This document shows positions 1 to 64,000 of a stretch of DNA of 64,000 nt, piece after piece (positions within the stretch are counted from its first letter, which is position 1; each line of letters begins with the position of its first letter). The DNA comes from Nitrospira sp. (GTDB lineage Bacteria; Nitrospirota; Nitrospiria; Nitrospirales; Nitrospiraceae): contig JACOEK010000002.1 of NCBI GenBank assembly GCA_024998595.1, forward strand, positions 248,001-312,000. The letters are read 5' to 3'. A program made the position numbers and the translations under genes. The notes beneath the pieces are model-generated. The model did not search any database. It had not been told where the DNA came from and saw only the letters and a list, made by a program, of their open reading frames with translations.

Positions 1-109
1 CGGCAGCTTTCGTAAAGTCTGCTCGCTTCTGCTGTTGGAACGAGGTGAACAGCGCATCGAGCCGGTCGTGATCCTGCTCGAACGTGACACTGATCTTCGC
101 ATCGGACAT
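1..109 (-). CDS. Hemerythrin-domain protein, N-terminal part (cut by window edge)
   Basis: An ATG at 109 opens a minus-strand frame that stays open to base 1, giving about 36 residues. The motif EQDHDRLDALF near residues 11-21 resembles the first helix of HHE/hemerythrin cation-binding domains, where the His and nearby acidic residues bind a di-iron centre. The upstream sequence carries a GGAG-like ribosome site. The gene follows a haem protein gene by 14 bases on the same strand. The rest of the domain is outside the window, so iron binding cannot be checked. The family call is an inference from one helix. Confidence 0.6.
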   Translation of the reverse strand, partial: MSDAKISVTFEQDHDRLDALFTSFQQQKRADFTKAA

Positions 110-123
110 GCCGTTCTCCTTGA

Positions 124-621
124 TTAAGACCTGTCGAGCCTATATTCCAAATGACAGGCGACACAAGCTCTCAGCACATTGTTGAACTCGGGCAGAATCC
201 GCTTCAGATCTTTTGTGGGCATGACATCGGCCAACTTCTGGGCAGCCGCATGATGCGCCATCGCGAGATCGTGATAGGCCGGCGGAAAATCGGCCGGTTC
301 CTGCCGCGCCATGGCGTACCGATGCATAAAGAATCCCACATGTGACTCCGTCAGCCCCTGCGCCAATCGATAATCTTCCTCGGCCAACGCCGCGACAATC
401 GACTGAATCGTTTCCAGATGCTGGAACATCACGGCGCGATGTTCCTGACGGGCCTCGCTTCCCAACGAAATGGGCGTACGCACATCTGGCAGATGCACCG
501 GCCTGCCCCCGCTGCCGGGTGCGGACGTCTGTTCCGCGCAGCCGTTCGCAACGAGGACCGCGAACAAGAGTAGCGGAATGATCATGTGTCTACCCGCGTT
601 GCCCGTGACATCGCAGGGCAT
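124..621 (-). CDS. Cytochrome c'-like monohaem lipoprotein
   Basis: The product has at most 165 aa, with a hydrophobic leader ending at a lipobox-like NGC near residue 28, a largely helical body and a single CVACH haem-binding motif close to the C-terminus. A C-terminal CxxCH in a small helical protein is the class II (cytochrome c') arrangement. It is probably an anchored periplasmic electron carrier or gas-binding protein. The start is uncertain: the ATG at 621 sits only one base after AGGAGG, and an alternative ATG at 585 gives a leader without positive charge. A hemerythrin-like gene follows 14 bases downstream. Confidence 0.75.
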   Translation of the reverse strand: MPCDVTGNAGRHMIIPLLLFAVLVANGCAEQTSAPGSGGRPVHLPDVRTPISLGSEARQEHRAVMFQHLETIQSIVAALAEEDYRLAQGLTESHVGFFMHRYAMARQEPADFPPAYHDLAMAHHAAAQKLADVMPTKDLKRILPEFNNVLRACVACHLEYRLDRS

Positions 622-626
622 ACCTC

Positions 627-935
627 CTAGGCTCGATCCGCCTTTTCCTTCTTGAAGGCTTCTTTTCCTGCCGCCAACGCAGCGGCGATCGTCGCTTCGG
701 TTTCCTTCAGGTACCGTTTGGCCTCCTCCATGGTTTGCGAAATGTCCGCGCGGATTTCTTTGGCTTTTTCCAACACATCCTCTTCCGTCCGCCGCGCATA
801 CCCTTTAATCGCTCGACGGGTTTCCTCGCCGGAACTGGGGGCATAGAGGATGGCGGCCATCGCGCCCAGCATCGCCCCGCTGACAAACGCGATCGACACG
901 CCCAGTCCCGAACAATTGTGATCGTGATCCGCCAT
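627..935 (-). CDS. YtxH-domain membrane protein
   Basis: This 102-aa protein starts at the ATG at 935, preceded by GGAGA. Residues about 10-30 form one membrane segment, followed by the APSSGEETR motif typical of YtxH/gas-vesicle-like stress proteins, then a long charged amphipathic helix rich in Lys and Glu. Members of this family are small envelope-anchored stress proteins of unclear molecular role. It lies 5 bases upstream of the cytochrome c'-like gene, so the two are probably co-transcribed. The more distal start at 1055 has no ribosome site and was not used. Confidence 0.8.
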   Translation of the reverse strand: MADHDHNCSGLGVSIAFVSGAMLGAMAAILYAPSSGEETRRAIKGYARRTEEDVLEKAKEIRADISQTMEEAKRYLKETEATIAAALAAGKEAFKKEKADRA

Positions 936-1143
936 GATGCCGTCTCCTTCCGACTGTATGTGTGATGGTCCTTGGCCTGCCTCAGAAACAATCTGGCCCC
1001 TGAGAAAGCAGAGGGCGTGCCAGGAGACCGTGGCGAGGGAGCGACGAAGCCACAATTTTGACTAGGGTTTTACGGTATCGACCAGATAGGCTGCTGAGCA
1101 GCATTTCCATTTGGGGAATTACAGAACCGGGCGAAGGCCGATA

Positions 1144-1162
1144 CTGGCGCAAAACGCGCCAG
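1144..1162 (-). terminator. Perfect stem-loop after trxC
   Basis: CTGGCGC and GCGCCAG form a 7-bp stem around an AAAAC loop in the 270-base gap between the trxC stop and the YtxH start. No U-tract follows on the minus strand, so it is at best a weak terminator or an mRNA 3' end stabiliser. Confidence 0.35.
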
Positions 1163-1207
1163 CTGCCATAATCTTCGGAATGTGAAGGATTTGAGAATGC
1201 CGGGTTG

Positions 1208-1663
1208 TCAGATCTTGCTGCGAACCCACCGCACAATATCTTGAAGACCGAGCGCCCGTGGCTGGCGAGCCAGTTCACGCCCTCCTCTCAACAGCACCAG
1301 CGTGGGGATGCTGGAGATACCGAACCTGGCGGCCAGCGACTGTTCCTCTTCCGTATTCACTTTCGCCAGGCGAACGGAAGGCTCCAGCACCTTCGCGGCT
1401 TCCTCATAGGCCGGGGCCATCATTTGGCAAGGACCACACCAGGAGGTCCAGAAATCGACTAATAATGGAATTTCCGCTCGCTGTGCATGAAGATCGAAAT
1501 CCGCCGCCGTGAGGGCAATCGGATGACCGGTGAACATGGGCGCGTGGCACTGGCCGCAGCGAGGGGACTGCACCAGGCGAGCCGCCGGCACGCGATTGAT
1601 ACTCCGGCAATGTGGACACACGAGGTGAAGCGTCTCCGTCACGGCGAGACCTGCCCCCCGCAA
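1208..1663 (-). CDS. trxC: Thioredoxin 2 family protein (TrxC-like)
   Basis: The 151-aa product has an N-terminal zinc ribbon (C16, C19, C36, C39 as CPHC and CGQC) followed by a thioredoxin fold with the active-site WCGPC at about 75-79 and the cis-Pro motif SSIPT. This is the thioredoxin-2 layout; such proteins reduce disulfides in the cytoplasm, often under oxidative stress. The start is a TTG at 1663, chosen because GGAG lies 7 bases before it. A GTG at 1642 is the alternative. It begins 12 bases after the stop of a monohaem cytochrome gene and probably belongs to the same transcript. Confidence 0.9.
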   Translation of the reverse strand: MRGAGLAVTETLHLVCPHCRSINRVPAARLVQSPRCGQCHAPMFTGHPIALTAADFDLHAQRAEIPLLVDFWTSWCGPCQMMAPAYEEAAKVLEPSVRLAKVNTEEEQSLAARFGISSIPTLVLLRGGRELARQPRALGLQDIVRWVRSKI

Positions 1664-1675
1664 GACGCCACTCCA

Positions 1676-2242
1676 TCACCGATCGCACTGTTCGCCTGCA
1701 CAACCTCCACCTCCGCTTCCCATTCCACGATGTCCCATGCCTCCCATCTCTTCTCGCGGCCCCCTATGGCCCATTCCCTCCGGAGGCCCCATTTCTGGAC
1801 CATGTCCATGCTCCTTCGCAAAGGTGCGTTCATACTGGAGCAACGCCCATATCTCCTCGTCCGTCAATTGGTCTGCAAATCCAATCATGCTGGTACCGGC
1901 CGATCCGTGCTTGATGACCCAGAAGATTTCTCCTTCCGTGCGATGGCGCCAGAACCCATGATGCTGGAAGTTACGGGGAGACGGGTTCAATTGCGCCGCC
2001 ACCGGCCCATCGCCCGCCCCCTCTCGTCCATGACAATTGGCGCAGGTCCCTTTCCCGTGATAGAGGGCCTTACCCTTTTCGACCACATCGGGCGAATCAG
2101 GCAATGGACTCTTGAGCGCGCGCGCCTCCTCAAGGTGCTCCATCGGGACGCGAGACGGCGGCATATGTTGGGCGACTGCCGGGACAACCGCCACCAGGGC
2201 TGCCGTCGTGATCGCCATTGCCATACGCAGCGGCCTCTGCAT
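1676..2242 (-). CDS. Periplasmic monohaem cytochrome c with His/Met/Gly-rich tail
   Basis: Starting at the ATG at 2242, whose last base overlaps the PPK2 stop as ATGA, the product has 188 aa. It has a signal peptide, one CANCH motif followed by the class I context GREGAGDGP, and a C-terminal cytochrome c helix (DEEIWALLQYERTF). The last 45 residues are unusually rich in Gly, Met and His and could bind metal. The haem domain closely resembles the C-terminal domain of the tetrahaem protein encoded at 3760-5172, which suggests duplication. It probably acts as a soluble electron carrier in the periplasm. Confidence 0.88.
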   Translation of the reverse strand: MQRPLRMAMAITTAALVAVVPAVAQHMPPSRVPMEHLEEARALKSPLPDSPDVVEKGKALYHGKGTCANCHGREGAGDGPVAAQLNPSPRNFQHHGFWRHRTEGEIFWVIKHGSAGTSMIGFADQLTDEEIWALLQYERTFAKEHGHGPEMGPPEGMGHRGPREEMGGMGHRGMGSGGGGCAGEQCDR

Positions 2243-3303
2243 CAGAAGTCCAGTTCCGCCATCTTGCGGTGGAAGCGAGTGATCACGTTGGGATCGGGGG
2301 TGAGCCGGATTTGCGCTTCGTCCTTCCCCTTGTACGGAAGCAGGTTCAAGACATACCGCAGACTTTCCAACCGTGCCGCCTGTTTGTCGTTCGCCTTGAC
2401 GATGATCCAGGGACTGAAGGTCGTATGCGTCTTGCTGAACATTTCTTCCTTGAAGCGGGTATAGGAATCCCACAGCTCTTGTGCTTTCTCGTCGACAGGG
2501 CTCAACTTCCATTGTTTGAGGGGATTCTGCCGGCGCGCTTCGAATCGACTGGCCTGTTCTTCTTTAGAAATTGAGAACCAGAACTTGATGATCGTCACCC
2601 CGTCCTCATAGAGCATGTGCTCGAATTCCGTCACCTGCTGCAAGAACCGCTGATGCTCCTTCTTACTGCAAAATCCCATCACCGGTTCTACCACCGCGCG
2701 GTTGTACCAACTCCGGTCAAAAAAAACGATTTCACCTTTGTTGGGTAGTTGCCGGATATAGCGTTGGAAGTACCACTGTCCACGCTCATCATCAGTCGGC
2801 TTGGGTAAGGCGACCACCCGCATAGCCCGCGGATTGAGATGTTCAGTAAACCGTCGGATCGTGCCGCCCTTCCCGGCCGCATCCCGCCCTTCGACGAGAA
2901 TCGCAATCCGCTGCCCATCGGCCTGCACCCAGCGCTGCAGGCGAACCAATTCCACCTGCAACTGCCGCAATTCCTGCTCATAGAGCAGTGTCTTGCGCAC
3001 TTCTTCCAGATCGACATTCTTGCTCTTGATCAGTTGGATGAGGCCTCTCGGCGTATTGATCCGCCGGAGATCATCTTCCGTGAGCGTCCTCCCCGTCTCA
3101 CCGATCAGGCCGGCGGCCACCCCGCTTCCGGAAGTCTTGGCAGGGTGATACCCATCTCCTTGTCTGGGTACAGCGGTGGGAATGGTCTCCAAGTCCTCCT
3201 CGTCAGCCGGTCGCCCATTGTTTTGCGCGACCGCCGCCGTCACTCCTCCGCCGGCGCGATCTTTCCGATTTTTCCCTTTGCCGCTGGATTGTGCTGCAGC
3301 CAT
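2242..3303 (-). CDS. ppk2: Polyphosphate kinase 2
   Basis: The 353-aa protein has an N-terminal polar extension of about 90 residues, then the PPK2 core with the Walker A-like GRDAAGKGG near residue 140, the KPTDDERGQWYFQRYI stretch and the lid motif FFDRSWYNRA near 195-204. PPK2 enzymes transfer phosphate between polyphosphate and nucleoside di- or monophosphates in the cytoplasm. It is translationally coupled to the downstream cytochrome gene by an ATGA overlap, odd for unrelated functions but consistent with one energy-metabolism operon. The nucleotide specificity class cannot be settled by eye. Confidence 0.95.
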   Translation of the reverse strand: MAAAQSSGKGKNRKDRAGGGVTAAVAQNNGRPADEEDLETIPTAVPRQGDGYHPAKTSGSGVAAGLIGETGRTLTEDDLRRINTPRGLIQLIKSKNVDLEEVRKTLLYEQELRQLQVELVRLQRWVQADGQRIAILVEGRDAAGKGGTIRRFTEHLNPRAMRVVALPKPTDDERGQWYFQRYIRQLPNKGEIVFFDRSWYNRAVVEPVMGFCSKKEHQRFLQQVTEFEHMLYEDGVTIIKFWFSISKEEQASRFEARRQNPLKQWKLSPVDEKAQELWDSYTRFKEEMFSKTHTTFSPWIIVKANDKQAARLESLRYVLNLLPYKGKDEAQIRLTPDPNVITRFHRKMAELDF

Positions 3304-3330
3304 GCAATCTCCTCTACTCTTCCCGTCAAC

Positions 3331-3690
3331 TTAGAATGCCACGGTCCTCTCGCGCTCGGCCACCGCCTTGATATAGTCCGGCATGCCTTTGATGACAGCT
3401 CCTGCCACAAGGTCACCCTGTCCGATCTGCCTGGCGACGGCGCAGGCACCGCAGACCCAGATGGGAATGTTGGCGGCCTGGACGGCTGCCAACAGGTCTT
3501 TCAGCGGCGTCAAATTCACGCCCACGACATGATCCGCGGAGCCTTTGCGCGCTACAGTCACCGCCTCGTTCCACAGCCACAACACCACCTCGTGGCCCTG
3601 CTCCTTGGCGTTCTTCGCCGCCATGAACGGCAGGGTAGCCATCGTCGGATCGTCCGTGCCACGGCTGCCGGAAATGATAAACGTTGCCAT
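3331..3690 (-). CDS. DsrE/DsrF-like sulfur-relay family protein
   Basis: The product has 119 aa from the ATG at 3690, which has GGAGG five bases upstream; the ATGs at 3705 and 3702 lack one. The small alpha/beta fold begins with a beta strand (ATFIISGSRG) and carries a WVCGACAVAR motif around residue 80, with a CxxC where DsrE-type proteins hold their sulfur-accepting cysteine. Relatives act in cytoplasmic sulfur transfer or as peroxiredoxin-like proteins. The nearby sulfite-oxidase-type and TsdA-like genes fit a sulfur role, but this is an inference from family and context. Confidence 0.8.
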   Translation of the reverse strand: MATFIISGSRGTDDPTMATLPFMAAKNAKEQGHEVVLWLWNEAVTVARKGSADHVVGVNLTPLKDLLAAVQAANIPIWVCGACAVARQIGQGDLVAGAVIKGMPDYIKAVAERERTVAF

Positions 3691-3759
3691 CGAATCCTCC
3701 ATCAATGCAGGTGGTGCACCAATCGAGAGGCTGCGCCACCTGCTGCGTATTCGTCCCCG

Positions 3760-5172
3760 CTACTTGGCCAAACTTCTTACATAGGCAATCAACTGCCACA
3801 CCTGCTCGTCCGGTAACCCAGCAAATGACATCATGCCGGTGCCCGGCGAACCGTTCTTGATAATCCAGAACAACTGGCCGTCGGGCAGATCCTTCATCAC
3901 CGACCCGCAAGTGAAATTTCGCGGTGGCGGAATCAGCGCCGCGCCCATGAATCCTTGTCCATTTCCCTTCTCACCATGACACATCGCGCAGGCGACCGGC
4001 TGGGCAGTCTGCAAAAACAGTGTCTTGCCTGCTTGAATCGTGGCGTCCGAGTGCGACAACGGGCTGGTCTTGGAAAGGAATTCGGCCGGCGCTTTCGCCG
4101 TTTTCCTCGGCTGCGGGCACACACCACTGGGGCCTTCACCGCTGATGGCCGCCTGCGCCACGTCGGCTCCGCCTTTAAAAGTGGCTTTCAAGTACGCCAT
4201 GACATCCGCGACACCCTGCTGCCCGATGGTCAGGCCCCAGTAGGGCATGTTAGGCGATTTTCCCATCGCAGCGCCGCCATGATTGATCACGTTGTACAGA
4301 TACTCGGTCGGCACCTTGTCGAAGGGAATGTTGGCATGAATCGCCGGCTTGGGATTGAGTCCGGATGCCGCTGGTCCATCGCCTTTTCCAGTCGCGCCGT
4401 GACATTGCGAGCAATATTCTTTGTAAATCACTTTGCCGCGGTCGACACTCGCCGTCCCGAACTCCTGAGCGGTCCAGGGCTCGTAATATTTAAAGTCCTT
4501 TACGCCCTGGACCATGAGGAACCCGATGACTGCCCGTAGCTGCGGTTCCGTCGCGTCGGCCAGAAACTCGCCGCTGTGGGGCACGAAGTCCTGCGGATTC
4601 AATCCAAACCGGAACAACCAGTCCTTGTCGTAGCGTTGACCGGCCGTCACCAGCGAGGCGCTCTGCGGTCCACCGATGAGTTGCCCGTTTTCCTCGATCA
4701 GGTGACAGCCGAGACAGGCGTGGGCCTTGTAGGCCATACCGCCGAACGCGGCATCGAACTTACTGACCTTCGAGAGGTCAAAGGCCCCGACGGTGACCCG
4801 CGGATCCTTGTTGTGTTGCGCAAAATACTCCTCAATTGCCGTCGCGTCGTCTTCGTTCACGACCGGATGTCGCATCGGCCCTTCAGCCAGATCCCACCGA
4901 TATCCCTTGGGATAGAGCGGCGCTTCTTTTCCTGTCAGATAACGAAGCAACCACGTGCGTTGATACTTACTCCCGGCCCAGATCAGATCGGGCGCCTTCA
5001 GGTTAAACCGGGAATCCGCCGTGCCCTCCAACCGATGGCATCCGGCGCAATTGGTCTGGATCAGCTGTTTCACATGGCTCTGGTCACTCCCCAGCAACAG
5101 GCGCGGAAACGACATCAACCCCACCATGGCGACCAGTGCACACCCGACCATCACCATCCGTCTTCGCCCCAT
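3760..5172 (-). CDS. Tetrahaem periplasmic cytochrome c (four cytochrome c domains)
   Basis: The 470-aa product has a signal peptide (residues 1-28) and four haem motifs: CAGCH at 42, CLGCH at 153, CSQCH at 254 and CAMCH at 395, each at the head of a class I cytochrome c domain. The last domain resembles the monohaem protein at 1676-2242. It is likely an electron wire between periplasmic dehydrogenases or the bc-type complex and terminal acceptors. The ATG at 5172 follows GGAG-type sequence and lies 38 bases after the dihaem cytochrome stop. Similar multidomain cytochromes accompany bc complexes in nitrite oxidisers, from family knowledge. Confidence 0.9.
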   Translation of the reverse strand: MGRRRMVMVGCALVAMVGLMSFPRLLLGSDQSHVKQLIQTNCAGCHRLEGTADSRFNLKAPDLIWAGSKYQRTWLLRYLTGKEAPLYPKGYRWDLAEGPMRHPVVNEDDATAIEEYFAQHNKDPRVTVGAFDLSKVSKFDAAFGGMAYKAHACLGCHLIEENGQLIGGPQSASLVTAGQRYDKDWLFRFGLNPQDFVPHSGEFLADATEPQLRAVIGFLMVQGVKDFKYYEPWTAQEFGTASVDRGKVIYKEYCSQCHGATGKGDGPAASGLNPKPAIHANIPFDKVPTEYLYNVINHGGAAMGKSPNMPYWGLTIGQQGVADVMAYLKATFKGGADVAQAAISGEGPSGVCPQPRKTAKAPAEFLSKTSPLSHSDATIQAGKTLFLQTAQPVACAMCHGEKGNGQGFMGAALIPPPRNFTCGSVMKDLPDGQLFWIIKNGSPGTGMMSFAGLPDEQVWQLIAYVRSLAK

Positions 5173-5210
5173 GAGGCCCCCCTTTCGTACACTCCGCTCG
5201 TGAGGCTCGC

Positions 5211-5843
5211 CTATCGCGTGGCGAGCCACGCATGAATGTCCGCAATGTCCTGATGACTCAGCACCGCACCCCAGGCCGGCATCGGGCCTCGGCCATGGAG
5301 TACCGTTTCCCAAAACGCGCCCTCGTTTTTCAGAATCAAATTGCGCGCCAATGTGGGCCCTACGCCGCCCGCCGCCCCTTCTCCATGACAGGCCTGACAG
5401 TTATGCGCATATAACCCTGCGCCCCGCGCGGGGAGACCAGTTAGCGGACCGTCGGATGCTGCGACACTCTGATTGGGAGTCGGTTCACTCATTGCCAGTT
5501 CCTGCTCGATGGTCGGCAGGTCGTCGGGCGCACCCGGATGGTTTCGAATAATCAGATATCGCAGCACCAGCGCCGTGTCATCCTTGGACAACTCCGCGCC
5601 CCAATGCACCATCTTTTCGACGGTGACGGTCCAGCGATCTGCAGGCAACCGTTGCTGAGAGATGAGGTCGGTGGTATGGCAGACCGCACAACGGGCCATG
5701 ATCAAGGTCGCAGCTCGACGGGCCTGTGCAGGACTCAGTGACGCTCGATCCTCTTCTTGTGCAGCCGTGATGACGACCAGGCCGACGGTCGTGCACAGCA
5801 CTGTGGCGAGGATGAGGGAGGAGACCCGCTGCGGCATGCTCAT
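5211..5843 (-). CDS. Dihaem cytochrome c subunit of sulfite-dehydrogenase type
   Basis: Starting at the ATG at 5843, which overlaps the molybdoenzyme stop by 4 bases, the product has 210 aa. It has a signal peptide, a first haem site CAVCH at 52-56 in the context QQRLPADRW and KMVHWGAEL, and a second domain with CQACHGEGAAGGVGP near 145. The first context is typical of the cytochrome subunit partnered with sulfite-oxidase-family enzymes (SorB/SoxD type). The tight overlap supports a heterodimer with the upstream gene product, with electrons passing from molybdenum to the haems. The true electron acceptor is unknown. Confidence 0.88.
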   Translation of the reverse strand: MSMPQRVSSLILATVLCTTVGLVVITAAQEEDRASLSPAQARRAATLIMARCAVCHTTDLISQQRLPADRWTVTVEKMVHWGAELSKDDTALVLRYLIIRNHPGAPDDLPTIEQELAMSEPTPNQSVAASDGPLTGLPARGAGLYAHNCQACHGEGAAGGVGPTLARNLILKNEGAFWETVLHGRGPMPAWGAVLSHQDIADIHAWLATR

Positions 5844-7024
5844 GCCGCCACCGTCACGGTCAGGCGGTCCCATCCACTCCAGAGGAATCCACCTGGATTC
5901 CAAGGGCTGGTCGGCGGCTGTTGGTCCCCTCGTGTATCCGTGGCCCGACAGAGAATCGCCGTCGGTCCGACCCGACGTGAGTTCCACAGGTATTGCCATT
6001 GCCGCCAGGCATAGGGTTGTTCTTCTCCCAGCAAGCGAGCCTGCTCCCACGTCTTCCCGTCGTCACACGAGACGTCCACTTTCGCTACCGAGGATTCACC
6101 ACCCCAGGCCACCCCTCGAATGGTCACCGGACCGGTCTGCAGCGTGTCACCTTCTCCCGGCGAGGCAATCAGTGACTTCACGGCCATCTCCTCGACCGGA
6201 ACCATCACGCTCCCAGGCAATCCCGACCCCGGCTGAATCGACGTCTCCGGCATGCGGTAGGCCTGTTGCATGTAATAACCGGGCGTCTCATCGGCCCGCA
6301 CCATGATCTCAGTCAGCCATTTCATACAGGATTCCGCCATCCAACCGGGCGTGATCACGCGCAACGGTGCACCGTGAAGGAGCGGTAACGGACGGCCATT
6401 CATTTCATAGGCGAGGAGCGTATCCGGATGGAGCGCTTTGGCAACGGGGATGCTGCGGGTGAACAACGGCACGGTGGGCAGAGCCGGGCGATCTGCTCCC
6501 TGAAATTGCACATGCAGGCCCTGCGGTTTGATTCCGGCCCGCGCCAAGACATCGCGCAGACGTACGCCGGTCCATTGCGCATTGCCGACCGCGCCACGCT
6601 CCCACTGCACACCCGGCACTTTGGGGCGATGGTGGGCGCGCCCGTTGCCGCTGCATTGCAGCACGGCCGTCAGCGACACCGGTTCGAATTGTTGCAGTTC
6701 CTTGAGCGTGAGGCTCAGCCCTTCTTTGACGAGGCCTTTAACGGTCAACCGCCAGGCATCGGGCTGGACCGTCTCTGCTGGAGGCGGGCCGAAATGACTC
6801 CGGACGAAAAACCGTTCGTTGGGGGTCAACCGGGAGGTAAACTCGCGCACCGGGGTTTCGGCGTCGAACGGTCGCGTCACCCTCACCGTCAGGGGACCGA
6901 TCGCTTCCGCCGCCTCTGCCTGTTGAGCGACTTCGCGCGTCGCCCCTCCACGGCCCACGATAATGCCCGCCCCTATTCCCTTCACCAACGTCGTGAACCA
7001 TGCGCGACGAGAAACGTTCGCCAT
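5840..7024 (-). CDS. Sulfite-oxidase-family molybdopterin enzyme (SorA/SoxC-like), Tat-exported
   Basis: The 394-aa product begins at the ATG at 7024 with a twin-arginine signal (SRRAWF at 5-10), so it is exported folded. The molybdopterin domain holds C124 in LQCSGNGR, the position of the cysteine that ligates molybdenum in sulfite oxidases. The C-terminal dimerisation domain (about 285-394) includes SCDDGKTW. It lies one base after an OsmC-like gene and overlaps the dihaem cytochrome gene by 4 bases, matching two-subunit sulfite dehydrogenases. Sulfite is the likely substrate, but family members also act on other oxo compounds, so the substrate is inferred. Confidence 0.9.
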   Translation of the reverse strand: MANVSRRAWFTTLVKGIGAGIIVGRGGATREVAQQAEAAEAIGPLTVRVTRPFDAETPVREFTSRLTPNERFFVRSHFGPPPAETVQPDAWRLTVKGLVKEGLSLTLKELQQFEPVSLTAVLQCSGNGRAHHRPKVPGVQWERGAVGNAQWTGVRLRDVLARAGIKPQGLHVQFQGADRPALPTVPLFTRSIPVAKALHPDTLLAYEMNGRPLPLLHGAPLRVITPGWMAESCMKWLTEIMVRADETPGYYMQQAYRMPETSIQPGSGLPGSVMVPVEEMAVKSLIASPGEGDTLQTGPVTIRGVAWGGESSVAKVDVSCDDGKTWEQARLLGEEQPYAWRQWQYLWNSRRVGPTAILCRATDTRGDQQPPTSPWNPGGFLWSGWDRLTVTVAA

Positions 7025-7025
7025 C

Positions 7026-7448
7026 CTACGTGCCTCCGGGTGGAGTGGCATGACCATGCGGATTCAAATCGATTACAATACCAGCCGGCACGACGATCGA
7101 TTGATGCACCGTACAGGCATGGGCTACCTTCAACAGCCGCTCTTTCTGCTCAGGCGTCACGCGGTGCGGCAGACGAATCGCCAACTGAATCTGTCCGACA
7201 CGATGCGGCGCTTCGGCAATTGTCCACTCGGCGTCTACCTTTAAGCCTTCACGAGAGATGTCGTGCCGCGCGCAGAATTGCCCGACGAAATACCCGACGC
7301 AACTCGCCACGGAACCGACGAACAATTCTACCGGCGTCATGCCCGCATCAGCGCCGCCTCCGTCCACCGGCTGATCCGTCACCACGCGATGGCGATCGCT
7401 CAGGATGTCGTAGCGGGTTCCTCCTTGATAGGCGACGCTGAGCTTCAT
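7026..7448 (-). CDS. OsmC/Ohr-family protein
   Basis: The product has 140 aa. The two cysteines of the OsmC fold are visible, one in SVASCVGYF near residue 50 and one in HACTVHQS near 112, the pair that reduces organic hydroperoxides in this family. It is probably a cytoplasmic detoxification protein. It lies one base upstream of the sulfite-oxidase-type gene and 21 bases downstream of the TsdA-like gene, so it sits inside the sulfur/cytochrome transcript. A second, diverged OsmC paralogue is encoded at 12396-12830. Confidence 0.88.
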   Translation of the reverse strand: MKLSVAYQGGTRYDILSDRHRVVTDQPVDGGGADAGMTPVELFVGSVASCVGYFVGQFCARHDISREGLKVDAEWTIAEAPHRVGQIQLAIRLPHRVTPEQKERLLKVAHACTVHQSIVVPAGIVIDLNPHGHATPPGGT

Positions 7449-7469
7449 CCCCGGTCTCCTCTGCCTGTC

Positions 7470-8315
7470 TTAATACGCGGCATTCGCCGGCTTCTCTCCC
7501 TTCGGCCAATCGCCGCTCTTCCCCGCAAAATCCGGCCGCGGTTGCGAATTGATGTACGCAGCAACATCGTAGGCATCCTGATCCGACAGGGCCCATCCAC
7601 GCGTGCGTGGCATGTTCGACTTGATGAAGGAGGCGGCTACCGACACACGGGCCATGTCCGCACCGATGCTGTAGGAATGCTCGCCCCAGACTGGAGGCGC
7701 CGCCATCGTACCTTGACCATCGCCGCCGTGACAGAATGCGCAGCGCGAGGTGAACACCTTGGCTCCATTCACGGGATCGGGCGGTTTGGTTGAGGGCACA
7801 GACGGAATCCCGCGCCACGCCATCCGGCTGCCCGGCGGCACATCCTTCGATAGCCATTCGATGTAGGCGACAATCGCCTGGAGTTTGTGACTCTCCTGCG
7901 GAATCGCCTTCCCATTCAAACTACGTACGAAACATTCATTGACACGGTCGGCCAGCGTCAGGACTTTCCCTGCACGGGCCTGATATTCCGGATAGACCCG
8001 CGAGAGACCGACGTAGGAGGCCGAATTCGGGTCAAGCCCCGCATCCAAATGGCAATTGGCACAAGTCAGCCGATTGCCGACGTAGGGTGCGGCGAATTGC
8101 TGGGTATGGACGACGAGTTCATATCCCAGGCGGATCTGTTCGCCGCGCTGTCCGCCGGGAATGGAATCGGGGGAAGGATGGCTGAACAGCGCGTCAAGCC
8201 TGGTGCCTTCGGGTTGGCTCACAGCCGATTGTGCGCTGCCTCGAGTGTCTTTCGATTCGACACAGCCTGTCACCACCCCGACGAGGACCATAAGACCGAA
8301 GAATAGGTGTCGCAT
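7470..8315 (-). CDS. tsdA: TsdA-like dihaem cytochrome (thiosulfate dehydrogenase family), lipoprotein
   Basis: The 281-aa protein starts at the ATG at 8315 and has a lipobox VTGC (C18). Two haem motifs, CANCH at 85-89 and CAFCH at 192-196, flank RVNECFVRSLNGK. C128 in that motif matches the position of the cysteine that ligates the active-site haem in thiosulfate dehydrogenase TsdA. TsdA enzymes interconvert thiosulfate and tetrathionate in the periplasm. Neighbouring sulfite-oxidase-type and DsrE-like genes support a sulfur role. Direction of the reaction and true substrate cannot be read from sequence. The next upstream gene is 235 bases away, so this gene may start its own transcript. Confidence 0.82.
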   Translation of the reverse strand: MRHLFFGLMVLVGVVTGCVESKDTRGSAQSAVSQPEGTRLDALFSHPSPDSIPGGQRGEQIRLGYELVVHTQQFAAPYVGNRLTCANCHLDAGLDPNSASYVGLSRVYPEYQARAGKVLTLADRVNECFVRSLNGKAIPQESHKLQAIVAYIEWLSKDVPPGSRMAWRGIPSVPSTKPPDPVNGAKVFTSRCAFCHGGDGQGTMAAPPVWGEHSYSIGADMARVSVAASFIKSNMPRTRGWALSDQDAYDVAAYINSQPRPDFAGKSGDWPKGEKPANAAY

Positions 8316-8550
8316 ACGTAGAGAGTCTCGCAAACTACATACCACGTCGACACGAACCCGCCTAAAAGAATTGGCTTTCGCTATGCGTGTCGGAGAATGC
8401 GCGCCTGTACCTTTGGCGACAAAAGCTACAGTCCCCCATCCTGCCTGCGGCATCGTGCCACAGCGCACTCTTACGCAAGACGGTCGTGGAATCCGTTGAT
8501 TAGGGTCTGGTGCGAGGAAAAGGATTCATGAAAACCATCTCGTCACCCGG

Positions 8551-8913
8551 TCATCTCGGTTCGATCGGCTTGAGCGAACGGATGTAGGCAATCAGATCGT
8601 CCAACTTTCCCTCATCGAAGGCCACGGCATACCCGGTCATGGCCGTGCCGGCACGCCCCTCCTGAATCACCTTGCGCAACTGCGCATCCGTTTTCTCCTG
8701 TGTCGCTTTGGCCGTGAGGTTAGCCGGCGCCGGCGTCAGGTAGGCAGCCATGTCACTATCCCCTTTTCCCGCCGCCCCATGACAATTCTGACAACTCTCG
8801 CGATATAGCTTCTGCCCAGCCGCCGGATTTCCCTTCCCGGGATCAGCCAGACTGATCGAAACCACTCCCAGCAGCAGCCATATCAGAAAGCCCGGATTGA
8901 CACTTGCTCGCAT
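8551..8913 (-). CDS. Small class I cytochrome c
   Basis: This 120-aa exported protein has a signal peptide of about 23 residues, one CQNCHGAAGKGDSD motif near residue 41 and the C-terminal helix DDLIAYIRSLK. A Met in the GTAMTGY stretch is a plausible sixth haem ligand. It begins 38 bases after the cytochrome b-c fusion gene and is probably co-transcribed with it, so it likely carries electrons away from the bc-type complex. It is similar in length and layout to the cytochrome encoded at 11812-12177. Confidence 0.9.
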   Translation of the reverse strand: MRASVNPGFLIWLLLGVVSISLADPGKGNPAAGQKLYRESCQNCHGAAGKGDSDMAAYLTPAPANLTAKATQEKTDAQLRKVIQEGRAGTAMTGYAVAFDEGKLDDLIAYIRSLKPIEPR

Positions 8914-8951
8914 GACGATTCTCCGCGTTCAGGTTTCGAAACACAGACACA

Positions 8952-10277
8952 TTAGGTCGCGCGTTTTAAACTCAGCATATAACTCGTCAGGTCATTCAGC
9001 TGCTGATCGGTGAGCGGGAACTTCGGCATAAACGACCCCGGCGACACGGATTGGGGGTCCCGAAAATGTTTCAGGTGCCACTCTCGATCAGGCCTCGTGT
9101 CCCCGACCGTGGACAGGTCCGGCGCCACGGCTCCTCCTTCCCCATGAATCCGGTGGCATCCGACACAGCCAAGCTGCGCATAGACGGCGCGCCCCTTTAC
9201 CACGGCCGGATCCATCCTCGGCACCGCATAAAGATTCTTGATCGAAATACCCAGCAGCCCGAACACGACAAGGAGGAACAGCAGGCCGCTGCCGAGCGCC
9301 ACAGGCCGCCTGATAGGGTTTCGCACCGGATTGCGATCAATAAACGGCCAGAACAACAGGACCAGAATCACACAAAGCGGCAGCATCCAGGTCGCTACCG
9401 GTTCAAGTGGTCCATGTACGTACTTGAGCAATTCGTAATAGAACAGAAAGTACCATTCAGGAACCGGTACAAAGCTCGTATCCGATGGGTTCGCCTTGTC
9501 GGTAAGAGGCAACGGTATGCTGAACGCCAACGTCGCGACGACCAGGAATACGCCGGCGATCACGACGGCGTCCATATAGACCTGCCGCGGGGCAAAGGTT
9601 TCGGCGCCCAATGACGCCCGATCATCGGTCCATGGCCCTGCCGGCCCCACCCGCCGCAGGACGAACAGGTGCACGGCAATCCCCGCGATGAGGATCGCGG
9701 GCAGAAACAGCACATGGATGGCAAAGAATCGTGAGAGAGTCAGCGCGCCCAGGATTTCACCGCCGCGCAGGACGCGAGACGCAACGTCCCCGATGAGAGG
9801 AACCGTGCCCACCATATTGATGCCGATCTGCGTCGCCCAATAAGCCGTTTGGTCCCAGGGCAGTAGATAGCCGGTAAACGCAAAGGTCATCACGAGGAGA
9901 AACAGCACCACCCCGACCATCCACATCACTTCACGAGGATTTTTGTAGGCGCCATAGAGAAATGTCTGAAGCATGTGGAGACCGATCGCCACGACCATCG
10001 ACGATGCGCCCCAATGGTGAAGCCCTCGCACCAGCCATCCCAAGGAGATCTCGGTTTCGATAAATCGAACGCTATCGTACGCATGGTCAGGGGTGGGCGC
10101 ATAATACAGCGCGAGAAACATGCCGGTGGCGGCCTGCAGGACAAAAAGGAACAACGTCACTGACCCAAACACATAGATCCAGCTGGCCCCTCCCGGAATC
10201 GGTTCATCCAGCAAAGTGCGTTGAACCGGTTTCAGGTTCAGACGAGCATCAAGCCAATCGTACAAGCGGGAAGGCAT
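8952..10277 (-). CDS. Cytochrome b (b6 + subunit IV type) fused to a C-terminal cytochrome c domain
   Basis: The 441-aa membrane protein combines the cytochrome b haem region (H87/H88, H101, H188, H203 as haem b ligands) with the subunit IV-like half carrying the Qo motif PEWYFLF near 272, then a final segment with CVGCH near 365 and a cytochrome c fold. It would be the quinol-oxidising core of a bc-type complex with its own haem c exit. The Rieske gene starts 70 bases upstream on the same strand. No separate cytochrome c1 or f gene is present; the fused domain plus the small cytochromes next to it may replace it. Confidence 0.93.
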   Translation of the reverse strand: MPSRLYDWLDARLNLKPVQRTLLDEPIPGGASWIYVFGSVTLFLFVLQAATGMFLALYYAPTPDHAYDSVRFIETEISLGWLVRGLHHWGASSMVVAIGLHMLQTFLYGAYKNPREVMWMVGVVLFLLVMTFAFTGYLLPWDQTAYWATQIGINMVGTVPLIGDVASRVLRGGEILGALTLSRFFAIHVLFLPAILIAGIAVHLFVLRRVGPAGPWTDDRASLGAETFAPRQVYMDAVVIAGVFLVVATLAFSIPLPLTDKANPSDTSFVPVPEWYFLFYYELLKYVHGPLEPVATWMLPLCVILVLLFWPFIDRNPVRNPIRRPVALGSGLLFLLVVFGLLGISIKNLYAVPRMDPAVVKGRAVYAQLGCVGCHRIHGEGGAVAPDLSTVGDTRPDREWHLKHFRDPQSVSPGSFMPKFPLTDQQLNDLTSYMLSLKRAT

Positions 10278-10347
10278 TCAACCCCAATCGCGAGTCGTGC
10301 ATTGTGAGCATCCGACACAGGTATGACTGCAACTCACCACGGAACTC

Positions 10348-10899
10348 TCATATCTCTACACTGCGCGGGAGGCCCGATTTGAAGTCTTTGTACATAACCA
10401 GCAGCCGCCCTCCTTCTACTTTGGAAGGAAGCGCATCGAGCGGACGCGGAGCGGGTCCTCCTAACACCTTTCCGTTCACGTCATACGAACTTCCGTGACA
10501 GGGACAGAGAAACTTGCGTTCCGTTTCGTCCCACCGATAACCACAGCCCAAGTGCGTGCAAATCGGCGAGAAGACCGAGATGTCGCCCTGCGGCTGCTTG
10601 ACCGCCCACACCGCCTTGTGTGAGGTAGTCTCCAACCAACCGTCACGAATCGTCGTCACATGGTCCAACTGCTTGGGGTGACCGGGAGGTAGTTCGTCGA
10701 CGGCCCCTACATCGACCCAAGCACGACGACGCCGCTGGAAGGCCGGCGAAATCAGCGTGCTGAGCAAAGGAATCGACAGCCCCAGTCCGACGAGCCCGGC
10801 CGCAGCGAGCGTGACCCAATGAAAAAACGTTCTCCTCGACCCGACCGGCGTTAAGAACCCGCCGCTCGGTTGCTGATCACCCTGCTCTGGATGGCTCAC
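10348..10899 (-). CDS. Rieske iron-sulfur protein
   Basis: The 183-aa product has a twin-arginine-like N-terminus (SRRTFFHW near 22-29), one membrane anchor and the two Rieske cluster boxes CTHLGCGY and CPCHGSSYD near residues 125 and 145, which supply the 2Cys/2His ligands of the 2Fe-2S centre and the disulfide cysteines. It delivers electrons from quinol at cytochrome b to haem c on the periplasmic side. It directly precedes the cytochrome b-c fusion gene, the usual order for bc operons. Confidence 0.95.
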   Translation of the reverse strand: MSHPEQGDQQPSGGFLTPVGSRRTFFHWVTLAAAGLVGLGLSIPLLSTLISPAFQRRRRAWVDVGAVDELPPGHPKQLDHVTTIRDGWLETTSHKAVWAVKQPQGDISVFSPICTHLGCGYRWDETERKFLCPCHGSSYDVNGKVLGGPAPRPLDALPSKVEGGRLLVMYKDFKSGLPRSVEI

Positions 10900-10933
10900 A
10901 ACTCATTCCCGTCTTCTACGTGACGCCTCATGC

Positions 10934-11152
10934 TTACGACTTTTTCCCCGCATTGAGCGGGCAGGTATTAATCCCCAACAACGTCCACACCGGACAAAAC
11001 CCGATGGCGCCTGTGACCAGCGCAATCGTCCCCATTGCCAGCGCAATCCCCGTGCCTACCGGCGGTAGCCCGGCAAAGGCACCGATGCCGATCAACAGGA
11101 TCCCGAGGACAATCCGGACCGGCCGCTCGATTCCACCAACATTGCATGCCAT
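10934..11152 (-). CDS. DUF2892/YgaP-type small membrane protein
   Basis: The 72-aa protein starts at the ATG at 11152, seven bases after GGAGG. It begins MACNVGGIERPVR, has two closely spaced membrane helices and ends with GFCPVWTLLGINTC. The NVGxxeRxiR start and CP-x-y-x-x-lGi-x-T-C pattern are typical of DUF2892 proteins, which occur alone or fused to rhodanese domains. The gene is 34 bases upstream of the Rieske gene. Function is unknown; a link to sulfur transfer is suggested only by rhodanese fusions elsewhere. Confidence 0.85.
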   Translation of the reverse strand: MACNVGGIERPVRIVLGILLIGIGAFAGLPPVGTGIALAMGTIALVTGAIGFCPVWTLLGINTCPLNAGKKS

Positions 11153-11319
11153 CACAGCACCTCCTTCGTTCTGTTGAAGCTGCCCTTTGTCAGGGCCACT
11201 CGGCTGCCTCCACCGATCATTTACCCCTCTGCCACATCAGCGTTCACTCGATAGGAGTCAGCCTCATGAAAAAGGATTCGCTCCGGATAACCTGACGGCC
11301 GATCGCTGACAGCCGACCG

Positions 11320-11793
11320 CTACTTCGCTGTCCCAAAGCGATACATATCGTGGCAGGTGGTGCATCGAGCCGTCATGCTCGAAAGGCGATTGAGAATTTG
11401 TACAGAGGATTCTCCCTGCGCAATCCCGTCTGCCAGATGATCCATATCCTTGTGAATGGACATCCCCATTTGTTTAAACGGCAGGGGGAGTTTCAACATG
11501 ACGGCGGGATTGACGTCTGCGGCCATCGCCATGCCGGCCGAGCGGGCTGCGGCTTCTGCAGCCTTGAGGTGTTGGTCCGGGCTTCCCAATACCGTCACCA
11601 CTCCATGCACCGATTTGAGCAATTGCCGCATCTCCGCCAGAATCATATCCCGCTCCGCCGGCGCCAGGAGAATTTCCGTGCGCCCGTCGGCTCCGGGCCG
11701 GGTGTGGCCCTGGACAAACAACGCCACAATTGCGCCCACCGTGACTATCCAGAGCACCGCCGTTCCCAACCCCAGGACCCGCCAATTCATCAT
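11320..11793 (-). CDS. Membrane-anchored cytochrome c with C-terminal haem motif (class II-like)
   Basis: The 157-aa product has an N-terminal membrane segment (residues 5-27), a helical body rich in Met and Ala, and a single CTTCHDMYRFG motif near the C-terminus, the four-helix cytochrome c' arrangement. It lies 18 bases after the neighbouring cytochrome gene. Its layout mirrors the protein at 124-621 at the other end of the array. A role as electron carrier or as gas sensor/binder is possible; nothing in the sequence decides. Confidence 0.82.
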   Translation of the reverse strand: MMNWRVLGLGTAVLWIVTVGAIVALFVQGHTRPGADGRTEILLAPAERDMILAEMRQLLKSVHGVVTVLGSPDQHLKAAEAAARSAGMAMAADVNPAVMLKLPLPFKQMGMSIHKDMDHLADGIAQGESSVQILNRLSSMTARCTTCHDMYRFGTAK

Positions 11794-11811
11794 GCAAAAT
11801 TTTCCATTCAG

Positions 11812-12177
11812 TTACGGGAGCTTGCGACCGGCACTACTCCCCAGCACTCGTACATAGGCTGTCACGTCACGAATCTCCTCATCAGTGAGAACAAATTTCC
11901 AGGCCCCCATGGCTGTATCTTTCCGTCCGTCGTGAATCGCTTTCATGAGAGACCCGTCCAGCTTACTTTGCACGGCCGGGGAGGTGAGATCGGCGACCGG
12001 AGGATTAAACTTCATGTAAGCATCGCCCTTCCCATCGATTCCGTGGCAACGGATACAGAGATTGGTAAAGAGCCCTTTGCCTTTCGCTACATTTCCCCCG
12101 GCTGCATACGAAGCACTGCCCCCTGCCGCAACGCAGAGCAGCAACAGGAGAACCGGACCGGTGACTCTGGCGTTCAT
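11812..12177 (-). CDS. Class I cytochrome c
   Basis: The 121-aa product starts at the ATG at 12177 with GGAG six bases upstream. A signal peptide (to about residue 26) is followed by CIRCHGIDGKGDAYM and the C-terminal helix EEIRDVTAYVRVL, with a candidate Met ligand in GAWKF-adjacent KDTAMG. It is the promoter-proximal gene of the 12-kb redox array on this strand. Periplasmic electron carrier. Confidence 0.88.
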   Translation of the reverse strand: MNARVTGPVLLLLLCVAAGGSASYAAGGNVAKGKGLFTNLCIRCHGIDGKGDAYMKFNPPVADLTSPAVQSKLDGSLMKAIHDGRKDTAMGAWKFVLTDEEIRDVTAYVRVLGSSAGRKLP

Positions 12178-12377
12178 TGTCTTCTCCTTCGCACGGAGCT
12201 GCCGCACACCTGTAGCCCCCATAGACGAGGATGAGAATGCGACCTTCGTGCCAGTTGGACAGGAGGGAATATTGAAGGGAAACGCGCTAGGAGTAGCAGG
12301 TTCGCGGAAGAGCTCGATGCGGAGCCGGGCGAGCCATGGAGAGAATCACCCCACCACTCGATGCCGGCTGACGCAAG

Positions 12378-12396
12378 ATGCCCCAATCCAGGGCAT
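12378..12396 (-). terminator. Stem-loop at the OsmC stop codon
   Basis: ATGCCC and GGGCAT pair around a 7-base loop, beginning at the stop codon of the 12396-12830 gene. There is no U-run, so this is a weak terminator candidate between that gene and the cytochrome array. Confidence 0.3.
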
Positions 12397-12830
12397 TACG
12401 CAATGACAGGTTCAAGAGCAATGCGTGTCTTCATCGAATTGGAGATCAGGCAGTTGGCTTCCGCTTTTTCGATGAGCTCCCTGGCCTTCGTGACATCACC
12501 TCCTGACGAAAGTGTGATGTGCGGACGCAAGGTAATCACCGTGACCTGAAACTTTCCATCCACGAGCTCCAGGCGACCTTCCGCTTCGCATTGGTAGGCC
12601 GTGAACGCCAAACCAGCCCGCTCTGCAACGGCCAGAAATGTGGTCATGAGGCAGATGTTGGCCGCTGCCACGTACAAATCCTCCGGCGACCAGATTCCCG
12701 CATGCCCTTTGAATTCAGGAGGTGTCGCGACCTGAATCTCCGGCTTGCCCTCGCTGGTAATCGTCCCCTTCTTCTGCTCAGTCCATTCGACCGCCGTTCG
12801 ATACGTATACACCTTACTGCGAACGTCCAT
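12396..12830 (-). CDS. OsmC-family protein, second paralogue
   Basis: The 144-aa protein starts at an ATG with GGAGGGATCA in front. The fold pattern SPEDLYVAAANICLMTTFLAVAE holds the first OsmC cysteine near residue 60 and AEANCLISNSMK the second near 128. It resembles the OsmC/YhfA group more than classical Ohr. It is followed by a possible stem-loop and then the cytochrome array. Likely cytoplasmic peroxide or thiol stress protein; substrate unknown. Confidence 0.88.
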   Translation of the reverse strand: MDVRSKVYTYRTAVEWTEQKKGTITSEGKPEIQVATPPEFKGHAGIWSPEDLYVAAANICLMTTFLAVAERAGLAFTAYQCEAEGRLELVDGKFQVTVITLRPHITLSSGGDVTKARELIEKAEANCLISNSMKTRIALEPVIA

Positions 12831-12970
12831 TGATCCCTCCGACCTTGGCTTGGTGCACGTTTGAGTCGAGACTCACGGGAATGCTTCTCGCCGGGAGCCA
12901 CGAAGGGTCTCCGCGCGTCTTCCGTTCCGCTCAGGGAATGAGCAACTCTGATGCCCTCATCGTCGACTGC

Positions 12971-13384
12971 CTACAGATGGTAATCGCCTGCAGCCTCAGG
13001 TTGGTACAGAACCTCCTTGATGCGCACGGTTCGCCTGCCCGCGGGCACAGGCCAATCGACCGTCGCACCGGCTCTGGCCCCCAACAACGCCGTCCCGATG
13101 GGCGCCAGTATGGAAATTTTCTTCTCAGGGATGCTGGCCTCTGAAGGGAAGACGACCGTATAGGTGTTCTCCAATCCGGTCTCCACATCCTCGATCCGGA
13201 CCTGTGAATTCATCGTCACGACGTCATGGGGAATGGCGCACGCCTCCACGACGTGAGCGCGATCAAGCTCATGCTCCAGGCTATCCAGATGGTCCTGATC
13301 ACGCCCGACGCTAGCGCGAGCCTTCAGCACATCTCTCAGGCGGGACAGGTCGGATGCCGTCATAGAAATATCGCGGGGATTCAT
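12971..13384 (-). CDS. rnk: Rnk-type regulator (GreA/GreB C-terminal-domain family)
   Basis: The 137-aa product has a short coiled N-terminal region and a GreA-like C-terminal domain with IPHDVVTMNS, SILAPIGTALLG and the ending YQPEAAGDYHL, all strongly characteristic of Rnk. Rnk binds RNA polymerase without stimulating transcript cleavage and affects nucleotide pools and alginate-type regulation in other bacteria. Its ATG at 13384 overlaps the stop of the universal stress gene as ATGA, so the two are translationally coupled. Confidence 0.92.
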   Translation of the reverse strand: MNPRDISMTASDLSRLRDVLKARASVGRDQDHLDSLEHELDRAHVVEACAIPHDVVTMNSQVRIEDVETGLENTYTVVFPSEASIPEKKISILAPIGTALLGARAGATVDWPVPAGRRTVRIKEVLYQPEAAGDYHL

Positions 13385-14358
13385 GATTCGTCTCCTTTGC
13401 TGACTGGTCGGTCCAGCACGTGCGGCACCACCCGGCGGTGCCCCGGTTCGAACTTCGCCGTCTTTATGGTCAACACGGGACAGGTTGCCCGGCGCAACAC
13501 TGCCTCTGCGACACTCCCACATTCCTTCGACGACATTCCGCGTCGTCCATGCGTCCCCATCACGATGAGATCGGTGTGATGCCGCAAGGCACTGGCCAGA
13601 ATGGTATCGGAAGGCAGGCCGGCGGAGATTTCCACCTCAACCGGGATGCCGAAGGCGGTGATGACGTCCCGGATTTCCATCAGCTGCCGGTTCCAGTAGT
13701 CTCGCTTCGAGGCTTCCCCTTCGATTACCCCCAGGCCCCAATCCAAGTCATAACAGGCCGGCTCCAGCACGTGCATCAACGTCACTGCAGCACCGACGCC
13801 CTGTGCCAGGTGAACGGCATATTCAACCGCATCCAAAGACGGCGCAGAAAAGTCCAACGGCGCTAGAACCTGCCGAATCACAGCAAGTCTGTCGGACGGC
13901 AGAGACTCGACGGCATCTTTTCGCGCCCCCGGCACTGCCAGAATCGGACAGGGTCCCTCATGGACCAGTCGCTCCACCGTCTTGCCAATCAGCCCATAGA
14001 GCAGGTTGTGACGTCCCTGTGCGCCCAGCACAATAAGACCCATATCTTTTTCCCTGACGGCCTGACGAATATGCTCCCCCGGGTTCCCGAGTAGCAGTCG
14101 GACCCTGGCGGGAATGCCCCGGCGCGCCAGGTCGTCCCGCACCTCTTCCAACTGTTGCGCGGCGGCTGTCCGCGACCGCTCCATCATGGCGAAAGACTCC
14201 GCATCCGCGCCCACCCCATGGGGCGCCTCGATCACATGCAAAACCTCCAGCTCTGCACCCCAGGCGCCGGCGAGATGGATTGCATATTCCTGAGCGCGGC
14301 GGGCATCCTCCGAAAAATCTGTGGCGAATAGGATGCGTGTGAATAGTGAGGTCGTCAT
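13381..14358 (-). CDS. Tandem universal stress protein (two UspA domains)
   Basis: The 325-aa protein starts at the ATG at 14358. It holds two UspA folds: residues about 5-150, with RILFATDFS and LIVLGAQGRHNLLYGLIGKTVERLV, and about 170-305, with VLAPLDFS and LIVMGTHGRRGMSSKECGSVAEAVLRRA. The G-2x-G-9x-G(S/T) ATP-binding pattern is visible in both halves, better kept in the first. A short tail of about 20 residues follows. It probably acts in the cytoplasm as a nucleotide-binding stress protein and is coupled to rnk downstream. Confidence 0.93.
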   Translation of the reverse strand: MTTSLFTRILFATDFSEDARRAQEYAIHLAGAWGAELEVLHVIEAPHGVGADAESFAMMERSRTAAAQQLEEVRDDLARRGIPARVRLLLGNPGEHIRQAVREKDMGLIVLGAQGRHNLLYGLIGKTVERLVHEGPCPILAVPGARKDAVESLPSDRLAVIRQVLAPLDFSAPSLDAVEYAVHLAQGVGAAVTLMHVLEPACYDLDWGLGVIEGEASKRDYWNRQLMEIRDVITAFGIPVEVEISAGLPSDTILASALRHHTDLIVMGTHGRRGMSSKECGSVAEAVLRRATCPVLTIKTAKFEPGHRRVVPHVLDRPVSKGDES

Positions 14359-14712
14359 GGCTGCTCCTTCAAAACAGTTGAACGATTGTTTGGGCCGACC
14401 GAAGATTTCCAGCGAAGGAGACGCCGGCCGAAGCCCAACCGGAGCGCGGGACTGACGGCAATGCGAGAGACGGTGGCGAATACTTGATGGACTATTCACG
14501 CAAGACAAGTGCCACATCTTTTTTCAGTCTTGTCTGAACGGAAGTCCAGCAAGCGAGGCCGTATTGCTACGAGGCCACCCGGCCGCGATCCTGTCCAATT
14601 GTTGCCATTTGCGGCAGCACCTCCTCGCCTGCTGAGGCGATACACCCCGATGTGACGAACAAGGCAGCAGGCATTCTGTCGGCCATAAATCTATATGAGC
14701 ACAGGCATGCCT
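14359..14712. other. Intergenic region upstream of the universal stress gene
   Basis: This gap of 354 bases must hold the promoter of the usp-rnk pair. I see no coding signal. It contains two small dyads: TTCAG-N6-CTGAA at 14523-14538 and TCGCCT-GCTG-AGGCGA at 14625-14640. Neither has a U-tract, and neither matches a motif I know. Confidence 0.5.
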
Positions 14713-15723
14713 TTACTGATCGTGCGCCGCATAATGCGCCATGGCGACATCAAGGGACTGCGCCGACCGGGACTCAGCCGCCGCAGCCCTCAGATGGGGC
14801 ATCACCGACGCCGAATCCCGGCCCAGCCGCGTCAGCGTCTTCATGACGCGTTCCGGACTATTCCACTCACTCCACCACACTCGCTGCATTTCCATCACCG
14901 CCGCCGCACCGGGCACGCGAGCCAGGAGATCGCGCGAAAGGCTACAGACCGGCATGCGCTCATAAATGTCGCGAAGGACTTGTGGCTCCTTCGGCGTATT
15001 GATCACCTCGCCCAGTCGTTCGAACAGGACCATCATATCCGGCAGGACCTGCCGACCCAGTCGCCATAGCGTCTCGACACGTCCTGCCATGACACACGCA
15101 TTCCACAGGGCTCCCGAAGCATACGCCAACCGCGCCATCGCGGGCTCCGATTTGTGCAAGAAGGTTGTGACAGCCCTGACCGAGTGGAGGCCGAGGCTGA
15201 TCAGTTCATGACCAGGTTTGATCCACCCATACTCTCCGTCCGGCCCATCCGGGCGCGCGGCAAGCACAACCACTTTTGCGGGCAACTTCTCCGCCGCTCG
15301 GATCGCAAACAGGATCTCCCCGAGAAACTGTTGCTCGGGAGAGACAAACTGATTGGCCGGAGAGATCAACACCGTTCCCTCCGGATCGCGCGCGCGAATA
15401 TAGGTCAAGGGCAGGAACAATCCGGCCACCGTGCCGACATTACGCGGCTGCACCAAGATCATGCCCGGATTCCGCTCGCCGATTTGCGACCAGGCCTCCT
15501 GATGACCACGCCCGACCACCACCAGCGTGCGAGCAGGGCTCGTGACGCATAACGTGCGGTCGAGGGTATGCTGGAAGACCGACCTCGTTCCGAGAAACCG
15601 GCAATAGTGGTTCGGAACCGTCCGCCCTAACCACCGCGTCACGGCCGGTTGCATCCGGACTCCGTCTCCTCCCGCGAGGACAATCGACCACCGCCGTCCG
15701 GATTGATCTTCTCTTTCGCGCAT
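14713..15723 (-). CDS. Sugar nucleotidyltransferase-like protein with altered active-site motifs
   Basis: The 336-aa product resembles mannose-1-phosphate guanylyltransferases: LAGGDGVRMQP at 16-26 stands in place of the GGxGTRLxP loop, NVGTVAGLFLPL matches the GTAPA-type stretch, SGALWNACVM matches the FLWNSGIF region and WWSEWNSP the WxDVGSW region. The usual metal-binding Asp of the PSDH motif is replaced in SPANQF at 121-126, and the Arg of the GTRL loop is shifted. It may be a catalytically weakened or retargeted homologue. The start at 15723 has AGGAGG five bases upstream. Confidence 0.75.
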   Translation of the reverse strand: MREREDQSGRRWSIVLAGGDGVRMQPAVTRWLGRTVPNHYCRFLGTRSVFQHTLDRTLCVTSPARTLVVVGRGHQEAWSQIGERNPGMILVQPRNVGTVAGLFLPLTYIRARDPEGTVLISPANQFVSPEQQFLGEILFAIRAAEKLPAKVVVLAARPDGPDGEYGWIKPGHELISLGLHSVRAVTTFLHKSEPAMARLAYASGALWNACVMAGRVETLWRLGRQVLPDMMVLFERLGEVINTPKEPQVLRDIYERMPVCSLSRDLLARVPGAAAVMEMQRVWWSEWNSPERVMKTLTRLGRDSASVMPHLRAAAAESRSAQSLDVAMAHYAAHDQ

Positions 15724-15836
15724 CATGACCTCCTACCTGATCTCCAACACGGATCTTCCGCCACCCGCATTGCGCCTAGTGCTTCATGAAGGGCTCACCG
15801 GTGGCGGCTCATGTCACTCCCGATCAATGGAATGTC

Positions 15837-15947
15837 CTACTGGGACAAGTCGAGCAGAGACAGGCCCCAGAAGATCATGACTCCAATCGCAGCCACGACC
15901 AATACCATCAGCAATGCAGCCGGCGCCAAGATAATGATCTGTTTCAT
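15837..15947 (-). CDS. 36-aa single-span membrane peptide
   Basis: An ATG at 15947, preceded by GAGGAAGG about 10 bases upstream, opens a 36-codon frame ending at a TAG at 15837. The peptide starts MKQIIILAPAALL, has one hydrophobic span of about 28 residues and ends with LLDLSQ. No family is recognised. Its interest comes from context: a palindrome identical in its arms to one in front of the nearby response regulator gene lies about 100 bases upstream. It may be a small regulatory or stress-induced membrane peptide under the two-component pair. Confidence 0.55.
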   Translation of the reverse strand: MKQIIILAPAALLMVLVVAAIGVMIFWGLSLLDLSQ

Positions 15948-16044
15948 CGCATCGTCCCTTCCTCATCTGATTCATCGGAGGAGTTACATCGATTCCCATC
16001 GCCACCTCACTCTAGCCGGACAAGATGAAGTGCCGATGAACCGG

Positions 16045-16064
16045 GCATGAAGAAATCTTCATGC
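16045..16064. promoter_or_regulatory. Palindromic operator, copy 1 (upstream of the 36-aa peptide gene)
   Basis: GCATGAAGA-AA-TCTTCATGC is a perfect 9-2-9 palindrome between the histidine kinase stop and the small peptide start. The arms CATGAAGA/TCTTCATG and the following CGG are identical to the palindrome at 18340-18357. NN-spaced palindromes of this size are typical of CusR/CopR-like OmpR-family regulators. Regulator binding is inferred. Confidence 0.65.
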
Positions 16065-16145
16065 GGAGGGAAGTCTGATGCGAGAAAGAAGACCGGAAAT
16101 CGGAGAAGGCACGAGTATGCGGAAAGCGGCGGTCCCAACGACCTG

Positions 16146-17570
16146 CTACGTCTGAATGGCGGGGAACGTCAACATGAAGACGGACCCTTTACCCACTTCG
16201 CTCTCCACGGCAATGGCGCCATGATGAGCTTCCACAATTTCTTTTACGATGGGGAGGCCGAGGCCATGCCCGCCCGAATCCCTGGCGCGAGCGGGGTCCG
16301 TCCGGTAAAAAGGCTCGAAGAGATGCGGTAGGTGTTCGCGGGCAATCCCTTGCCCGGTATCTCGAACCGCGACTTGCACCTGATTCTGCGTACCGCTCAA
16401 GCATAACGCGACAGTTCCACCCGGATCGGTATACCGCAAGGCGTTATCCAGCAAATTGATGAACACTTGCTTGAGCCGTTCGGCATCACCTAAGACCGGC
16501 TGCACCGGTTCCTCTTCCAAGACCAATGTCAGACGCCGGTCCTCCGCCACCGGAGTGAGGTCCTCGATCAATTCTTTCAGCAACGGCTGGAGCTCCAGGA
16601 CCGACAGCTCTACCGGCGGCCGCTCGCCGGCAAACCGCGCGAGCGTCAGGAGCGAACGCGTCAGGACGATGAGGCGCTGCACTTGATCGAGATTGGAGAC
16701 CAGCACGTCGCGATAGTCTTCAGCCGATCGTGAGCGCTGCAACGCGACTTCCAAGTTGCCCTGCATCACAGTCAGCGGGGTTTTCATCTCATGCGCGGCA
16801 TAATCGGTAAACCGTCGCTGGCTCTCTGAGGCCCGCTGCAACCGATCCAACATCGCGTTGAACGCTTGGGCCAGCCGCTCGAATTCTTCAAACGGGGCAT
16901 TCAGATTGGCGCGCGAACGCAGGGCTGACTCGGAAATACTCTCGGCGGTGCGACTCAACGCTTCCACCGGATCCAGCACCTTCCTGGCCAGCCACCCGCT
17001 GCCAAACCAGGATGTGGCCAGGACGGCCACCGATCCGAGCATGAGCAGACCCATGAGACTTCGGTGAGTTCTGCGAAAAAATGCCAGAGACTCTTCGGCC
17101 TGCAGCAGGTATCGTACTTCCTCCTGCTGCCGAATCGGGACAAACACCTGGCGCACCGAAACCCCCGAGTCCATCTCGAGGGTCTCATACACCACTTCGC
17201 CCCGCTTGCCTCGCGCCAGCACCGCTTCGTCTACCGACGGCCTTGGCACCACGGCGCTCCCCTGCCAGACGACCGTACCATCGAGCGCCAGGATATGGAC
17301 GGAGTGCGAGACCTCGCGGAGTTCCTTCATCCGGTCATCGGCCACCTGCGCGCCGCGCGGCACCACAATCTCATGGTCCGACCGCTTCAGAAGTTCCGGT
17401 CGTTGTTCGATCAACTCGGCGAGGGTATCCGCGAAACCGAACAATCGTCCGTCTACATATTGCTGCAGCAGACTATGAAACCCTGTGTAGACGACCACGT
17501 TGAATCCGCCCAGCAGGACCGCGATCAAGGCCACCGTATAGAGCCGGAATTGAGCGCGAAAGCTGCTCAC
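16146..17570 (-). CDS. Membrane sensor histidine kinase (HAMP-HisKA-HATPase)
   Basis: The 474-aa protein has two membrane segments (about 8-30 and 172-193) enclosing a periplasmic sensor domain of about 140 residues, then HAMP, a HisKA box with the phospho-acceptor His in AAHEMKTPLTVM near 260, and a HATPase with N-box NLLDNALRY, G1 DTGQGI and G2 GGHGLGLPIVKEI. Its architecture matches heavy-metal or envelope-stress kinases of the CusS/BaeS group. It overlaps the response regulator gene by 4 bases. The ligand is unknown. Confidence 0.93.
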   Translation of the reverse strand: MSSFRAQFRLYTVALIAVLLGGFNVVVYTGFHSLLQQYVDGRLFGFADTLAELIEQRPELLKRSDHEIVVPRGAQVADDRMKELREVSHSVHILALDGTVVWQGSAVVPRPSVDEAVLARGKRGEVVYETLEMDSGVSVRQVFVPIRQQEEVRYLLQAEESLAFFRRTHRSLMGLLMLGSVAVLATSWFGSGWLARKVLDPVEALSRTAESISESALRSRANLNAPFEEFERLAQAFNAMLDRLQRASESQRRFTDYAAHEMKTPLTVMQGNLEVALQRSRSAEDYRDVLVSNLDQVQRLIVLTRSLLTLARFAGERPPVELSVLELQPLLKELIEDLTPVAEDRRLTLVLEEEPVQPVLGDAERLKQVFINLLDNALRYTDPGGTVALCLSGTQNQVQVAVRDTGQGIAREHLPHLFEPFYRTDPARARDSGGHGLGLPIVKEIVEAHHGAIAVESEVGKGSVFMLTFPAIQT

Positions 17571-18241
17571 TCACTCGCCTCCAGCTTGTAGCCCACGCCG
17601 CGCACCGTGGCGATCAAGGGAACGGCAAAATCCTTATCGATCTTGACGCGCAACGAGCGGATGTAAACGTCCACCACATTCGTCATCGGATCATAGTTCA
17701 GCCCCCAGACGCGCTCCAGAATCGCCGTGCGGGTGAGTACGATATCGCGGTTCCGCAGAAGAAATTCCAATAGGGAGAATTCCTTGCTCGTCAGCGTAAT
17801 GTCTTTTCCTCCCCGCCACACCCGCCGGGAGGCCGGGTCCATCTCGAGATCCTTCGCCTTCAGCCGGCTGCCGACATGCGGCCCGCCTCGCCGCAGCAGC
17901 GCTCTGATGCGTGCGACTAGTTCCGTAAACGCAAACGGTTTGGTCAAATAATCATCCGCTCCGGCGTCCAAGCCGGCAACCTTATCCTCTACCGAATCGC
18001 GGGCGGTCAGCAGGAGAATCGGCGTACGGTTCCCGCGTTCACGAAGGCGCCGGCACAGCGTCAACCCGTCCACCTTGGGGAGCATCACGTCCACGATCAA
18101 CAGATCGTAACTTTCATCCACGGCCAGCATGAGCCCGGATTCGCCGTCGGCGACCATCTCCACCGTATGCCGCTCTTCTTGCAATCCCTTACGAAGGAAT
18201 TGCGCCAGGTCGGCGTCGTCTTCGATGACTAGAATTCGCAT
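17567..18241 (-). CDS. OmpR-family response regulator
   Basis: The 224-aa product starts at the ATG at 18241 (MRILVIEDD). The receiver domain has the acidic pair ED, the phospho-acceptor Asp in LLIVDVMLP near 51 and the conserved Lys in YLTKPF. The C-terminal winged helix includes SKEFSLLEFLLRN and the ending TVRGVGYKLE. It is encoded with its kinase (4-base overlap). A perfect palindrome 99 bases upstream of the start suggests autoregulation. The overall style resembles CopR/CusR regulators, but metal control is not shown. Confidence 0.95.
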   Translation of the reverse strand: MRILVIEDDADLAQFLRKGLQEERHTVEMVADGESGLMLAVDESYDLLIVDVMLPKVDGLTLCRRLRERGNRTPILLLTARDSVEDKVAGLDAGADDYLTKPFAFTELVARIRALLRRGGPHVGSRLKAKDLEMDPASRRVWRGGKDITLTSKEFSLLEFLLRNRDIVLTRTAILERVWGLNYDPMTNVVDVYIRSLRVKIDKDFAVPLIATVRGVGYKLEASE

Positions 18242-18339
18242 GCGTGCCTCGTTTCCGTCGCAACCGAACAGGCCGAGCACCGGGGCATCGTGCCGTAGAA
18301 TAGCGCCATCATATCAGGGACAGAGCAGCGGTTTCCCCC

Positions 18340-18357
18340 CATGAAGACTTCTTCATG
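18340..18357. promoter_or_regulatory. Palindromic operator, copy 2 (upstream of the response regulator) with extra half-site
   Basis: CATGAAGA-CT-TCTTCATG is a perfect palindrome with the same arms as copy 1 at 16045-16064. A further half-site TCTTCAT follows at 18361-18367, 11 bases after the right arm, about one helical turn. It is the likely autoregulatory site of the OmpR-family regulator. Confidence 0.65.
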
Positions 18358-18466
18358 CGGTCTTCATCCCTGTCTCATGTGCCGATGAGGCAGAAAAAGC
18401 GAGCGATGATGAGGGCGCGGCAGAACGGAGGGGGCAGTGCATATGGAACGGCGCAAAACCGGGGGA

Positions 18467-19003
18467 TTACCAAAACATCATGCTCGACCTTGCTATCTGC
18501 GTCACTCCCCACAACAGAAAGAGGCCATACACCGTGCCGAAAAACCAGGGAAAGCTGATCGCCCGATGCGCCCACCATTGACGATGTTGTCGAAACGCCC
18601 AGGAGGGCGCGAACGAGCGCGGCTCATTCGTCTCATCCACAATCGTTTCCCGATGCTCGCGCAGGCGATAGAGACTACTCACCGGCTTCCGGTCCAGCCA
18701 GTCGGGCATGGATTCAATGCCTCGAAGCTGCCATTCCCACAAGGCGTTCTGCCCGGAAAACCGTCCCAGTACGATCGCCATTTGCGCACTCATGAGAATC
18801 CCGATCGTGCTGAGCAACACGATCACCAGCGTGAAGGGCAAGGCCAGGGATTCACGCGACACGAGCAAGCCGATGACCGCGACAAAGATGGAATTGGCCG
18901 TCAGATAATCCGACAACATGGTGTGGTAATCGCGAACGCCGGCGGTCCAGAGCGTCAACAAATGATTGTAGTCGGACTGCATGGTGTCGTGATTCTGTGC
19001 CAT
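18467..19003 (-). CDS. Multi-span membrane protein of unknown function
   Basis: The product has 178 aa from the ATG at 19003, which has GGAG nine bases upstream; a GTG at 19033 is the alternative. It has an N-terminal helical stretch (QSDYNHLLTLW), two adjacent membrane spans near residues 45-85, a conserved-looking amphipathic middle with WEWQLRGIE, and a last span near 150-172. The shape is reminiscent of small octameric-type membrane proteins found beside stress genes, but I do not recognise a named family with confidence. It follows the trehalose-synthase-like gene on the same strand. Confidence 0.7.
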   Translation of the reverse strand: MAQNHDTMQSDYNHLLTLWTAGVRDYHTMLSDYLTANSIFVAVIGLLVSRESLALPFTLVIVLLSTIGILMSAQMAIVLGRFSGQNALWEWQLRGIESMPDWLDRKPVSSLYRLREHRETIVDETNEPRSFAPSWAFRQHRQWWAHRAISFPWFFGTVYGLFLLWGVTQIARSSMMFW

Positions 19004-19045
19004 ACGGCTATGCTCCATGGCCGGCTTGTTCACTCGGGCGACGGA

Positions 19046-20320
19046 TCACGGGGCGCCTAAGACCTGTTTAATCAGCCGCAATTCATCGCGCACCAGCCGG
19101 GGCATCAGGAAATGCCGGCGCACATGGTCACGTCCGGCTCGCCCGAACTCCCCGCGCTCGCCGGGGTGGCGTAGCAGATGATGCACGCGCTCGGCACAAG
19201 CCTCAACGCTGCCGACAAGGTTCTTCTGGAAGGGCTCAGGGAATTGCATCGGAATGCCGCCCGTGTTTCCGGCGACGACCGGTTTTTCTTTCCAGAGGGC
19301 TTCGGACACCACCAGTCCGAACCCTTCCCGTAACGATTTCTGAATCACCACATCGCAGCCACGCTGAAACGCATTGACCTCCATACTTCCCACCCCGGCC
19401 AGATTCGTAAAAACAAACAGGTCGGGATCGTTGGCCGCCTCCTCTTCCACCCGATCAAGGATTTCCCATCCTTCGGGATCGTCGCCGGCCATGGCTCCGA
19501 TGAGGACCAGCTGGACCTCCGGCATATCTTCTTTAACCAGCCGATAGGCGCGCACCACTCCGAGCGGATCTTTCCAGGGATCGAACCGCGACACCTGGAG
19601 CAGAAGCGGCCTGGCGGGATCCACGCCGGAATCGGCCATGACGCGGCGGCACAGATCGATCGGCAACTCCATATTCTTCGTGGCCAACGGATCGATAGCC
19701 GGAGCGATGAAGGACACTCGTTTGGCCGCCAACTGCGGCAGCACGAACTGGTTCATGGTAAACACGAGCGCTTCGTACTCCTCCAACAAAGGCCGGAGAA
19801 ATTGACTAACCTCCTTGTCCGGCGCCGAGCTGTCGATGTGGCAACGCCAGATCCATTTTGCGTCTCGAGGCCCTGCGAAGTGGCGTATGGCGGCGGGCTG
19901 CGGATCATGAACGATGTAGAGATCGTAATCGTTGCCCAAGGCCTTGGCACTGCGTTCATTGACCTTCAGATACAGATCCTGCTCGGTCTTTCCCAAGCCA
20001 TAATGTCCGCCCTGCAAGGCGTTATGAAACGCCTTGGTGATGGAAAAAAACTCCGGCTCGCCATGGATCAAGCGCCAGTCTGCCCGGACGCCGAGCGCCT
20101 GCAGCATGGGGATATATCGCGCCAGCAGTTCCGCCACGCCTCCGCCCGCTGCCGTGGAATTTACATGGCAAATCTTCACGCCCTGTAGACTTTTTGCCAG
20201 CGAGGTCAATTCCTCGTACTCTTCATCGGTCATGAGACTGCGGTACCCGCTGATATTGGCTTCGATTGCCCCGCAACGGCGGCCGATTCCCACTTTCGGT
20301 AATTGCGTCTGTATGTCCAT
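19046..20320 (-). CDS. GT4 glycosyltransferase, trehalose synthase (TreT)-like
   Basis: The 424-aa protein contains HVNSTAAGGGVAELL near residue 55, the nucleotide-sugar GT4 signature LQVSRFDPWKDPLGVVRAY near 245 and the ESLREGFGLVVSEALWKEKPVV acceptor-side motif near 335 (seen in two parts). The early motif and overall length match archaeal-type trehalose synthase TreT, which makes trehalose from NDP-glucose and glucose. It sits among stress genes, consistent with compatible-solute synthesis. Exact sugar specificity cannot be read from sequence. Confidence 0.85.
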   Translation of the reverse strand: MDIQTQLPKVGIGRRCGAIEANISGYRSLMTDEEYEELTSLAKSLQGVKICHVNSTAAGGGVAELLARYIPMLQALGVRADWRLIHGEPEFFSITKAFHNALQGGHYGLGKTEQDLYLKVNERSAKALGNDYDLYIVHDPQPAAIRHFAGPRDAKWIWRCHIDSSAPDKEVSQFLRPLLEEYEALVFTMNQFVLPQLAAKRVSFIAPAIDPLATKNMELPIDLCRRVMADSGVDPARPLLLQVSRFDPWKDPLGVVRAYRLVKEDMPEVQLVLIGAMAGDDPEGWEILDRVEEEAANDPDLFVFTNLAGVGSMEVNAFQRGCDVVIQKSLREGFGLVVSEALWKEKPVVAGNTGGIPMQFPEPFQKNLVGSVEACAERVHHLLRHPGERGEFGRAGRDHVRRHFLMPRLVRDELRLIKQVLGAP

Positions 20321-20353
20321 GCTGCCCGAATCTCCTTGATTCCTTGTCGAACT

Positions 20354-20830
20354 TCAACCAAACGTGAGGCGTACCCAGGCGCCGAGATAATGTGTCATGG
20401 CCACGACAGCGAGACCGATGACCACATGCTCACCGATCACTTTCCAGGGTGGCACTCGTTGCGCGCGCGCCAGGGCATAACTGAGCAACGCCAAGAGAGT
20501 CAGCCCCCAGAGAAGGCTGGCTACAACGGCAAGATCCAACGGCATGAGCAGCACGGGAACGGCGAAGGTCGCGGCGATGACGAACTTGGCCACAAACGTC
20601 GCCACCGTCGACGCCCAGATGTCCTGCGTATTGCCATGGTTCTTGGATTCTTCGGCCACGTGGATGCCTAACGCATCGGACATGGCATCAGCCAGCGCAA
20701 TAGTGAGAATTCCACCCAATACCGCGGGCATGGAATGGGTGCCTGCGTGCAGCCCGACCATCAAACCGAGCGTGGTGATCACGCCAGAGGTCAGTCCAAA
20801 ACTGAACCCGACCTTCAGCGCAGTGCGCAT
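20354..20830 (-). CDS. VIT1/CCC1-like membrane protein
   Basis: The 158-aa protein has about five membrane spans. It opens with FGLTSGVITTLGLMVGL and has LADAMSDALGIHVAEES near 50, which matches the first half of VIT1/CCC1 iron/manganese transporters, where the Asp and Met-rich helix line the path. It is shorter than the usual transporters (about 230 aa) and lacks the cytoplasmic metal-binding loop, so transport is uncertain. Confidence 0.75.
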   Translation of the reverse strand: MRTALKVGFSFGLTSGVITTLGLMVGLHAGTHSMPAVLGGILTIALADAMSDALGIHVAEESKNHGNTQDIWASTVATFVAKFVIAATFAVPVLLMPLDLAVVASLLWGLTLLALLSYALARAQRVPPWKVIGEHVVIGLAVVAMTHYLGAWVRLTFG

Positions 20831-20886
20831 ACCCGAGACCGTTTCATCCTGAACTCCTTAATCATCTTCTCGCCGGCCGCTGGCGC

Positions 20887-21534
20887 TCAACAGGTTTCCC
20901 CTGCCGATCTTCGCAGACAGGATGTGATCCAGTCATTCATTGCGGCCAATACAGTCGCTACCGCACGATTGGCGGCCAGCACCCCGCCATACGCATCCTC
21001 GGTCGGGGCTGCCTCCAGTGCCTCAAAATTCCTGGCGCCCATGACACGTTGCGCTTTGACATCCATCAAGTGCGCGCGCAACTGCACGCGGCTCCGGCTC
21101 GGCTGCTGAAGAAATTCCTGTTGCACGAGCAGGCCGGAAAGATCCAGCTGGTAGTCACCCCTGACCCCGGTCGGCATCGGCACTACGACCCGCCAGAGTC
21201 CCGTCGTTTCCAAAGATCGAACCAATAAGGGCATCATCATGCGTGACGGGACATCGACCCACACATGGGTGGCATAATAACTCACTTCAGACGGCCGCCG
21301 CAGATAAGCCATGCGCGGCTGCTCAAATCCCGCTGCTGCCTGCGGCACCCCCACCACCAAGACACCCTGAGCGCCTGTCGGCGCGTCGTGGGGCACCGTT
21401 TCACGAGCTACTCCCTCGCGCATCAGCACGAAGGTACGGACCGGATTGTCTTCCGACCTCGGCAGCCCACAGGCGGTGGCTGCCCAGGCCGTCATCACCA
21501 ATCCCAACCATGTCATCACGCGACGAAGCCGCAC
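20887..21534 (-). CDS. ABC-transport auxiliary lipoprotein (PqiC/MlaB-operon type)
   Basis: The product has about 215 aa, starting at a GTG at 21534 with GAGG seven bases upstream; a GTG at 21552 overlaps mlaD further. A lipoprotein signal ends at AATACGLP. The body contains RMAYLRRPSEVSYYATHVWVD split over two strands and PMPTGVRGDYQLDLSGLLVQQEF-like repeats, which match the ABC-type transport auxiliary component family. It closes an mlaE-mlaF-mlaD operon, so it is probably the outer-membrane partner of the lipid transporter. Confidence 0.85.
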   Translation of the reverse strand: MRLRRVMTWLGLVMTAWAATACGLPRSEDNPVRTFVLMREGVARETVPHDAPTGAQGVLVVGVPQAAAGFEQPRMAYLRRPSEVSYYATHVWVDVPSRMMMPLLVRSLETTGLWRVVVPMPTGVRGDYQLDLSGLLVQQEFLQQPSRSRVQLRAHLMDVKAQRVMGARNFEALEAAPTEDAYGGVLAANRAVATVLAAMNDWITSCLRRSAGETC

Positions 21535-21544
21535 GACTTGTCCT

Positions 21545-22507
21545 CTATTCACCAGGGCCCTTGGACTGACCCGGTCGGCCGAGCACCAACACGTTCGGCT
21601 GACGTTCGACTTGTTGAGCCACCCGATTCATCGTGGCCGTGAGTTGCCGTAATTCACTAACCAGGAGCCCTGCGTCTGCCAGGGTCTGCCGTGAAAATTG
21701 TTCAACGCCCGGTTTGCTGGCACCCACCATCTCTCCGACCTCACGGCTCGTTCGCGCCACCTCCGCTGTCATCTGCTGTACGGCCGTAGCACTTTTTCCC
21801 ATGCGATCCAAGAGCGCCGGCAGCTGAGTTCCCAGGTGCTCCGTCAGGCGTGCCATCCGCTCTGCCGCCTCCGCCGCATGCTGCGCTCCACGATCAACCT
21901 GACCACTTCGGGACGCCAACACCTTCGTGACCTCTCCCAGGTCCTTCAGGATCTGTCTGAACTGCGCGCGATTTTCCTCATCCAACACCAGAGACGCATT
22001 CTGCGCGAGGCCATTCACATTGGCCACCAGATTCGAGAGGCCCTGCTCCGACAACAGTTTGGCCAGCGCTCCATCCAAGCGGCCGAATAAGGAGGGGACA
22101 CTGGTGATGACGGGGTACATCTGCCCTGGAACGGGAGCCAACGGCGGCCCCTCCCTCGTTCCTCCCGTCAAATTCAGCGTCACCAATCCCGTGAGCCCTT
22201 GTGTCACCAGAACCGCTTGCGTATCCGTCTTGATAGGTGTCCCTCCGACAATGTCCAGCGTTATCCGAACCTCCTCGGAGTTCTCAGGGTTGAGGATGAC
22301 CTCCTTTACGCGCCCGACATCCACCCCGCGATACTTGACGGTCGAATCGACGCTGAGTCCGGCGACGGATTCCCTCGTGTAGACATAATACCGATCGTAG
22401 ACGCCGCGGTAATCCGTCTTACCCAGCCAGAGAACCGCACCAAGTACCGTGGCGCCCAGTAAGAGGACGAATGCGCCGACGACGATGTAATTCACCTTCG
22501 GTTCCAT
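21545..22507 (-). CDS. mlaD: MlaD-family substrate-binding protein (MCE domain)
   Basis: The 320-aa protein starts at the ATG at 22507 with AGAGGT upstream. One N-terminal membrane anchor (7-29) precedes an MCE domain with VDSTVKYRGVDVGRV near 55, GTPIKTDTQAVL and QGLTGLVTLNLTGG. A long helical C-terminal region with coiled-coil character follows. MCE proteins form hexameric rings that pass lipids across the periplasm. It lies between the ATPase gene and the auxiliary lipoprotein gene. Confidence 0.92.
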   Translation of the reverse strand: MEPKVNYIVVGAFVLLLGATVLGAVLWLGKTDYRGVYDRYYVYTRESVAGLSVDSTVKYRGVDVGRVKEVILNPENSEEVRITLDIVGGTPIKTDTQAVLVTQGLTGLVTLNLTGGTREGPPLAPVPGQMYPVITSVPSLFGRLDGALAKLLSEQGLSNLVANVNGLAQNASLVLDEENRAQFRQILKDLGEVTKVLASRSGQVDRGAQHAAEAAERMARLTEHLGTQLPALLDRMGKSATAVQQMTAEVARTSREVGEMVGASKPGVEQFSRQTLADAGLLVSELRQLTATMNRVAQQVERQPNVLVLGRPGQSKGPGE

Positions 22508-22517
22508 CCGGCACCTC

Positions 22518-23324
22518 TCAGTCGCGAGGCAACGCTCCACCGCTGTGATTCAGCTGAGCGGCGCGCCCGCGGGGACCGTGAAAATAATTCCGGACGGCAG
22601 GATCGTCCGAGGCCGCCAGGCTCTCCATGGTACCCATTCCCAGCACACGTCCCTCCCCCAGCACTACCACTCGATCCGCGATGCGCCACAGCGAATCAAG
22701 GTCATGGGTCACCATCACGACGGTCAATCCCAACAGTCGCTTCAAATCGAGCACCAGATCATCAAAGCCGGCGGCAATCATCGGATCCAAGCCGGCCGTG
22801 GGCTCATCGAGGAACAACAGCTCAGGGTCCATTACGATGGCACGGGCCAGCGCGGCGCGCCGCCTCATACCCCCGCTGAGTTCGCGCGGGAATTTCAACG
22901 CGCTGTCCGGCGGCAAGCCGACCAGGGCGATTTTTAATGCCACGATATCCCGGATCAGTCCGGCACTCAACGAGGTGTGCTCCCGTAACGGCACCGCAAC
23001 GTTTTCCGCCAGTGTCATGGAACTGAACAACGCGCCATGCTGGAACATGACTCCGAAGCGGCGGTGCAAGGAACCCCCGTCGGCCTGTTGAAGCTCGCGG
23101 CTGTCGGCGCCCAGCAATGTGATCGTTCCGGCCGTCGGGTTCAGCAGCCCGATGATTTCGCGCAAGAGCGTGGATTTCCCGCAGCCGTTGCCGCCGGCAA
23201 TGGCGAACACCTCGCCCTTCACAACGGTGAGGCTCACGTCCTGATGCACAATCGCCGGCCCGAACTGCGTCGAGACCTGGCGCACTTCGATAATCGGCGT
23301 CCCGGTGTGCCCGGCGAGAGACAT
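22518..23324 (-). CDS. mlaF: ABC transporter ATP-binding protein (MlaF-like)
   Basis: The 268-aa protein shows Walker A GGNGCGKST near 43, signature RELSGGMRRRAALARA near 143, Walker B LLFLDEPTAGLD near 168 and the switch His in VTHDLDS. The REL-SGGM-RRR pattern and operon context match the Mla lipid transporter ATPase. It energises the MlaE-type permease encoded just upstream. Confidence 0.94.
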   Translation of the reverse strand: MSLAGHTGTPIIEVRQVSTQFGPAIVHQDVSLTVVKGEVFAIAGGNGCGKSTLLREIIGLLNPTAGTITLLGADSRELQQADGGSLHRRFGVMFQHGALFSSMTLAENVAVPLREHTSLSAGLIRDIVALKIALVGLPPDSALKFPRELSGGMRRRAALARAIVMDPELLFLDEPTAGLDPMIAAGFDDLVLDLKRLLGLTVVMVTHDLDSLWRIADRVVVLGEGRVLGMGTMESLAASDDPAVRNYFHGPRGRAAQLNHSGGALPRD

Positions 23325-23400
23325 GACACCTACCGTCCCACGTGAAAGCGGAGCCCTTGGGCATCCTGTGGAGCAGCCTGCAGCCTTGTCGTACGTCTGC

Positions 23401-24540
23401 CTACAGGTTCCACCAATTCAGGATGATGCTGCACAGGGCGTCAAAAATGATGACGAGAAAAATGCTTTGCACCACGCTGATCGTCGTATGCCGTCCCACA
23501 TCATCCACTCCGCCTCGAATCTGAAAACCCTGATAACATCCGACCAGCGCAATGATGACGGCAAAAAACGGCGCCTTGCCGATGCCGATCAGGAAGTGCC
23601 GCACTGCCACGGCTTCCTCGAACCGCGATAGAAAGGCCGTGAAGCTCACGTTCAACTGATTCGAGGCGATCAACATCCCTCCGAACACCCCCAGCACGTC
23701 GGCGTAAACGGTCAACAACGGCAACGCCACGACCAGCGCCAACATCCGCGGCAAGACCAGCAGCTCGGTGGGCGACAATCCGAACGTTCGCAACGCATCC
23801 AGCTCCTCCGTCACTTTCATCGTGCCGATGTGTGCCGCGTAGGCCGACCCCGACCGTCCGGCGATCAATATGGCCCCGATCAGCGGCGCGATTTCACGCA
23901 GCAGCGAAATACCCACCAGGTCCACGATAAAGATATTGGTGCCGAACTTCCGCAACTGTTCGGCGCCCTGATACGCGATCACGACCCCGATCAGAAATGT
24001 CAGCAACCCGGTAATCGGCAGGGCATTCACTCCGTCGAGGCGAAGACTGTTCAACGCACTCCGCCAGCGCAGGCGAGCAGGCGACGGAGACACACGCAAC
24101 AGCGCAATCGAACTCTCCCCGATAAAGTCCAATCCGCGCAAAAGCCGGTCGACGAGATTTCTGATTGAAGATTGGAACCGCGCTTTCCCGTTCGGGCGCG
24201 CAGCCACATGCGCCATCATGGCCTCCCAATGGGCCGACACCAGGCTCATGAGCTGTGCATATTCGGACTGCAACCCTTCGACCGTCACCTCACAGCCGCG
24301 CCGCCTGGCTTCCATCACCGCCCGGGACAACACCACTGCCCCGCCGGTATCGAATGCCTGAATCCCGCTTCCCTCAAATCGCAGAGAACCACCAGCAGGC
24401 CATTCCATTAGTCTGAGGGTACGCTCGGCCGGCCCCACATCGGACATCGTCCACGAACCGAGACAACGCAGAGTTCGTCCCTCCATGAAAGTCATCGCAG
24501 CCGACTGTCCGCCTGGACCAGTTGTGTGAGGACGGTTCAT
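23401..24540 (-). CDS. mlaE: MlaE-type permease with N-terminal STAS-like domain
   Basis: The 379-aa product starts at the ATG at 24540, 8 bases after the previous stop. Residues about 20-110 form a STAS/MlaB-like domain (SLRFEGSGIQAFDTGGAVVL). The rest is the MlaE permease, with GAILIAGRSGSAYAAHIGTM near 240 and five membrane helices. Fusion of the MlaB-like part to the permease is known in several phyla. It acts with MlaF and MlaD in lipid traffic between the membranes. Confidence 0.92.
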   Translation of the reverse strand: MNRPHTTGPGGQSAAMTFMEGRTLRCLGSWTMSDVGPAERTLRLMEWPAGGSLRFEGSGIQAFDTGGAVVLSRAVMEARRRGCEVTVEGLQSEYAQLMSLVSAHWEAMMAHVAARPNGKARFQSSIRNLVDRLLRGLDFIGESSIALLRVSPSPARLRWRSALNSLRLDGVNALPITGLLTFLIGVVIAYQGAEQLRKFGTNIFIVDLVGISLLREIAPLIGAILIAGRSGSAYAAHIGTMKVTEELDALRTFGLSPTELLVLPRMLALVVALPLLTVYADVLGVFGGMLIASNQLNVSFTAFLSRFEEAVAVRHFLIGIGKAPFFAVIIALVGCYQGFQIRGGVDDVGRHTTISVVQSIFLVIIFDALCSIILNWWNL

Positions 24541-24548
24541 AGCCTGCT

Positions 24549-25730
24549 TCAGTACGCGCGTTCCACCGGGTCTTGTTCCTGCGACCGCGTGAAACGCTGC
24601 CTCCCGGCTACTACTAACGCGCCTACTCCCAGAATTACGGTGACGACGGTCACCAGGCCTCCGATGAACGGCACGACTGTCAGAAGTGAATACACCAGCA
24701 ATCCCAGCACGAATGGCTTGGCAAGGGAGGACGAGTCGGCCGGTCGGCGCAACAGGAATTGTCCCACACAGGTGATGGCGAAGATTCTCGCCAGATACAA
24801 CATCACGCCGTACAGCGCGAGCAGAATGACCCCCGCGGGCAGCACCAGCACGGTGACGATAAAACTGATCGCAACAATAGGCATGACGATCGTTGCGGCA
24901 AGCCCCCATCCAGAAGCGAGCCCGGGACGCTCGCGAAGGGCTTCCGTGACCTGGCCGGCAAATTGCGGGAATAGTCGCAAGAAGATCAATCCGAGAATCA
25001 ACGTGGAGAGAAAGCTGACGAAGGCCGCCAGGAATCGCATCCCGATCAGGCCCTGGCGAGCCCGTTCGATGTTCCAGCCCTCCGGCAAGGGACGACGTGT
25101 GATCGACCCGCGAACGATGGCCTCCTGGTCGATTGAAGGGGCTGCCTCACCCCAATACCGCAGTCGACCTCCGACCGAGGCCTTCGATGTCAGACGCACG
25201 GACTCAGCCGCCACGATGACATCGCGTTCAATGGCATTGGAAAAGGTCGCCTGCCATGCGCCCACTCTGGCATCACGGCCGATCGCTCCGGCAAGCTGCA
25301 CATAGGCGCCGCCTGCGATGAGATTCTCCCGCACCGTCGCCTGCTCCGTCAGATGGACATCGACGCCGCCCAAGGTGGCGTTTCTGCCGACGGTCCCGCT
25401 GACAATAATATATGCGCCGGCCACACGGGCATCCTGGGCGATCGTACCGGACAGAAGAACCTTGGCCCCTGCCACGATCACATCTCCGTTGACGACGCCA
25501 TCCACAATCACTTCACCACCCGCCGCATACAGATCTCCGTTGACGATACCGGAGATTTCAACGTGCGGACCGAATGCAAAATAATCGCCCTGCACCACCT
25601 GTCCCGCTCGCAACACCGCTCTCTCGCCCAGCGGCGAGCGGGCGTCGGGCCTTTCCGCAAAGACGGGTGCCACACCCAGCCCAATCACCATGAGGAGGAG
25701 GATACGGGAGACGGTGCCGGTGATGGTCAT
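24549..25730 (-). CDS. Exported bactofilin-like beta-helix protein with membrane domain
   Basis: The 393-aa product has a signal peptide (to VFA near 25), then about 180 residues of short repeats such as VNGDLYAAGGEVIVDGVVNGD, read here in pieces of about 18 residues, typical of right-handed beta-helix polymer-forming (bactofilin-like) domains. The C-terminal third has four to five membrane helices. It could be an envelope scaffold. Its ATG region overlaps the DUF2231 gene stop by 4 bases and it precedes the mla operon by 8 bases, which ties it to envelope maintenance. Confidence 0.82.
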   Translation of the reverse strand: MTITGTVSRILLLMVIGLGVAPVFAERPDARSPLGERAVLRAGQVVQGDYFAFGPHVEISGIVNGDLYAAGGEVIVDGVVNGDVIVAGAKVLLSGTIAQDARVAGAYIIVSGTVGRNATLGGVDVHLTEQATVRENLIAGGAYVQLAGAIGRDARVGAWQATFSNAIERDVIVAAESVRLTSKASVGGRLRYWGEAAPSIDQEAIVRGSITRRPLPEGWNIERARQGLIGMRFLAAFVSFLSTLILGLIFLRLFPQFAGQVTEALRERPGLASGWGLAATIVMPIVAISFIVTVLVLPAGVILLALYGVMLYLARIFAITCVGQFLLRRPADSSSLAKPFVLGLLVYSLLTVVPFIGGLVTVVTVILGVGALVVAGRQRFTRSQEQDPVERAY

Positions 25731-26155
25731 CGAGCGAGGACTCCTGCGCCGTAGCGATAGACCAATTCACCGCCATAATAACTGGCGACGAGCAACAGCA
25801 CCGACCCACCCACACCGAGGAACAGGACCAGCAGAGACTGCTCCCGCATCCAGCCCCCATAAGAGAGTGTCTTCAGTCCCAGAAGGCCGGCAAATACCCA
25901 AAATGCCGCGAATGCCAACTCTTCATGCGTTTCGATCGCCTGTTTCGGAATCTTTCCGCTGTGTTCCGCCGCGTCTTCCGCGAGATGACCGGTGAGCAGG
26001 GCCACTACGGTGGCCAGTACTCCGAGCGCCAGCAACGAGAGACTCGTCGCGCGAAACTCTGCCCCTCGCCATCGCAGGGACACCAGATCGAAAAGCAGGC
26101 TCGCCAACAGCAGGGCAATAGGAAAGTGTACGACCATCGGATGAATAGGATGCAT
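25727..26155 (-). CDS. DUF2231 membrane protein
   Basis: The 142-aa protein starts MHPIHPMVVHFPIALLL, the hallmark of DUF2231, at the ATG at 26155 with GGAGGAGG upstream; the ATG at 26167 would place that site inside the gene. It has four membrane spans and His residues at the start of helix 1 and in ALLTGHLAED and ETHEELA that could bind haem or metal. Function is unknown. It is coupled to the bactofilin-like gene by a 4-base overlap. Confidence 0.88.
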   Translation of the reverse strand: MHPIHPMVVHFPIALLLASLLFDLVSLRWRGAEFRATSLSLLALGVLATVVALLTGHLAEDAAEHSGKIPKQAIETHEELAFAAFWVFAGLLGLKTLSYGGWMREQSLLVLFLGVGGSVLLLVASYYGGELVYRYGAGVLAR

Positions 26156-26473
26156 GCCCTCCTCCATTCACGACACAATCATGATGGCCTCGTCCACCTC
26201 AACCGCCGAGACGAGCTCTGCCTCTGTCTCGATGCATCAGGGTGCGACCCAGACGCGTCGCACTTCAGAAAGATGGACCGGCTCTGAGTAGAGGGAAGTG
26301 CAAGGATAACGCCCTGACCTGCGTCATAGTCTGAGCAGTGTCAACCGTATATCCTACGTACCTGGTTCCAATCTGACGTTGCTGGCGCGTTGTCAGAATC
26401 GGGGAGGTCTGCTACAGAGGGAGCCTGCGTGCCTGTGGCAGAATGCAACAGATCAGGCCGATTTGAACCGTGC
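26156..26473. other. Intergenic region between the DUF2231 and GT39 genes
   Basis: This gap of 318 bases lies upstream of the DUF2231-bactofilin-mla run and must contain its promoter. I found no open frame with coding character, no strong hairpin with a U-tract and no recognised operator. Confidence 0.5.
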
Positions 26474-28204
26474 TCAACTTTGTGCTTGCACGGAAAGCAG
26501 ATACAGATGCTTACGACCCGGCTGCCGGAACTCCTGGATTGTTTCGACGACCAATCCAGCTTGTTTTTGGAGGAACACCCTATGCGACTCTTCCGTAATG
26601 ACCCGAATAGGCCCCTGGGTACGGACTGCGTGCTGCACAGCTTCCTGATCAGGCAAATCGCGCACCACTGAGTCCCGCTTCAGGTAGTACACGGCATCTT
26701 CATTCTTTGGCCAACCGGGAATGTAGAGAAACATGGCCGGTCCCGTTTCTTTTGCCATGAACTTGATCTCCTCCGTGGCTTTCCGCGGTGAAGCGGCCTG
26801 ATCGATCGCAGGAAACACATAGTTCACCACCAGCACCACATAGGCGGCCGCAAGCACGCCGACCATACGGAGCGCGAACTGAACGCGGGCTGTGATCGCG
26901 GCATACAGAAGCACCCCCGCCAGGGAGACCATGATCACCACGAATACAGGAGATACGACCGGAGCCGACACCAGCCAACGACGCCGCAGGGGGGCCGCGC
27001 CGAAGAACATTCCTCCGATGAAGACGAGGGCGAGGATGACCAGAAATCCTCGCAGCAATGGAGACATCGACTGAGAGGCTTCCGAGGAAGAGCTTACGCG
27101 GTGGTAATAGTACCCGATCATCAAGCCGATGCCGGGCACGATTGTCGTGAGATAGGGCTCCCGTTTGAGCGTGGCCAGGCTGAACGCTGTGAAGAGTCCA
27201 AGCACCCAGACGAGCAGCAACAGCTCCGTTGGATGCGAGCGCAACGGTCGCTGCGTCCACAACAATAGGATCGCGGACGGCAGCAGCGCGCACCAGGGGA
27301 AAAAATCGGCCCACATCATACCCAGATACCAATAGATGGGGTGCCCGTCGGCAGCCGGGCCTGCGTTGCCGATGACCCCGGTATTCCAGGTCGATTCGAT
27401 AGCTTTGCCGATCCGAAAGTGGTGCTGATACCCGGGCCCCAGCATTTGCGCGTATGCTCCTATCATCGCCACCGCCACCGCCAAGCCGGCCCAGAAGTAT
27501 CCATTTTTCAACATCCGCGTATCCCTCTGAATGGCGGCATAGAGCGCCATTACGAGCAACGGCAGAAAAAACCCGTGCATCTCTTTCAACATCGCGCCGA
27601 GAGCCATGCTGACGAAGGCGAGCAGATACCAGCGTGAGCTTCGCCCCAGCAGTTGCACCTGAATCCACGCGAAGAGGGCGAGTGTGACCAGAAACGTGAG
27701 CGTTGAATCGAACAGCACGCGGCGCCCGTACCAGAGAAACACGTGGCTGGTGGCAACAACCAGCGCCGCCCAGAATCCCGCAGTCGGAGACACCAGCCTG
27801 GCTCCAAGCACATAGGTCAGGACGATGGTGCCCACTGCGGCCAAGGAGCCGGGCAGGCGCAAAGCAATTTCGTGATCGCCCCAGATCGATGTCGAGAGAT
27901 TCAGCAACCAAAAAAACAACGGCGGCTTGTTGAAATAGGGTTCGTCTTGATACGTGAGGTCGAAGAATTCACCCCGCCTGGCCATCTCTCTGGCGATACC
28001 GGCATAAAGCCCTTCGCTGCCTTCCAAGAGCGACAGGTGAAGGTTGGCAAAATAGGCCCAGCCTCCGACCAGCGCCAAGAGGAAGATCTCGACATACCGG
28101 CGAGGCTCGGCCTCCCACCAAGGTTGCGCTGTTGCCTCTTGCCCATTGATGACGCCGTCCACTTGGACCCGCTCACCGCTTCGCCGCATATTGAAATACT
28201 CCAT
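26474..28204 (-). CDS. GT39-family membrane glycosyltransferase (ArnT/PMT-like)
   Basis: The 576-aa protein has about 12 membrane spans. After helix 1 it contains EGSEGLYAGIAREMARRGEF and YFNKPPLFFWL near 80-115, which match the acidic loop and the KPPL motif of ArnT/GT39 enzymes. These transfer sugars from polyprenyl-phosphate donors to lipids or proteins on the periplasmic face. The periplasmic C-terminal domain (about 455-576) is polar. No lipid A modification genes are adjacent, so the acceptor is unknown. Confidence 0.88.
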   Translation of the reverse strand: MEYFNMRRSGERVQVDGVINGQEATAQPWWEAEPRRYVEIFLLALVGGWAYFANLHLSLLEGSEGLYAGIAREMARRGEFFDLTYQDEPYFNKPPLFFWLLNLSTSIWGDHEIALRLPGSLAAVGTIVLTYVLGARLVSPTAGFWAALVVATSHVFLWYGRRVLFDSTLTFLVTLALFAWIQVQLLGRSSRWYLLAFVSMALGAMLKEMHGFFLPLLVMALYAAIQRDTRMLKNGYFWAGLAVAVAMIGAYAQMLGPGYQHHFRIGKAIESTWNTGVIGNAGPAADGHPIYWYLGMMWADFFPWCALLPSAILLLWTQRPLRSHPTELLLLVWVLGLFTAFSLATLKREPYLTTIVPGIGLMIGYYYHRVSSSSEASQSMSPLLRGFLVILALVFIGGMFFGAAPLRRRWLVSAPVVSPVFVVIMVSLAGVLLYAAITARVQFALRMVGVLAAAYVVLVVNYVFPAIDQAASPRKATEEIKFMAKETGPAMFLYIPGWPKNEDAVYYLKRDSVVRDLPDQEAVQHAVRTQGPIRVITEESHRVFLQKQAGLVVETIQEFRQPGRKHLYLLSVQAQS

Positions 28205-28374
28205 GCACCAGGGGCTTGCTCACAAGCCAGCACAGTTACCGAGAGGGGCCTCAGTATAAGTTCCTCCGTCTTCATTGAGAAGTCCTTTTCGTATCACGAA
28301 GGCTGTGTAGGAATCGAAGAAGGGTGTCGTCGAACAGGAGAGGGGACACACAAGAACCGTAGGGTCGCGCCTGC

Positions 28375-31300
28375 TCAGCCTGGGTGATTCCCCACAGCGG
28401 TAGGAGACACGCCGGTCGAACCTGTTCCCGATAGGGAACAGGCCGACTGTGGCTCACGCGTCCCGATCCAGAGATAGTACAGCACGGGGATAACGATCAG
28501 GGTCAGCACCGTCGAAGCGCCCACCCCGAAAAGCAGCGAAACCGCCAGGCCTTGAAAAATTGGATCGAGAATGATAACGAAAGCGCCGACCATCAGCGCT
28601 GCAGCTGTCAGCAGAATCGGACGGGTCCGGATGGCTCCCGCGCGAATGACCGCCTCCACCAACGCGATGCCCGCGGCCTCCTGATGCTGAATGAAATCCA
28701 CGAGGAGAATTGAGTTTCGCACGATGATACCGGCGAGGGCGATAAATCCGATCATCGACGTGGCCGTGAAATACGATCCGGTGAGCCAGTGCCCCGGAAG
28801 AATGCCGATCAATGTGAGCGGAATGGGCGCCATAATGACGACCGGGGTCAGGAACGATTGGAATTGCGCCACGATCAGCAGATATATCAGAAGCAACGCC
28901 GCCGCAAACGCGATGCCCATATCACGAAATGTTTCATAGGTAATGTGCCATTCCCCATCCCACTTCATCGCGAAACGCTGTTCGGACCAGGGCTGCACGG
29001 CATACTGTTGGTCCAACCGGTACCCTTCCGGCAACGCGTATTGCTCCAATTTCTTCCCGATGCCCATCACGCCGTAAACCGGACTCTCGCCCTTGTCTGG
29101 GCCCGTGCCGCCGACATCCGCAATGACGTACACGACGGGCTTCTGATTTTTGTGATAGATCGCCTTTTCCCGCACCGTCTGTTCGACACGGATCAGTTCG
29201 GAAAGCGGCACCATGTGCCCCGCGGTTGTGCGCAGGGCGATTTCTCCGAGATGTTCCAGACCGGTTCGCTCGATGATCGGCAGGCGTAGCTTCACCTGCA
29301 CCGGACGCCGCTCCTTGGGTATATGCACCAGACCGACGTCGGCACCTTCCAGCGCCAGACGCAGGGTCCGCACAATTTCCTCCGACGAAATGCCCGCCAA
29401 CGCCGCCTTCGCGCGGTCGACCGTGAACACGTACTTGACCTGCTCCGCCTCCAGGTAGTCATCGACATCGACCACACCGGCCGTCGTCTCAAACATCCGT
29501 CGAACATCCTTCGCGATTTCGATCTGGCGGTCATACTCAGGGCCGTAGATCTCGGCAACGAGTACCGACTGCACCGGAGGACCCGGCGGCACTTCGACCA
29601 CCTTTACGTTCGCGCCATACTGCCGGCCAATGTCCTGGACTGCCGGACGAATCCGTTGTGCAATGTCGTGGCTCTGCGCCTGCCGCCGATCCTTGGCCTC
29701 AAGATTGATTTGAATGTCGGCTTCGTGGGGCTGGTCACGCAGATAATAATGCCGGACCAAACCGTTGAAGTTAAACGGCGAGGCGGTGCCGACATAGGCC
29801 TGATAATCGCGCATTTCTGGAATGGTTCGCACATACTGTGTCAGTGCTTTAGTCGCGCGGGCTGTTTCCTCCAGCGTCGTACCTTCCGGCATGTCGATCA
29901 CCAGTTGTAGTTCGCTCTTGTTGTCGAACGGCAGCATTTTGACCACCACATCACGCGTCCAGAACAGCAGCAGCGAACCAGCCAACAACAGCGCGATGAC
30001 TGCCAGCACCAGATAGGCCATTGCCGGGTGCGACAACACCGGAGCGAGCAACCGCCGATACAGCCGATAACTGCGGCTCTCCTCGAACGCATCGTGATCG
30101 ACGCCCGCCATCTGGACGCCAGGCCGATAGCAGGTCTGACAAAACCAGGGGATGACGATGAACGCGACCAGGAGCGACACAAACATGGCGATCGACGCAT
30201 TGACCGGAATGGGCCGCATATACGGTCCCATCAGACCCGACACGAAGGCCATAGGCAGAAGGGCGGCAATAACCGTCAGAGTTGCCAGAATCGTCGGATT
30301 GCCGACCTCATCGACAGCGAAAAGCGAGGCCTCGCGATGCGGGAGGAGCCGGAGCTTGAGGTGACGATAGGTGTTCTCCACGACCACAATCGCATCATCC
30401 ACCAGAATACCGATGGAGAAGATCAGGGCAAACAGGGTGACGCGATTGATGCTGTAGCCGATCAGCATGGATATGAACAGCGTCAGTGCCAGGGTCAACG
30501 GAATCGCAATGGAGACGACGAACGCGGGTCGGAATCCCAGCGTCAACCCCAGAAAAACCACGACCGCCACCACAGCCATCAAGAGATGCCAGAGCAGCTC
30601 ATTGGCCTTCTCATCGGCGGTTTCTCCGTAGTCGCGCGTCACGGTGACCTGCATGTCGGCGGGTATGAGCCGCCCTTTCATTTCATCGACCTTCCGAATG
30701 ACTCCCTGCGCGACTGTTACCGCGTTGGTACCCGCCTGCTTGGCGATGGCCACGGTGACGGCGGGCACTTCCGCCGAAGAAGCAGAAGCACCTCTCGCAC
30801 CTTCGCCAAACCACACGTACTGATTCGTTTCGCTGGGGCCGTCAATCACTTCCGCTACCTGGCGAAGATACACCGGCCGTTGCTCATTGACTCCGACCAC
30901 GACTCCATCAAGATCGTCCTTTGAACGGATGAACCGGCCCGTCTCCACGAGGAAACTTTCGTTCCGGCTTTCAAACCGGCCGGTGGGCAACGCGAGATTT
31001 TCCCCTTGAATGACGCTCGCCACCCGCAAGGGCGTGAGACCGTAGGCTTTCAGGCGCGTCGGATCAATCTGCACACGCAATTCGCGACCACGACCACCTA
31101 CCACAAAGCCGCTCGCCGTGCCGGGGACTCGCTTCGCGTCCTCCAACACCTGATCCCCCAACTGCCGCAATTGGAAATCCGTGTAGCGCTCGCTCGACAG
31201 CGTCAGAGTGACAATCGGTACATCATTGACGTCTCTCGGCTTGACTTGAAACGGGGCAGCGCCGGGCGGCAACAGATCCTGGTTGGACATCAACTTGTCA

Positions 31301-31668
31301 TACAAGTCCACCAGACTCTGCTCCATCGGTTCACCGACATAAAACCGCACGATGATAAGCGCTCCGCCGGGACGCGAAATAGAGTAGAGATATTCGACCG
31401 TTTTGATTTCGGAGAGCTTGCGCTCAATGGGCTTGGTGACCTGCTCCTCCACAACCTTCGCGGAGGCCCCCGGAAACGGCAGCCAGACGTCGGCCATAGG
31501 CACCACGATCTGCGGCTCTTCTTCGCGCGGGGTCAAGAGGATAGCGAATAGGCCGAGGAGGAGGCTAGCGATGATGATCAACGGAGTAAGTTTACTGCCG
31601 ACAAACAACGCCGCAAGGCGACCGCTCACACCGAGGGGAGCCGGGGCATGTGGGGGGGCTGGTAACAT
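28375..31668 (-). CDS. RND efflux permease (HAE1/AcrB-like)
   Basis: The 1097-aa protein has the RND layout: helix 1, large periplasmic loop, helices 2-6, second loop, helices 7-12. The helix 4 proton-relay motif GILVDDAIVVVEN carries two Asp, as in hydrophobe/amphiphile exporters rather than the heavy-metal group. The adaptor gene lies just upstream on the same strand; no TolC-type channel gene is next to it. The last codons contain a 9-bp inverted repeat, CCTGTTCCC-GATA-GGGAACAGG at 28421-28442, without a U-tract. Confidence 0.93.
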   Translation of the reverse strand: MLPAPPHAPAPLGVSGRLAALFVGSKLTPLIIIASLLLGLFAILLTPREEEPQIVVPMADVWLPFPGASAKVVEEQVTKPIERKLSEIKTVEYLYSISRPGGALIIVRFYVGEPMEQSLVDLYDKLMSNQDLLPPGAAPFQVKPRDVNDVPIVTLTLSSERYTDFQLRQLGDQVLEDAKRVPGTASGFVVGGRGRELRVQIDPTRLKAYGLTPLRVASVIQGENLALPTGRFESRNESFLVETGRFIRSKDDLDGVVVGVNEQRPVYLRQVAEVIDGPSETNQYVWFGEGARGASASSAEVPAVTVAIAKQAGTNAVTVAQGVIRKVDEMKGRLIPADMQVTVTRDYGETADEKANELLWHLLMAVVAVVVFLGLTLGFRPAFVVSIAIPLTLALTLFISMLIGYSINRVTLFALIFSIGILVDDAIVVVENTYRHLKLRLLPHREASLFAVDEVGNPTILATLTVIAALLPMAFVSGLMGPYMRPIPVNASIAMFVSLLVAFIVIPWFCQTCYRPGVQMAGVDHDAFEESRSYRLYRRLLAPVLSHPAMAYLVLAVIALLLAGSLLLFWTRDVVVKMLPFDNKSELQLVIDMPEGTTLEETARATKALTQYVRTIPEMRDYQAYVGTASPFNFNGLVRHYYLRDQPHEADIQINLEAKDRRQAQSHDIAQRIRPAVQDIGRQYGANVKVVEVPPGPPVQSVLVAEIYGPEYDRQIEIAKDVRRMFETTAGVVDVDDYLEAEQVKYVFTVDRAKAALAGISSEEIVRTLRLALEGADVGLVHIPKERRPVQVKLRLPIIERTGLEHLGEIALRTTAGHMVPLSELIRVEQTVREKAIYHKNQKPVVYVIADVGGTGPDKGESPVYGVMGIGKKLEQYALPEGYRLDQQYAVQPWSEQRFAMKWDGEWHITYETFRDMGIAFAAALLLIYLLIVAQFQSFLTPVVIMAPIPLTLIGILPGHWLTGSYFTATSMIGFIALAGIIVRNSILLVDFIQHQEAAGIALVEAVIRAGAIRTRPILLTAAALMVGAFVIILDPIFQGLAVSLLFGVGASTVLTLIVIPVLYYLWIGTREPQSACSLSGTGSTGVSPTAVGNHPG

Positions 31669-31765
31669 ATGCCTTATAGCATGTCGATGTGATGCGGCAT
31701 TATCCGACAGATCAGCTTGATATCGTTGCTGTCATACGCCATCAACGATACGATCTTGCGCTCTG

Positions 31766-32857
31766 TCACGGCGCCTTGGGGGGCAAGGCCACTGCTGTCA
31801 TATCCTGCACGAGGACGCCGTCGCGGCCTTGGCTTCCATCAGCGATCACCCGCTCCCCGGCATCGACGCCGGACAGAATTTCGACTCCCTGCTCCATCGT
31901 GCGGCCGATTCTGACCCACCGAAGCCGAGCCATCTGATCGCTCCCGACGATGAACAAACTGGCGAGTTCACCCCGTTCGATGAACGCGGATTTCGGAAGG
32001 AGCAGTGTCGTACTCGTCCCTTTTTCGAGCCGGAGACGACCGAACATGCCGGACTTCAGCCCGGCTGCGGGAGGCAGATCAACTTTTATCGTGAACGTGT
32101 GGGTTTGCGGATCGCCGGCGGGAAGGATCTGTGACACGATGCCCCTCAACGGATTCGTCTCTAATGCGTCGATGAACACAGGCACCGTCGACCCGATCGA
32201 GACGACCCGCACATCGCTCTCCGCCACAGTGGCCTCCAGCCTAAGCAGGCCGGGATCTTCCATCTTCAGGAGTGGTTGACCGGGGGAGGCCAGTTCACCT
32301 CTCTCCACCTTTTTCTCAGTAATCACCCCGTCGAACGGAGCCTTGACGATGGTGTAACTCAATTGCGCCAACACGGCCTTGCGGCCGGCTTCGGCCACTC
32401 TGAGGGCGCGCGTGGCGTTCTCCAGCTCCTGCTTGGACACGGCGTCTTTGCGATACAGCTCTTCCATCCGGTCTTGATGCGCCTTGGCATTGTCGAGTTC
32501 TGCCGTCACCCTGGACAATTCCGCCTGCAGATCGCGGTTGTCGAGCACAACCAGAGTCTGCCCTTTGCGTACCAGGCTGCCTTCACGAACAAGAAGATTG
32601 TCGATCGTGCCTTGAATTCGGCTGGCCAATGTCGCCTGATACACCGCCGTCACTTGCCCCGTCACCTCGACCGAAATCGGCACCTGGCCAGCTGTGACCT
32701 CAATCACACGCGCGTGAATCACCTGCTGCCCCGCAGTTCCAGCAGGAACGTCTCCCGGCCTTCCCGGCTCTTGAGAGGGCCCACAGCTCACCCCCAGGAG
32801 CAGCATGACTGCAATGCTGCCAATCCCCAGACGTCTCTGATTACTCTTGAACACCAA
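31766..32857 (-). CDS. RND periplasmic adaptor (HlyD/AcrA family)
   Basis: The product has 363 aa from a GTG at 32857 with GGAGG four bases before it. The N-terminal hydrophobic segment ends in GVSCGPS, a possible lipid-anchor cysteine. It has the two lipoyl halves (VTAVYQATLASRIQGTI and VKAPFDGVITEK) around a coiled-coil hairpin (about 110-165), then beta-barrel and membrane-proximal domains. It connects the RND permease, encoded 97 bases downstream, to an outer-membrane channel. It overlaps the upstream DUF2892 gene by 17 bases. Confidence 0.92.
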   Translation of the reverse strand: MVFKSNQRRLGIGSIAVMLLLGVSCGPSQEPGRPGDVPAGTAGQQVIHARVIEVTAGQVPISVEVTGQVTAVYQATLASRIQGTIDNLLVREGSLVRKGQTLVVLDNRDLQAELSRVTAELDNAKAHQDRMEELYRKDAVSKQELENATRALRVAEAGRKAVLAQLSYTIVKAPFDGVITEKKVERGELASPGQPLLKMEDPGLLRLEATVAESDVRVVSIGSTVPVFIDALETNPLRGIVSQILPAGDPQTHTFTIKVDLPPAAGLKSGMFGRLRLEKGTSTTLLLPKSAFIERGELASLFIVGSDQMARLRWVRIGRTMEQGVEILSGVDAGERVIADGSQGRDGVLVQDMTAVALPPKAP

Positions 32858-33029
32858 GCCTCCGCAAAAGAGCCATCATCGGGCACCAGCCGCTGAATGA
32901 CGATTGGATGAGATTTACGGCAACAAATGCCGCGAAGTAATTATAGTAAGGATGAACCGTTGCACCTAGCACTACCGCGACAATCACAAACAGTCCGGCG
33001 ATCAATCGGAGCCACTCGTTTAACTTCAT
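32841..33029 (-). CDS. DUF2892/YgaP-type small membrane protein
   Basis: The 62-aa product starts at the ATG at 33029, with GGAGG upstream. It begins MKLNEWLRLIAG, has two hydrophobic spans and ends with FSGWCPMMALLRRLGV, the CP-motif of DUF2892 proteins. It differs from the paralogue at 10934-11152 by lacking the first cysteine. It leads the RND operon and overlaps the adaptor gene by 17 bases. Function unknown. Confidence 0.82.
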   Translation of the reverse strand: MKLNEWLRLIAGLFVIVAVVLGATVHPYYNYFAAFVAVNLIQSSFSGWCPMMALLRRLGVQE

Positions 33030-33157
33030 ATCTGCCTCCTTTCTCATTCCGTATGAGCAGCCGTGGGACGAAAGGATTCAGCGGAAGGGTATTTTCTCTA
33101 CCGGATCAATCACTTGCAGTGATCTGCATGAGAGTCGTCAGAATCCTACTCAGAGCA

Positions 33158-34183
33158 TCAAAACCGATACTGACCGCCGATGGAGACGATCGAATCCTGA
33201 AAATCCCTGAGGACATTCGTCGAGGTTCGTTTACCATACTGAAACGACAGCATAGCCGTGGCGGCAGTCGAGATGTGGTACCGCAGTTCCGCAATCCCCT
33301 GGTGCGTGGCATCAAAACGATCGACATGCGTGTCGCCGGCGATGCCGCTGGTGAACGTTTTTCGGCGATGGATATAGGTCAGGCCGAGATCCCACTGGTT
33401 ATGCAGCCGAAACTCCGTCCCGGCCGAGACCATGTGTAGATAGTAGGACACGTCGTCCGCAAATTGGGATTCCTTATGACCATCCGCCAGACCTCGCTCG
33501 TACAAATAGGAGAGCGTGAACATCAGCCATTCCTTCGCGTGATAGTCCACGCGGGAGCCGACGGTCCAGAAGTTCGTATTGCGTTCCGCAAACACATCGT
33601 TGTAGCGACGGAGGCCAAATCGCGTGATCAACGTGCCGGTCACCCGGTCCGACAAGCGGCGTTCGATTTCGGCGCGCCAATGATGAGAACTGACTCGTTC
33701 TTCCTGAATCGAGCGAGTCCCCGTTCGACGTTCGAAATTTGGGCCAAGGAAGAGATTCGGCACATAGCGATACCGCAGCAGAACCGAGGTCTCCCGGTCG
33801 AGTGAAAACCGGTCCTGAATGCGAAAGTCGGAATGGTTGAAAATGGGATTGTTGGTAAAGATCGCGCCCTGTGCCTTCACCGACACTTCATTTTTTCCCT
33901 GCTTCGTGGGTGTAGAGTGGATGACCTCCAGCGCCGGCTCCCAGATCACATCTTGCGGCTTGTCGGTAGAGACCACCGTCGGCTGAGAAGGATCTTCCGT
34001 CAAGCGGAGCCGCCTGGCGGAAGAAAACTGAAAAGCATCCGTCGTATAGCTCGTTTTCTGTTCAGCGATAGCCGACCATTCCGCCTGCGCCGGACCATCC
34101 GGCGTCAGCATGTGATATCCCGCCACAATCCACAAGGCGACACGGAATCCGACAGACAGGAAGGAACGCTGATAGGGCATCAT
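33158..34183 (-). CDS. Outer-membrane beta-barrel protein
   Basis: The 341-aa product starts at tandem ATGs at 34183/34180 without a strong ribosome site. A signal peptide (to AQA near 31) is followed by alternating strands such as SVLLRYRYVPNLF, LMFTLSYLYERGL and ATAMLSFQYGKR, ending in IGGQYRF with the terminal Phe typical of barrels. The pattern suggests about 14 or more strands. It may be a porin or a structural barrel; no family name is recognised. It stands apart from the RND genes and does not resemble TolC. Confidence 0.8.
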   Translation of the reverse strand: MMPYQRSFLSVGFRVALWIVAGYHMLTPDGPAQAEWSAIAEQKTSYTTDAFQFSSARRLRLTEDPSQPTVVSTDKPQDVIWEPALEVIHSTPTKQGKNEVSVKAQGAIFTNNPIFNHSDFRIQDRFSLDRETSVLLRYRYVPNLFLGPNFERRTGTRSIQEERVSSHHWRAEIERRLSDRVTGTLITRFGLRRYNDVFAERNTNFWTVGSRVDYHAKEWLMFTLSYLYERGLADGHKESQFADDVSYYLHMVSAGTEFRLHNQWDLGLTYIHRRKTFTSGIAGDTHVDRFDATHQGIAELRYHISTAATAMLSFQYGKRTSTNVLRDFQDSIVSIGGQYRF

Positions 34184-34317
34184 CCAAATGTGTAGCCCGC
34201 TTGAGCGTTGAACGGGACACTGATCCCTGGCCACAGCATACCATTGCCGGACTGGCGTCCGTCGCAACGCGACGTTATTTTGAGAGTCCGCTAGAATGCG
34301 CCGCCTGTCAACAGAGT

Positions 34318-35115
34318 TCAGCCTAACCATCCGGCAAGCTTGGCAAGATTCACCGCGATCAGTGTTCCTGCGATGCAAATGGTGATCGAGGCGGTCACTC
34401 GCCCCATCACCGTCGGCGACACCCAGGTATCCAAACGAACACCCAGCAACATGCCCGTCACACTCCCCAGGAGCACATACCCCAAGAGGCTCCAATCGAC
34501 ATGTCCGAATTGCATATGTCCTATCACGCCGCCGATGGAGATCAGAAAAATGATCGTGAGGGAGGTTCCGATCGCCGCGCGGGGGGGGAATCTCAACACC
34601 AGAATCAACGCCGGAACGACCATGAAGCCCCCGCCGACACCGAATAATCCGTTCAACGTTCCCACGATCAACCCAATTCCCCCGACTTTCACCCAACAGG
34701 TGCGAGGGAAACGGGTGGCGCAACTCTCGTCATCTGCGCGGTCAGCCGCGAGGTGACGTTGCCGTGCCATAACGATCCGGAGCAGCAATAACAGCAGTCC
34801 GAACAGAACCAGCAGCACTTCCTCTCGAACCAGACGATGTCCGAAGGCGCCGGCCCACGAGCCGATCATGCCCGTCCAACTGAATGCTGCGGCGGCCTTG
34901 GGCTTCACCACTCCCTTCCGGCCATATTCCCAGGCGCCGACCAGCGAAGACGTAGCCACGATCATCAGCGACATGGCCGCCGCCTGCTGGAGGGACATGC
35001 CGGCGATATACACCATCAGCGGCACTCCTAAAATCGCGCCGCCGGTTCCGGTCGCACCCAGTTGCAGGCCGATCGGTACCCCGGATAACATCGCGCGCAG
35101 AGCCTGCTCCATCAT
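34318..35115 (-). CDS. TauE/SafE (TSUP) family permease
   Basis: The 265-aa membrane protein has about eight spans and two TSUP repeats (ATGTGGAILGVPLMVYI near the start and GTLNGLFGVGGGFMVVPALIL in the second half). TSUP proteins export sulfite or move other sulfur or organic anions. It follows the sulfide:quinone oxidoreductase gene by 19 bases on the same strand, which supports a sulfur-anion role. Confidence 0.9.
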   Translation of the reverse strand: MMEQALRAMLSGVPIGLQLGATGTGGAILGVPLMVYIAGMSLQQAAAMSLMIVATSSLVGAWEYGRKGVVKPKAAAAFSWTGMIGSWAGAFGHRLVREEVLLVLFGLLLLLLRIVMARQRHLAADRADDESCATRFPRTCWVKVGGIGLIVGTLNGLFGVGGGFMVVPALILVLRFPPRAAIGTSLTIIFLISIGGVIGHMQFGHVDWSLLGYVLLGSVTGMLLGVRLDTWVSPTVMGRVTASITICIAGTLIAVNLAKLAGWLG

Positions 35116-35134
35116 AAAACTCTACGGTTCTCCC

Positions 35135-36382
35135 TCACGCCGGCTCTTCTAGCTTCGCAATACCCATGGCTTTCAAAATGACCTTTTCGTAATAGGGCTC
35201 GCTCACGCCCTTTTTCATCTTTCGCAGGAAGTATCTTTCCAGCGCGATTTTGGCCAGGTGCACCCACTTCCCCTTCTTTGCCCAAGTCACATTCCGAGGC
35301 GCCATTTGCGGCAACGCCACAAAGGCCACACCCGTGTCCCCCATGTCGGCGAGACAGATCGCATTCCAGGTCGCGGTCTCGCGTTTCGAATCGTTGTCGA
35401 TATCGGCCTTGATGTTGTGCACCGCCGCCGACACCATCGATTCGATCATGTAGCCGGTCTTGGGCGCTCCGGTCGGAATCGGAGTCTGCTCCACCGGCGG
35501 AATGGCCACGCAGACGCCGACCGAATAGATGTTTTTATACTTCGGATTGGCCTGATAGGCATCGATATTCACAAACCCCTTGGGGTTGCAGAGCCCCGGC
35601 GTCCCGGCCACTGCATCCACGCCGGCAAACGGCGGAATGATCATCGAGTAGCGGAACGGAATCTCCTGCCCGCCGTCGAGCAAGAGTTTGCCCGGCTGGA
35701 CTTCTTTGATCGCCGTATTGCAGATGGGCGTCATCGAATGATCGGCAAACTCATCTTCCATCAAGCGGCGGGAGGCGCCCACACCTGCGAGCCCCATATG
35801 GCCGATATAAGGTTCCGGGGTCACGAAATAGATCGGCACCTTCTTCCGGAGTTTCTTCTTGCGGAGATCGGCATCCAGAATAAACGCCATTTCGTAGGCC
35901 GGTCCGAAACAGGAGGCGCCTTGCGCTGCCCCTACCACGATGGGGCCGGGGTCTTTCAGGAACGCCTGGTAGGTGCCCCAGGCCTGTTCGGCATGGTCCA
36001 CATTGCAGACCGACTGCGTGTACCCGCTGGGCCCGAGCCCTGGCACCGCGCCGAAATTCAGCTTCGGCCCGGTGGCGATAATCAGGTAATCATAGGGGAC
36101 TTCGCCCTTCGAGGTGATGACGCGATTCTGTTCAGGCTCAATCCGCTCAGCCATGGCATGAATGTATTCCACGCCTTTTTTCTCCAGCACCGGACCCAGG
36201 GCGAAACTGATGTCTTTCCTCGTTCGCCAGCCGACGGCCACCCAGGGATTGGAAGGGACGAAGTGGAACGAGTCCACATTGGAGATCACCGTCACCTTGT
36301 GTTTCTTTGCTAATAGTTCTCGCGCTTCATAGGCCGCCGGTAACCCGCCGATAGATGCCCCAATGATGACCACTCTCGCCAT
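35135..36382 (-). CDS. sqr: Sulfide:quinone oxidoreductase-type flavoprotein
   Basis: The 415-aa protein has an FAD-binding GASIGGLPAAYEA start (8-20) and three cysteines, C126, C158 and C343, spaced closely like the catalytic triad (128, 160, 356) of type I sulfide:quinone oxidoreductases. The C-terminal region (about 370-410) has amphipathic helices such as IALERYFLRKMKK for membrane association. It would oxidise sulfide and reduce quinone at the membrane. It is in an operon with the TSUP permease. A flavocytochrome-like or other disulfide reductase role is less likely given the three cysteines. Confidence 0.88.
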   Translation of the reverse strand: MARVVIIGASIGGLPAAYEARELLAKKHKVTVISNVDSFHFVPSNPWVAVGWRTRKDISFALGPVLEKKGVEYIHAMAERIEPEQNRVITSKGEVPYDYLIIATGPKLNFGAVPGLGPSGYTQSVCNVDHAEQAWGTYQAFLKDPGPIVVGAAQGASCFGPAYEMAFILDADLRKKKLRKKVPIYFVTPEPYIGHMGLAGVGASRRLMEDEFADHSMTPICNTAIKEVQPGKLLLDGGQEIPFRYSMIIPPFAGVDAVAGTPGLCNPKGFVNIDAYQANPKYKNIYSVGVCVAIPPVEQTPIPTGAPKTGYMIESMVSAAVHNIKADIDNDSKRETATWNAICLADMGDTGVAFVALPQMAPRNVTWAKKGKWVHLAKIALERYFLRKMKKGVSEPYYEKVILKAMGIAKLEEPA

Positions 36383-36746
36383 GATGCCCCCTCCTCGTCA
36401 TGGAGCGGTTCCCCGCTCACCCCTATCCAACCTTTGCAGCCTTGTCCGTTCCGCGATGATCAACTCCTCGCCCTAACCGGCAAGCATGCACAGCCCGTTC
36501 CTGCCTCATTAGTGGAGAGACATGCGGATCGATTTGGATTCACAGAGGGGCAGTAAGTCTTGCTGAGTAATAGAAATCGTCCTTATTTCGTGACGATCGA
36601 GATTGGGAGCAGCCGCTTGGCTCGAATCGCGTCTCGAAAAGCGCCAATTGGACAGATTTCCGTTATGCCTAGGGGATTTGTCAGGTTGACTTACCACCCC
36701 CGGAGTCATTACCACTAATATGGACGTATTATCGTGGAGGGTTCCC
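36383..36746. other. Divergent intergenic region between sqr and the CHASE3 gene
   Basis: This 364-base gap must hold promoters in both directions. I see no open frame of coding character. TTGACT at 36686 and TAATAT at 36716 are too far apart for a normal sigma-70 pair. Nothing else stands out. Confidence 0.5.
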
Positions 36747-37445
36747 ATGCTCCGTCGTATGTATGCCGGCAAAGGTCTCATCATCGCCCTTGTCGTCGGA
36801 TTTCTCGCCGTCGAGGCCATCGTGGCCGCCTGTTTTCTCAGCTTCATGCATGTGAAAACCTCGAACAACTGGGCAACCAGGAGTGAGCAGGTCTTGATTG
36901 AACTGGAACGAGTCAGGAGTATCGTGACGGGGGCGGAAACCAATCAGCGCGGATACCTCATCACCGGATCAGAGGAATATTTGGCGTCATACCGAGAAGC
37001 GATCGACATGCTTCAGGAACAGATTCGCCGGATCGGTAGTCTGACCAGAGACAATAGCATGCAGCAAGACCGGGTGGCCTATCTTGCCACACAGGTCGAC
37101 CAGCGGTCAGACGAAATGGAGCTCGCCATTGTCACGCGGCAGACCAAGGGACTTCCAAACGCCAAATCCGTCGTGACCCAGAATCGTCAGAATCGGACGA
37201 TGGACACAATCCACGACATCACCGGACAAATCCGTGAGGAGGAATCCCGGGTGTTAGCGCGTAATCGGACAGACTCCGAAGCCTGGGCTTTTACGACTGG
37301 CTCTCTGGCCCTCGTATTCTTCCTGCTCAATGCCGTCGTGTTCACGTTATGCGGCGTGGTGATGAAACTCGCCCTGTCGAGCCAAGCGCAGGCCGAACGT
37401 CTGGTCCATGCGCTGCGTCCATCGACGACGCCGGCGACACGCTAG
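36747..37445 (+). CDS. Stand-alone CHASE3-domain membrane protein
   Basis: The 232-aa product starts at the ATG at 36747 with GGAGG six bases upstream; the upstream ATG at 36720 has none. It has a membrane span (about 9-32), a periplasmic CHASE3 helical domain of about 150 residues with ETNQRGYLITGSEEYLASY and a second span (about 178-205), then only about 25 cytoplasmic residues. CHASE3 normally feeds a kinase, cyclase or chemoreceptor output; none is present in the protein or next to it. It is one of only three plus-strand genes in the window. Confidence 0.85.
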   Translation: MLRRMYAGKGLIIALVVGFLAVEAIVAACFLSFMHVKTSNNWATRSEQVLIELERVRSIVTGAETNQRGYLITGSEEYLASYREAIDMLQEQIRRIGSLTRDNSMQQDRVAYLATQVDQRSDEMELAIVTRQTKGLPNAKSVVTQNRQNRTMDTIHDITGQIREEESRVLARNRTDSEAWAFTTGSLALVFFLLNAVVFTLCGVVMKLALSSQAQAERLVHALRPSTTPATR

Positions 37446-37529
37446 CAATTCATCGCACCAACTCGATTCCTGCTCTGAATGTTTCCAACCAAGCGCGCAG
37501 CAAATGCGTGAAGCATGTCCCATGAGAAC

Positions 37530-37562
37530 GCCGCACCCGACCGAAAGATCGGTCGACGCGGC
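37530..37562. terminator. Stem-loop between convergent genes
   Basis: GCCGC/GCGGC encloses CGACCG-AAAGAT-CGGTCG, giving an 11-bp interrupted stem midway between the convergent CHASE3 and CopD-like genes. There is no clear U-tract on either strand, so it is a candidate bidirectional terminator only. Confidence 0.45.
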
Positions 37563-37584
37563 ACATCTTCACCATTGAACCGAA

Positions 37585-38058
37585 TTACGTCCGCGCAAGC
37601 ACCACGGCCGTCAAGAGAACGAGCAATGCCACCAACAGCGAGACGCGCGGCACGAGCACGGAATAGCGCATGACCAGACGATCCCGCGCGCTCCTTGCGG
37701 CTTCAGCGGTTCCAAGAATGCGCCGCACCTGCGGTCCCACCACCAGATCGTGCAGCAACGTGAGCGTGAACAATAAGGCCACCAGCGCGATCTTCGCCAT
37801 GAAAATAGACGGCCACTGCGATGGATCAGTCAGGGGAATCGCTCGCCCGATGGCCAATGCCGATCCAGTGGCGACCAGAATTCCCATCGCGCCCCACACC
37901 ACAGCCCTGAATCGATAGGCAGCCGTTCGAAACAGTGCGGCGTGCCGCGCAAAACCTCCATCCCGCTGCAGTACCGGTACCAGGACGACGGACAAAAACA
38001 CCATCCCTCCGACCCACACCACAGCCGCCAGCAGGTGAATCCAGACCAGTGCAAACAC
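37585..38058 (-). CDS. CopD-family membrane protein
   Basis: The 157-aa product begins at a GTG at 38058 with GGAGG five bases upstream; the ATG at 38094 has no site. Four membrane spans carry WIHLLAAVVWVGGMVFL in the first helix, TLTLLHDLVVGPQ in the third and a polar C-terminal helix pair. The His-containing first helix and WxGG motif match CopD/DUF2269-like proteins, linked to copper uptake or haem binding. No CopC gene is adjacent. Confidence 0.82.
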   Translation of the reverse strand: MFALVWIHLLAAVVWVGGMVFLSVVLVPVLQRDGGFARHAALFRTAAYRFRAVVWGAMGILVATGSALAIGRAIPLTDPSQWPSIFMAKIALVALLFTLTLLHDLVVGPQVRRILGTAEAARSARDRLVMRYSVLVPRVSLLVALLVLLTAVVLART

Positions 38059-38130
38059 AGGGCCCTCCTTTTTCTTTGTGACCCACGGCACCATGACAGA
38101 TGGGCGAAGGGGGGCGCAAGGCGAGTGACG

Positions 38131-38712
38131 TTATTGGTCAGTGGAACGAATTAAATTCGGGCACCAATCAATTTCTCCCAGGACCGCCAAGACCTGCGTC
38201 TCCGGATGCACAATAGACCGGCCAAGAGAAGTGTCCTTCAAGGTACACAGGGGGCACAAGAACTGACACGGTGCCGAACAGAACGCGAGTCCGCAGCCCA
38301 ATCCGGCTCGAACGCTCGCCGCTTTGTTCCTGCAGTAGCTCACCCGATCGGAACATGAGAGGCTCTGCCGGTAGCAGTCGAGCCGATTCCATAAGGCAAC
38401 GAGGCTGGACATCCGTTGTCCTCCAACCGCTGCCCACGCTCCGGGAATACGGACGCATTCACCGATCGCTTGCAGCGCCAGATCGATGTGTTCGGGGAGG
38501 TCGGCAAACGTCACCACATGGTGGAGCCCGGAACCGGTCACTTCGATACCATGCGTGAAGGCCTGCTCTGCCGAATGTTCACTGATCGGGCAAGGCAAAG
38601 AAGCATTACCGGGAAGATACAGCGTGATATCCAGCACCGCCTGCCCTCCGGAGTCCTCTACTGAGGAGTGGCGCCATGCCGGTCTGCCCAGATGAGCAAC
38701 CGGCATGGCCAT
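38131..38712 (-). CDS. Cysteine-rich hypothetical protein
   Basis: The 193-aa product starts at the ATG at 38712 with GGAG six bases upstream. Residues 1-100 look like an OsmC-like or cyclic amphipathic domain (AVLDITLYLPGN, HHVVTFADLPEHIDLAL), but no family is certain. Residues 110-180 hold ten cysteines, including CGLAFCSAPCQFLCPLC, a spacing that suggests metal or Fe-S binding. There is no signal peptide. It lies 71 bases downstream of the start of no obvious operon partner; the barrel gene 38784-39494 precedes it. Real gene status rests on the ribosome site and length. Confidence 0.6.
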   Translation of the reverse strand: MAMPVAHLGRPAWRHSSVEDSGGQAVLDITLYLPGNASLPCPISEHSAEQAFTHGIEVTGSGLHHVVTFADLPEHIDLALQAIGECVRIPGAWAAVGGQRMSSLVALWNRLDCYRQSLSCSDRVSYCRNKAASVRAGLGCGLAFCSAPCQFLCPLCTLKDTSLGRSIVHPETQVLAVLGEIDWCPNLIRSTDQ

Positions 38713-38783
38713 CTCACACTCCTTAGCGTATGACCGAGTTTGCGATGTGGCAAGAAGGCGTCTCACCCACCTGCCTCTGTGCC

Positions 38784-39494
38784 TTAGAACGCAATCCCGA
38801 CATAGGGGCCGACCTGGAAGTAGCTATTCGTTGTATTCGTCATGTTGGCCGTCAGATGGTAGCGCGCATCCATGCCCAATTTGAACGCCTTCCAGACCTG
38901 CCATTCGAAACCTGCGCCGAATTGCACCCCAACATCCAAATACTGCGTCTGGTTGGATGGAGGACTGATGACATGGATATCCAACCCTACCGGAATGAGC
39001 CATGGACGGAATGCATTCCCTTCCATGAACTTTAGCTTAGGGGCGATATCGATCGTCACCATCGTCAACTGCTGCCTGGACGGTGTGGTTGACGTCACCT
39101 GCAATCCCGCCGGAGGAGTCGTACCGACGCCGATGTTGGCCGTATTGGTGACGACTTTTGAAGCGATGCGATTGAACTGCAAACCGATTTCACCCACTGC
39201 CCACGTCCCATTCATCATGCCCCAGGCGTCCTTGGACATCGCCAAGTCCAACCAGGCGCCGACATACCAGCCGTTTTGGTTGTCGTTGAGACCCGCCCCC
39301 AACGGATTCCTGGCATCTGTAAACAAGTTATCGGCGCGATTGCTGTTCAATCGCATGAATCCACCCTTGAACGCGATCATGTTGCCGATTTCCTCAGCCG
39401 ATGCCGGCTGCGCACAAGCAACACCGAGCACCGCGGCGATCGCAACTCCTGCACCCCACATTCCAATGTTCCGCACGACTTTCCGAACCCGCAT
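38784..39494 (-). CDS. Outer-membrane beta-barrel protein, about 8-10 strands
   Basis: The 236-aa product starts at the ATG at 39494, with GGAGG upstream. A signal peptide ends at ASA near residue 33. The body has amphipathic strands such as GWYVGAWLDLAM, TWAVGEIGLQF and KAFKLGMDARYHL and ends VGPYVGIAF with terminal Phe, typical of small OmpA/OmpW-like barrels. No precise family. Likely an outer-membrane surface or transport barrel. Confidence 0.85.
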   Translation of the reverse strand: MRVRKVVRNIGMWGAGVAIAAVLGVACAQPASAEEIGNMIAFKGGFMRLNSNRADNLFTDARNPLGAGLNDNQNGWYVGAWLDLAMSKDAWGMMNGTWAVGEIGLQFNRIASKVVTNTANIGVGTTPPAGLQVTSTTPSRQQLTMVTIDIAPKLKFMEGNAFRPWLIPVGLDIHVISPPSNQTQYLDVGVQFGAGFEWQVWKAFKLGMDARYHLTANMTNTTNSYFQVGPYVGIAF

Positions 39495-39714
39495 GATAGT
39501 CCCCTCCTTGATGTGTCACCGGTGCGCCTGACTGGCCCCCTGGTTGGCTCCCCGCCTTGTCCTTCTCGGCCTGAGGCAGGAGCAGCGAAAGTATGTGGTT
39601 CACTCTTCTGAACATCGTGGACATTCCTCGTCTGAACCCTGCTTCGAGCATCCACCGCAGCGAGTCGCGCGCCTCATCGGCTTCAAACCCGTAGCTGTCT
39701 ATGAGCGACGTCAC
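39394..39714 (-). CDS. Possible small protein coupled to the hemerythrin gene
   Basis: A GTG at 39714-39712 overlaps the stop of the hemerythrin-like gene in the coupled form GTGTGA and opens a 106-codon frame. Residues 1-50 look plausible (FEADEARDSLRWMLEAGF is amphipathic), but the frame runs 100 bases into the barrel gene, which starts at 39494. It may be a real short protein or a chance frame. Confidence 0.3.
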   Translation of the reverse strand: MTSLIDSYGFEADEARDSLRWMLEAGFRRGMSTMFRRVNHILSLLLPQAEKDKAGSQPGGQSGAPVTHQGGDYHAGSESRAEHWNVGCRSCDRRGARCCLCAAGIG

Positions 39715-40259
39715 ACCTGCAACATCTGCCGGCTGATTCGACGCCTTTGTTCGGCGGTCAACCGCATCTCGGCCAAGGCGAACAGCAGCCGCTCCTCGCA
39801 GGCGATCTGTTCACGATAGCGACGGATGAGTGCGTGAAGCTCCCCGGTCAGGGTCCGTAATCCGCCGAATGCCTTTGTTGCTGTTGCGTCTTGACCGTGG
39901 GGCCGCTTTTGCGCCAGCTGCTTCATCACCTTTGTCGCGTCGGCCTTCAGCGCCCGGTGTTCGTCCAAGAAGCTCTGGAACTGATCCTGCTCCGCTTGCG
40001 TCCGGCCGAGGATTCGCCGCAGTTCGCTCACCAGCATTTCTTCCCGTTTGAAATGCACGTCCACGGAACCGGTAAAGAATTCGAGCAGTTCTCGTAAGGT
40101 GTCCCGGTTCGATCGCTTCACCGTGCCGTTCCCGACGGATCGCGGACTCATCGTCGTTTCGACCATCGCCAGTCGGTCCAGAATCATTCGGTGCTCCCGT
40201 TCGAGCAGGGCCACCGGATCGACGGCGAGACGTATTCGCCTGCTACCTTGAGACACCAT
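39711..40259 (-). CDS. Hemerythrin-like (HHE) domain protein
   Basis: The 182-aa product starts at the ATG at 40259. Helices carry the HHE pattern: LEREHRMILDRL near 21, SVDVHFKREEMLVSELR near 63, FLDEHRALKAD near 97 and ELHALIRRYREQIACEERLLF near 140, which could supply the His and Glu ligands of a di-iron site. Such proteins sense or store O2/NO or protect iron. It is cytoplasmic (no signal). A partial HHE gene also lies at the left edge of the window. Confidence 0.85.
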   Translation of the reverse strand: MVSQGSRRIRLAVDPVALLEREHRMILDRLAMVETTMSPRSVGNGTVKRSNRDTLRELLEFFTGSVDVHFKREEMLVSELRRILGRTQAEQDQFQSFLDEHRALKADATKVMKQLAQKRPHGQDATATKAFGGLRTLTGELHALIRRYREQIACEERLLFALAEMRLTAEQRRRISRQMLQV

Positions 40260-40577
40260 CGTTCCGGGATCCCATGGACGGAAGCTCCTACGTGAGAGCC
40301 ATGCGACTGCGGGATGCGTGCGCACTGTATCGAACAGGACGGCGGCCCACACTGGCATCGGCCGGTCTGATACATGATTAATCTCAACGTTTTGGATAGG
40401 CCATTCGACCTATACGTGCGGGGACGCGGGAGGGGTGAGATGAACGAAACCTACGAAGACGACGAGATGAAGGAGCGCACGAGGCGTGCAGAATGTCGAA
40501 GCTGGAAGCTAGAACGTCGTGTCGCGCCTATCGCAATTCACGAAGGACGTATCACTGATCACGTGTGTGGAATTCGG

Positions 40578-41288
40578 TCAGCGTTCGGCAATTCTGGAGA
40601 GGCGGTCTGGCTTCAGCAAGGTGATGGTTCTTCCATCGATGGTGAGCACCCCCTCATCGCGAAAGACGCCCAGCAGGCGGATGGCGGTTTCAACCGTCAT
40701 CCCGGCCATCTCGGCCACTTCTTCCCGTTTGAGCGTGAGTCCCACCCGGACATGATCGTCATGTTTTTTACCAAATCGATCGCCGAGTTCCAGCAGCAGG
40801 CTGGCTAATCGCTCGCGGGCGGTTTTGAACGTGAATTGATCGAGATGATCCATATTGACCCCGACCTCGTTACTGAGGAGCTGGATCAGCTTGATCGCCA
40901 GTTGTGGGTTTCCGCGGATGACTGCGAGGTAGCGTTCTTTGTCGATGACGCAGACTTGGGAGGGTTCCAATGTTTCGCACGTCACTTCATGAAGGGCTCG
41001 CTCGCCGAAGACATGTTTCTCGATCAACTCACCAGGGCCCAAGATGCGGACGATCTGCCGCCGGCCTCGTGTCGAAGAGCGAGTGAGCTTGACCTTGCCC
41101 GAGCACAACAGGTAGAGGCCCAAGCACACATGACCTTCGTAGAACACGGTCTGGTGAGGCGCATACTCGAGCGTGCGTTTAATGTTCTGGAATTCGGCGA
41201 GATCGTGTCCGGAAATATCGCACAGGACGACCTTCTCGCGAATCCCGCAGGTGTCACAATTTTCGATAAGGCAGGGCTTCCGTTTCAC
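40578..41288 (-). CDS. FNR/Crp-family transcription regulator with N-terminal cysteine cluster
   Basis: The 236-aa product starts at a GTG at 41288. The N-terminus has C6, C11, C14 and C23 (CLIENCDTCG then VVLC), like the Fe-S cluster region of FNR, although the spacing differs. A cyclic-nucleotide-type beta-roll follows (about 30-140), with more cysteines near 103 and 112, then a Crp HTH with REEVAEMAGMTVETAIRLL near 195. It could sense oxygen, NO or metals through a cluster. It lies downstream of the copper-protein genes on the same strand and may act on them; this is inferred. Confidence 0.9.
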   Translation of the reverse strand: MKRKPCLIENCDTCGIREKVVLCDISGHDLAEFQNIKRTLEYAPHQTVFYEGHVCLGLYLLCSGKVKLTRSSTRGRRQIVRILGPGELIEKHVFGERALHEVTCETLEPSQVCVIDKERYLAVIRGNPQLAIKLIQLLSNEVGVNMDHLDQFTFKTARERLASLLLELGDRFGKKHDDHVRVGLTLKREEVAEMAGMTVETAIRLLGVFRDEGVLTIDGRTITLLKPDRLSRIAER

Positions 41289-41349
41289 GATTCGCCGATT
41301 CCTGGCACTACTCCAACACCCTGCAATCGAATGCTCCTCGAAACAAGGT

Positions 41350-41374
41350 GAGCCGGTCCTTTCACACCGGACTC
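41350..41374 (-). terminator. Candidate terminator after the SUMF1-like genes
   Basis: GAGCCGGT and ACCGG-A-CTC pair with one bulged base around an 8-base loop; on the minus strand it is followed by ACCTTGTTTC. It separates the copper-protein genes from the FNR-type gene. The U-tract is imperfect. Confidence 0.4.
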
Positions 41375-41552
41375 AGATGATCCCTTTATTCCCGGCCGTC
41401 CGCCCGCTCGAAATCGCCCGGTGAGATTGCTCACGGATTTCATGCCGAAGATGCGGCGGAGAGCCGGTCGTCCCCTCCGCTCTAGGTTGGAGACCAACCG
41501 GCCCATAAGATTGGCGGGGACGGTAGACCTTTCTTCCGCCCCCCTCCCTACA

Positions 41553-42515
41553 CTACTCTTTCGTCAGCGAAACCTTCGCGCCCGCGTCTTCTTTGGCATC
41601 CTGCGCGCAACGGAATCCCATCCAATTGATCTTCGTCTTCGGGTCGGTGCCGTTCCGCATGGCCGCCCGCATGGTGGTGGTGCTATCCATCCAGCCGCCG
41701 CCGCGGAAGGCCTTCTGCGTCCCGGTTTCCGGTCCTTTCGGATTCCGGCCCGGCGCGGTCTTGTAATAGTCCTGGTCGTACCAATCGGACACCCACTCGG
41801 CGACGTTCCCGATGGTTTGGTAGAGCCCATAGGGGCTCAGGGCGTTCTCATACTTGTCGACAGAGATGATCGGCGGATACAGCAGCAACCGTTCGGGGCG
41901 ATCCCGCACCGGACCGGATAACCCGGTTCTGCCGAAATTGGCCCGGGTGGGACCGGCATATTCACTGCCCCAGGGAAACAGTCTCCCATCCACTCCGCGC
42001 GCCGCCTTCTCCCACTCGGCTTCGGTCGGCAGCCGTTTACCCGCCCACTTGCAGTAGGCATCGGCGTCATACCAGTTCACATGCATGATCGGATGGTGCG
42101 CCATCGTGTCCTGAAAGTTTCCTCCGTCGTAGCGCCAATCCAACTGTGGCAGGCGATCCGTCGCCAGGACAAATTTGAGATATTCAAGCGCCGTGACTTC
42201 GTACTTGCCGATCATAAATGCATCCAGGTAGACCGAGCGCTGTGGGATTTCACTCCGGTAGGCCAACCGATCCGTCTTCTTCTCGCTGCCCATGAGGAAT
42301 TCGCCGGCCGGAATCAGGATCATTTCATCCTTCGTTTTCCACTTCGCAACGCGTTCCTGCGCGATCTTTTTCCCTTCTTCGGTCCACTCGATGACGATGT
42401 CCTGCGTATCCAACGCTTGTGCAGCAGGTGCCAACGCAAAGAGCGCGGCTCCGATCGCGAGCGCCCGTGCCAATCCAGTTCGTGTCCTCCTGATGCCTCT
42501 TTCTCGTCCTTTCAT
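41553..42515 (-). CDS. SUMF1/FGE-sulfatase-fold protein, exported, lacking the FGE cysteine pair
   Basis: The 320-aa product starts at the ATG at 42515. A signal peptide (to AQA near 34) precedes the FGE-like fold: PAGEFLMGSEKK, HVNWYDADAYCKWAGKRLPTE (as two motifs), GNVAEWVSDWYD and RGGGWMD...GFRCA. In formylglycine-generating enzymes the segment after RGGS carries a CxxxxC catalytic pair; here it is MDSTTTMRAAMRNG with no cysteine, so that chemistry is unlikely. Such proteins (for example NirV beside copper nitrite reductases) accompany redox enzymes with unknown role. It is 32 bases from its paralogue. Confidence 0.88.
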   Translation of the reverse strand: MKGRERGIRRTRTGLARALAIGAALFALAPAAQALDTQDIVIEWTEEGKKIAQERVAKWKTKDEMILIPAGEFLMGSEKKTDRLAYRSEIPQRSVYLDAFMIGKYEVTALEYLKFVLATDRLPQLDWRYDGGNFQDTMAHHPIMHVNWYDADAYCKWAGKRLPTEAEWEKAARGVDGRLFPWGSEYAGPTRANFGRTGLSGPVRDRPERLLLYPPIISVDKYENALSPYGLYQTIGNVAEWVSDWYDQDYYKTAPGRNPKGPETGTQKAFRGGGWMDSTTTMRAAMRNGTDPKTKINWMGFRCAQDAKEDAGAKVSLTKE

Positions 42516-42547
42516 CTCTGGCCTCCTTATGGTCCTGCCGTCAGAAC

Positions 42548-43480
42548 TCAATGATCTGCATTCCTCAGTATGCTCCTATCAACGGACGAAAGCTGACGAC
42601 CACTCTCGCCCGATGTTGCGCAACGAAACCCTGTGAGATAACTCCAGTGATCCAGCCCCCCGGCATTACGGCCGGCCGAACGGGCCACCTCGGGATCTTC
42701 ATTCCATGATCCTCCGCGAAACACTTTGTCCTGCCCTGATGCCGGTCCTTGGGGATTGCGGTTCTCCTGGCGCCGGTAATACTCCGGATCAAACCAGTCT
42801 GAAACCCATTCGCTCACGTTGCCGGCCAATTGATGCACGCCGTAGGGGCTCACGCCATTGTCGTAGCGATCGACGTTGGCCAGCGGCGGATACTTCGCTC
42901 CGCGCTTCGACCCCGAATGGGCGATGTTGCTCTTGATCCAGCCGGCGGGCTCATTCCCCCAGGGAAACATCCGTCCGTCCTCACCACGCGCCGCCTTTTC
43001 CCACTCAGCTTCGGTCGGCAAACGTGCCCCGCGCCACCGGCAGTAGGCATCGGCCTCCCGCCAGGACACACCGATAACCGGGTGTTTGGCCATCTTGTCC
43101 GGGAACGGCTGGGCTCGCCAGTAGTGGGGCCATGCCGCGCCGGTCGCCAGCACGAAGCGCAGATAGTTCACGTTGCTGACCTCGTACCGGTCGATGCTGA
43201 ACGCATCCACATAGACCTGGTGTTGTGGCAGCTCCTGCGGCCCCGCGGCGCGATCAAACTTCGGGTCGCTGCCCATCAGGAACGGGCCCGCCGGTACCTG
43301 AGCCATCCCGTCCGGCACCTCGATCAACGCCAGCCGCTCCACATCATCCAACGGGGCCCAGAGCGGCGGCGGCTTCGGCAACTCATGATCGGCATGGGCC
43401 CAGTCGGCCAATGCCAACCAGGCCGTTACACTCATGATCGTCGCGAATGCGATTGTGCTGATCGTGTGATGTCTGCCCAT
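42548..43480 (-). CDS. SUMF1-like protein, second paralogue, exported
   Basis: The 310-aa product starts at the ATG at 43480; a TTG lies one codon before. A signal peptide ends at AHA near 30. It shares the fold and motifs of its neighbour (PAGPFLMGSDPK, AYCRWRGARLPTEAEW, GNVSEWVSDWFD, RGGSWNED, TGFRCA) and also lacks the FGE catalytic cysteines. The two copies likely arose by tandem duplication. It lies 34 bases downstream of the cupredoxin-type gene, in one operon with it. Confidence 0.88.
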   Translation of the reverse strand: MGRHHTISTIAFATIMSVTAWLALADWAHADHELPKPPPLWAPLDDVERLALIEVPDGMAQVPAGPFLMGSDPKFDRAAGPQELPQHQVYVDAFSIDRYEVSNVNYLRFVLATGAAWPHYWRAQPFPDKMAKHPVIGVSWREADAYCRWRGARLPTEAEWEKAARGEDGRMFPWGNEPAGWIKSNIAHSGSKRGAKYPPLANVDRYDNGVSPYGVHQLAGNVSEWVSDWFDPEYYRRQENRNPQGPASGQDKVFRGGSWNEDPEVARSAGRNAGGLDHWSYLTGFRCATSGESGRQLSSVDRSILRNADH

Positions 43481-43514
43481 CAAGCGTCACTCGTTATCCG
43501 CCGACCGGCATCGG

Positions 43515-44504
43515 TCAGTGCCCCTGCTTTTGGAGCAACGGATCGATTTCCTTTTTCGTTTCCTCGGTCACGTTGTACCGGGTATAGGCGTGGTCCAGAA
43601 CTTCGTTCGCATAGAGACGCCCCGTCGGAGCCGGAACCCCAATGGTGGTGTCCACCGTCCCCTTCGGCCCAATGGTGACGGTCTGTTCCGTCGCTGTCCT
43701 GATATAGGGATGCCAGATGACCAACTTATAGGTTCCCGGCGGCACATCGGTCATGGTAAATCGGCCCTGTTCATCGGTCTTCGCAAAATACGGATTGGTA
43801 ATGGCCACGCCCCAGCTCTCCATGTAGGCGTGAAAACCGCATTGCATCACAAAGATCCGGCGGCCTTTGCTCAATTTCACCAGCTCTTTCATCGGTGGAC
43901 CGGCCATGTGCTTGTGATACATCCCGGCTTCACTGCGATCCTTAAAATTACGCGGATGCTGCGGGTTCATCGGCAGCGGCACGTTGAACAAGACTCTCGC
44001 GCCCAAATTCGACGTTTCATATGCCTGAATATCGTGCATCACGGGGTCCATGTTGACGACCGTCACCGATTGATCGTCGCGCACGACGGTCGTAAAGGGC
44101 AGGAACAGGCAATCTTTGGCCTCAATTTGCGGGACTTCTTTCTCCGCGAACGGCTTGCCCTTCTCGATCCCCTCGAGATAGACCACCACCTCCCGGAATT
44201 CGCCTCCCGATCCGACGTTGAACGGTTGCAGAATCCGCCAGCCTTCTCCATCGGAAATCCGCCCGCAATAAAACGGATCCGGCAGCGTGGTGAGGTTGTA
44301 GCCTTTCGGCTTCGGCACCACCCCTTCCAACTTCACGACCCCCGTCAGTGTGCCTCCATCCGACACGGTCATTTCTTCATAAGCTGAGGCGGAACCGCTC
44401 GCGAAAGACGATGCGAGGGCCACCGTAGCCAATCCGATAATCCATGCGAAAGCGCCTGTCTTCTTCGTCTGCTGTTCATGCTGATGTGTGGTACCCAGTG
44501 TCAC
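43515..44504 (-). CDS. Cupredoxin-like protein with carboxypeptidase-regulatory-like domain
   Basis: The 329-aa product begins at a GTG at 44504 with GGAGG six bases upstream. A signal peptide ends near residue 41. The central region has the type 1 copper ligand pattern: H157 in VMHDIQAY, then C222, H225 and M228 in MQCGFHAYMESW. A carboxypeptidase-regulatory-like beta-sandwich follows (TDEQGRFTMTDVPPGTYKLVIW, in two parts). The protein is probably a periplasmic blue-copper electron carrier or copper chaperone serving the large oxidase encoded upstream. A strongly palindromic leader precedes the gene. Confidence 0.85.
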   Translation of the reverse strand: MTLGTTHQHEQQTKKTGAFAWIIGLATVALASSFASGSASAYEEMTVSDGGTLTGVVKLEGVVPKPKGYNLTTLPDPFYCGRISDGEGWRILQPFNVGSGGEFREVVVYLEGIEKGKPFAEKEVPQIEAKDCLFLPFTTVVRDDQSVTVVNMDPVMHDIQAYETSNLGARVLFNVPLPMNPQHPRNFKDRSEAGMYHKHMAGPPMKELVKLSKGRRIFVMQCGFHAYMESWGVAITNPYFAKTDEQGRFTMTDVPPGTYKLVIWHPYIRTATEQTVTIGPKGTVDTTIGVPAPTGRLYANEVLDHAYTRYNVTEETKKEIDPLLQKQGH

Positions 44505-44520
44505 TTCCGGCCTCCTCTGT

Positions 44521-44569
44521 GATGGGTTCACGTGATCGACAGTATCCTCGATCATACTGGGAACCCATC
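44521..44569 (-). promoter_or_regulatory. Palindromic leader with two mutually exclusive inner helices
   Basis: GATGGGTTC (44521) and GAACCCATC (44561) form an outer 9-bp stem. Inside, CAGTAT/ATACTG (6 bp) and TGATCGA/TCGATCA (7 bp) share bases and cannot form together. The element ends about 17 bases before the GTG start of the cupredoxin gene, next to its ribosome site. It could act as an RNA switch or as a DNA operator. Confidence 0.55.
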
Positions 44570-44600
44570 GCCTATGTCCTCTCTTGAGACTCAAAACACA

Positions 44601-44637
44601 GATGGGGGAGCTGCGTGGTACAGGCAGCTCCCCCATC
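44601..44637 (-). terminator. Strong rho-independent terminator of the multicopper oxidase gene
   Basis: GATGGGGGAGCTGC and GCAGCTCCCCCATC pair perfectly over 14 bp around a 9-base loop; on the minus strand TGTGTTTTG follows. It lies 26 bases after the oxidase stop and separates it from the cupredoxin gene. Confidence 0.9.
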
Positions 44638-44662
44638 CGCGGTTACGCCATGACTGACCCGC

Positions 44663-47600
44663 TTACTTCATGGCAGTCGGAATCGCCTGCGGCTCGGGCA
44701 GCACTTCAGCTTGACGTGCACCCGCTCCACTTGCGCTGAGAGGCTGAATCCGCGAATCGCCTGTCGGCAACACGCGCAGATAGCCCCACTGTCCGGACTG
44801 CGTGTAGGGCAGCCGTGCATTCGACCACACGAAGTCACCCACCTGACGATACGGTCCGCCCGCACCGCCACGGATGAAGACATCGAGGATCTCAGACCCG
44901 GCATACTCCACCACGCTGATCATGTCGGCACCCGCCATGTACGGCTCGATCGGCCACTCGTGGCCCTCGACGCTGAACATGCCGTTCTGCTCGCTGTTCG
45001 CTCCGATCACATGGATACGGAGCGCATCACCCGCGTGCGCCTCGATCAAAGGCGTGACGGGATCTTCGGGCTTATCAACCGCGCAAGGCTGGAAGATTTT
45101 GCCCAAGGAGCACCCTTGTTCTTCGCGGAACTTGTACGGTTCAGCGCGGTAGTTCACCGACGTCAAACCGGCCACGTTCTGCACATAGGGCATGAAGGCG
45201 GTTCCGATGATGTTGTCCTCATCTTGGAAGAAGAGGGCCACGTCACGGTAGTTCCGCTTGCCGACGTTTTCAGGAAGGCTGGCATCGACGATGACGTCGG
45301 CCCGCCACACGTTCTTCTGCGACACATCGGCACCGGTGACTGGATCACGATACTGCGATCCCTTCGGACCGATGACGATCGCGCCGTACAATCCGTTACG
45401 CGGATTGACGACGATGTTGCCACCGTCCCACACCAACGACGTCGTTTCCTTGTTGGAAGGATGCGCGTAATAGGTGTAGGTGCGGCTCTCGCCCGGAGCC
45501 ACAGTCTGATCGCCGGCATTGTTGCCGACATTCAAGCCCTGGCTGTCTTTCGGATCGAAGGCCAGGCCCGGCGCAAAGAACGACGCCCGGCTCGCCTTCA
45601 TCTTGTTCTTCAGATTCACCTTGATGCAGTCACCAAGGTTGACGCGCAGGGTCAACGGGTTCGGGGTCACTCCGCTGGCCACTGTCGTCGCTTCCTCTTC
45701 CAGCGCGAAGATCTTGCCTTCCGGCATGGTCATTTCGATCTTCCGCTCGAAGTCCACCTCGATCGCATCCGGGGCCTTCGGATTGAGCTTCATCGGGCGA
45801 TCCAACGCCACGACGTTGAAGCTCTTCACCGGGGCATCCGACGGACACACGGAATTCGGAGTCGCTGGAATCCCGAGAGGATTGGTTCCCCGGGGCAGCG
45901 GCTTCAAGTCCGCGGTTTCCTTATCGAGCACGCGGATGATGCCCCATCCACCTTCGGCGAAGTGCGACGTTCTGCCGTTGAAGTGGATGTAGTCACCCGG
46001 CATACCCTGGAATCCACCCGCCTTGGTCACGAGGTCGTACCGCTCGGCGATCCCGACGTGAATCGAGTTCTTCCGATTGGCATCCGGTGCATACCGCTCC
46101 GTAAGGAAGGTATGTCCGGCGATCGTCCAGACGTGGGATTCGTTCATCAGCTGGTGCAACAGGCGGAACACCATGGTGTCGCCCGTGTACGCCCGCAGAA
46201 GCGGCGTGCCCGGATCACCATGGATCGCGCTGCTGAACAGCTTGGAGGTATCAGGATTGTTCGACAAGCGTTGTGCAAACGGAGCCGCGCGGAAGTTGAA
46301 ACCGCTGCCGGTCGTGTGCGTCCCGCCGTTGATGTACTTGTTCGGCGCATTCAGGATCTTGTCCGGCATCTGGAACGACACCGTTTTTCCTGCTTCCAAC
46401 GCCACTTCGATCGGCTGTCCGGGAGGATTGCCGGCTTCGATGACGTTGACGGTGTGCGGGACCGTGTCGTGGATGGAGACCATCAACTCACGGAAGCTGC
46501 CGCTGACACCGGCACCGATCGGCTCGTTGCTGTGAATGTCCGCGATCGGACCGCTATACACCAACTTGCCGTTCTTCGGATCATGATAGGTGGATCCGTA
46601 TGGCTCCACGATCGTCACGCCGAACCCGCCATGGGGCCAGGTCGTCGCGCCGAACGCGTGGTCATGCCAGAACACCGTTCCCATATCCACGTCCACCCAC
46701 CACCGATAGCGCACAAACTCCGGCGACACGAGATCGCCCGCCGGGTGATGGTGCTTCAGCGGCTTGAAGAACGTGACCACATCGCCCTTGATGTCCTTGA
46801 CCCGGGCAACTTCCTGACAGCTCTTATCCCGCGGCAATGAGGCCGCCGGATCGTTGCCCTTCTCCAAACAATCCATGCCGACCATCAACTCGGTGTTGAC
46901 GTGGAACGGCGTGGCGCCGGGCGCCATCTGGATCTTAATGGAGGTGGCACCGGCTTTCGCCTCGCCCGTGAGCTTCGCAACCATCGGAGCCGGCAAACCA
47001 TGCTTGGTCTTCTTCCCCCACATGGTGAACGGCCGGACCGACATTTCGTATTCCATCCCGGAGATCACACCGTCTGAATTCCCGGTGTCGAACTGGAAGA
47101 AGTGGGGATGGATGTTGATCTTGGACGACTGGAAGTTCGTGTAATCGTCGTCGTCCCATTCGCTGGTCAACAACAAGTCCACGCAGTCATACACGTTGGC
47201 GCGGATGACGGCGGGCAGTTTCAGATCGTCATTGGCTCTGGTCAAACGCTCTTCTTCGTGAAGGACGTAGATCAGGCCGTCCTTGTCCACCATGGCCGGC
47301 TCTTTCCCCTGCTTCTTGGCAAGGGTGATCGGCATGCGGACAAAGTGGATGTTGTAATGCTTCCGATTGGCGTTGTCAGGGCACAGGCTCCAACGGCCCT
47401 GTTCGCCCGGCATCGCCGGCTCGGAGGTCCGCTCACCGTTTGCATCCTGGTGAATCGGCTCCAACCATGGCGCACCGCTGTGGTTCGCCGAGAACGGCAC
47501 GCGCTTGCCGAAGTGCGGCTTGAACAGTGGCCAGGCCATTTTCCCTGTCGTCGGATCGAACAGGATCGCCGGCCTGGTGCTGTCATCCCACTTCGCCGCC

Positions 47601-49600
47601 CACTGATACTTTGGATTCGGAGCAGTGCTCTCCCGCTCGCCGCGAGCGATGTTGCCGTCCCACTTCCAGTCCCACACCGTCGAATCGTAGGCCATGATCT
47701 GGCCCTTCTCATCGTTCGTGTGGCCCGGTTGACCCTGGGCTGGCACAAACATCTCGACCCAATCCTTGATGTTCACGATCACAGGATCCGACTTCCAGTT
47801 CGTCTTCTGGCTCTTGTCGACGATCTTGAACGTCTTACCAAACCAATCGACCGTGCTGCCGATCAGCTTATCGGACGAGACGCCCTGCTTCATGCGGCCC
47901 AAGCGATCGGGCAATTCGCGCATATCCGGCATCGTGTCGGTGTGCGCATTGCCGACCTGCAGGGTGTTGTAGAACCGGCCATACCCCCACATGCCCGCCA
48001 CATAGTGGTGCGCGACGTGGCAGTGATAGAGGAACTCGCCGGCTAGGTGCTGACAGCCACCGCCGCCGCATTCCGGCTCCAGATCAAGCGCTTCGGACGG
48101 ACCTACGACTTCCACGTCCACCCGATCAGACTTCGTTCGGACGACCGGATACTTCACCGGACCATCCTGTCCCGCCGCCCAGAGGTTGTTCAGCTCGGTC
48201 CCCGGGCTCCGCTGCCAACGGATGGTTCCGCTGTGCGGATGGTGCGAGTGGAACACTTCCGATCCACCATGCACGAGACGCCACTTCACCGGATCGCCCA
48301 AATAACCGCGGGCCACCGTGGTGGGTGGGTCACCGAAGGTGTAGGCGCTGTAGGCCAGCGACTCATCTTCGAATCCGAAATATTCATGCTGCAAATGCAT
48401 CTGATCGATACCGAACGGTTCGCTGCGATAGTTGATCGCACGACCACCCGGACGATAGGCATCGGTCAGCGGATCGCGCTGCGGCAAGAAGTCACCCTTC
48501 TTGTTCAACGGACGGAACGCTTCGTCGCCAATCTCGTGATAGAACAACACGAACTCGCGGAAGTCCGGTCCGGACCCGTTATCGATCATGACCTGCCATC
48601 CGCTGTTCGTATCTGGCGCCGCGCCCGTGCCGAGCGGATCGAGGTACTTCGAGCCCTTCGGTTCGACGATGAAGGCGCCGAAGAGACCCAACACCGTCAA
48701 CTCGCGATCATGACTCCATGAATGGAACTGACGCACACCTTCTTGCATGTTCGGATGAATGTACCACTCGAACTCCTGCGCCTTTCCAGGCGACACCACC
48801 GTGTCCGGATTGGTCGTCGTGGCGGGCTTTCCAGTGGAACTCACGATCATGCTGGAGGCTTGGATGACCAAGCTGCCATCCTCACCCTCCATCTGATTGC
48901 GCAACGTCATTTTGACGCAATCGCCCTGATTGGCACGAAGCACCAGCGGCTGAATCGCATCGCCCTGGTTTCCGGTCGTCACCGCACCAGGATCGAATCC
49001 GTCCTTTTCGCGCGCTTCCTTGTTCTTGGTTTCCTCAGCGCGAACCTTGTCGATGTCCCCGGTATGGACGTACATATACCCGGGATAGAAGTCGAGCCAC
49101 CGGTTCAGGCTGATCTCGATGTTGATCATCGACACGTCGTACTTCTTCACCGGCGCATTGGCAGGACATTTCCCCCCTGACGTCATCACCGGTTCGCCCT
49201 TCGACGAATCGGACGCCAGCAGGAAGCTACTTCCGTCCTGGCCCATATACTGGTGCATCATCGACATTTCGTTGAATGCACCGGAGGTCTGCTGCGCCTT
49301 CGCATCCGTCTGCGCCTGCTGCTCCAACTTCTCCATCAGGCGGTGGTGCTGCATCTCCATCTTCTCTGCGTTCCCGGCACGACCCTCCATGGCGTTTTCC
49401 ACCACGGTCTGACCCTTCAGGGTCTGGGTCCAGCCCGGCATGGCGACAGGCGTCGCATGTCCATCATGCGACTGATCACCCGGACCAGCCGCAAATACCC
49501 ACGGCGCGGCGAGCAAACTGCCCGAGAGCAGCGCCGCCTGCAGGCTCAGCATCGCTTTGCGACTGATACGCCTGCGTTTTGACTGCACTGAAGACCTCAT
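44663..49600 (-). CDS. Giant triple-unit multicopper oxidase (six cupredoxin folds)
   Basis: The 1645-aa exported protein starts at the ATG at 49600, nine bases after AGGAGG. A signal peptide (1-38) is followed by a Met/His-rich helical segment (70-125: MEMQHH, MSMMHQYM). Three homologous units follow (about 145-550, 740-1225, 1251-1612). Unit 1 keeps HSHHPH (451-456) and a perfect HCHxxxHxxxxM (526-537); unit 2 keeps HPH (831-833) and WHDH (978-981); unit 3 keeps none. Together the four HxH pairs could form one trinuclear site plus a type 1 copper. Related large oxidases oxidise Mn(II) or Fe(II); the substrate here is unknown. Confidence 0.9.
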   Translation of the reverse strand: MRSSVQSKRRRISRKAMLSLQAALLSGSLLAAPWVFAAGPGDQSHDGHATPVAMPGWTQTLKGQTVVENAMEGRAGNAEKMEMQHHRLMEKLEQQAQTDAKAQQTSGAFNEMSMMHQYMGQDGSSFLLASDSSKGEPVMTSGGKCPANAPVKKYDVSMINIEISLNRWLDFYPGYMYVHTGDIDKVRAEETKNKEAREKDGFDPGAVTTGNQGDAIQPLVLRANQGDCVKMTLRNQMEGEDGSLVIQASSMIVSSTGKPATTTNPDTVVSPGKAQEFEWYIHPNMQEGVRQFHSWSHDRELTVLGLFGAFIVEPKGSKYLDPLGTGAAPDTNSGWQVMIDNGSGPDFREFVLFYHEIGDEAFRPLNKKGDFLPQRDPLTDAYRPGGRAINYRSEPFGIDQMHLQHEYFGFEDESLAYSAYTFGDPPTTVARGYLGDPVKWRLVHGGSEVFHSHHPHSGTIRWQRSPGTELNNLWAAGQDGPVKYPVVRTKSDRVDVEVVGPSEALDLEPECGGGGCQHLAGEFLYHCHVAHHYVAGMWGYGRFYNTLQVGNAHTDTMPDMRELPDRLGRMKQGVSSDKLIGSTVDWFGKTFKIVDKSQKTNWKSDPVIVNIKDWVEMFVPAQGQPGHTNDEKGQIMAYDSTVWDWKWDGNIARGERESTAPNPKYQWAAKWDDSTRPAILFDPTTGKMAWPLFKPHFGKRVPFSANHSGAPWLEPIHQDANGERTSEPAMPGEQGRWSLCPDNANRKHYNIHFVRMPITLAKKQGKEPAMVDKDGLIYVLHEEERLTRANDDLKLPAVIRANVYDCVDLLLTSEWDDDDYTNFQSSKINIHPHFFQFDTGNSDGVISGMEYEMSVRPFTMWGKKTKHGLPAPMVAKLTGEAKAGATSIKIQMAPGATPFHVNTELMVGMDCLEKGNDPAASLPRDKSCQEVARVKDIKGDVVTFFKPLKHHHPAGDLVSPEFVRYRWWVDVDMGTVFWHDHAFGATTWPHGGFGVTIVEPYGSTYHDPKNGKLVYSGPIADIHSNEPIGAGVSGSFRELMVSIHDTVPHTVNVIEAGNPPGQPIEVALEAGKTVSFQMPDKILNAPNKYINGGTHTTGSGFNFRAAPFAQRLSNNPDTSKLFSSAIHGDPGTPLLRAYTGDTMVFRLLHQLMNESHVWTIAGHTFLTERYAPDANRKNSIHVGIAERYDLVTKAGGFQGMPGDYIHFNGRTSHFAEGGWGIIRVLDKETADLKPLPRGTNPLGIPATPNSVCPSDAPVKSFNVVALDRPMKLNPKAPDAIEVDFERKIEMTMPEGKIFALEEEATTVASGVTPNPLTLRVNLGDCIKVNLKNKMKASRASFFAPGLAFDPKDSQGLNVGNNAGDQTVAPGESRTYTYYAHPSNKETTSLVWDGGNIVVNPRNGLYGAIVIGPKGSQYRDPVTGADVSQKNVWRADVIVDASLPENVGKRNYRDVALFFQDEDNIIGTAFMPYVQNVAGLTSVNYRAEPYKFREEQGCSLGKIFQPCAVDKPEDPVTPLIEAHAGDALRIHVIGANSEQNGMFSVEGHEWPIEPYMAGADMISVVEYAGSEILDVFIRGGAGGPYRQVGDFVWSNARLPYTQSGQWGYLRVLPTGDSRIQPLSASGAGARQAEVLPEPQAIPTAMK

Positions 49601-49665
49601 ATGTCGGCCTCCTCCTTGATAATCCCGCGCCCTTCCGCGGGAGTGGTTAAAAAACGTGGTCGTGT

Positions 49666-49823
49666 GACCGGCCTCCGTCAGGCAGGACCCCGGCTGCTCC
49701 GGCCTCTCCTTTCTCCCTCCACGAAATGCTCCCAAAGGGAAAAAGGGCTGGTGAAGGATGTCCTCAAAGTTCGAGGGAGCAGGTCATTCGGAGGCCGGTC
49801 CTAATCACCCGCACCTTCACCAG
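49666..49823 (-). ncRNA. Structured 5' leader RNA of the oxidase (candidate cis-regulatory RNA)
   Basis: The stretch contains perfect inverted repeats: GACCGGCCTCCG at 49666-49677 with 49789-49800 (12 bp), CTGGTGAAGG at 49748-49757 with 49814-49823 (10 bp), and CTCCCTC at 49713-49719 with 49773-49779 (7 bp). The second pair crosses the others, so a pseudoknot is possible. Alternative partners exist (CCGGCCTC at 49699; TGCTCCC at 49727). The predicted sigma-54 start near 49826 would begin the RNA right at the first repeat. No known riboswitch is recognised. Confidence 0.55.
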
Positions 49824-49837
49824 CACTGCCCAACATC

Positions 49838-49852
49838 GCAAGCGGTATGCCT
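49838..49852 (-). promoter_or_regulatory. Sigma-54 promoter of the multicopper oxidase gene
   Basis: Read on the minus strand, AGGCATACCGCTTGC has GG and GC exactly 10 bases apart and matches GGCAY-N5-TTGC. Transcription would start near 49826, giving a leader of about 225 bases. Two sigma-54 activator genes lie nearby. Confidence 0.65.
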
Positions 49853-50176
49853 CACTGGGGATATTCCTAGTACTGCCAAAATATCTAAAAGTTTCAGTTT
49901 GTTACAGCACGAAGTAGGAGAGTGGGAAGCGGCGTGAAACGCTACAGTTTTTCTACGCGATTAGACAGCTGACAACGATGCCGAGACACCACGTTAAAAT
50001 CCAACTACTTAGACTGTCCAATCTGCTGGACGCCTGAATCATCGATTTTGTGGCGATATGGGACAATGATCGCGCTGACAAGGCGCGAGTGAAGACGCAT
50101 TGGACTGATTCTGAAAGGAATTCGAGCGGTGCGGATCTGAGGAAGATAGCCTGAAGACGTGAGGATCTTCGTCTAG
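49853..50176. other. Upstream regulatory region of the oxidase gene
   Basis: No gene is seen in these 324 bases. A dyad GTCCA-ATCTGC-TGGAC at 50016-50031 lies about 165 bases upstream of the sigma-54 promoter, a normal place for an enhancer site. A further TGGAC half-site is at 50101. The dyad binding protein is not known; the adjacent enhancer-binding protein is the obvious candidate. Confidence 0.45.
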
Positions 50177-51580
50177 CTACTGAATGCCGAACTCGTGCAG
50201 TTTGTTATACAGGCTCGCCCGGCTGATCTTCAGGAGACGAGCGGTTTTCATTCGGTTCCCGGACATCTGTTGCAAGGCCTGAAGAATCCGGGCGCGTTCG
50301 GCTTGTTTGGCCGCATCCCGCCCAATCGAACGTAAATCGGCGGGTTCTGCATGGGATCCCAGTGCAACCAGATCCGCGCAAGTTAACTCCGGATGAGTGG
50401 TGGTGACGACCGCACGCTCGATATAGTGCTGCAGTTCACGCACATTCCCTTGCCAGGGCGCAGCGGTCAAAGCGCACATCGCCTCTTCACTCACCTGACG
50501 AAGCTCTTGTCTGTGTCGTTGGCAGGAATCCGCTATGAACTTCGTCACGAGTAGGTGGATATCCGCTCGCCTCTCTCGCAACGGAGGGAGATGAACCGGT
50601 AACACCGCCAACCGATAGTAAAGATCTTGCCGAAAGGCCTTAACCTTGACGAGGTCCGTCAAATCCTTATTCGTCGCTGAAATGACGCGGACATCGATCT
50701 TAATGGGCTGGACGCCGCCGACCCTTTTGATCTCCCCTTCCTGCAACACTCGCAGCAATTTCGCCTGGAATGTCGGGGATGTGTCGGCAATCTCATCCAG
50801 GAAAATGGTGCCGCCGTCGGCCTCTTCGAACAAACCGGGTTTTGCCCCGGCAGCGCCGGTGAATGCACCTTTGACATGGCCGAAGAGCTCGCTCTCCAGC
50901 AAGGTCTCGGGGAGCGCACCACAATCCACCACGACGAAAGGCTTGTCGCGACGATAGCTGGTTTGGTGAATGGTTCTGGCAACCAGCTCTTTTCCTGTCC
51001 CGCTTTCCCCCTGGATCAAGACCGTCGCCGAACTATCGGCCACCAACCGGATCAGATCAAATAATTGATGCATGACCGAACTTGCACCGACAAGGTCGCC
51101 CAAACGCGACTCGGTCCGTTCCGGACGCGACCGGCCTAATTTGTGCTGAATCGGGGCCTTCTGGAGGGCATGAGGATCCGACGATTTATGGAACAGGACG
51201 AGCACCGATTGAACTTCACCTGATGACGACATGAGAGGAAAGGCCTGGTGCATACCGCAGGCCGTGCCGTCGCCGGAGCTATTACAAGAAACCGTGCGAA
51301 CCTCTCGCGTCTCAAACACCGCCTCGGCCGGGCAGGCCCCGCAGGGGTCCTCCATCTGCACAAAAGCTTGATAACATTTGGCCGGTTTGATGAGTGAGGG
51401 TGATGTCCCGTCCTTAGCCCAGGCGGCATCATTCGCGTAGACCACATTCAGGTCACGATCCATCACCGCGACGCGATCGGTCAGTCCGTCGGCCAATTGC
51501 CTGAGAGCTTCCAATCGAGCGGCGAGAATGGGATCGGCAAAAGGAGAAAGGGATGTCGTTGGTGCGTGAGATCCGGCCAT
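50177..51580 (-). CDS. Sigma-54 enhancer-binding protein with cysteine-bearing PAS-like domain
   Basis: The 467-aa product starts at the ATG at 51580, seven bases after GGAG. The N-terminal PAS-like domain (about 20-135) holds [18 protein letters not shown], a cysteine cluster common in one PAS subgroup that may bind a metal or sense redox state. The AAA+ domain has Walker A GESGTGKE, intact GAFTGA, Walker B IFLDEIAD and Arg finger region. The Fis-type HTH ends [21 protein letters not shown]. It would activate sigma-54 promoters such as that of the adjacent oxidase gene. Confidence 0.94.
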
Positions 51581-51613
51581 CTCATCACTCCTCATATCAG
51601 AAGGAACCAAGCA

Positions 51614-51638
51614 GGACCTTTCTTCACAAGAAGGGTCC
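51614..51638 (-). promoter_or_regulatory. Imperfect hairpin in the leader of the enhancer-binding protein gene
   Basis: GGACCTTTCTT and AAGAAGGGTCC pair over 11 bases with one mismatch around CAC, 34 bases before the start codon. It could be an operator or a leader hairpin. Confidence 0.35.
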
Positions 51639-51721
51639 CATATGTACTACGCCTACGGGGTCGAAGACAACCCTCCCCGGTGGTGGGTAACCAGGCTAAA
51701 GTGCCCGTCCAGTGCGGGCCT

Positions 51722-52126
51722 TCAGTGAATCGCCCGCTCCTCCGGCAGGGAGTCGGAACGGTGGAGAAGCCGTTTGACGGTAGCCTTTAATTCCGACAGC
51801 CGGACCGGCTTATCGAAATAGGCCGTCGCGCCGCTTTTCAGGGCCTCTTCCTTCGTTCGGGAATCCCCAAAGGCCGTCATCACAATAATTGGGCAATCAG
51901 GTACGGAACTTCTCAGCCTATGCACATAGTCGAAGCCTCCGGAGGGCATTTTCAAGTCCGTGACGATCAAGTCCGGTGCGGCCCGCATGACGGCCTCCAA
52001 GCCCTCGACCCCGTTGCTGGCTTCCCGCAACTGATATCCTTCTCCCCACAGCTCGTCGCACAGCAGACTTCGCATATCCTTGTCATCTTCCACCACCAGT
52101 AACACGGCTGGGGTTCTCCCGTTCAC
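51722..52126 (-). CDS. Stand-alone response regulator receiver
   Basis: The 134-aa product starts at a GTG at 52126 with GGAG seven bases upstream. The ATG at 52153 would lie only a few bases after the predicted sigma-54 transcription start, so it is less likely. The receiver has EDD, the phospho-acceptor Asp in LIVTDLKMP near 57, T in VMTAFG and K in YFDKPV. There is no output domain. Its N-terminal part closely resembles the receiver of the NtrC-type protein at 55126-56505. It probably passes phosphate in a relay with the multi-PAS kinase encoded just upstream. Confidence 0.92.
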   Translation of the reverse strand: MNGRTPAVLLVVEDDKDMRSLLCDELWGEGYQLREASNGVEGLEAVMRAAPDLIVTDLKMPSGGFDYVHRLRSSVPDCPIIVMTAFGDSRTKEEALKSGATAYFDKPVRLSELKATVKRLLHRSDSLPEERAIH

Positions 52127-52168
52127 GTCGATGCTCCAGTAGGCGACACTCATGACAAGACAGCCGAC

Positions 52169-52183
52169 GCAAACACTATGCCA
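52169..52183 (-). promoter_or_regulatory. Sigma-54 promoter of the lone receiver gene
   Basis: TGGCATAGTGTTTGC on the minus strand has GG-N10-GC spacing and matches TGGCA and TTGC exactly. Start of transcription would be near 52157, 31 bases before the GTG start. The receiver and enhancer-binding protein genes could form one transcript. Confidence 0.7.
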
Positions 52184-52386
52184 TTCCACAGCCAAGATGG
52201 TGTGAGGTAACACCGTGCGTTCATTGGTGTTTCCGCGGTGCAGGAGTTTCCAAACAGAGGCAAGGCCTCCGCGGCGTTGGCGAGAAAGACCCCACATTCC
52301 CAAGATAGGCTGCCCCGAAGCGCTACAGCGGGGACGGGGCCTGTCTAGTGCATGGCGTTTGGAAGGAATAGGGAAAGGGACAACCT

Positions 52387-55107
52387 CTACAATTTCGGAC
52401 TCGGCTCACTATGAATCGGCAAGGAGATCGTGAACTCCGTGCCTACTCCTGGCTCGCTCTTCACCTGAATCGTCCCACTATGCTCCTCGATGATGCCTCT
52501 GACCACCGTCAAGCCCAAGCCTGTCCCCTTCCCAAACTCCTTGGTGGTGAAGAAGGGATCGAAGATTTTCGCGATAACGTCCTGCGGCATCCCGTGACCC
52601 GTGTCGGCAATCGTGAGCGTCACCATTCCGCGCTCCGGCATAGGCGCCAAGGTCGCACGCAGAATTCCCCCCTCAGGCATGGCATGGATGGCATTCATGA
52701 CCAAGTTGATCAACACCTGGCTCATCTGGTCGGCGTCGGCGTGCACGAACGGGCAGGCGTCGGCAAATGAAGTTTCCACCGTAATATGGCTGTGAGACAG
52801 CCGTTCCTGAAAAATTTCCAGGTTGTCCTCGATGGTCTGACGCAGGTCAATTGCGCGATGTTCGACCGTACGCCGCCGGGCAAATGCCAGCAGCTGATTC
52901 ATGACTCGCGTGATCCGTTCGACCTGGCTGATGATCGTTTGCAGACCCTTTTTAACGGACTCCTCTTTGGTCCGCTCCATCAAATATTCGGCCCGACCCA
53001 GAATGACATTCATCGGCGTGCCGATCTCATGCGCCATGCCGGAGGCCACAGTCCCGAGTTCAGCCACACGCTCCGTCCTGCGAAGCTGCGCTTGCAGCCG
53101 TTTTCGCTCGGTAATATCACTGGTAATCCCATCGATCCGCACAGGATGACCGGCGTCATCTTTGATGATCCGCCCGCGGTCGTGCACCCACCTCACATCA
53201 CCATCGCGCCTCACGATGCGATACTCGACATCCAACTCTCCCGTGGTCTGAAGGTCGAGCATGGCCTGGCCAGCCAGCGCACGATCATCCGCATGCACGA
53301 CCTCCAGCCATAACGACGGTCGGGCCATAAATTCCTCAGCCGGCCGGCCGTAAATCTGCGCCACCGACGGACTCACATAGTGCATGGCGGACAAATCCAA
53401 CGTGGACGACCAGATCACGTCTTCCATCGCCCCCAACAAACTCTGAACCCGCTCCTCGCTTTCCCGCAATCGTCGCTCCCCAACCTTCCGCATCGTCATG
53501 TCGCGCAGCACAATCAAAACGCCCGTCCCGTCCTGGTCCCGGAAGTGAGCCGCCCTGACCGCGACATCCACAACCGCACCATCCAGGCGAATGATCTGCT
53601 CCTCGACTTCCGGCACGCTTCCCCCGCCTTCCAGCAGATGCCGGATACGTTCGGCCACCGGCTCGTGATAATGCGGGGGGATCACGTCATAGATCCATTT
53701 CCCCTGGAGCTCCTCTCCCCGTGCAGCGCCGAACAACCGCAGCCCCTGCTCGTTGGCGAACACGACTCGATTCTCCCGCACGACCAGGATGGCGTCCGGC
53801 AAAACCGCGAGGAGCCGTCGATACCGCTCCTCACTTTGACGCAACCACTGCTCGGTCTTTTTCCATTCGGTGACATCGCGCGTCACCCCTAATACCGCCG
53901 TGATCGTTCCGTCTGCTGCGCGCAGGGGCACCACGTGCGTGTCCAACCATCGAGGGGTTCCTAGGAGGCCCACGATCTGGAATTCCAGCCGGCCCGCCTC
54001 TCCTAGTCCCGCTTTGCGAACCAGATCTCGAAAGACGGATTGCGATTCGACAGCCACCAAGTGGCAGAGGTCCTTACCGACGACGTCCGCATGACTGGCC
54101 GCCTCGATCATGGCCAGTCCCGCGGCATTCATCGTTCGCACCGTTCCGTCCAAGGCCAGCACCTTCACGCACTCGGGCTCGGTTTCGATGATCGCTCGCA
54201 GCAGCGCTTCACGCTCCGCCAATTCCTGTTCCAATCGTTTCCGCACCGTGATGTCGCGAAGAATGACGGTGTAGTAGCGCATCCCCGCCACGCCGATCTG
54301 CGAAATGGCCGCTTCGATCGGGAATTCCTCGCCGGTGGAGCGCATCCCCATGATCACCCCCAGGGCCCCCATTTGGCGCGTGGTGATGCCAGACCGGCCG
54401 AACTCCAGGATGTGCTCTGCATGCGCGCCACGAAACCGCTCGGGGATCAGGCGATCCAACCGCCGTCCCAGCATATCTTGCGCACTCCACTGAAACATGT
54501 CCTCCGCAGCCTGATTGAAGAGGACAACTTTTTGCCCTTCATCGACCGTGATGATGGCATCCATGGCCGACTGCACAATCCCTTCGAATCGCAGTTTGTC
54601 GCGATGGAGTTCCGCTTCAGCCCGGCGCTGTCCGGCCACCGCTCCTTCCACGGCAGCTTCGGCATGGGCGAGGGCCGCCGCGCTTGCCGATTGGGGCGGC
54701 ACGTACTCCGGTGCTGCCGTCGTGACCGCCTGCGCCGGGCGCCCTCCAGGCTCATCATCCTGCCCCGAGCTGTTCCGACGGTCCGCCACCAGCACCGCCA
54801 ATGCGGCCATGAGTCCGATGCCCAGAAGTCGGCTGAGCCATGAGGACAACGGCAGAACTCCCGCGGGCGAGGCGACTGCCCCGATCACCACCAGCAACGC
54901 AACCAGCCCCGTCCCATAAAGGGCGGCGCGCCCTCTGGAGCGCGTCACCATCAGCGCAAGTGGAATCGCATAGAGCAGCCAGACGGCATACTCTGGCGGA
55001 ACCGATAGGTCGAGGAACACTATTCCGAGGGTCAGCAACGCAGGGCCGCCATATTCAAGCAGCCGGGGTTTTTGTGACAGAGGTTGCACGACGATGGCTC
55101 CCCGCAC
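52387..55107 (-). CDS. Multi-PAS membrane histidine kinase
   Basis: The product has up to 906 aa from a GTG at 55107; a GTG at 55089 has a better ribosome site (GGGGAG). The N-terminal region (about 15-110) has four membrane spans. Four PAS/PAC domains follow (about 170-290, 295-410, 420-540, 550-665). The HisKA box is ASGMAHEIGTPMNVILG near 680, and the HATPase has NLVMNAIHAM, DTGHGM and GKGTGLGLTVVRGI. HEIGTPMN kinases usually pair with NtrC-type regulators; one is encoded 18 bases upstream. Signal unknown; PAS domains suggest redox, haem or small-molecule sensing. Confidence 0.93.
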   Translation of the reverse strand: MRGAIVVQPLSQKPRLLEYGGPALLTLGIVFLDLSVPPEYAVWLLYAIPLALMVTRSRGRAALYGTGLVALLVVIGAVASPAGVLPLSSWLSRLLGIGLMAALAVLVADRRNSSGQDDEPGGRPAQAVTTAAPEYVPPQSASAAALAHAEAAVEGAVAGQRRAEAELHRDKLRFEGIVQSAMDAIITVDEGQKVVLFNQAAEDMFQWSAQDMLGRRLDRLIPERFRGAHAEHILEFGRSGITTRQMGALGVIMGMRSTGEEFPIEAAISQIGVAGMRYYTVILRDITVRKRLEQELAEREALLRAIIETEPECVKVLALDGTVRTMNAAGLAMIEAASHADVVGKDLCHLVAVESQSVFRDLVRKAGLGEAGRLEFQIVGLLGTPRWLDTHVVPLRAADGTITAVLGVTRDVTEWKKTEQWLRQSEERYRRLLAVLPDAILVVRENRVVFANEQGLRLFGAARGEELQGKWIYDVIPPHYHEPVAERIRHLLEGGGSVPEVEEQIIRLDGAVVDVAVRAAHFRDQDGTGVLIVLRDMTMRKVGERRLRESEERVQSLLGAMEDVIWSSTLDLSAMHYVSPSVAQIYGRPAEEFMARPSLWLEVVHADDRALAGQAMLDLQTTGELDVEYRIVRRDGDVRWVHDRGRIIKDDAGHPVRIDGITSDITERKRLQAQLRRTERVAELGTVASGMAHEIGTPMNVILGRAEYLMERTKEESVKKGLQTIISQVERITRVMNQLLAFARRRTVEHRAIDLRQTIEDNLEIFQERLSHSHITVETSFADACPFVHADADQMSQVLINLVMNAIHAMPEGGILRATLAPMPERGMVTLTIADTGHGMPQDVIAKIFDPFFTTKEFGKGTGLGLTVVRGIIEEHSGTIQVKSEPGVGTEFTISLPIHSEPSPKL

Positions 55108-55125
55108 GACGGTGAGACGGTGACT

Positions 55126-56505
55126 CTACGCGTCTGAGTGTGGTTTGCCCTCGATTTCGGCGAGCTTGCGGTAGAGGGTCTTCCGATCGATTCCTAGCAC
55201 ATGCGCGGCCTGATATTTATTGCCGCCCGTCTTCTCCAGGATTTTCACGATATATTCCTTTTCCACTTCATGGAGCGGCAAGGTTCGTTCGGCTGCTTCG
55301 TCCAGAATCCGGCGATCTCCGCGAGCTCCCTGGACCTGAATGGGCAGGTCTTCCGCGCCGATGACCTCGCCATGGCTCAACGTGACGGCCCGCTCGATAA
55401 CATTCTCCAGTTCCCGGACATTGCCCGGCCAGGTGTAGTCGGCAAGCATCGCGAGCGCCGGCTCGCTGAGGCCCTTCACCTGCCTGCCGCGGGAGGCGGC
55501 GCATTTCTTCAGGAAGGCATCGACCAGAATCGGAATATCCTCCCGCCGTTCCCGCAAAGGCGGCAAGCGCAACTCGATGACATTGAGCCGGTAGTAAAAA
55601 TCTTCACGGAATCGCTTATTCTTCACTTCATCAACGAGATTTAAGTTGGTCGCGGCAATGATCCGCACATCCACGGGAATGGACTTGGTTGCGCCGACAC
55701 GCCGAATCTCCCGCTCCTGAATGGCACGCAGCAACTTCGCCTGCAACATGAGCGGCAACTCGCTGATCTCATCCAGAAACAGCGTGCCCTTCTGTGCTTC
55801 CTCGAACAATCCGCGTTTATCCATTTTGGCATCCGTGAAGGAGCCCCGCATATGGCCGAAGAGTTCGCTTTCGAGCAACTGCTCCGGAATCGCCGCACAA
55901 TTGACCGGCACAAACGGCGCATCCCGCCGGTCACTGTTGTAATGAATCGCTTTGGCCACCAATTCTTTCCCGGTGCCGCTTTCGCCGGTGATCAGCACAT
56001 TGGTCGGACTATCGGCCACCCGTCGAATTAAATCGAAGACGGCCTGCATCGGCTTGCTCTTGCCCAGAATCTGATGGAAGCTGTATTCCTTGTGCACTTC
56101 CTTGCGCAGACGACTCACTTCGCGCCGGAGGGCGGCTTCACGAACCGCGCGCTCGACCACGCGGACCAACTCTTCGGTCTTCACCGGCTTGGTGAGATAA
56201 TCGCTCGCTCCATGCCGCATCGCATCGACCGCGGTTTCCACCGTGCCGAATGCCGTCATCAAGATCACTCCGATATCGGGATAGCGCTGCTTGATCTCCG
56301 CAAGCAGCTCTGTGCCTTGCATACCCTTCATCCGAAGATCGGTGAGCACGACGGCATAATCTTCCTCGCTCAGTTCCTTGAGCGCTTCATCCCCGCCGCC
56401 CACACCCGTGCATTGATGCCCGCGCCCCTGCAAGACATCGCAGAGGAGACTCCGCATGTCGGCGTCGTCATCCACCACCAATACCGCGCCCCATTCCTCG
56501 GTCAT
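55126..56505 (-). CDS. NtrC-type sigma-54 response regulator with altered GAFTGA loop
   Basis: The 459-aa product starts at the ATG at 56505. The receiver has VVDDDAD, the phospho-acceptor Asp in VVLTDLRM near 57 and K in YLTKPV. The AAA+ domain has GESGTGKE and LFLDEISELP, but the sigma-54 contact loop reads GSFTDA instead of GAFTGA. The C-terminal Fis HTH has GNKYQAAHVLGIDRKTLYRKL, seen in parts. It is encoded with the multi-PAS kinase and diverges from the macA-like gene, whose upstream region carries tandem dyads. Confidence 0.94.
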   Translation of the reverse strand: MTEEWGAVLVVDDDADMRSLLCDVLQGRGHQCTGVGGGDEALKELSEEDYAVVLTDLRMKGMQGTELLAEIKQRYPDIGVILMTAFGTVETAVDAMRHGASDYLTKPVKTEELVRVVERAVREAALRREVSRLRKEVHKEYSFHQILGKSKPMQAVFDLIRRVADSPTNVLITGESGTGKELVAKAIHYNSDRRDAPFVPVNCAAIPEQLLESELFGHMRGSFTDAKMDKRGLFEEAQKGTLFLDEISELPLMLQAKLLRAIQEREIRRVGATKSIPVDVRIIAATNLNLVDEVKNKRFREDFYYRLNVIELRLPPLRERREDIPILVDAFLKKCAASRGRQVKGLSEPALAMLADYTWPGNVRELENVIERAVTLSHGEVIGAEDLPIQVQGARGDRRILDEAAERTLPLHEVEKEYIVKILEKTGGNKYQAAHVLGIDRKTLYRKLAEIEGKPHSDA

Positions 56506-56598
56506 ACTTCGTCCCTCACTCGCGCCTGCCCGCACCCCTGCCTCCCCGGTATCTGAGGGCACAGACTAATCGGCGCGCTCCTATGTGGTCAAGGGGCG

Positions 56599-56634
56599 TC
56601 CTGCCGCAGGATGCTCCTGCCTTCTGTTGCAGAA
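56599..56634. promoter_or_regulatory. Tandem dyads, candidate enhancer sites for the NtrC-type regulator
   Basis: TCCTG-CCG-CAGGA at 56599-56611 and TTCTG-TTG-CAGAA at 56622-56634 share the form TYCTG-N3-CAGRA, with centres 23 bases apart (about two helical turns). They lie about 90-115 bases upstream of a sigma-54 promoter and also in front of the divergent NtrC-type gene. Confidence 0.6.
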
Positions 56635-56716
56635 TGCCCCATCGTCGACGACCTGCGCACGGGTACGAGCAGGTAGCCATTCCGACTATCGTGACATTTT
56701 TCGCCCGGAAAGAAAC

Positions 56717-56730
56717 GGCACTTCTCTTGC
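56717..56730 (+). promoter_or_regulatory. Sigma-54 promoter of the macA-like gene
   Basis: GGCACTTCTCTTGC on the plus strand has GG-N10-GC spacing and matches GGCAC-N5-TTGC exactly. Transcription would start near 56742, 19 bases before the ATG. AGGGAG precedes the start codon. Confidence 0.7.
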
Positions 56731-56760
56731 CTCTCCTCGGAGTGAAACGGAAGGGAGTGC

Positions 56761-58080
56761 ATGGCCTCAGACGATTTGAAACGCGACCCGCCGCAGACTA
56801 CCCATCCCCCATCCGTCGTGATAGCTGCGGTTCCGGCTGTGCAAGGTCAAGGCCATGACCGAGTCCTTACTCCCATCGACGGGAGGGCTCTTTCCCGTCA
56901 TAGGAGACGTGCCCCGATTATCATTGGAACCGTGAGCCTCCTCACCGTCCTGGCCGTCGCCCTCTGGTACTGGTGGTCCAATGACCCGGCCGGCAATCAC
57001 TACAAAACGCTGACCGTCGATCGCGGCCCGATCACTTCACTGGTCACTGCGACGGGAGCCGTCAACCCCGTCATCTCGGTTCAAGTGGGCAGCCAGGTCT
57101 CAGGGAAGATCGCGAAACTGTATACCGACTTCAATTCGGTGGTGCGGGAGGGGCAGGTCCTGGCTTCGATTGATCAGAAACCCTATCAAGCCAAGGTGAG
57201 CCAAGCCAAGGCGGCGCTCAAGAGCGCGCAAGCCGGTCTCGCCAAAGCACGGAACATGCTCGTGCAGAAAACACTGGAACTGAATCGCATGGCCGCGCTG
57301 CGAGATCAGGAGTTCGTCGCGCAATCAGAGCTGGATCTGGCCCGGACCAACTCACGTGACGCCGAGGCGCAAGTGGAACTCTCTCAGGCGCAGGTCGACC
57401 AGGCGATGGCGACGCTGGCTTCCGCCGAATTGGACCTGGGCTACACCACCATTTTTTCTCCGGTCAACGGCACGGTGGTCTCTCGTAACGTGGAGGAGGG
57501 ACAGACCGTCGTCGCCAGCTTTCAAACCCCGACTTTGTTCGTGATCGCGCAGGACCTCACCCGCATGCAGGTCATTGCCAACGTCAGCGAATCCGATATC
57601 GGCGGCGTCACGGAAGGCAAATCCGCGGACTTCCGGGTGGATGCCTATCCGCGAGAATCGTTTCATGGCATCGTCACACAGGTCAGAAATGCGCCCGTCA
57701 GCATCCAGAATGTCGTGACCTACGATGTGATCATTGCGGTCGAAAATCCCGACCTCAAATTGAAGCCCGGCATGACGGCCAACATCACCATCGTGACGGC
57801 TCGCAACGAGGATGCGCTGCGCGCGCCTAACGCGGCGCTGCGATTCCGCATGCCAGGTGTGGCAGTGGACCGCAAAACTCCTCAACTATGGGTACTGGAC
57901 GCGGCAGGTCTCGTGCGGTCGGCCCCGGTCACTCTCGGCATTGCGGATTCCCTGTATACGGACATCACGTCCGGCGACATCCACGAAGGCGATGCCGCCA
58001 TTGTGGGCATCGTGACTGCCGAAGACAGCGCCCGGGAGAAACTCCCCCCGGGCTTTGAAATCGGCCCGAAGATACGGTGA
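56761..58080 (+). CDS. MacA-like periplasmic adaptor
   Basis: The 439-aa product has a cytoplasmic N-terminal extension of about 50 residues, one membrane span (about 57-77), then the HlyD/MacA order: lipoyl half ISVQVGSQVSGKIAKL, a long coiled-coil hairpin (about 125-215), lipoyl half TIFSPVNGTVVSRNVEEGQ, beta-barrel and membrane-proximal domains. The resemblance to MacA is close (NMLVQKTLELNRMAALRDQ region). It works with an FtsX-type permease, encoded 10 bases downstream. The extension is unusual for MacA. Confidence 0.9.
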   Translation: MASDDLKRDPPQTTHPPSVVIAAVPAVQGQGHDRVLTPIDGRALSRHRRRAPIIIGTVSLLTVLAVALWYWWSNDPAGNHYKTLTVDRGPITSLVTATGAVNPVISVQVGSQVSGKIAKLYTDFNSVVREGQVLASIDQKPYQAKVSQAKAALKSAQAGLAKARNMLVQKTLELNRMAALRDQEFVAQSELDLARTNSRDAEAQVELSQAQVDQAMATLASAELDLGYTTIFSPVNGTVVSRNVEEGQTVVASFQTPTLFVIAQDLTRMQVIANVSESDIGGVTEGKSADFRVDAYPRESFHGIVTQVRNAPVSIQNVVTYDVIIAVENPDLKLKPGMTANITIVTARNEDALRAPNAALRFRMPGVAVDRKTPQLWVLDAAGLVRSAPVTLGIADSLYTDITSGDIHEGDAAIVGIVTAEDSAREKLPPGFEIGPKIR

Positions 58081-58090
58081 CGGACGTGGC

Positions 58091-59323
58091 ATGAGCTTTC
58101 TCTGGCTGACGATCCAATCCGCCCTCCGCGTGCTCCGGCGCAATCCCTTGCGCGCAGGGCTGACCATGCTGGGGATCGTCATCGGAGTCGGCGCCGTGGT
58201 CGGCATGGTCAGTCTCGGCCAGGGCGCCACAGCGTCCGTGCAACGCGAGATTGCCAGCCTCGGCACCAATGTCCTGATCATCATTCCGGGCGCCACCACG
58301 ACGGGCGGCGTGCGCGGGGGGCTCGGCTCGGTCTCGACCCTCACCGTGGACGATGCACGCGACATCGAAAAACGCATCGGCGACATCGGCCTCGTCACCT
58401 ATGCCTCACGTTCGGTTCTGCAAGTCATTCATGAACACAAGAATTGGAATACGATCGCCATCGGCACGACCACGGCATTTACCGATCTTCGCAACTGGCC
58501 CATTGCAGCAGGCGATTTTTTCACTCAGGCGGATGAGGATGCCGCCGCCAAGGTCGCCGTGGTAGGCAAGACCGTCGCGGACAATTTGTTCGAGCGTGGT
58601 GAAGAGATCATTGGCGCGCAGATCCGGATCAAGAATATTCCGCTACGCGTCATCGGCGTCCTCTCATCGAAGGGACAATCCTTGTCAGGGCAGGATCAGG
58701 ACGACATCGTCATCCTTCCCTTTACGACTGCCGAACGAAAGGTTCTGGGCACGAAGTTTCTGGGGACGGTCGGCATTATCATGGTCTCCACGCAACATCG
58801 ATATAGCGTTCCTGCCGCCGTGGAAGAAATCAAGGAACTGCTGCGCGCGAGACACCGCATCCACCCCGCGGAGGAAAACGATTTCACCATCCGCACGATG
58901 GAAGACGTGGCCAAAACCGTTGCCGGAGCCAGCCACACCATGATGATGATGCTCCTGAGCATTGCCTCCATTTCGCTGGTCGTCGGCGGGATCGGGATCA
59001 TGAACATTCTGCTGGTCTCAGTGACCGAACGCACCAGGGAAATCGGCATTCGCATGGCAGTCGGAGCCAAACGCGCCCACATTCTGCTGCAGTTTTTGGT
59101 CGAAGCGATCATCCTGACCGCGATGGGTGGAATGGCCGGTATCGTGTTCGGCATCGTCGGCGCGCAGCTACTGACGCGCCTCATCGGCTGGCCCACGATC
59201 ATCTCGTCGCAAGCCATCGCCGTCGCCTTTTTCTTCTCGCTGGTAGTGGGGATCTTCTTCGGACTCTATCCGGCTAACAAAGCCTCGCGGATGAATCCGA
59301 TCGAAGCGCTGCATTATGAGTAA
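58091..59323 (+). CDS. MacB-type permease (MacB_PCD + FtsX), no ATPase domain
   Basis: The 410-aa protein starts at the ATG at 58091. Helix 1 (about 17-40, LRAGLTMLGIVIGVGAVVG) is followed by a MacB periplasmic domain of about 230 residues, then three helices with MNILLVSVTERTREIGIRMA and the ending ASRMNPIEALHYE, all classical for MacB permeases. The fused N-terminal ATPase of MacB is missing and no ABC ATPase gene lies next to it. It forms a two-gene operon with the adaptor. Confidence 0.92.
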   Translation: MSFLWLTIQSALRVLRRNPLRAGLTMLGIVIGVGAVVGMVSLGQGATASVQREIASLGTNVLIIIPGATTTGGVRGGLGSVSTLTVDDARDIEKRIGDIGLVTYASRSVLQVIHEHKNWNTIAIGTTTAFTDLRNWPIAAGDFFTQADEDAAAKVAVVGKTVADNLFERGEEIIGAQIRIKNIPLRVIGVLSSKGQSLSGQDQDDIVILPFTTAERKVLGTKFLGTVGIIMVSTQHRYSVPAAVEEIKELLRARHRIHPAEENDFTIRTMEDVAKTVAGASHTMMMMLLSIASISLVVGGIGIMNILLVSVTERTREIGIRMAVGAKRAHILLQFLVEAIILTAMGGMAGIVFGIVGAQLLTRLIGWPTIISSQAIAVAFFFSLVVGIFFGLYPANKASRMNPIEALHYE

Positions 59324-59418
59324 GCGAACGGCATTGCTAAGGGCGCATGGTCACTAGCGAATGCCTTAGGCGTGGATGGTTGGAACTGGCCAGAATGTTT
59401 AACACACCGGAGACGCTT

Positions 59419-60327
59419 TCAGCGTCCTGCCACCTGCTGTTCCGCATGGTAGGAACTGCGCACCAGCGGTCCCGATTCGACGTGGCGAAAACCGAGGGCG
59501 AGGCCTTCTTCCTTCAAAGAGGCGAATTCGTCCGGGTGGTAGAACCGTGCGACGGGGAGATGCTCTTTTGTCGGTTGTAGATACTGGCCGATGGTCATGA
59601 TGTCGCATTCGACTGCGCGCAGGTCACGCATGACGCCGCGCGCTTCGTCAGTGGATTCGCCCATGCCGACGATTAGGCCCGACTTGGTCGTCATGCCCAT
59701 CTGCTTCGCGCGGCCCAGCAATTCAATCGACCGCTGGTATTTCCCTTGCGGCCTGATCGAGGGGAACAGGCGCCGAACCGTTTCGATGTTGTGATTCAGA
59801 ATGTCCGGCTTCTCCGCCGCAACCAGCGCCAGCGCTGCTTCGTTTCCTTCAAAATCCGGGATAAGTACTTCGATCGTGCAGCTCGGAATCAACCGCCTGA
59901 TGTGGCGGATGGTTTCGGCAAAGATGGACGCGCCGCCGTCGTCCAATTCATCGCGGTTCACCGAGGTAATCACGGCGTGTCTCAAGCTGAGGGCGTGTAC
60001 CGCTTCCGCCACGCGCAACGGCTCCTCGCGATCCACCTCATGCGGCCGACCGGTGGCAACTGAGCAGTAGTGGCACCTCCTCGTACAGATGTCGCCGAGA
60101 ATGAGAAAGGTTGCGGTGCGGGCGTTCCAACATTCCCACATGTTCGGACAGCGTGCTTCTTCACAAATCGTGTGGAGGTTGAGCCGGTCCATGGTTTTGC
60201 GAATGTCGTGATAATCCGGACCGGTCTGAAGTTTCACCTTGAACCAGGGCGGTAGGCGTCGAGGCTGAGGCGCTGACGTCTGGGCTTTTTCGGCAGTGGG
60301 CCGCGGATCGATCTGAATGAAGCTCAT
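59419..60327 (-). CDS. lipA: Lipoyl synthase
   Basis: The 302-aa radical SAM enzyme has both clusters: the auxiliary site CEEARCPNMWECW and the SAM site CTRRCHYC near residues 57-88, and ends with the conserved RSSYHAE segment carrying the serine that ligates the auxiliary cluster. It inserts sulfur into octanoyl groups to make lipoyl cofactor, here needed for the dehydrogenase E2 encoded directly upstream with a 4-base overlap. Confidence 0.97.
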   Translation of the reverse strand: MSFIQIDPRPTAEKAQTSAPQPRRLPPWFKVKLQTGPDYHDIRKTMDRLNLHTICEEARCPNMWECWNARTATFLILGDICTRRCHYCSVATGRPHEVDREEPLRVAEAVHALSLRHAVITSVNRDELDDGGASIFAETIRHIRRLIPSCTIEVLIPDFEGNEAALALVAAEKPDILNHNIETVRRLFPSIRPQGKYQRSIELLGRAKQMGMTTKSGLIVGMGESTDEARGVMRDLRAVECDIMTIGQYLQPTKEHLPVARFYHPDEFASLKEEGLALGFRHVESGPLVRSSYHAEQQVAGR

Positions 60328-61526
60328 GATTTCACCGCCGGAGCCACGAGTTCCTGTGGGTGCTCCAGCACACGTTTGAATTCTTTCAGGAACTGCGCGC
60401 CCATCAAGCCATCGAGCGCCCGATGGTCACATGACAACGTGACCTTCATCCGCCGCCCGACCGTCACGGTTCCTTTCGTCACCACCGGCACGTCTCGAAT
60501 CGCGCCCACGGCAATCGACGCAGCCTGGGGCGGCATGAGAAGCGCAATAAAGTTGTCCACGTCGAACATACCCAAATTGGAAATGGCAAATGTCGCTCCC
60601 GTATATTCGTTCGGCTGCAAGCGTTTCTGCCTGGCCCGTTCGATCAACGCCTTAGTCTCGGCCGAAATTTCGACCAGCGTTTTCGCCTCGCAATTTCGAA
60701 TGACCGGTGCGATCAGACCATCCTCCATGCCGACGGCCACCCCGATATCAATCTGCTCATATCGCCTAATAGCCTCGCCGGTGAATGAGACATTGATCTC
60801 CGGATGCCGGAGTAGCGCAAGCGCCGATGCCTTGATGAGCAGATCGGTAATGGATGGATGGGTTTGACGGCTCTGCTTGAACTGATCGCGCACACGCTCT
60901 GCCGGCTCCATATCGATCTCGACGGTCAGGTAGAAATGCGGGACGGGCCCCTTGCTCTGGACCGTCGCCCTGGCGATGGCTTTTCGCATCTGACTGAGCG
61001 GCTGATCGGTTCCGGCCGGTAATGCCGACGCTGGCTGAGCACTCGCCTGGAGTACATCCGCCTCAACGATTCGCCCGCCTGGACCGCTGCCGGTGAGGGT
61101 GGACAGATCGAGCCCGCGTTCAGCGGCCAGGGCCTTCGCGCGCGGAGAGGCAACTGGACGCGCACCCTCCGAATGCGCGAATTGAGCTGGAGCCGGTGCC
61201 TTGGCTGGTGCAGCGGCGCTTTTCGTCCCATTGCCGATCGACGGCGCTGCCGTCACCCCGTCCGACAGGGCCGACGTGATATCTTCATCGGCCTCGGCGA
61301 TGACCCCGATCAACGTACCAGACTGCACGGTTTCCCCGTCCCGTACCAGTGTCTTCCGCAGAATGCCGGGAGCGAAGGCCTCCAGATCCATGACCGCCTT
61401 GTCGGTTTCGATCTCGGCAATCACTTCCCCGGCCTGCACCGGATCCCCTTCATGTTTTTTCCAGGCCAGCAAGACGCCTTCTTCCATCGTATCCGTCAAT
61501 TTAGGCATGACCACACGACTAGCCAT
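60324..61526 (-). CDS. pdhC: Dihydrolipoamide acetyltransferase (pyruvate dehydrogenase E2)
   Basis: The 400-aa protein starts at the ATG at 61526. The lipoyl domain (1-78) has the modified lysine in IETDKAVMDLE, then a Pro/Ala linker, a peripheral-subunit-binding domain (SPRAKALAAERGLDLS near 130) and a catalytic domain ending in CDHRALDGLMGAQFL, with the active-site His and Asp. It carries acetyl groups between E1 and CoA. One lipoyl domain only. Confidence 0.95.
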   Translation of the reverse strand: MASRVVMPKLTDTMEEGVLLAWKKHEGDPVQAGEVIAEIETDKAVMDLEAFAPGILRKTLVRDGETVQSGTLIGVIAEADEDITSALSDGVTAAPSIGNGTKSAAAPAKAPAPAQFAHSEGARPVASPRAKALAAERGLDLSTLTGSGPGGRIVEADVLQASAQPASALPAGTDQPLSQMRKAIARATVQSKGPVPHFYLTVEIDMEPAERVRDQFKQSRQTHPSITDLLIKASALALLRHPEINVSFTGEAIRRYEQIDIGVAVGMEDGLIAPVIRNCEAKTLVEISAETKALIERARQKRLQPNEYTGATFAISNLGMFDVDNFIALLMPPQAASIAVGAIRDVPVVTKGTVTVGRRMKVTLSCDHRALDGLMGAQFLKEFKRVLEHPQELVAPAVKS

Positions 61527-61589
61527 GGATTGCCCTCCAGGATGCAGACCACCGTCGAAGTCCGGCGCGAAGCAGGCGGCGACCATTTC

Positions 61590-62567
61590 TCATGCGACAC
61601 CACAGACTGTTTTGACAGCGGCAACTACGCGCGGCACATCGGGAATGGCGGCATCTTCCAAAGGTCGGCTGTAGGGGATGGGTACGTCCTCGCCGGTGAC
61701 GCGGATAATCGGGCCATCCAAAGAATCGAACGCCGCGCTATAGATACTTTCGGCAATTTGGGCGCCCAGCCCGCAAAAGCGCCAGCCTTCTTCGACGATC
61801 ACCAGGCGCCCGGTTTTTTTGACCGAGGTGACGATCGTGTCGAGATCCAACGGTTTGAGTGTGCGTGGATCGATCACTTCGACATCCACACCCTCACGAC
61901 TCAACTGCTCTGCCGCCTCCAGCGCGACGAGCAACATCTTGGAATAGGCCACGACCGTCACATCCGCCCCCGTCCGCTTCACCTCGGCCTGGCCGAGCGG
62001 AATTGTGTAGTCGCCTTCCGTCACTTCGCCTTTCGTACCGTAAAGCAATTGCGCCTCGATAAAAATCACCGGATTCTTGTCACGAATCGCGCTCTTCAGC
62101 AAACCCTTCGCATCGTGCGGCGTGGCCGGCGCGACAACTTTCAATCCAGGGACGTGGCAGAACCAGGCTTCCAGGCTTTGCGAATGTTGCGCCCCCAGTT
62201 GATGCGCCGCGCTGCCGGGGCCACGAATCACCAGCGGCACCGAGAGCTGGCCACCGGACATGTACCGGATTTTGGCCGCGTTGTTCACGATCTGATCCAG
62301 CGCGACGATACCGAAGTTCATGGTCATCAACTCGACGATCGGGTGCAACCCAGCCATGGCCGCCCCGATGGCGAGGCCGGTGAACCCGGCTTCGGTGATG
62401 GGCGTATCAACCACCCGTTGAGGGCCGAATTCCTCGACAAACCCCTTCGTCACTTTGAACGCGCCCTGGTAATAGCCCACTTCTTCGCCGATCAAGAAGA
62501 TGCGCGGGTCGCGGCGCATTTCCTCCCGCATGGCTTGGTTGAGAGCTTCCCGATAGGACAACAACAT
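61590..62567 (-). CDS. pdhB: Pyruvate dehydrogenase E1 beta subunit
   Basis: The 325-aa protein starts at the ATG at 62567. It has EVGYYQGAFKVTKG near 29, PITEAGFTGLAIGAAM near 54, GPGSAAHQLGAQHSQSLE near 122 and the C-terminal transketolase domain with RLVIVEEGWRFCG. It binds thiamin diphosphate together with E1 alpha, whose gene ends 8 bases upstream. The gene order E1 alpha, E1 beta, E2 matches PDH operons. Confidence 0.96.
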   Translation of the reverse strand: MLLSYREALNQAMREEMRRDPRIFLIGEEVGYYQGAFKVTKGFVEEFGPQRVVDTPITEAGFTGLAIGAAMAGLHPIVELMTMNFGIVALDQIVNNAAKIRYMSGGQLSVPLVIRGPGSAAHQLGAQHSQSLEAWFCHVPGLKVVAPATPHDAKGLLKSAIRDKNPVIFIEAQLLYGTKGEVTEGDYTIPLGQAEVKRTGADVTVVAYSKMLLVALEAAEQLSREGVDVEVIDPRTLKPLDLDTIVTSVKKTGRLVIVEEGWRFCGLGAQIAESIYSAAFDSLDGPIIRVTGEDVPIPYSRPLEDAAIPDVPRVVAAVKTVCGVA

Positions 62568-62575
62568 AGACGTTC

Positions 62576-63553
62576 CTAGTCTTCCACCATGACATCGGCA
62601 TACAAACTTGCAGGATCGGGAAACGGACTCTCGTCGGCAAACTTTACCGCTGCCGTTACGACTTCGCCGATCTCCCGCTCGAGTTGCTTGAAATCGGCCT
62701 CGTCGCAACGCGCCTGGCTCAGCATCGTCTCCCTCAACAGCGTCAGCGGGTCACGCTTGCGATGTTCCTCGACTTCATCCTTGCTCCGATAATGGCCATG
62801 CGAGGGATCGGCCATCGAGTGCCCCATGAAGCGATAGGTCATCGCCTCGATGAAGAACGGCCCATGCCCGGCACGCACCTGATCCACCACCCTGTGCATC
62901 AATGAACGCACGGCGAGCACGTCCATGCCATCTACTCGCTCGGCCGCAATGCCATAGGAGCGCGCGGCCTCCGCCACGTTTTCGTACAACGCCACGGCTC
63001 GTTGCACGGGCGTACCCATTCCGTATCGATTGTTCTCACAGATAAAAATCACCGGCAGTTTCCACAGAGCCGCCAGATTAAATGCTTCATGCGCCTGGCC
63101 ACTCGGCACGGCGCCTTCTCCAAAGAAACAGACGGTGACCAGATCCTGCTTCTGATATTTCGTCGTAAAGGCCAATCCCGTCGCCAATGGGATATGCCCA
63201 CCGACGATGGCGTAGCCGCCCATGAAACGTTTCGAAAGATCTACCAAATGCATCGAGCCGCCCTTGCCCTGACACAAGCCGGTCGCCTTGCCGAAGAGCT
63301 CAGCCATTACCTTGTTAGGATCAGAACCGCGGGCCAGACAATGTCCGTGATCGCGATAGGCGCTGATCGCATAATCATCCGGCCGCAGCGCTGCGATCGC
63401 CCCGACGGCAATCGCTTCTTCCCCGATGTACAGGTGGAGAAACCCGGCGATCTTGGCGAGCGCATACATCTCCGCCGACTTTTCTTCAAACCGGCGAATC
63501 AACAACATCTGGCGGTAGAGCCCCAGCAGATCGGCCTTGTCCATGTGGGTCAT
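62576..63553 (-). CDS. pdhA: Pyruvate dehydrogenase E1 alpha subunit
   Basis: The 325-aa protein starts at the ATG at 63553, with a second in-frame ATG at 63544. The thiamin diphosphate motif runs from GEGAVPSGQAHEAFN to ICENN near 155-185; it has GEG where many enzymes have GDG. Substrate-channel motifs YRDHGHCLARG and KGGSMHLVD are present. It decarboxylates pyruvate and acetylates the lipoyl arm of E2. No E3 gene is in the window. Confidence 0.96.
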   Translation of the reverse strand: MTHMDKADLLGLYRQMLLIRRFEEKSAEMYALAKIAGFLHLYIGEEAIAVGAIAALRPDDYAISAYRDHGHCLARGSDPNKVMAELFGKATGLCQGKGGSMHLVDLSKRFMGGYAIVGGHIPLATGLAFTTKYQKQDLVTVCFFGEGAVPSGQAHEAFNLAALWKLPVIFICENNRYGMGTPVQRAVALYENVAEAARSYGIAAERVDGMDVLAVRSLMHRVVDQVRAGHGPFFIEAMTYRFMGHSMADPSHGHYRSKDEVEEHRKRDPLTLLRETMLSQARCDEADFKQLEREIGEVVTAAVKFADESPFPDPASLYADVMVED

Positions 63554-63699
63554 TATGCATGCCCACCACAAGACGACTCAACCGGGATGTTTGGAGGTCA
63601 GCACAGCGCGGAACGAATGGAAGGAAACCGGTCGAGGGAGGAGTGGGATTGCACAGAAGATAGCGGTGGGGGCACACATGCCCGCACCGCTATGCGAAA

Positions 63700-64000
63700 T
63701 TATTTCACCTGCGAAAAATCCGCGTCGAACTGCATGGTCTGACCATCCTGCAAGGTCACCACGATGGTGGTTTTGGCATTGGGATCGAACGATTCGTATC
63801 CGAAGCGGGCGGTGAAACGCGACCGGTACGCGGGGCCCGTGCCATCGTTTTTTCTCCCTCGATCAGCCGGGCTGAGATCCACCGGGCGGATATTCTTGCC
63901 CTTTTGCTGAAAGACGAGGTCCGCCTTCTCGGCGAAGTATTCGTCATCGCCGCATAACTGCACCTCGACTTCCATGTTCGGCATATCCACGACTTTTTGG
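63700..64000 (-). CDS. Hypothetical protein, C-terminal part (cut by window edge)
   Basis: A minus-strand frame open to the right edge ends at 63700 and gives about 100 residues. A GTG at 63990 could start it, but the frame continues beyond the window. The sequence has mixed beta strands (NMEVEVQLCGDDEYFAEK, TTIVVTLQDGQTMQFDADF) and no recognised motif or membrane segment. It lies 146 bases upstream of pdhA on the same strand. No function is assigned. Confidence 0.6.
   Translation of the reverse strand, partial: QKVVDMPNMEVEVQLCGDDEYFAEKADLVFQQKGKNIRPVDLSPADRGRKNDGTGPAYRSRFTARFGYESFDPNAKTTIVVTLQDGQTMQFDADFSQVK

Follow-up and report, generated by a model that had tools for sequence, protein, structure and literature searches.

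The pho box of PhoB consists of 11-bp direct repeats that lie close upstream of the −10 element and replace the −35 element, which is a class II activator layout. According to the accessible text of PMC11195947, the CusR box of E. coli reads ATGAC-N6-GTCAT inside AAAATGACAAnnTTGTCATTTT, and the cre/blr-tag of CreB and BlrA is given as TTCACnnnnnnTTCAC in the accessible part of PMC3660660. The locus described here lies in a stretch of 64,000 nucleotides of Nitrospira sp. DNA that was analysed as a whole (the window), and it is of a kind already known, namely an autoregulated OmpR-family system with a local operator.

The regulator gene (17567–18241, minus strand) encodes an OmpR-family response regulator of 224 amino acids with the Pfam domains Response_reg and Trans_reg_C; a receiver domain, a winged-helix C-terminal domain and tandem sites with an 11-bp period place it with the OmpR/PhoB type. 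Judged by its sequence the protein is CusR/CopR-like, nearest to the heavy-metal (CusR/CopR/CzcR) subfamily, yet below the cut-off of that family: NCBIfam TIGR01387 is still its best match with 265.6 bits (cut-off 279.2), and the scores against the CreB equivalog (160.7 bits; cut-off 273) and PhoB (199.7 bits; cut-off 296.2) are lower. The associated sensor histidine kinase gene (16146–17570, minus strand; 474 amino acids; HAMP, HisKA and HATPase_c domains) has a start that overlaps the regulator stop by 4 nt, and its product also falls short of the cut-off of its best family, TIGR01386 (259.4 versus 292.55 bits). No metal-efflux or copper-resistance gene was found among the ten proteins scanned between 11.3 and 19.0 kb of the window.

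Beyond the kinase gene lies the gene of a 36-amino-acid single-span membrane peptide (15837–15947, minus strand), the predicted first target, followed by a nucleotidyltransferase-like gene (14713–15726, minus strand; Pfam NTP_transferase) that is possibly co-transcribed with it. Genes for a universal stress protein, a Rnk/GreA-type protein, an OsmC-type protein and a cytochrome c come next. The left border of the syntenic region is marked by a gene for an 8xMP-like membrane protein (18467–19033, minus strand), assigned on a weak Pfam match (26.9 bits; cut-off 30) and conserved gene order; all genes listed, from this one to cytochrome c, are on the minus strand. By tblastn the peptide was recognised in 17 of 22 syntenic relatives compared; it was not recognised in G006, G014, G015 and G025, and that of G013 is on another contig. 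Differences between 18 peptide sequences are distributed over the three codon positions as 1379/738/1754, which fits a coding gene. The order peptide–nucleotidyltransferase-like gene is common to many of the relatives compared and is not present in G014, G018, G019, G022 and G023.

The preliminary description of this DNA had reported an identical palindrome on either side of the two-component operon, and this proved exact. The sequence CATGAAGA-NN-TCTTCATG occurs at 16046–16063 (copy 1, CATGAAGAAATCTTCATG), after the kinase gene and before the peptide gene, and at 18340–18357 (copy 2, CATGAAGACTTCTTCATG), before the regulator gene, with 2294 bp between the two starts. In copy 1 pairing extends one base outward on each side (16045–16064). 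Both copies are 99 bp away from the start codon of the gene that they precede, and an added TCTTCAT begins 11 bp past the TCTTCAT of copy 2 itself, again as described before. A search of the whole genome (4,234,307 bases) yielded these two exact copies only, both flanking the operon, and 31 further places with 2–3 mismatches; per strand, this amounts to 33 matches in total versus 5 for a control pattern. The claim that identical arms are unlikely to arise by chance also held. The window contains four perfect 8-2-8 palindromes and only these two have common arms; 300 dinucleotide shuffles of the window gave a mean of 1.41 such palindromes and none with common arms. Taken alone, the window scan at up to 3 mismatches is modest, as 4 of 100 shuffles had at least two matches.

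What did not stand is the palindrome as the defining unit. The operator unit is a series of TTCAT half-sites repeated every 11 bp, in many cases with a single inverted half-site at its end, and the palindrome is the junction between the two. Copy 1 is extended by two half-sites that had been missed, ATGAA on the plus strand at 16036 and 16025, which read TTCAT on the coding strand and follow in 11-bp steps. The resulting array at the peptide promoter (16025–16062, minus strand) is ATGAA-N6-TTCAT-N6-TTCAT-N6-TTCAT, and exactly 10 nt past the last TTCAT lies a putative −10 element, TAGAGT (16009–16014, minus strand). Copy 2 is likewise extended by two half-sites, in the mirror direction and with one of them reading ATGAG, so that the array of the regulator promoter (18341–18378, minus strand) is ATGAG-N6-ATGAA-N6-ATGAA-N6-TTCAT; the putative −10 element of this promoter is TATGAT (18308–18313, minus strand). 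Both arrays of the window thus have four half-sites, three direct repeats and one inverted. A consensus −35/−10 pair was not found in the region.

Across genomes, the layout of target promoters is (ATGAA-N6-)TTCAT-N6-TTCAT-N6-TTCAT-N10-TAnnnT. Among 74 unique exact arrays, where only identical 93-mers were collapsed and orthologues were kept separate, TAnnnT is found 10 nt downstream in 52, 11 nt downstream in 9 and at neither distance in 13, compared with 0–3 at each of the other distances tried (5–17 nt); mirrored arrays included in this tally have no TAnnnT at 10–11 nt on the opposite strand. Exactly 11 bp upstream of the first repeat, 35 of the 74 arrays carry an inverted ATGAA and 10 a fourth direct TTCAT, while other offsets tried gave 0–5 each.

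Within the genus, conservation follows the direct repeats. Exact palindromes were present in 13 of 61 genomes searched, all of them among the 29 genomes of the genus, at 17 places (12 at the peptide position and 5 before the regulator), with one or two copies in each of the 12 relatives that have any. In synteny the palindrome is exact at only 12 of 23 peptide-position sites and in 5 of 13 regulator promoters, with the TTCAT array of 11-bp period retained. Of the syntenic sites with conserved direct repeats, roughly half have no exact palindrome, and the palindrome was therefore dropped as the operator unit. In the alignment of the peptide position, which covers 23 genomes including that of the window, three exact TTCAT repeats are present in 16 sites, one mismatch in 6 and two mismatches in 1; the peptide gene itself was recognised at 19 of these sites. 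Half-site columns carry 1.88 bits versus 1.01 in spacer columns, and 20000 column permutations gave no value as extreme. Exactly 10 nt downstream, TAnnnT is found in 18 of the 23 sites and CACAnT in the other 5. Close orthologues of the regulator (87–100% identity, that of the window included) are present at this locus in 13 of the 29 genomes. The mirrored array is retained with at most 1 mismatch in 12 of these 13 regulator promoters, G003 having 4 mismatches and one exact direct repeat left; TATGAT, 37–39 nt past the third repeat, is likewise found in 12 of 13.

The site also outlasts changes in gene order. In nine genomes the interval from the 8xMP gene to the peptide position has no regulator–kinase pair; the array is still there, and the peptide was recognised in six of them. 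More distant relatives of the regulator (65–67%; clade B) are encoded elsewhere in ten other genomes of the genus, and G003 and G020 have a second copy (63%). Altogether, arrays or palindromes occur in 25 of the 29 genomes: in all 23 that have the regulator clade and in 2 of the 6 that lack it (Fisher's test, 6.3e-4, not corrected for kinship). The two exceptions, G008 and G011, are fragmented assemblies, and neither arrays nor palindromes were found in G012, G014, G016 and G028, all of which lack the regulator clade.

The arrays sit just before putative promoters of envelope-type genes and appear to outline a regulon. At up to 1 mismatch, the array pattern gave 72 matches in 24 of the 29 genomes, compared with 1 for the reversed control pattern. 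By labels assigned by hand from coordinates, 67 of the 72 are at four conserved positions: the peptide (22, plus 2 just upstream), a lipoprotein (19, a number in which overlapping windows of four-repeat arrays in 10 genomes are counted separately), a glycosyltransferase (12) and the regulator (12). Of the remaining five, three precede peptide paralogues, which are single-span, similar in length and end in a WGxxLLDL-like motif; one, in G004, precedes a transporter-like frame and is without a −10 element at the expected place, and for one in G010 neither a −10 element nor a target was recognisable. The peptide genes and paralogues surveyed came from loci chosen mainly for an array or for synteny, a biased sample. 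In the genome of the window, arrays with up to 2 mismatches are confined to the peptide, regulator and glycosyltransferase promoters. The last array (C9:339059–339096), with four repeats, precedes a family-4 glycosyltransferase-like gene and lies 27 kb beyond the window and 75 kb from the peptide locus. At 3 mismatches there were 65 matches versus 18 for the control, so that weaker sites are indistinguishable from chance. The array at the glycosyltransferase promoter (1–2 mismatches) was found in all 14 clade-A-type genomes checked, including G011. The ten clade-B genomes have a glycosyltransferase homologue directly before the regulator–kinase pair of 65–67% identity, and in nine of them it is preceded by a looser array (2–3 mismatches); none was detected in G010. 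The clade-B regulator genes themselves are not directly preceded by an array, and no array is near the second regulator copies of G003 and G020, which fall inside the joint regulator clade of the tree described below.

Arrays are not restricted to the genus. Of 175 genomes of the family, 46 have the exact array (20 in the genus and 26 outside), spread over 4 of 22 genera, with 0 control matches. Seven of 40 loci examined outside the genus, which cover 42 of the 50 exact-array matches listed, have homologues of both the regulator (64–71%) and the kinase (51–57%) on the same piece (L304, L305, L307, L308, L311, L314 and L315, from genera g23, g20 and g6); under random placement and simple assumptions, such co-location has a binomial probability of 2e-12 to 1e-9. 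L306 has more distant regulators. In genus g6, L315 is the only one of the array loci examined with such a regulator. A tree of the regulators joins clades A, B and C and six array-adjacent proteins from other genera in one clade of 31 rows (99/96); L315 was left out because its regulator match is in two pieces, and the rows of L306, Bacillota and Verrucomicrobia were not resolved. The best 80 of a longer list of loci with distant regulators (42–58% identity) served as outgroups, and two of these 80 loci contained three array matches with no more than 1 mismatch. A Bacillota MAG (58% regulator) has arrays before the regulator gene and directly after the kinase gene, the latter in the full target form ATGAA-N6-(TTCAT-N6)2-TTCAT-N10-TAGTCT; in a Verrucomicrobia MAG (45% regulator), the mirrored form is found before the regulator gene.

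Candidate targets outside the genus, taken as genes no more than 900 bp behind exact arrays, include a stand-alone amoC in three genomes of genus g6 (G123, G149 and G178). The AmoC proteins score above the NCBIfam equivalog cut-off, the arrays have a correctly spaced −10 element in all three genomes, and neither amoA nor amoB was recognised beside amoC when open frames were judged by eye. No regulator of the clade was detected by tblastn near these arrays in about 390 kb of extra flank from three g6 genomes, taken around arrays and two nucleotidyltransferase-like genes. Further genes behind arrays encode an alpha-type carbonic anhydrase, an RND permease, PAS kinases, NtrC-like activators, unannotated lipoproteins and a Slp-family lipoprotein, the latter with a Pfam match that lies below the NCBIfam cut-off. 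At L305 the array separates the kinase gene from a frame with a 903-residue match to nitrite oxidoreductase subunit A. Since TAnnnT is missing both 10 and 11 nt from this array and the frame enters a run of N, nxrA is only a lead.

Taking these data together, we consider it very likely that the two palindromes belong to two operators bound by the product of the regulator gene that they flank. This regulator is favoured as the reader of the arrays because the site is conserved in synteny and kept through changes in gene order, because presence and absence largely agree within the genus, and because arrays lie beside homologues in three other genera. The same observations support the earlier proposal of a regulator operator with the peptide as first target. 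We propose that the phosphorylated regulator binds TTCAT half-sites in 11-bp phase, about one helical turn, as tandem dimers; where an inverted ATGAA stands at the far end, in phase with the others, as it often does, the perfect palindrome results. At target promoters (peptide and glycosyltransferase) the array ends 10 nt before the putative −10 element and would replace the −35 element, from where the regulator may recruit sigma-70 RNA polymerase by class II activation. At its own promoter, the mirrored array, with its inverted half-site 26–28 nt before the −10 element, would permit autoregulation from upstream. As to the signal, kinship with the heavy-metal subfamily may point to metal and the nature of the target genes to envelope stress.

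Alternatively, a different member of the OmpR family, either PhoB-like or a paralogue, could be the reader of the arrays, with the two-component operon as just one target. Other OmpR-family regulators are present in these genomes, PhoB boxes share the 11-bp phase and the place before the −10 element, and arrays exist without the regulator in G008 and G011 as well as, apart from one, at the g6 array loci examined, which have no such regulator nearby. We nevertheless regard this explanation as improbable. In three other genera arrays adjoin the regulator–kinase pair, and in two MAGs from other phyla they adjoin distant homologues. A paralogue of 49–50% identity occurs in G012, G014, G016 and G028, which have no arrays, and a search at E <= 1e-40 did not find it in G008 and G011, which do; one of 41–43% occurs in the array-less G012, G014 and G016 and also in G008 and G011. 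A PhoB-like reader is further disfavoured by the targets, as no phosphate gene was seen among those named.

It is very improbable that the palindromes act as RNA hairpins in transcripts, be it as terminator, processing site or attenuator. Each does fold as RNA (z scores of −2.49 and −3.63); however, no terminator-like site and no Rfam match were found in the region, and it is the direct repeats and their 10-nt distance from TAnnnT that are conserved rather than pairing, the inverted arm being degenerate in several relatives that keep the direct repeats. A terminator or RNA element was rejected on these grounds. Two short matching palindromes in 64 kb, with the modest window scan mentioned above, might suggest chance or a dispersed REP- or MITE-like repeat, a notion that is refuted by the low copy number here and in the 12 relatives, the shuffles without common arms, the 72 versus 1 matches at conserved promoters of the genus and the lack of control matches in the family.

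On a broader and rather doubtful note, one may speculate that a CusR-like system reads the envelope or copper state throughout the family and controls small single-span membrane peptides together with nitrification machinery, that is, the stand-alone amoC of three comammox-like genomes and, in one relative, nxrA behind the regulator–kinase operon and an array. If the amoC and nxrA promoters were true targets, they would offer a handle on the transcriptional control of nitrification enzymes in slow-growing organisms. With the arrays themselves, the regulon of a two-component system in Nitrospiraceae can be defined in compact and testable form.

In the literature searched, which consisted largely of papers outside subscription and included the accessible parts of PMC5596200 and PMC12342949, we found neither this composite operator and regulon nor a described regulator for these Nitrospiraceae genes, and several spellings of the array motif gave no match. 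As far as the accessible texts go, the nearest parallels include the CusR of E. coli and the CusR, CopR and CzcR proteins of Pseudomonas, whose response-regulator subfamily is the best match of the protein described here. Like CusR-type operators (PMC11195947), the site at 18340–18357 is a perfect palindrome by the regulator gene, with a pentamer, N6 and the inverted pentamer at the regulator's own promoter (here ATGAA-N6-TTCAT), and the regulon of CusR-type systems is described in the same text as very restricted, as it is here. By contrast, the inverted pair is followed here by two more in-phase direct half-sites, none of the peptide, glycosyltransferase and lipoprotein targets is a metal-efflux gene, and the regulator scores below the subfamily cut-off. 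PhoB shares the repeat phase and the place before the −10 element and differs in half-site and targets. The CreB/BlrA tag, as printed in the accessible part of PMC3660660, is a direct pentamer repeat with an N6 spacer and an 11-bp period as well, but with TTCAC in place of TTCAT, two repeats instead of three or four, and no inverted half-site. The operator described here would thus combine the inverted pair of the CusR type with the direct-repeat array of the CreB and PhoB type, and two geometries in one operator would help to explain how one fold can read both.

Paralogues of the 36-aa membrane peptide, each with a single predicted span and a WGxxLLDL-like ending, follow arrays in two further loci (L132, 4240-4610 and 5940-6320; L102 of genome G007). 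Each of them lies behind an array promoter of its own, and together they suggest that a family of small peptides may be a signature output. Between the kinase and peptide genes of another locus (L063, genome G024) lies an additional stretch, flanked by inverted copies of TTCATGAA that adjoin AGTCCGGGCTA-like ends; by eye it looks like a small MITE-type insertion, and the operator at this locus is undamaged by it.

In three genomes of genus g6, which belongs to the same family, an exact array is located upstream of a stand-alone amoC gene (L295, 3715-4551; L290, 3585-4412; L303, 2611-3468), approximately 270-300 bp ahead of the start codon and with a putative -10 element at the correct spacing. 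In genome G100, the genes for regulator and kinase and an array of four repeats are immediately followed by a nitrite oxidoreductase A-like frame (L305, 3707-6710), which runs up against a stretch of Ns.

The window contains two further perfect 8-2-8 palindromes (5831-5848 and 5884-5901), spaced by 53 bp, whose arms differ from those of the operator palindromes. They flank the point where a frame, by eye apparently of the sulfite oxidase type, comes to its 3' end, and also fall within the beginning of a cytochrome-like frame.

A Verrucomicrobia regulator sharing 45% identity with that of the window is encoded in L221, where its gene is preceded (around 5914-5951) by a mirrored array of three direct half-sites and one inverted half-site, as at the window's regulator.
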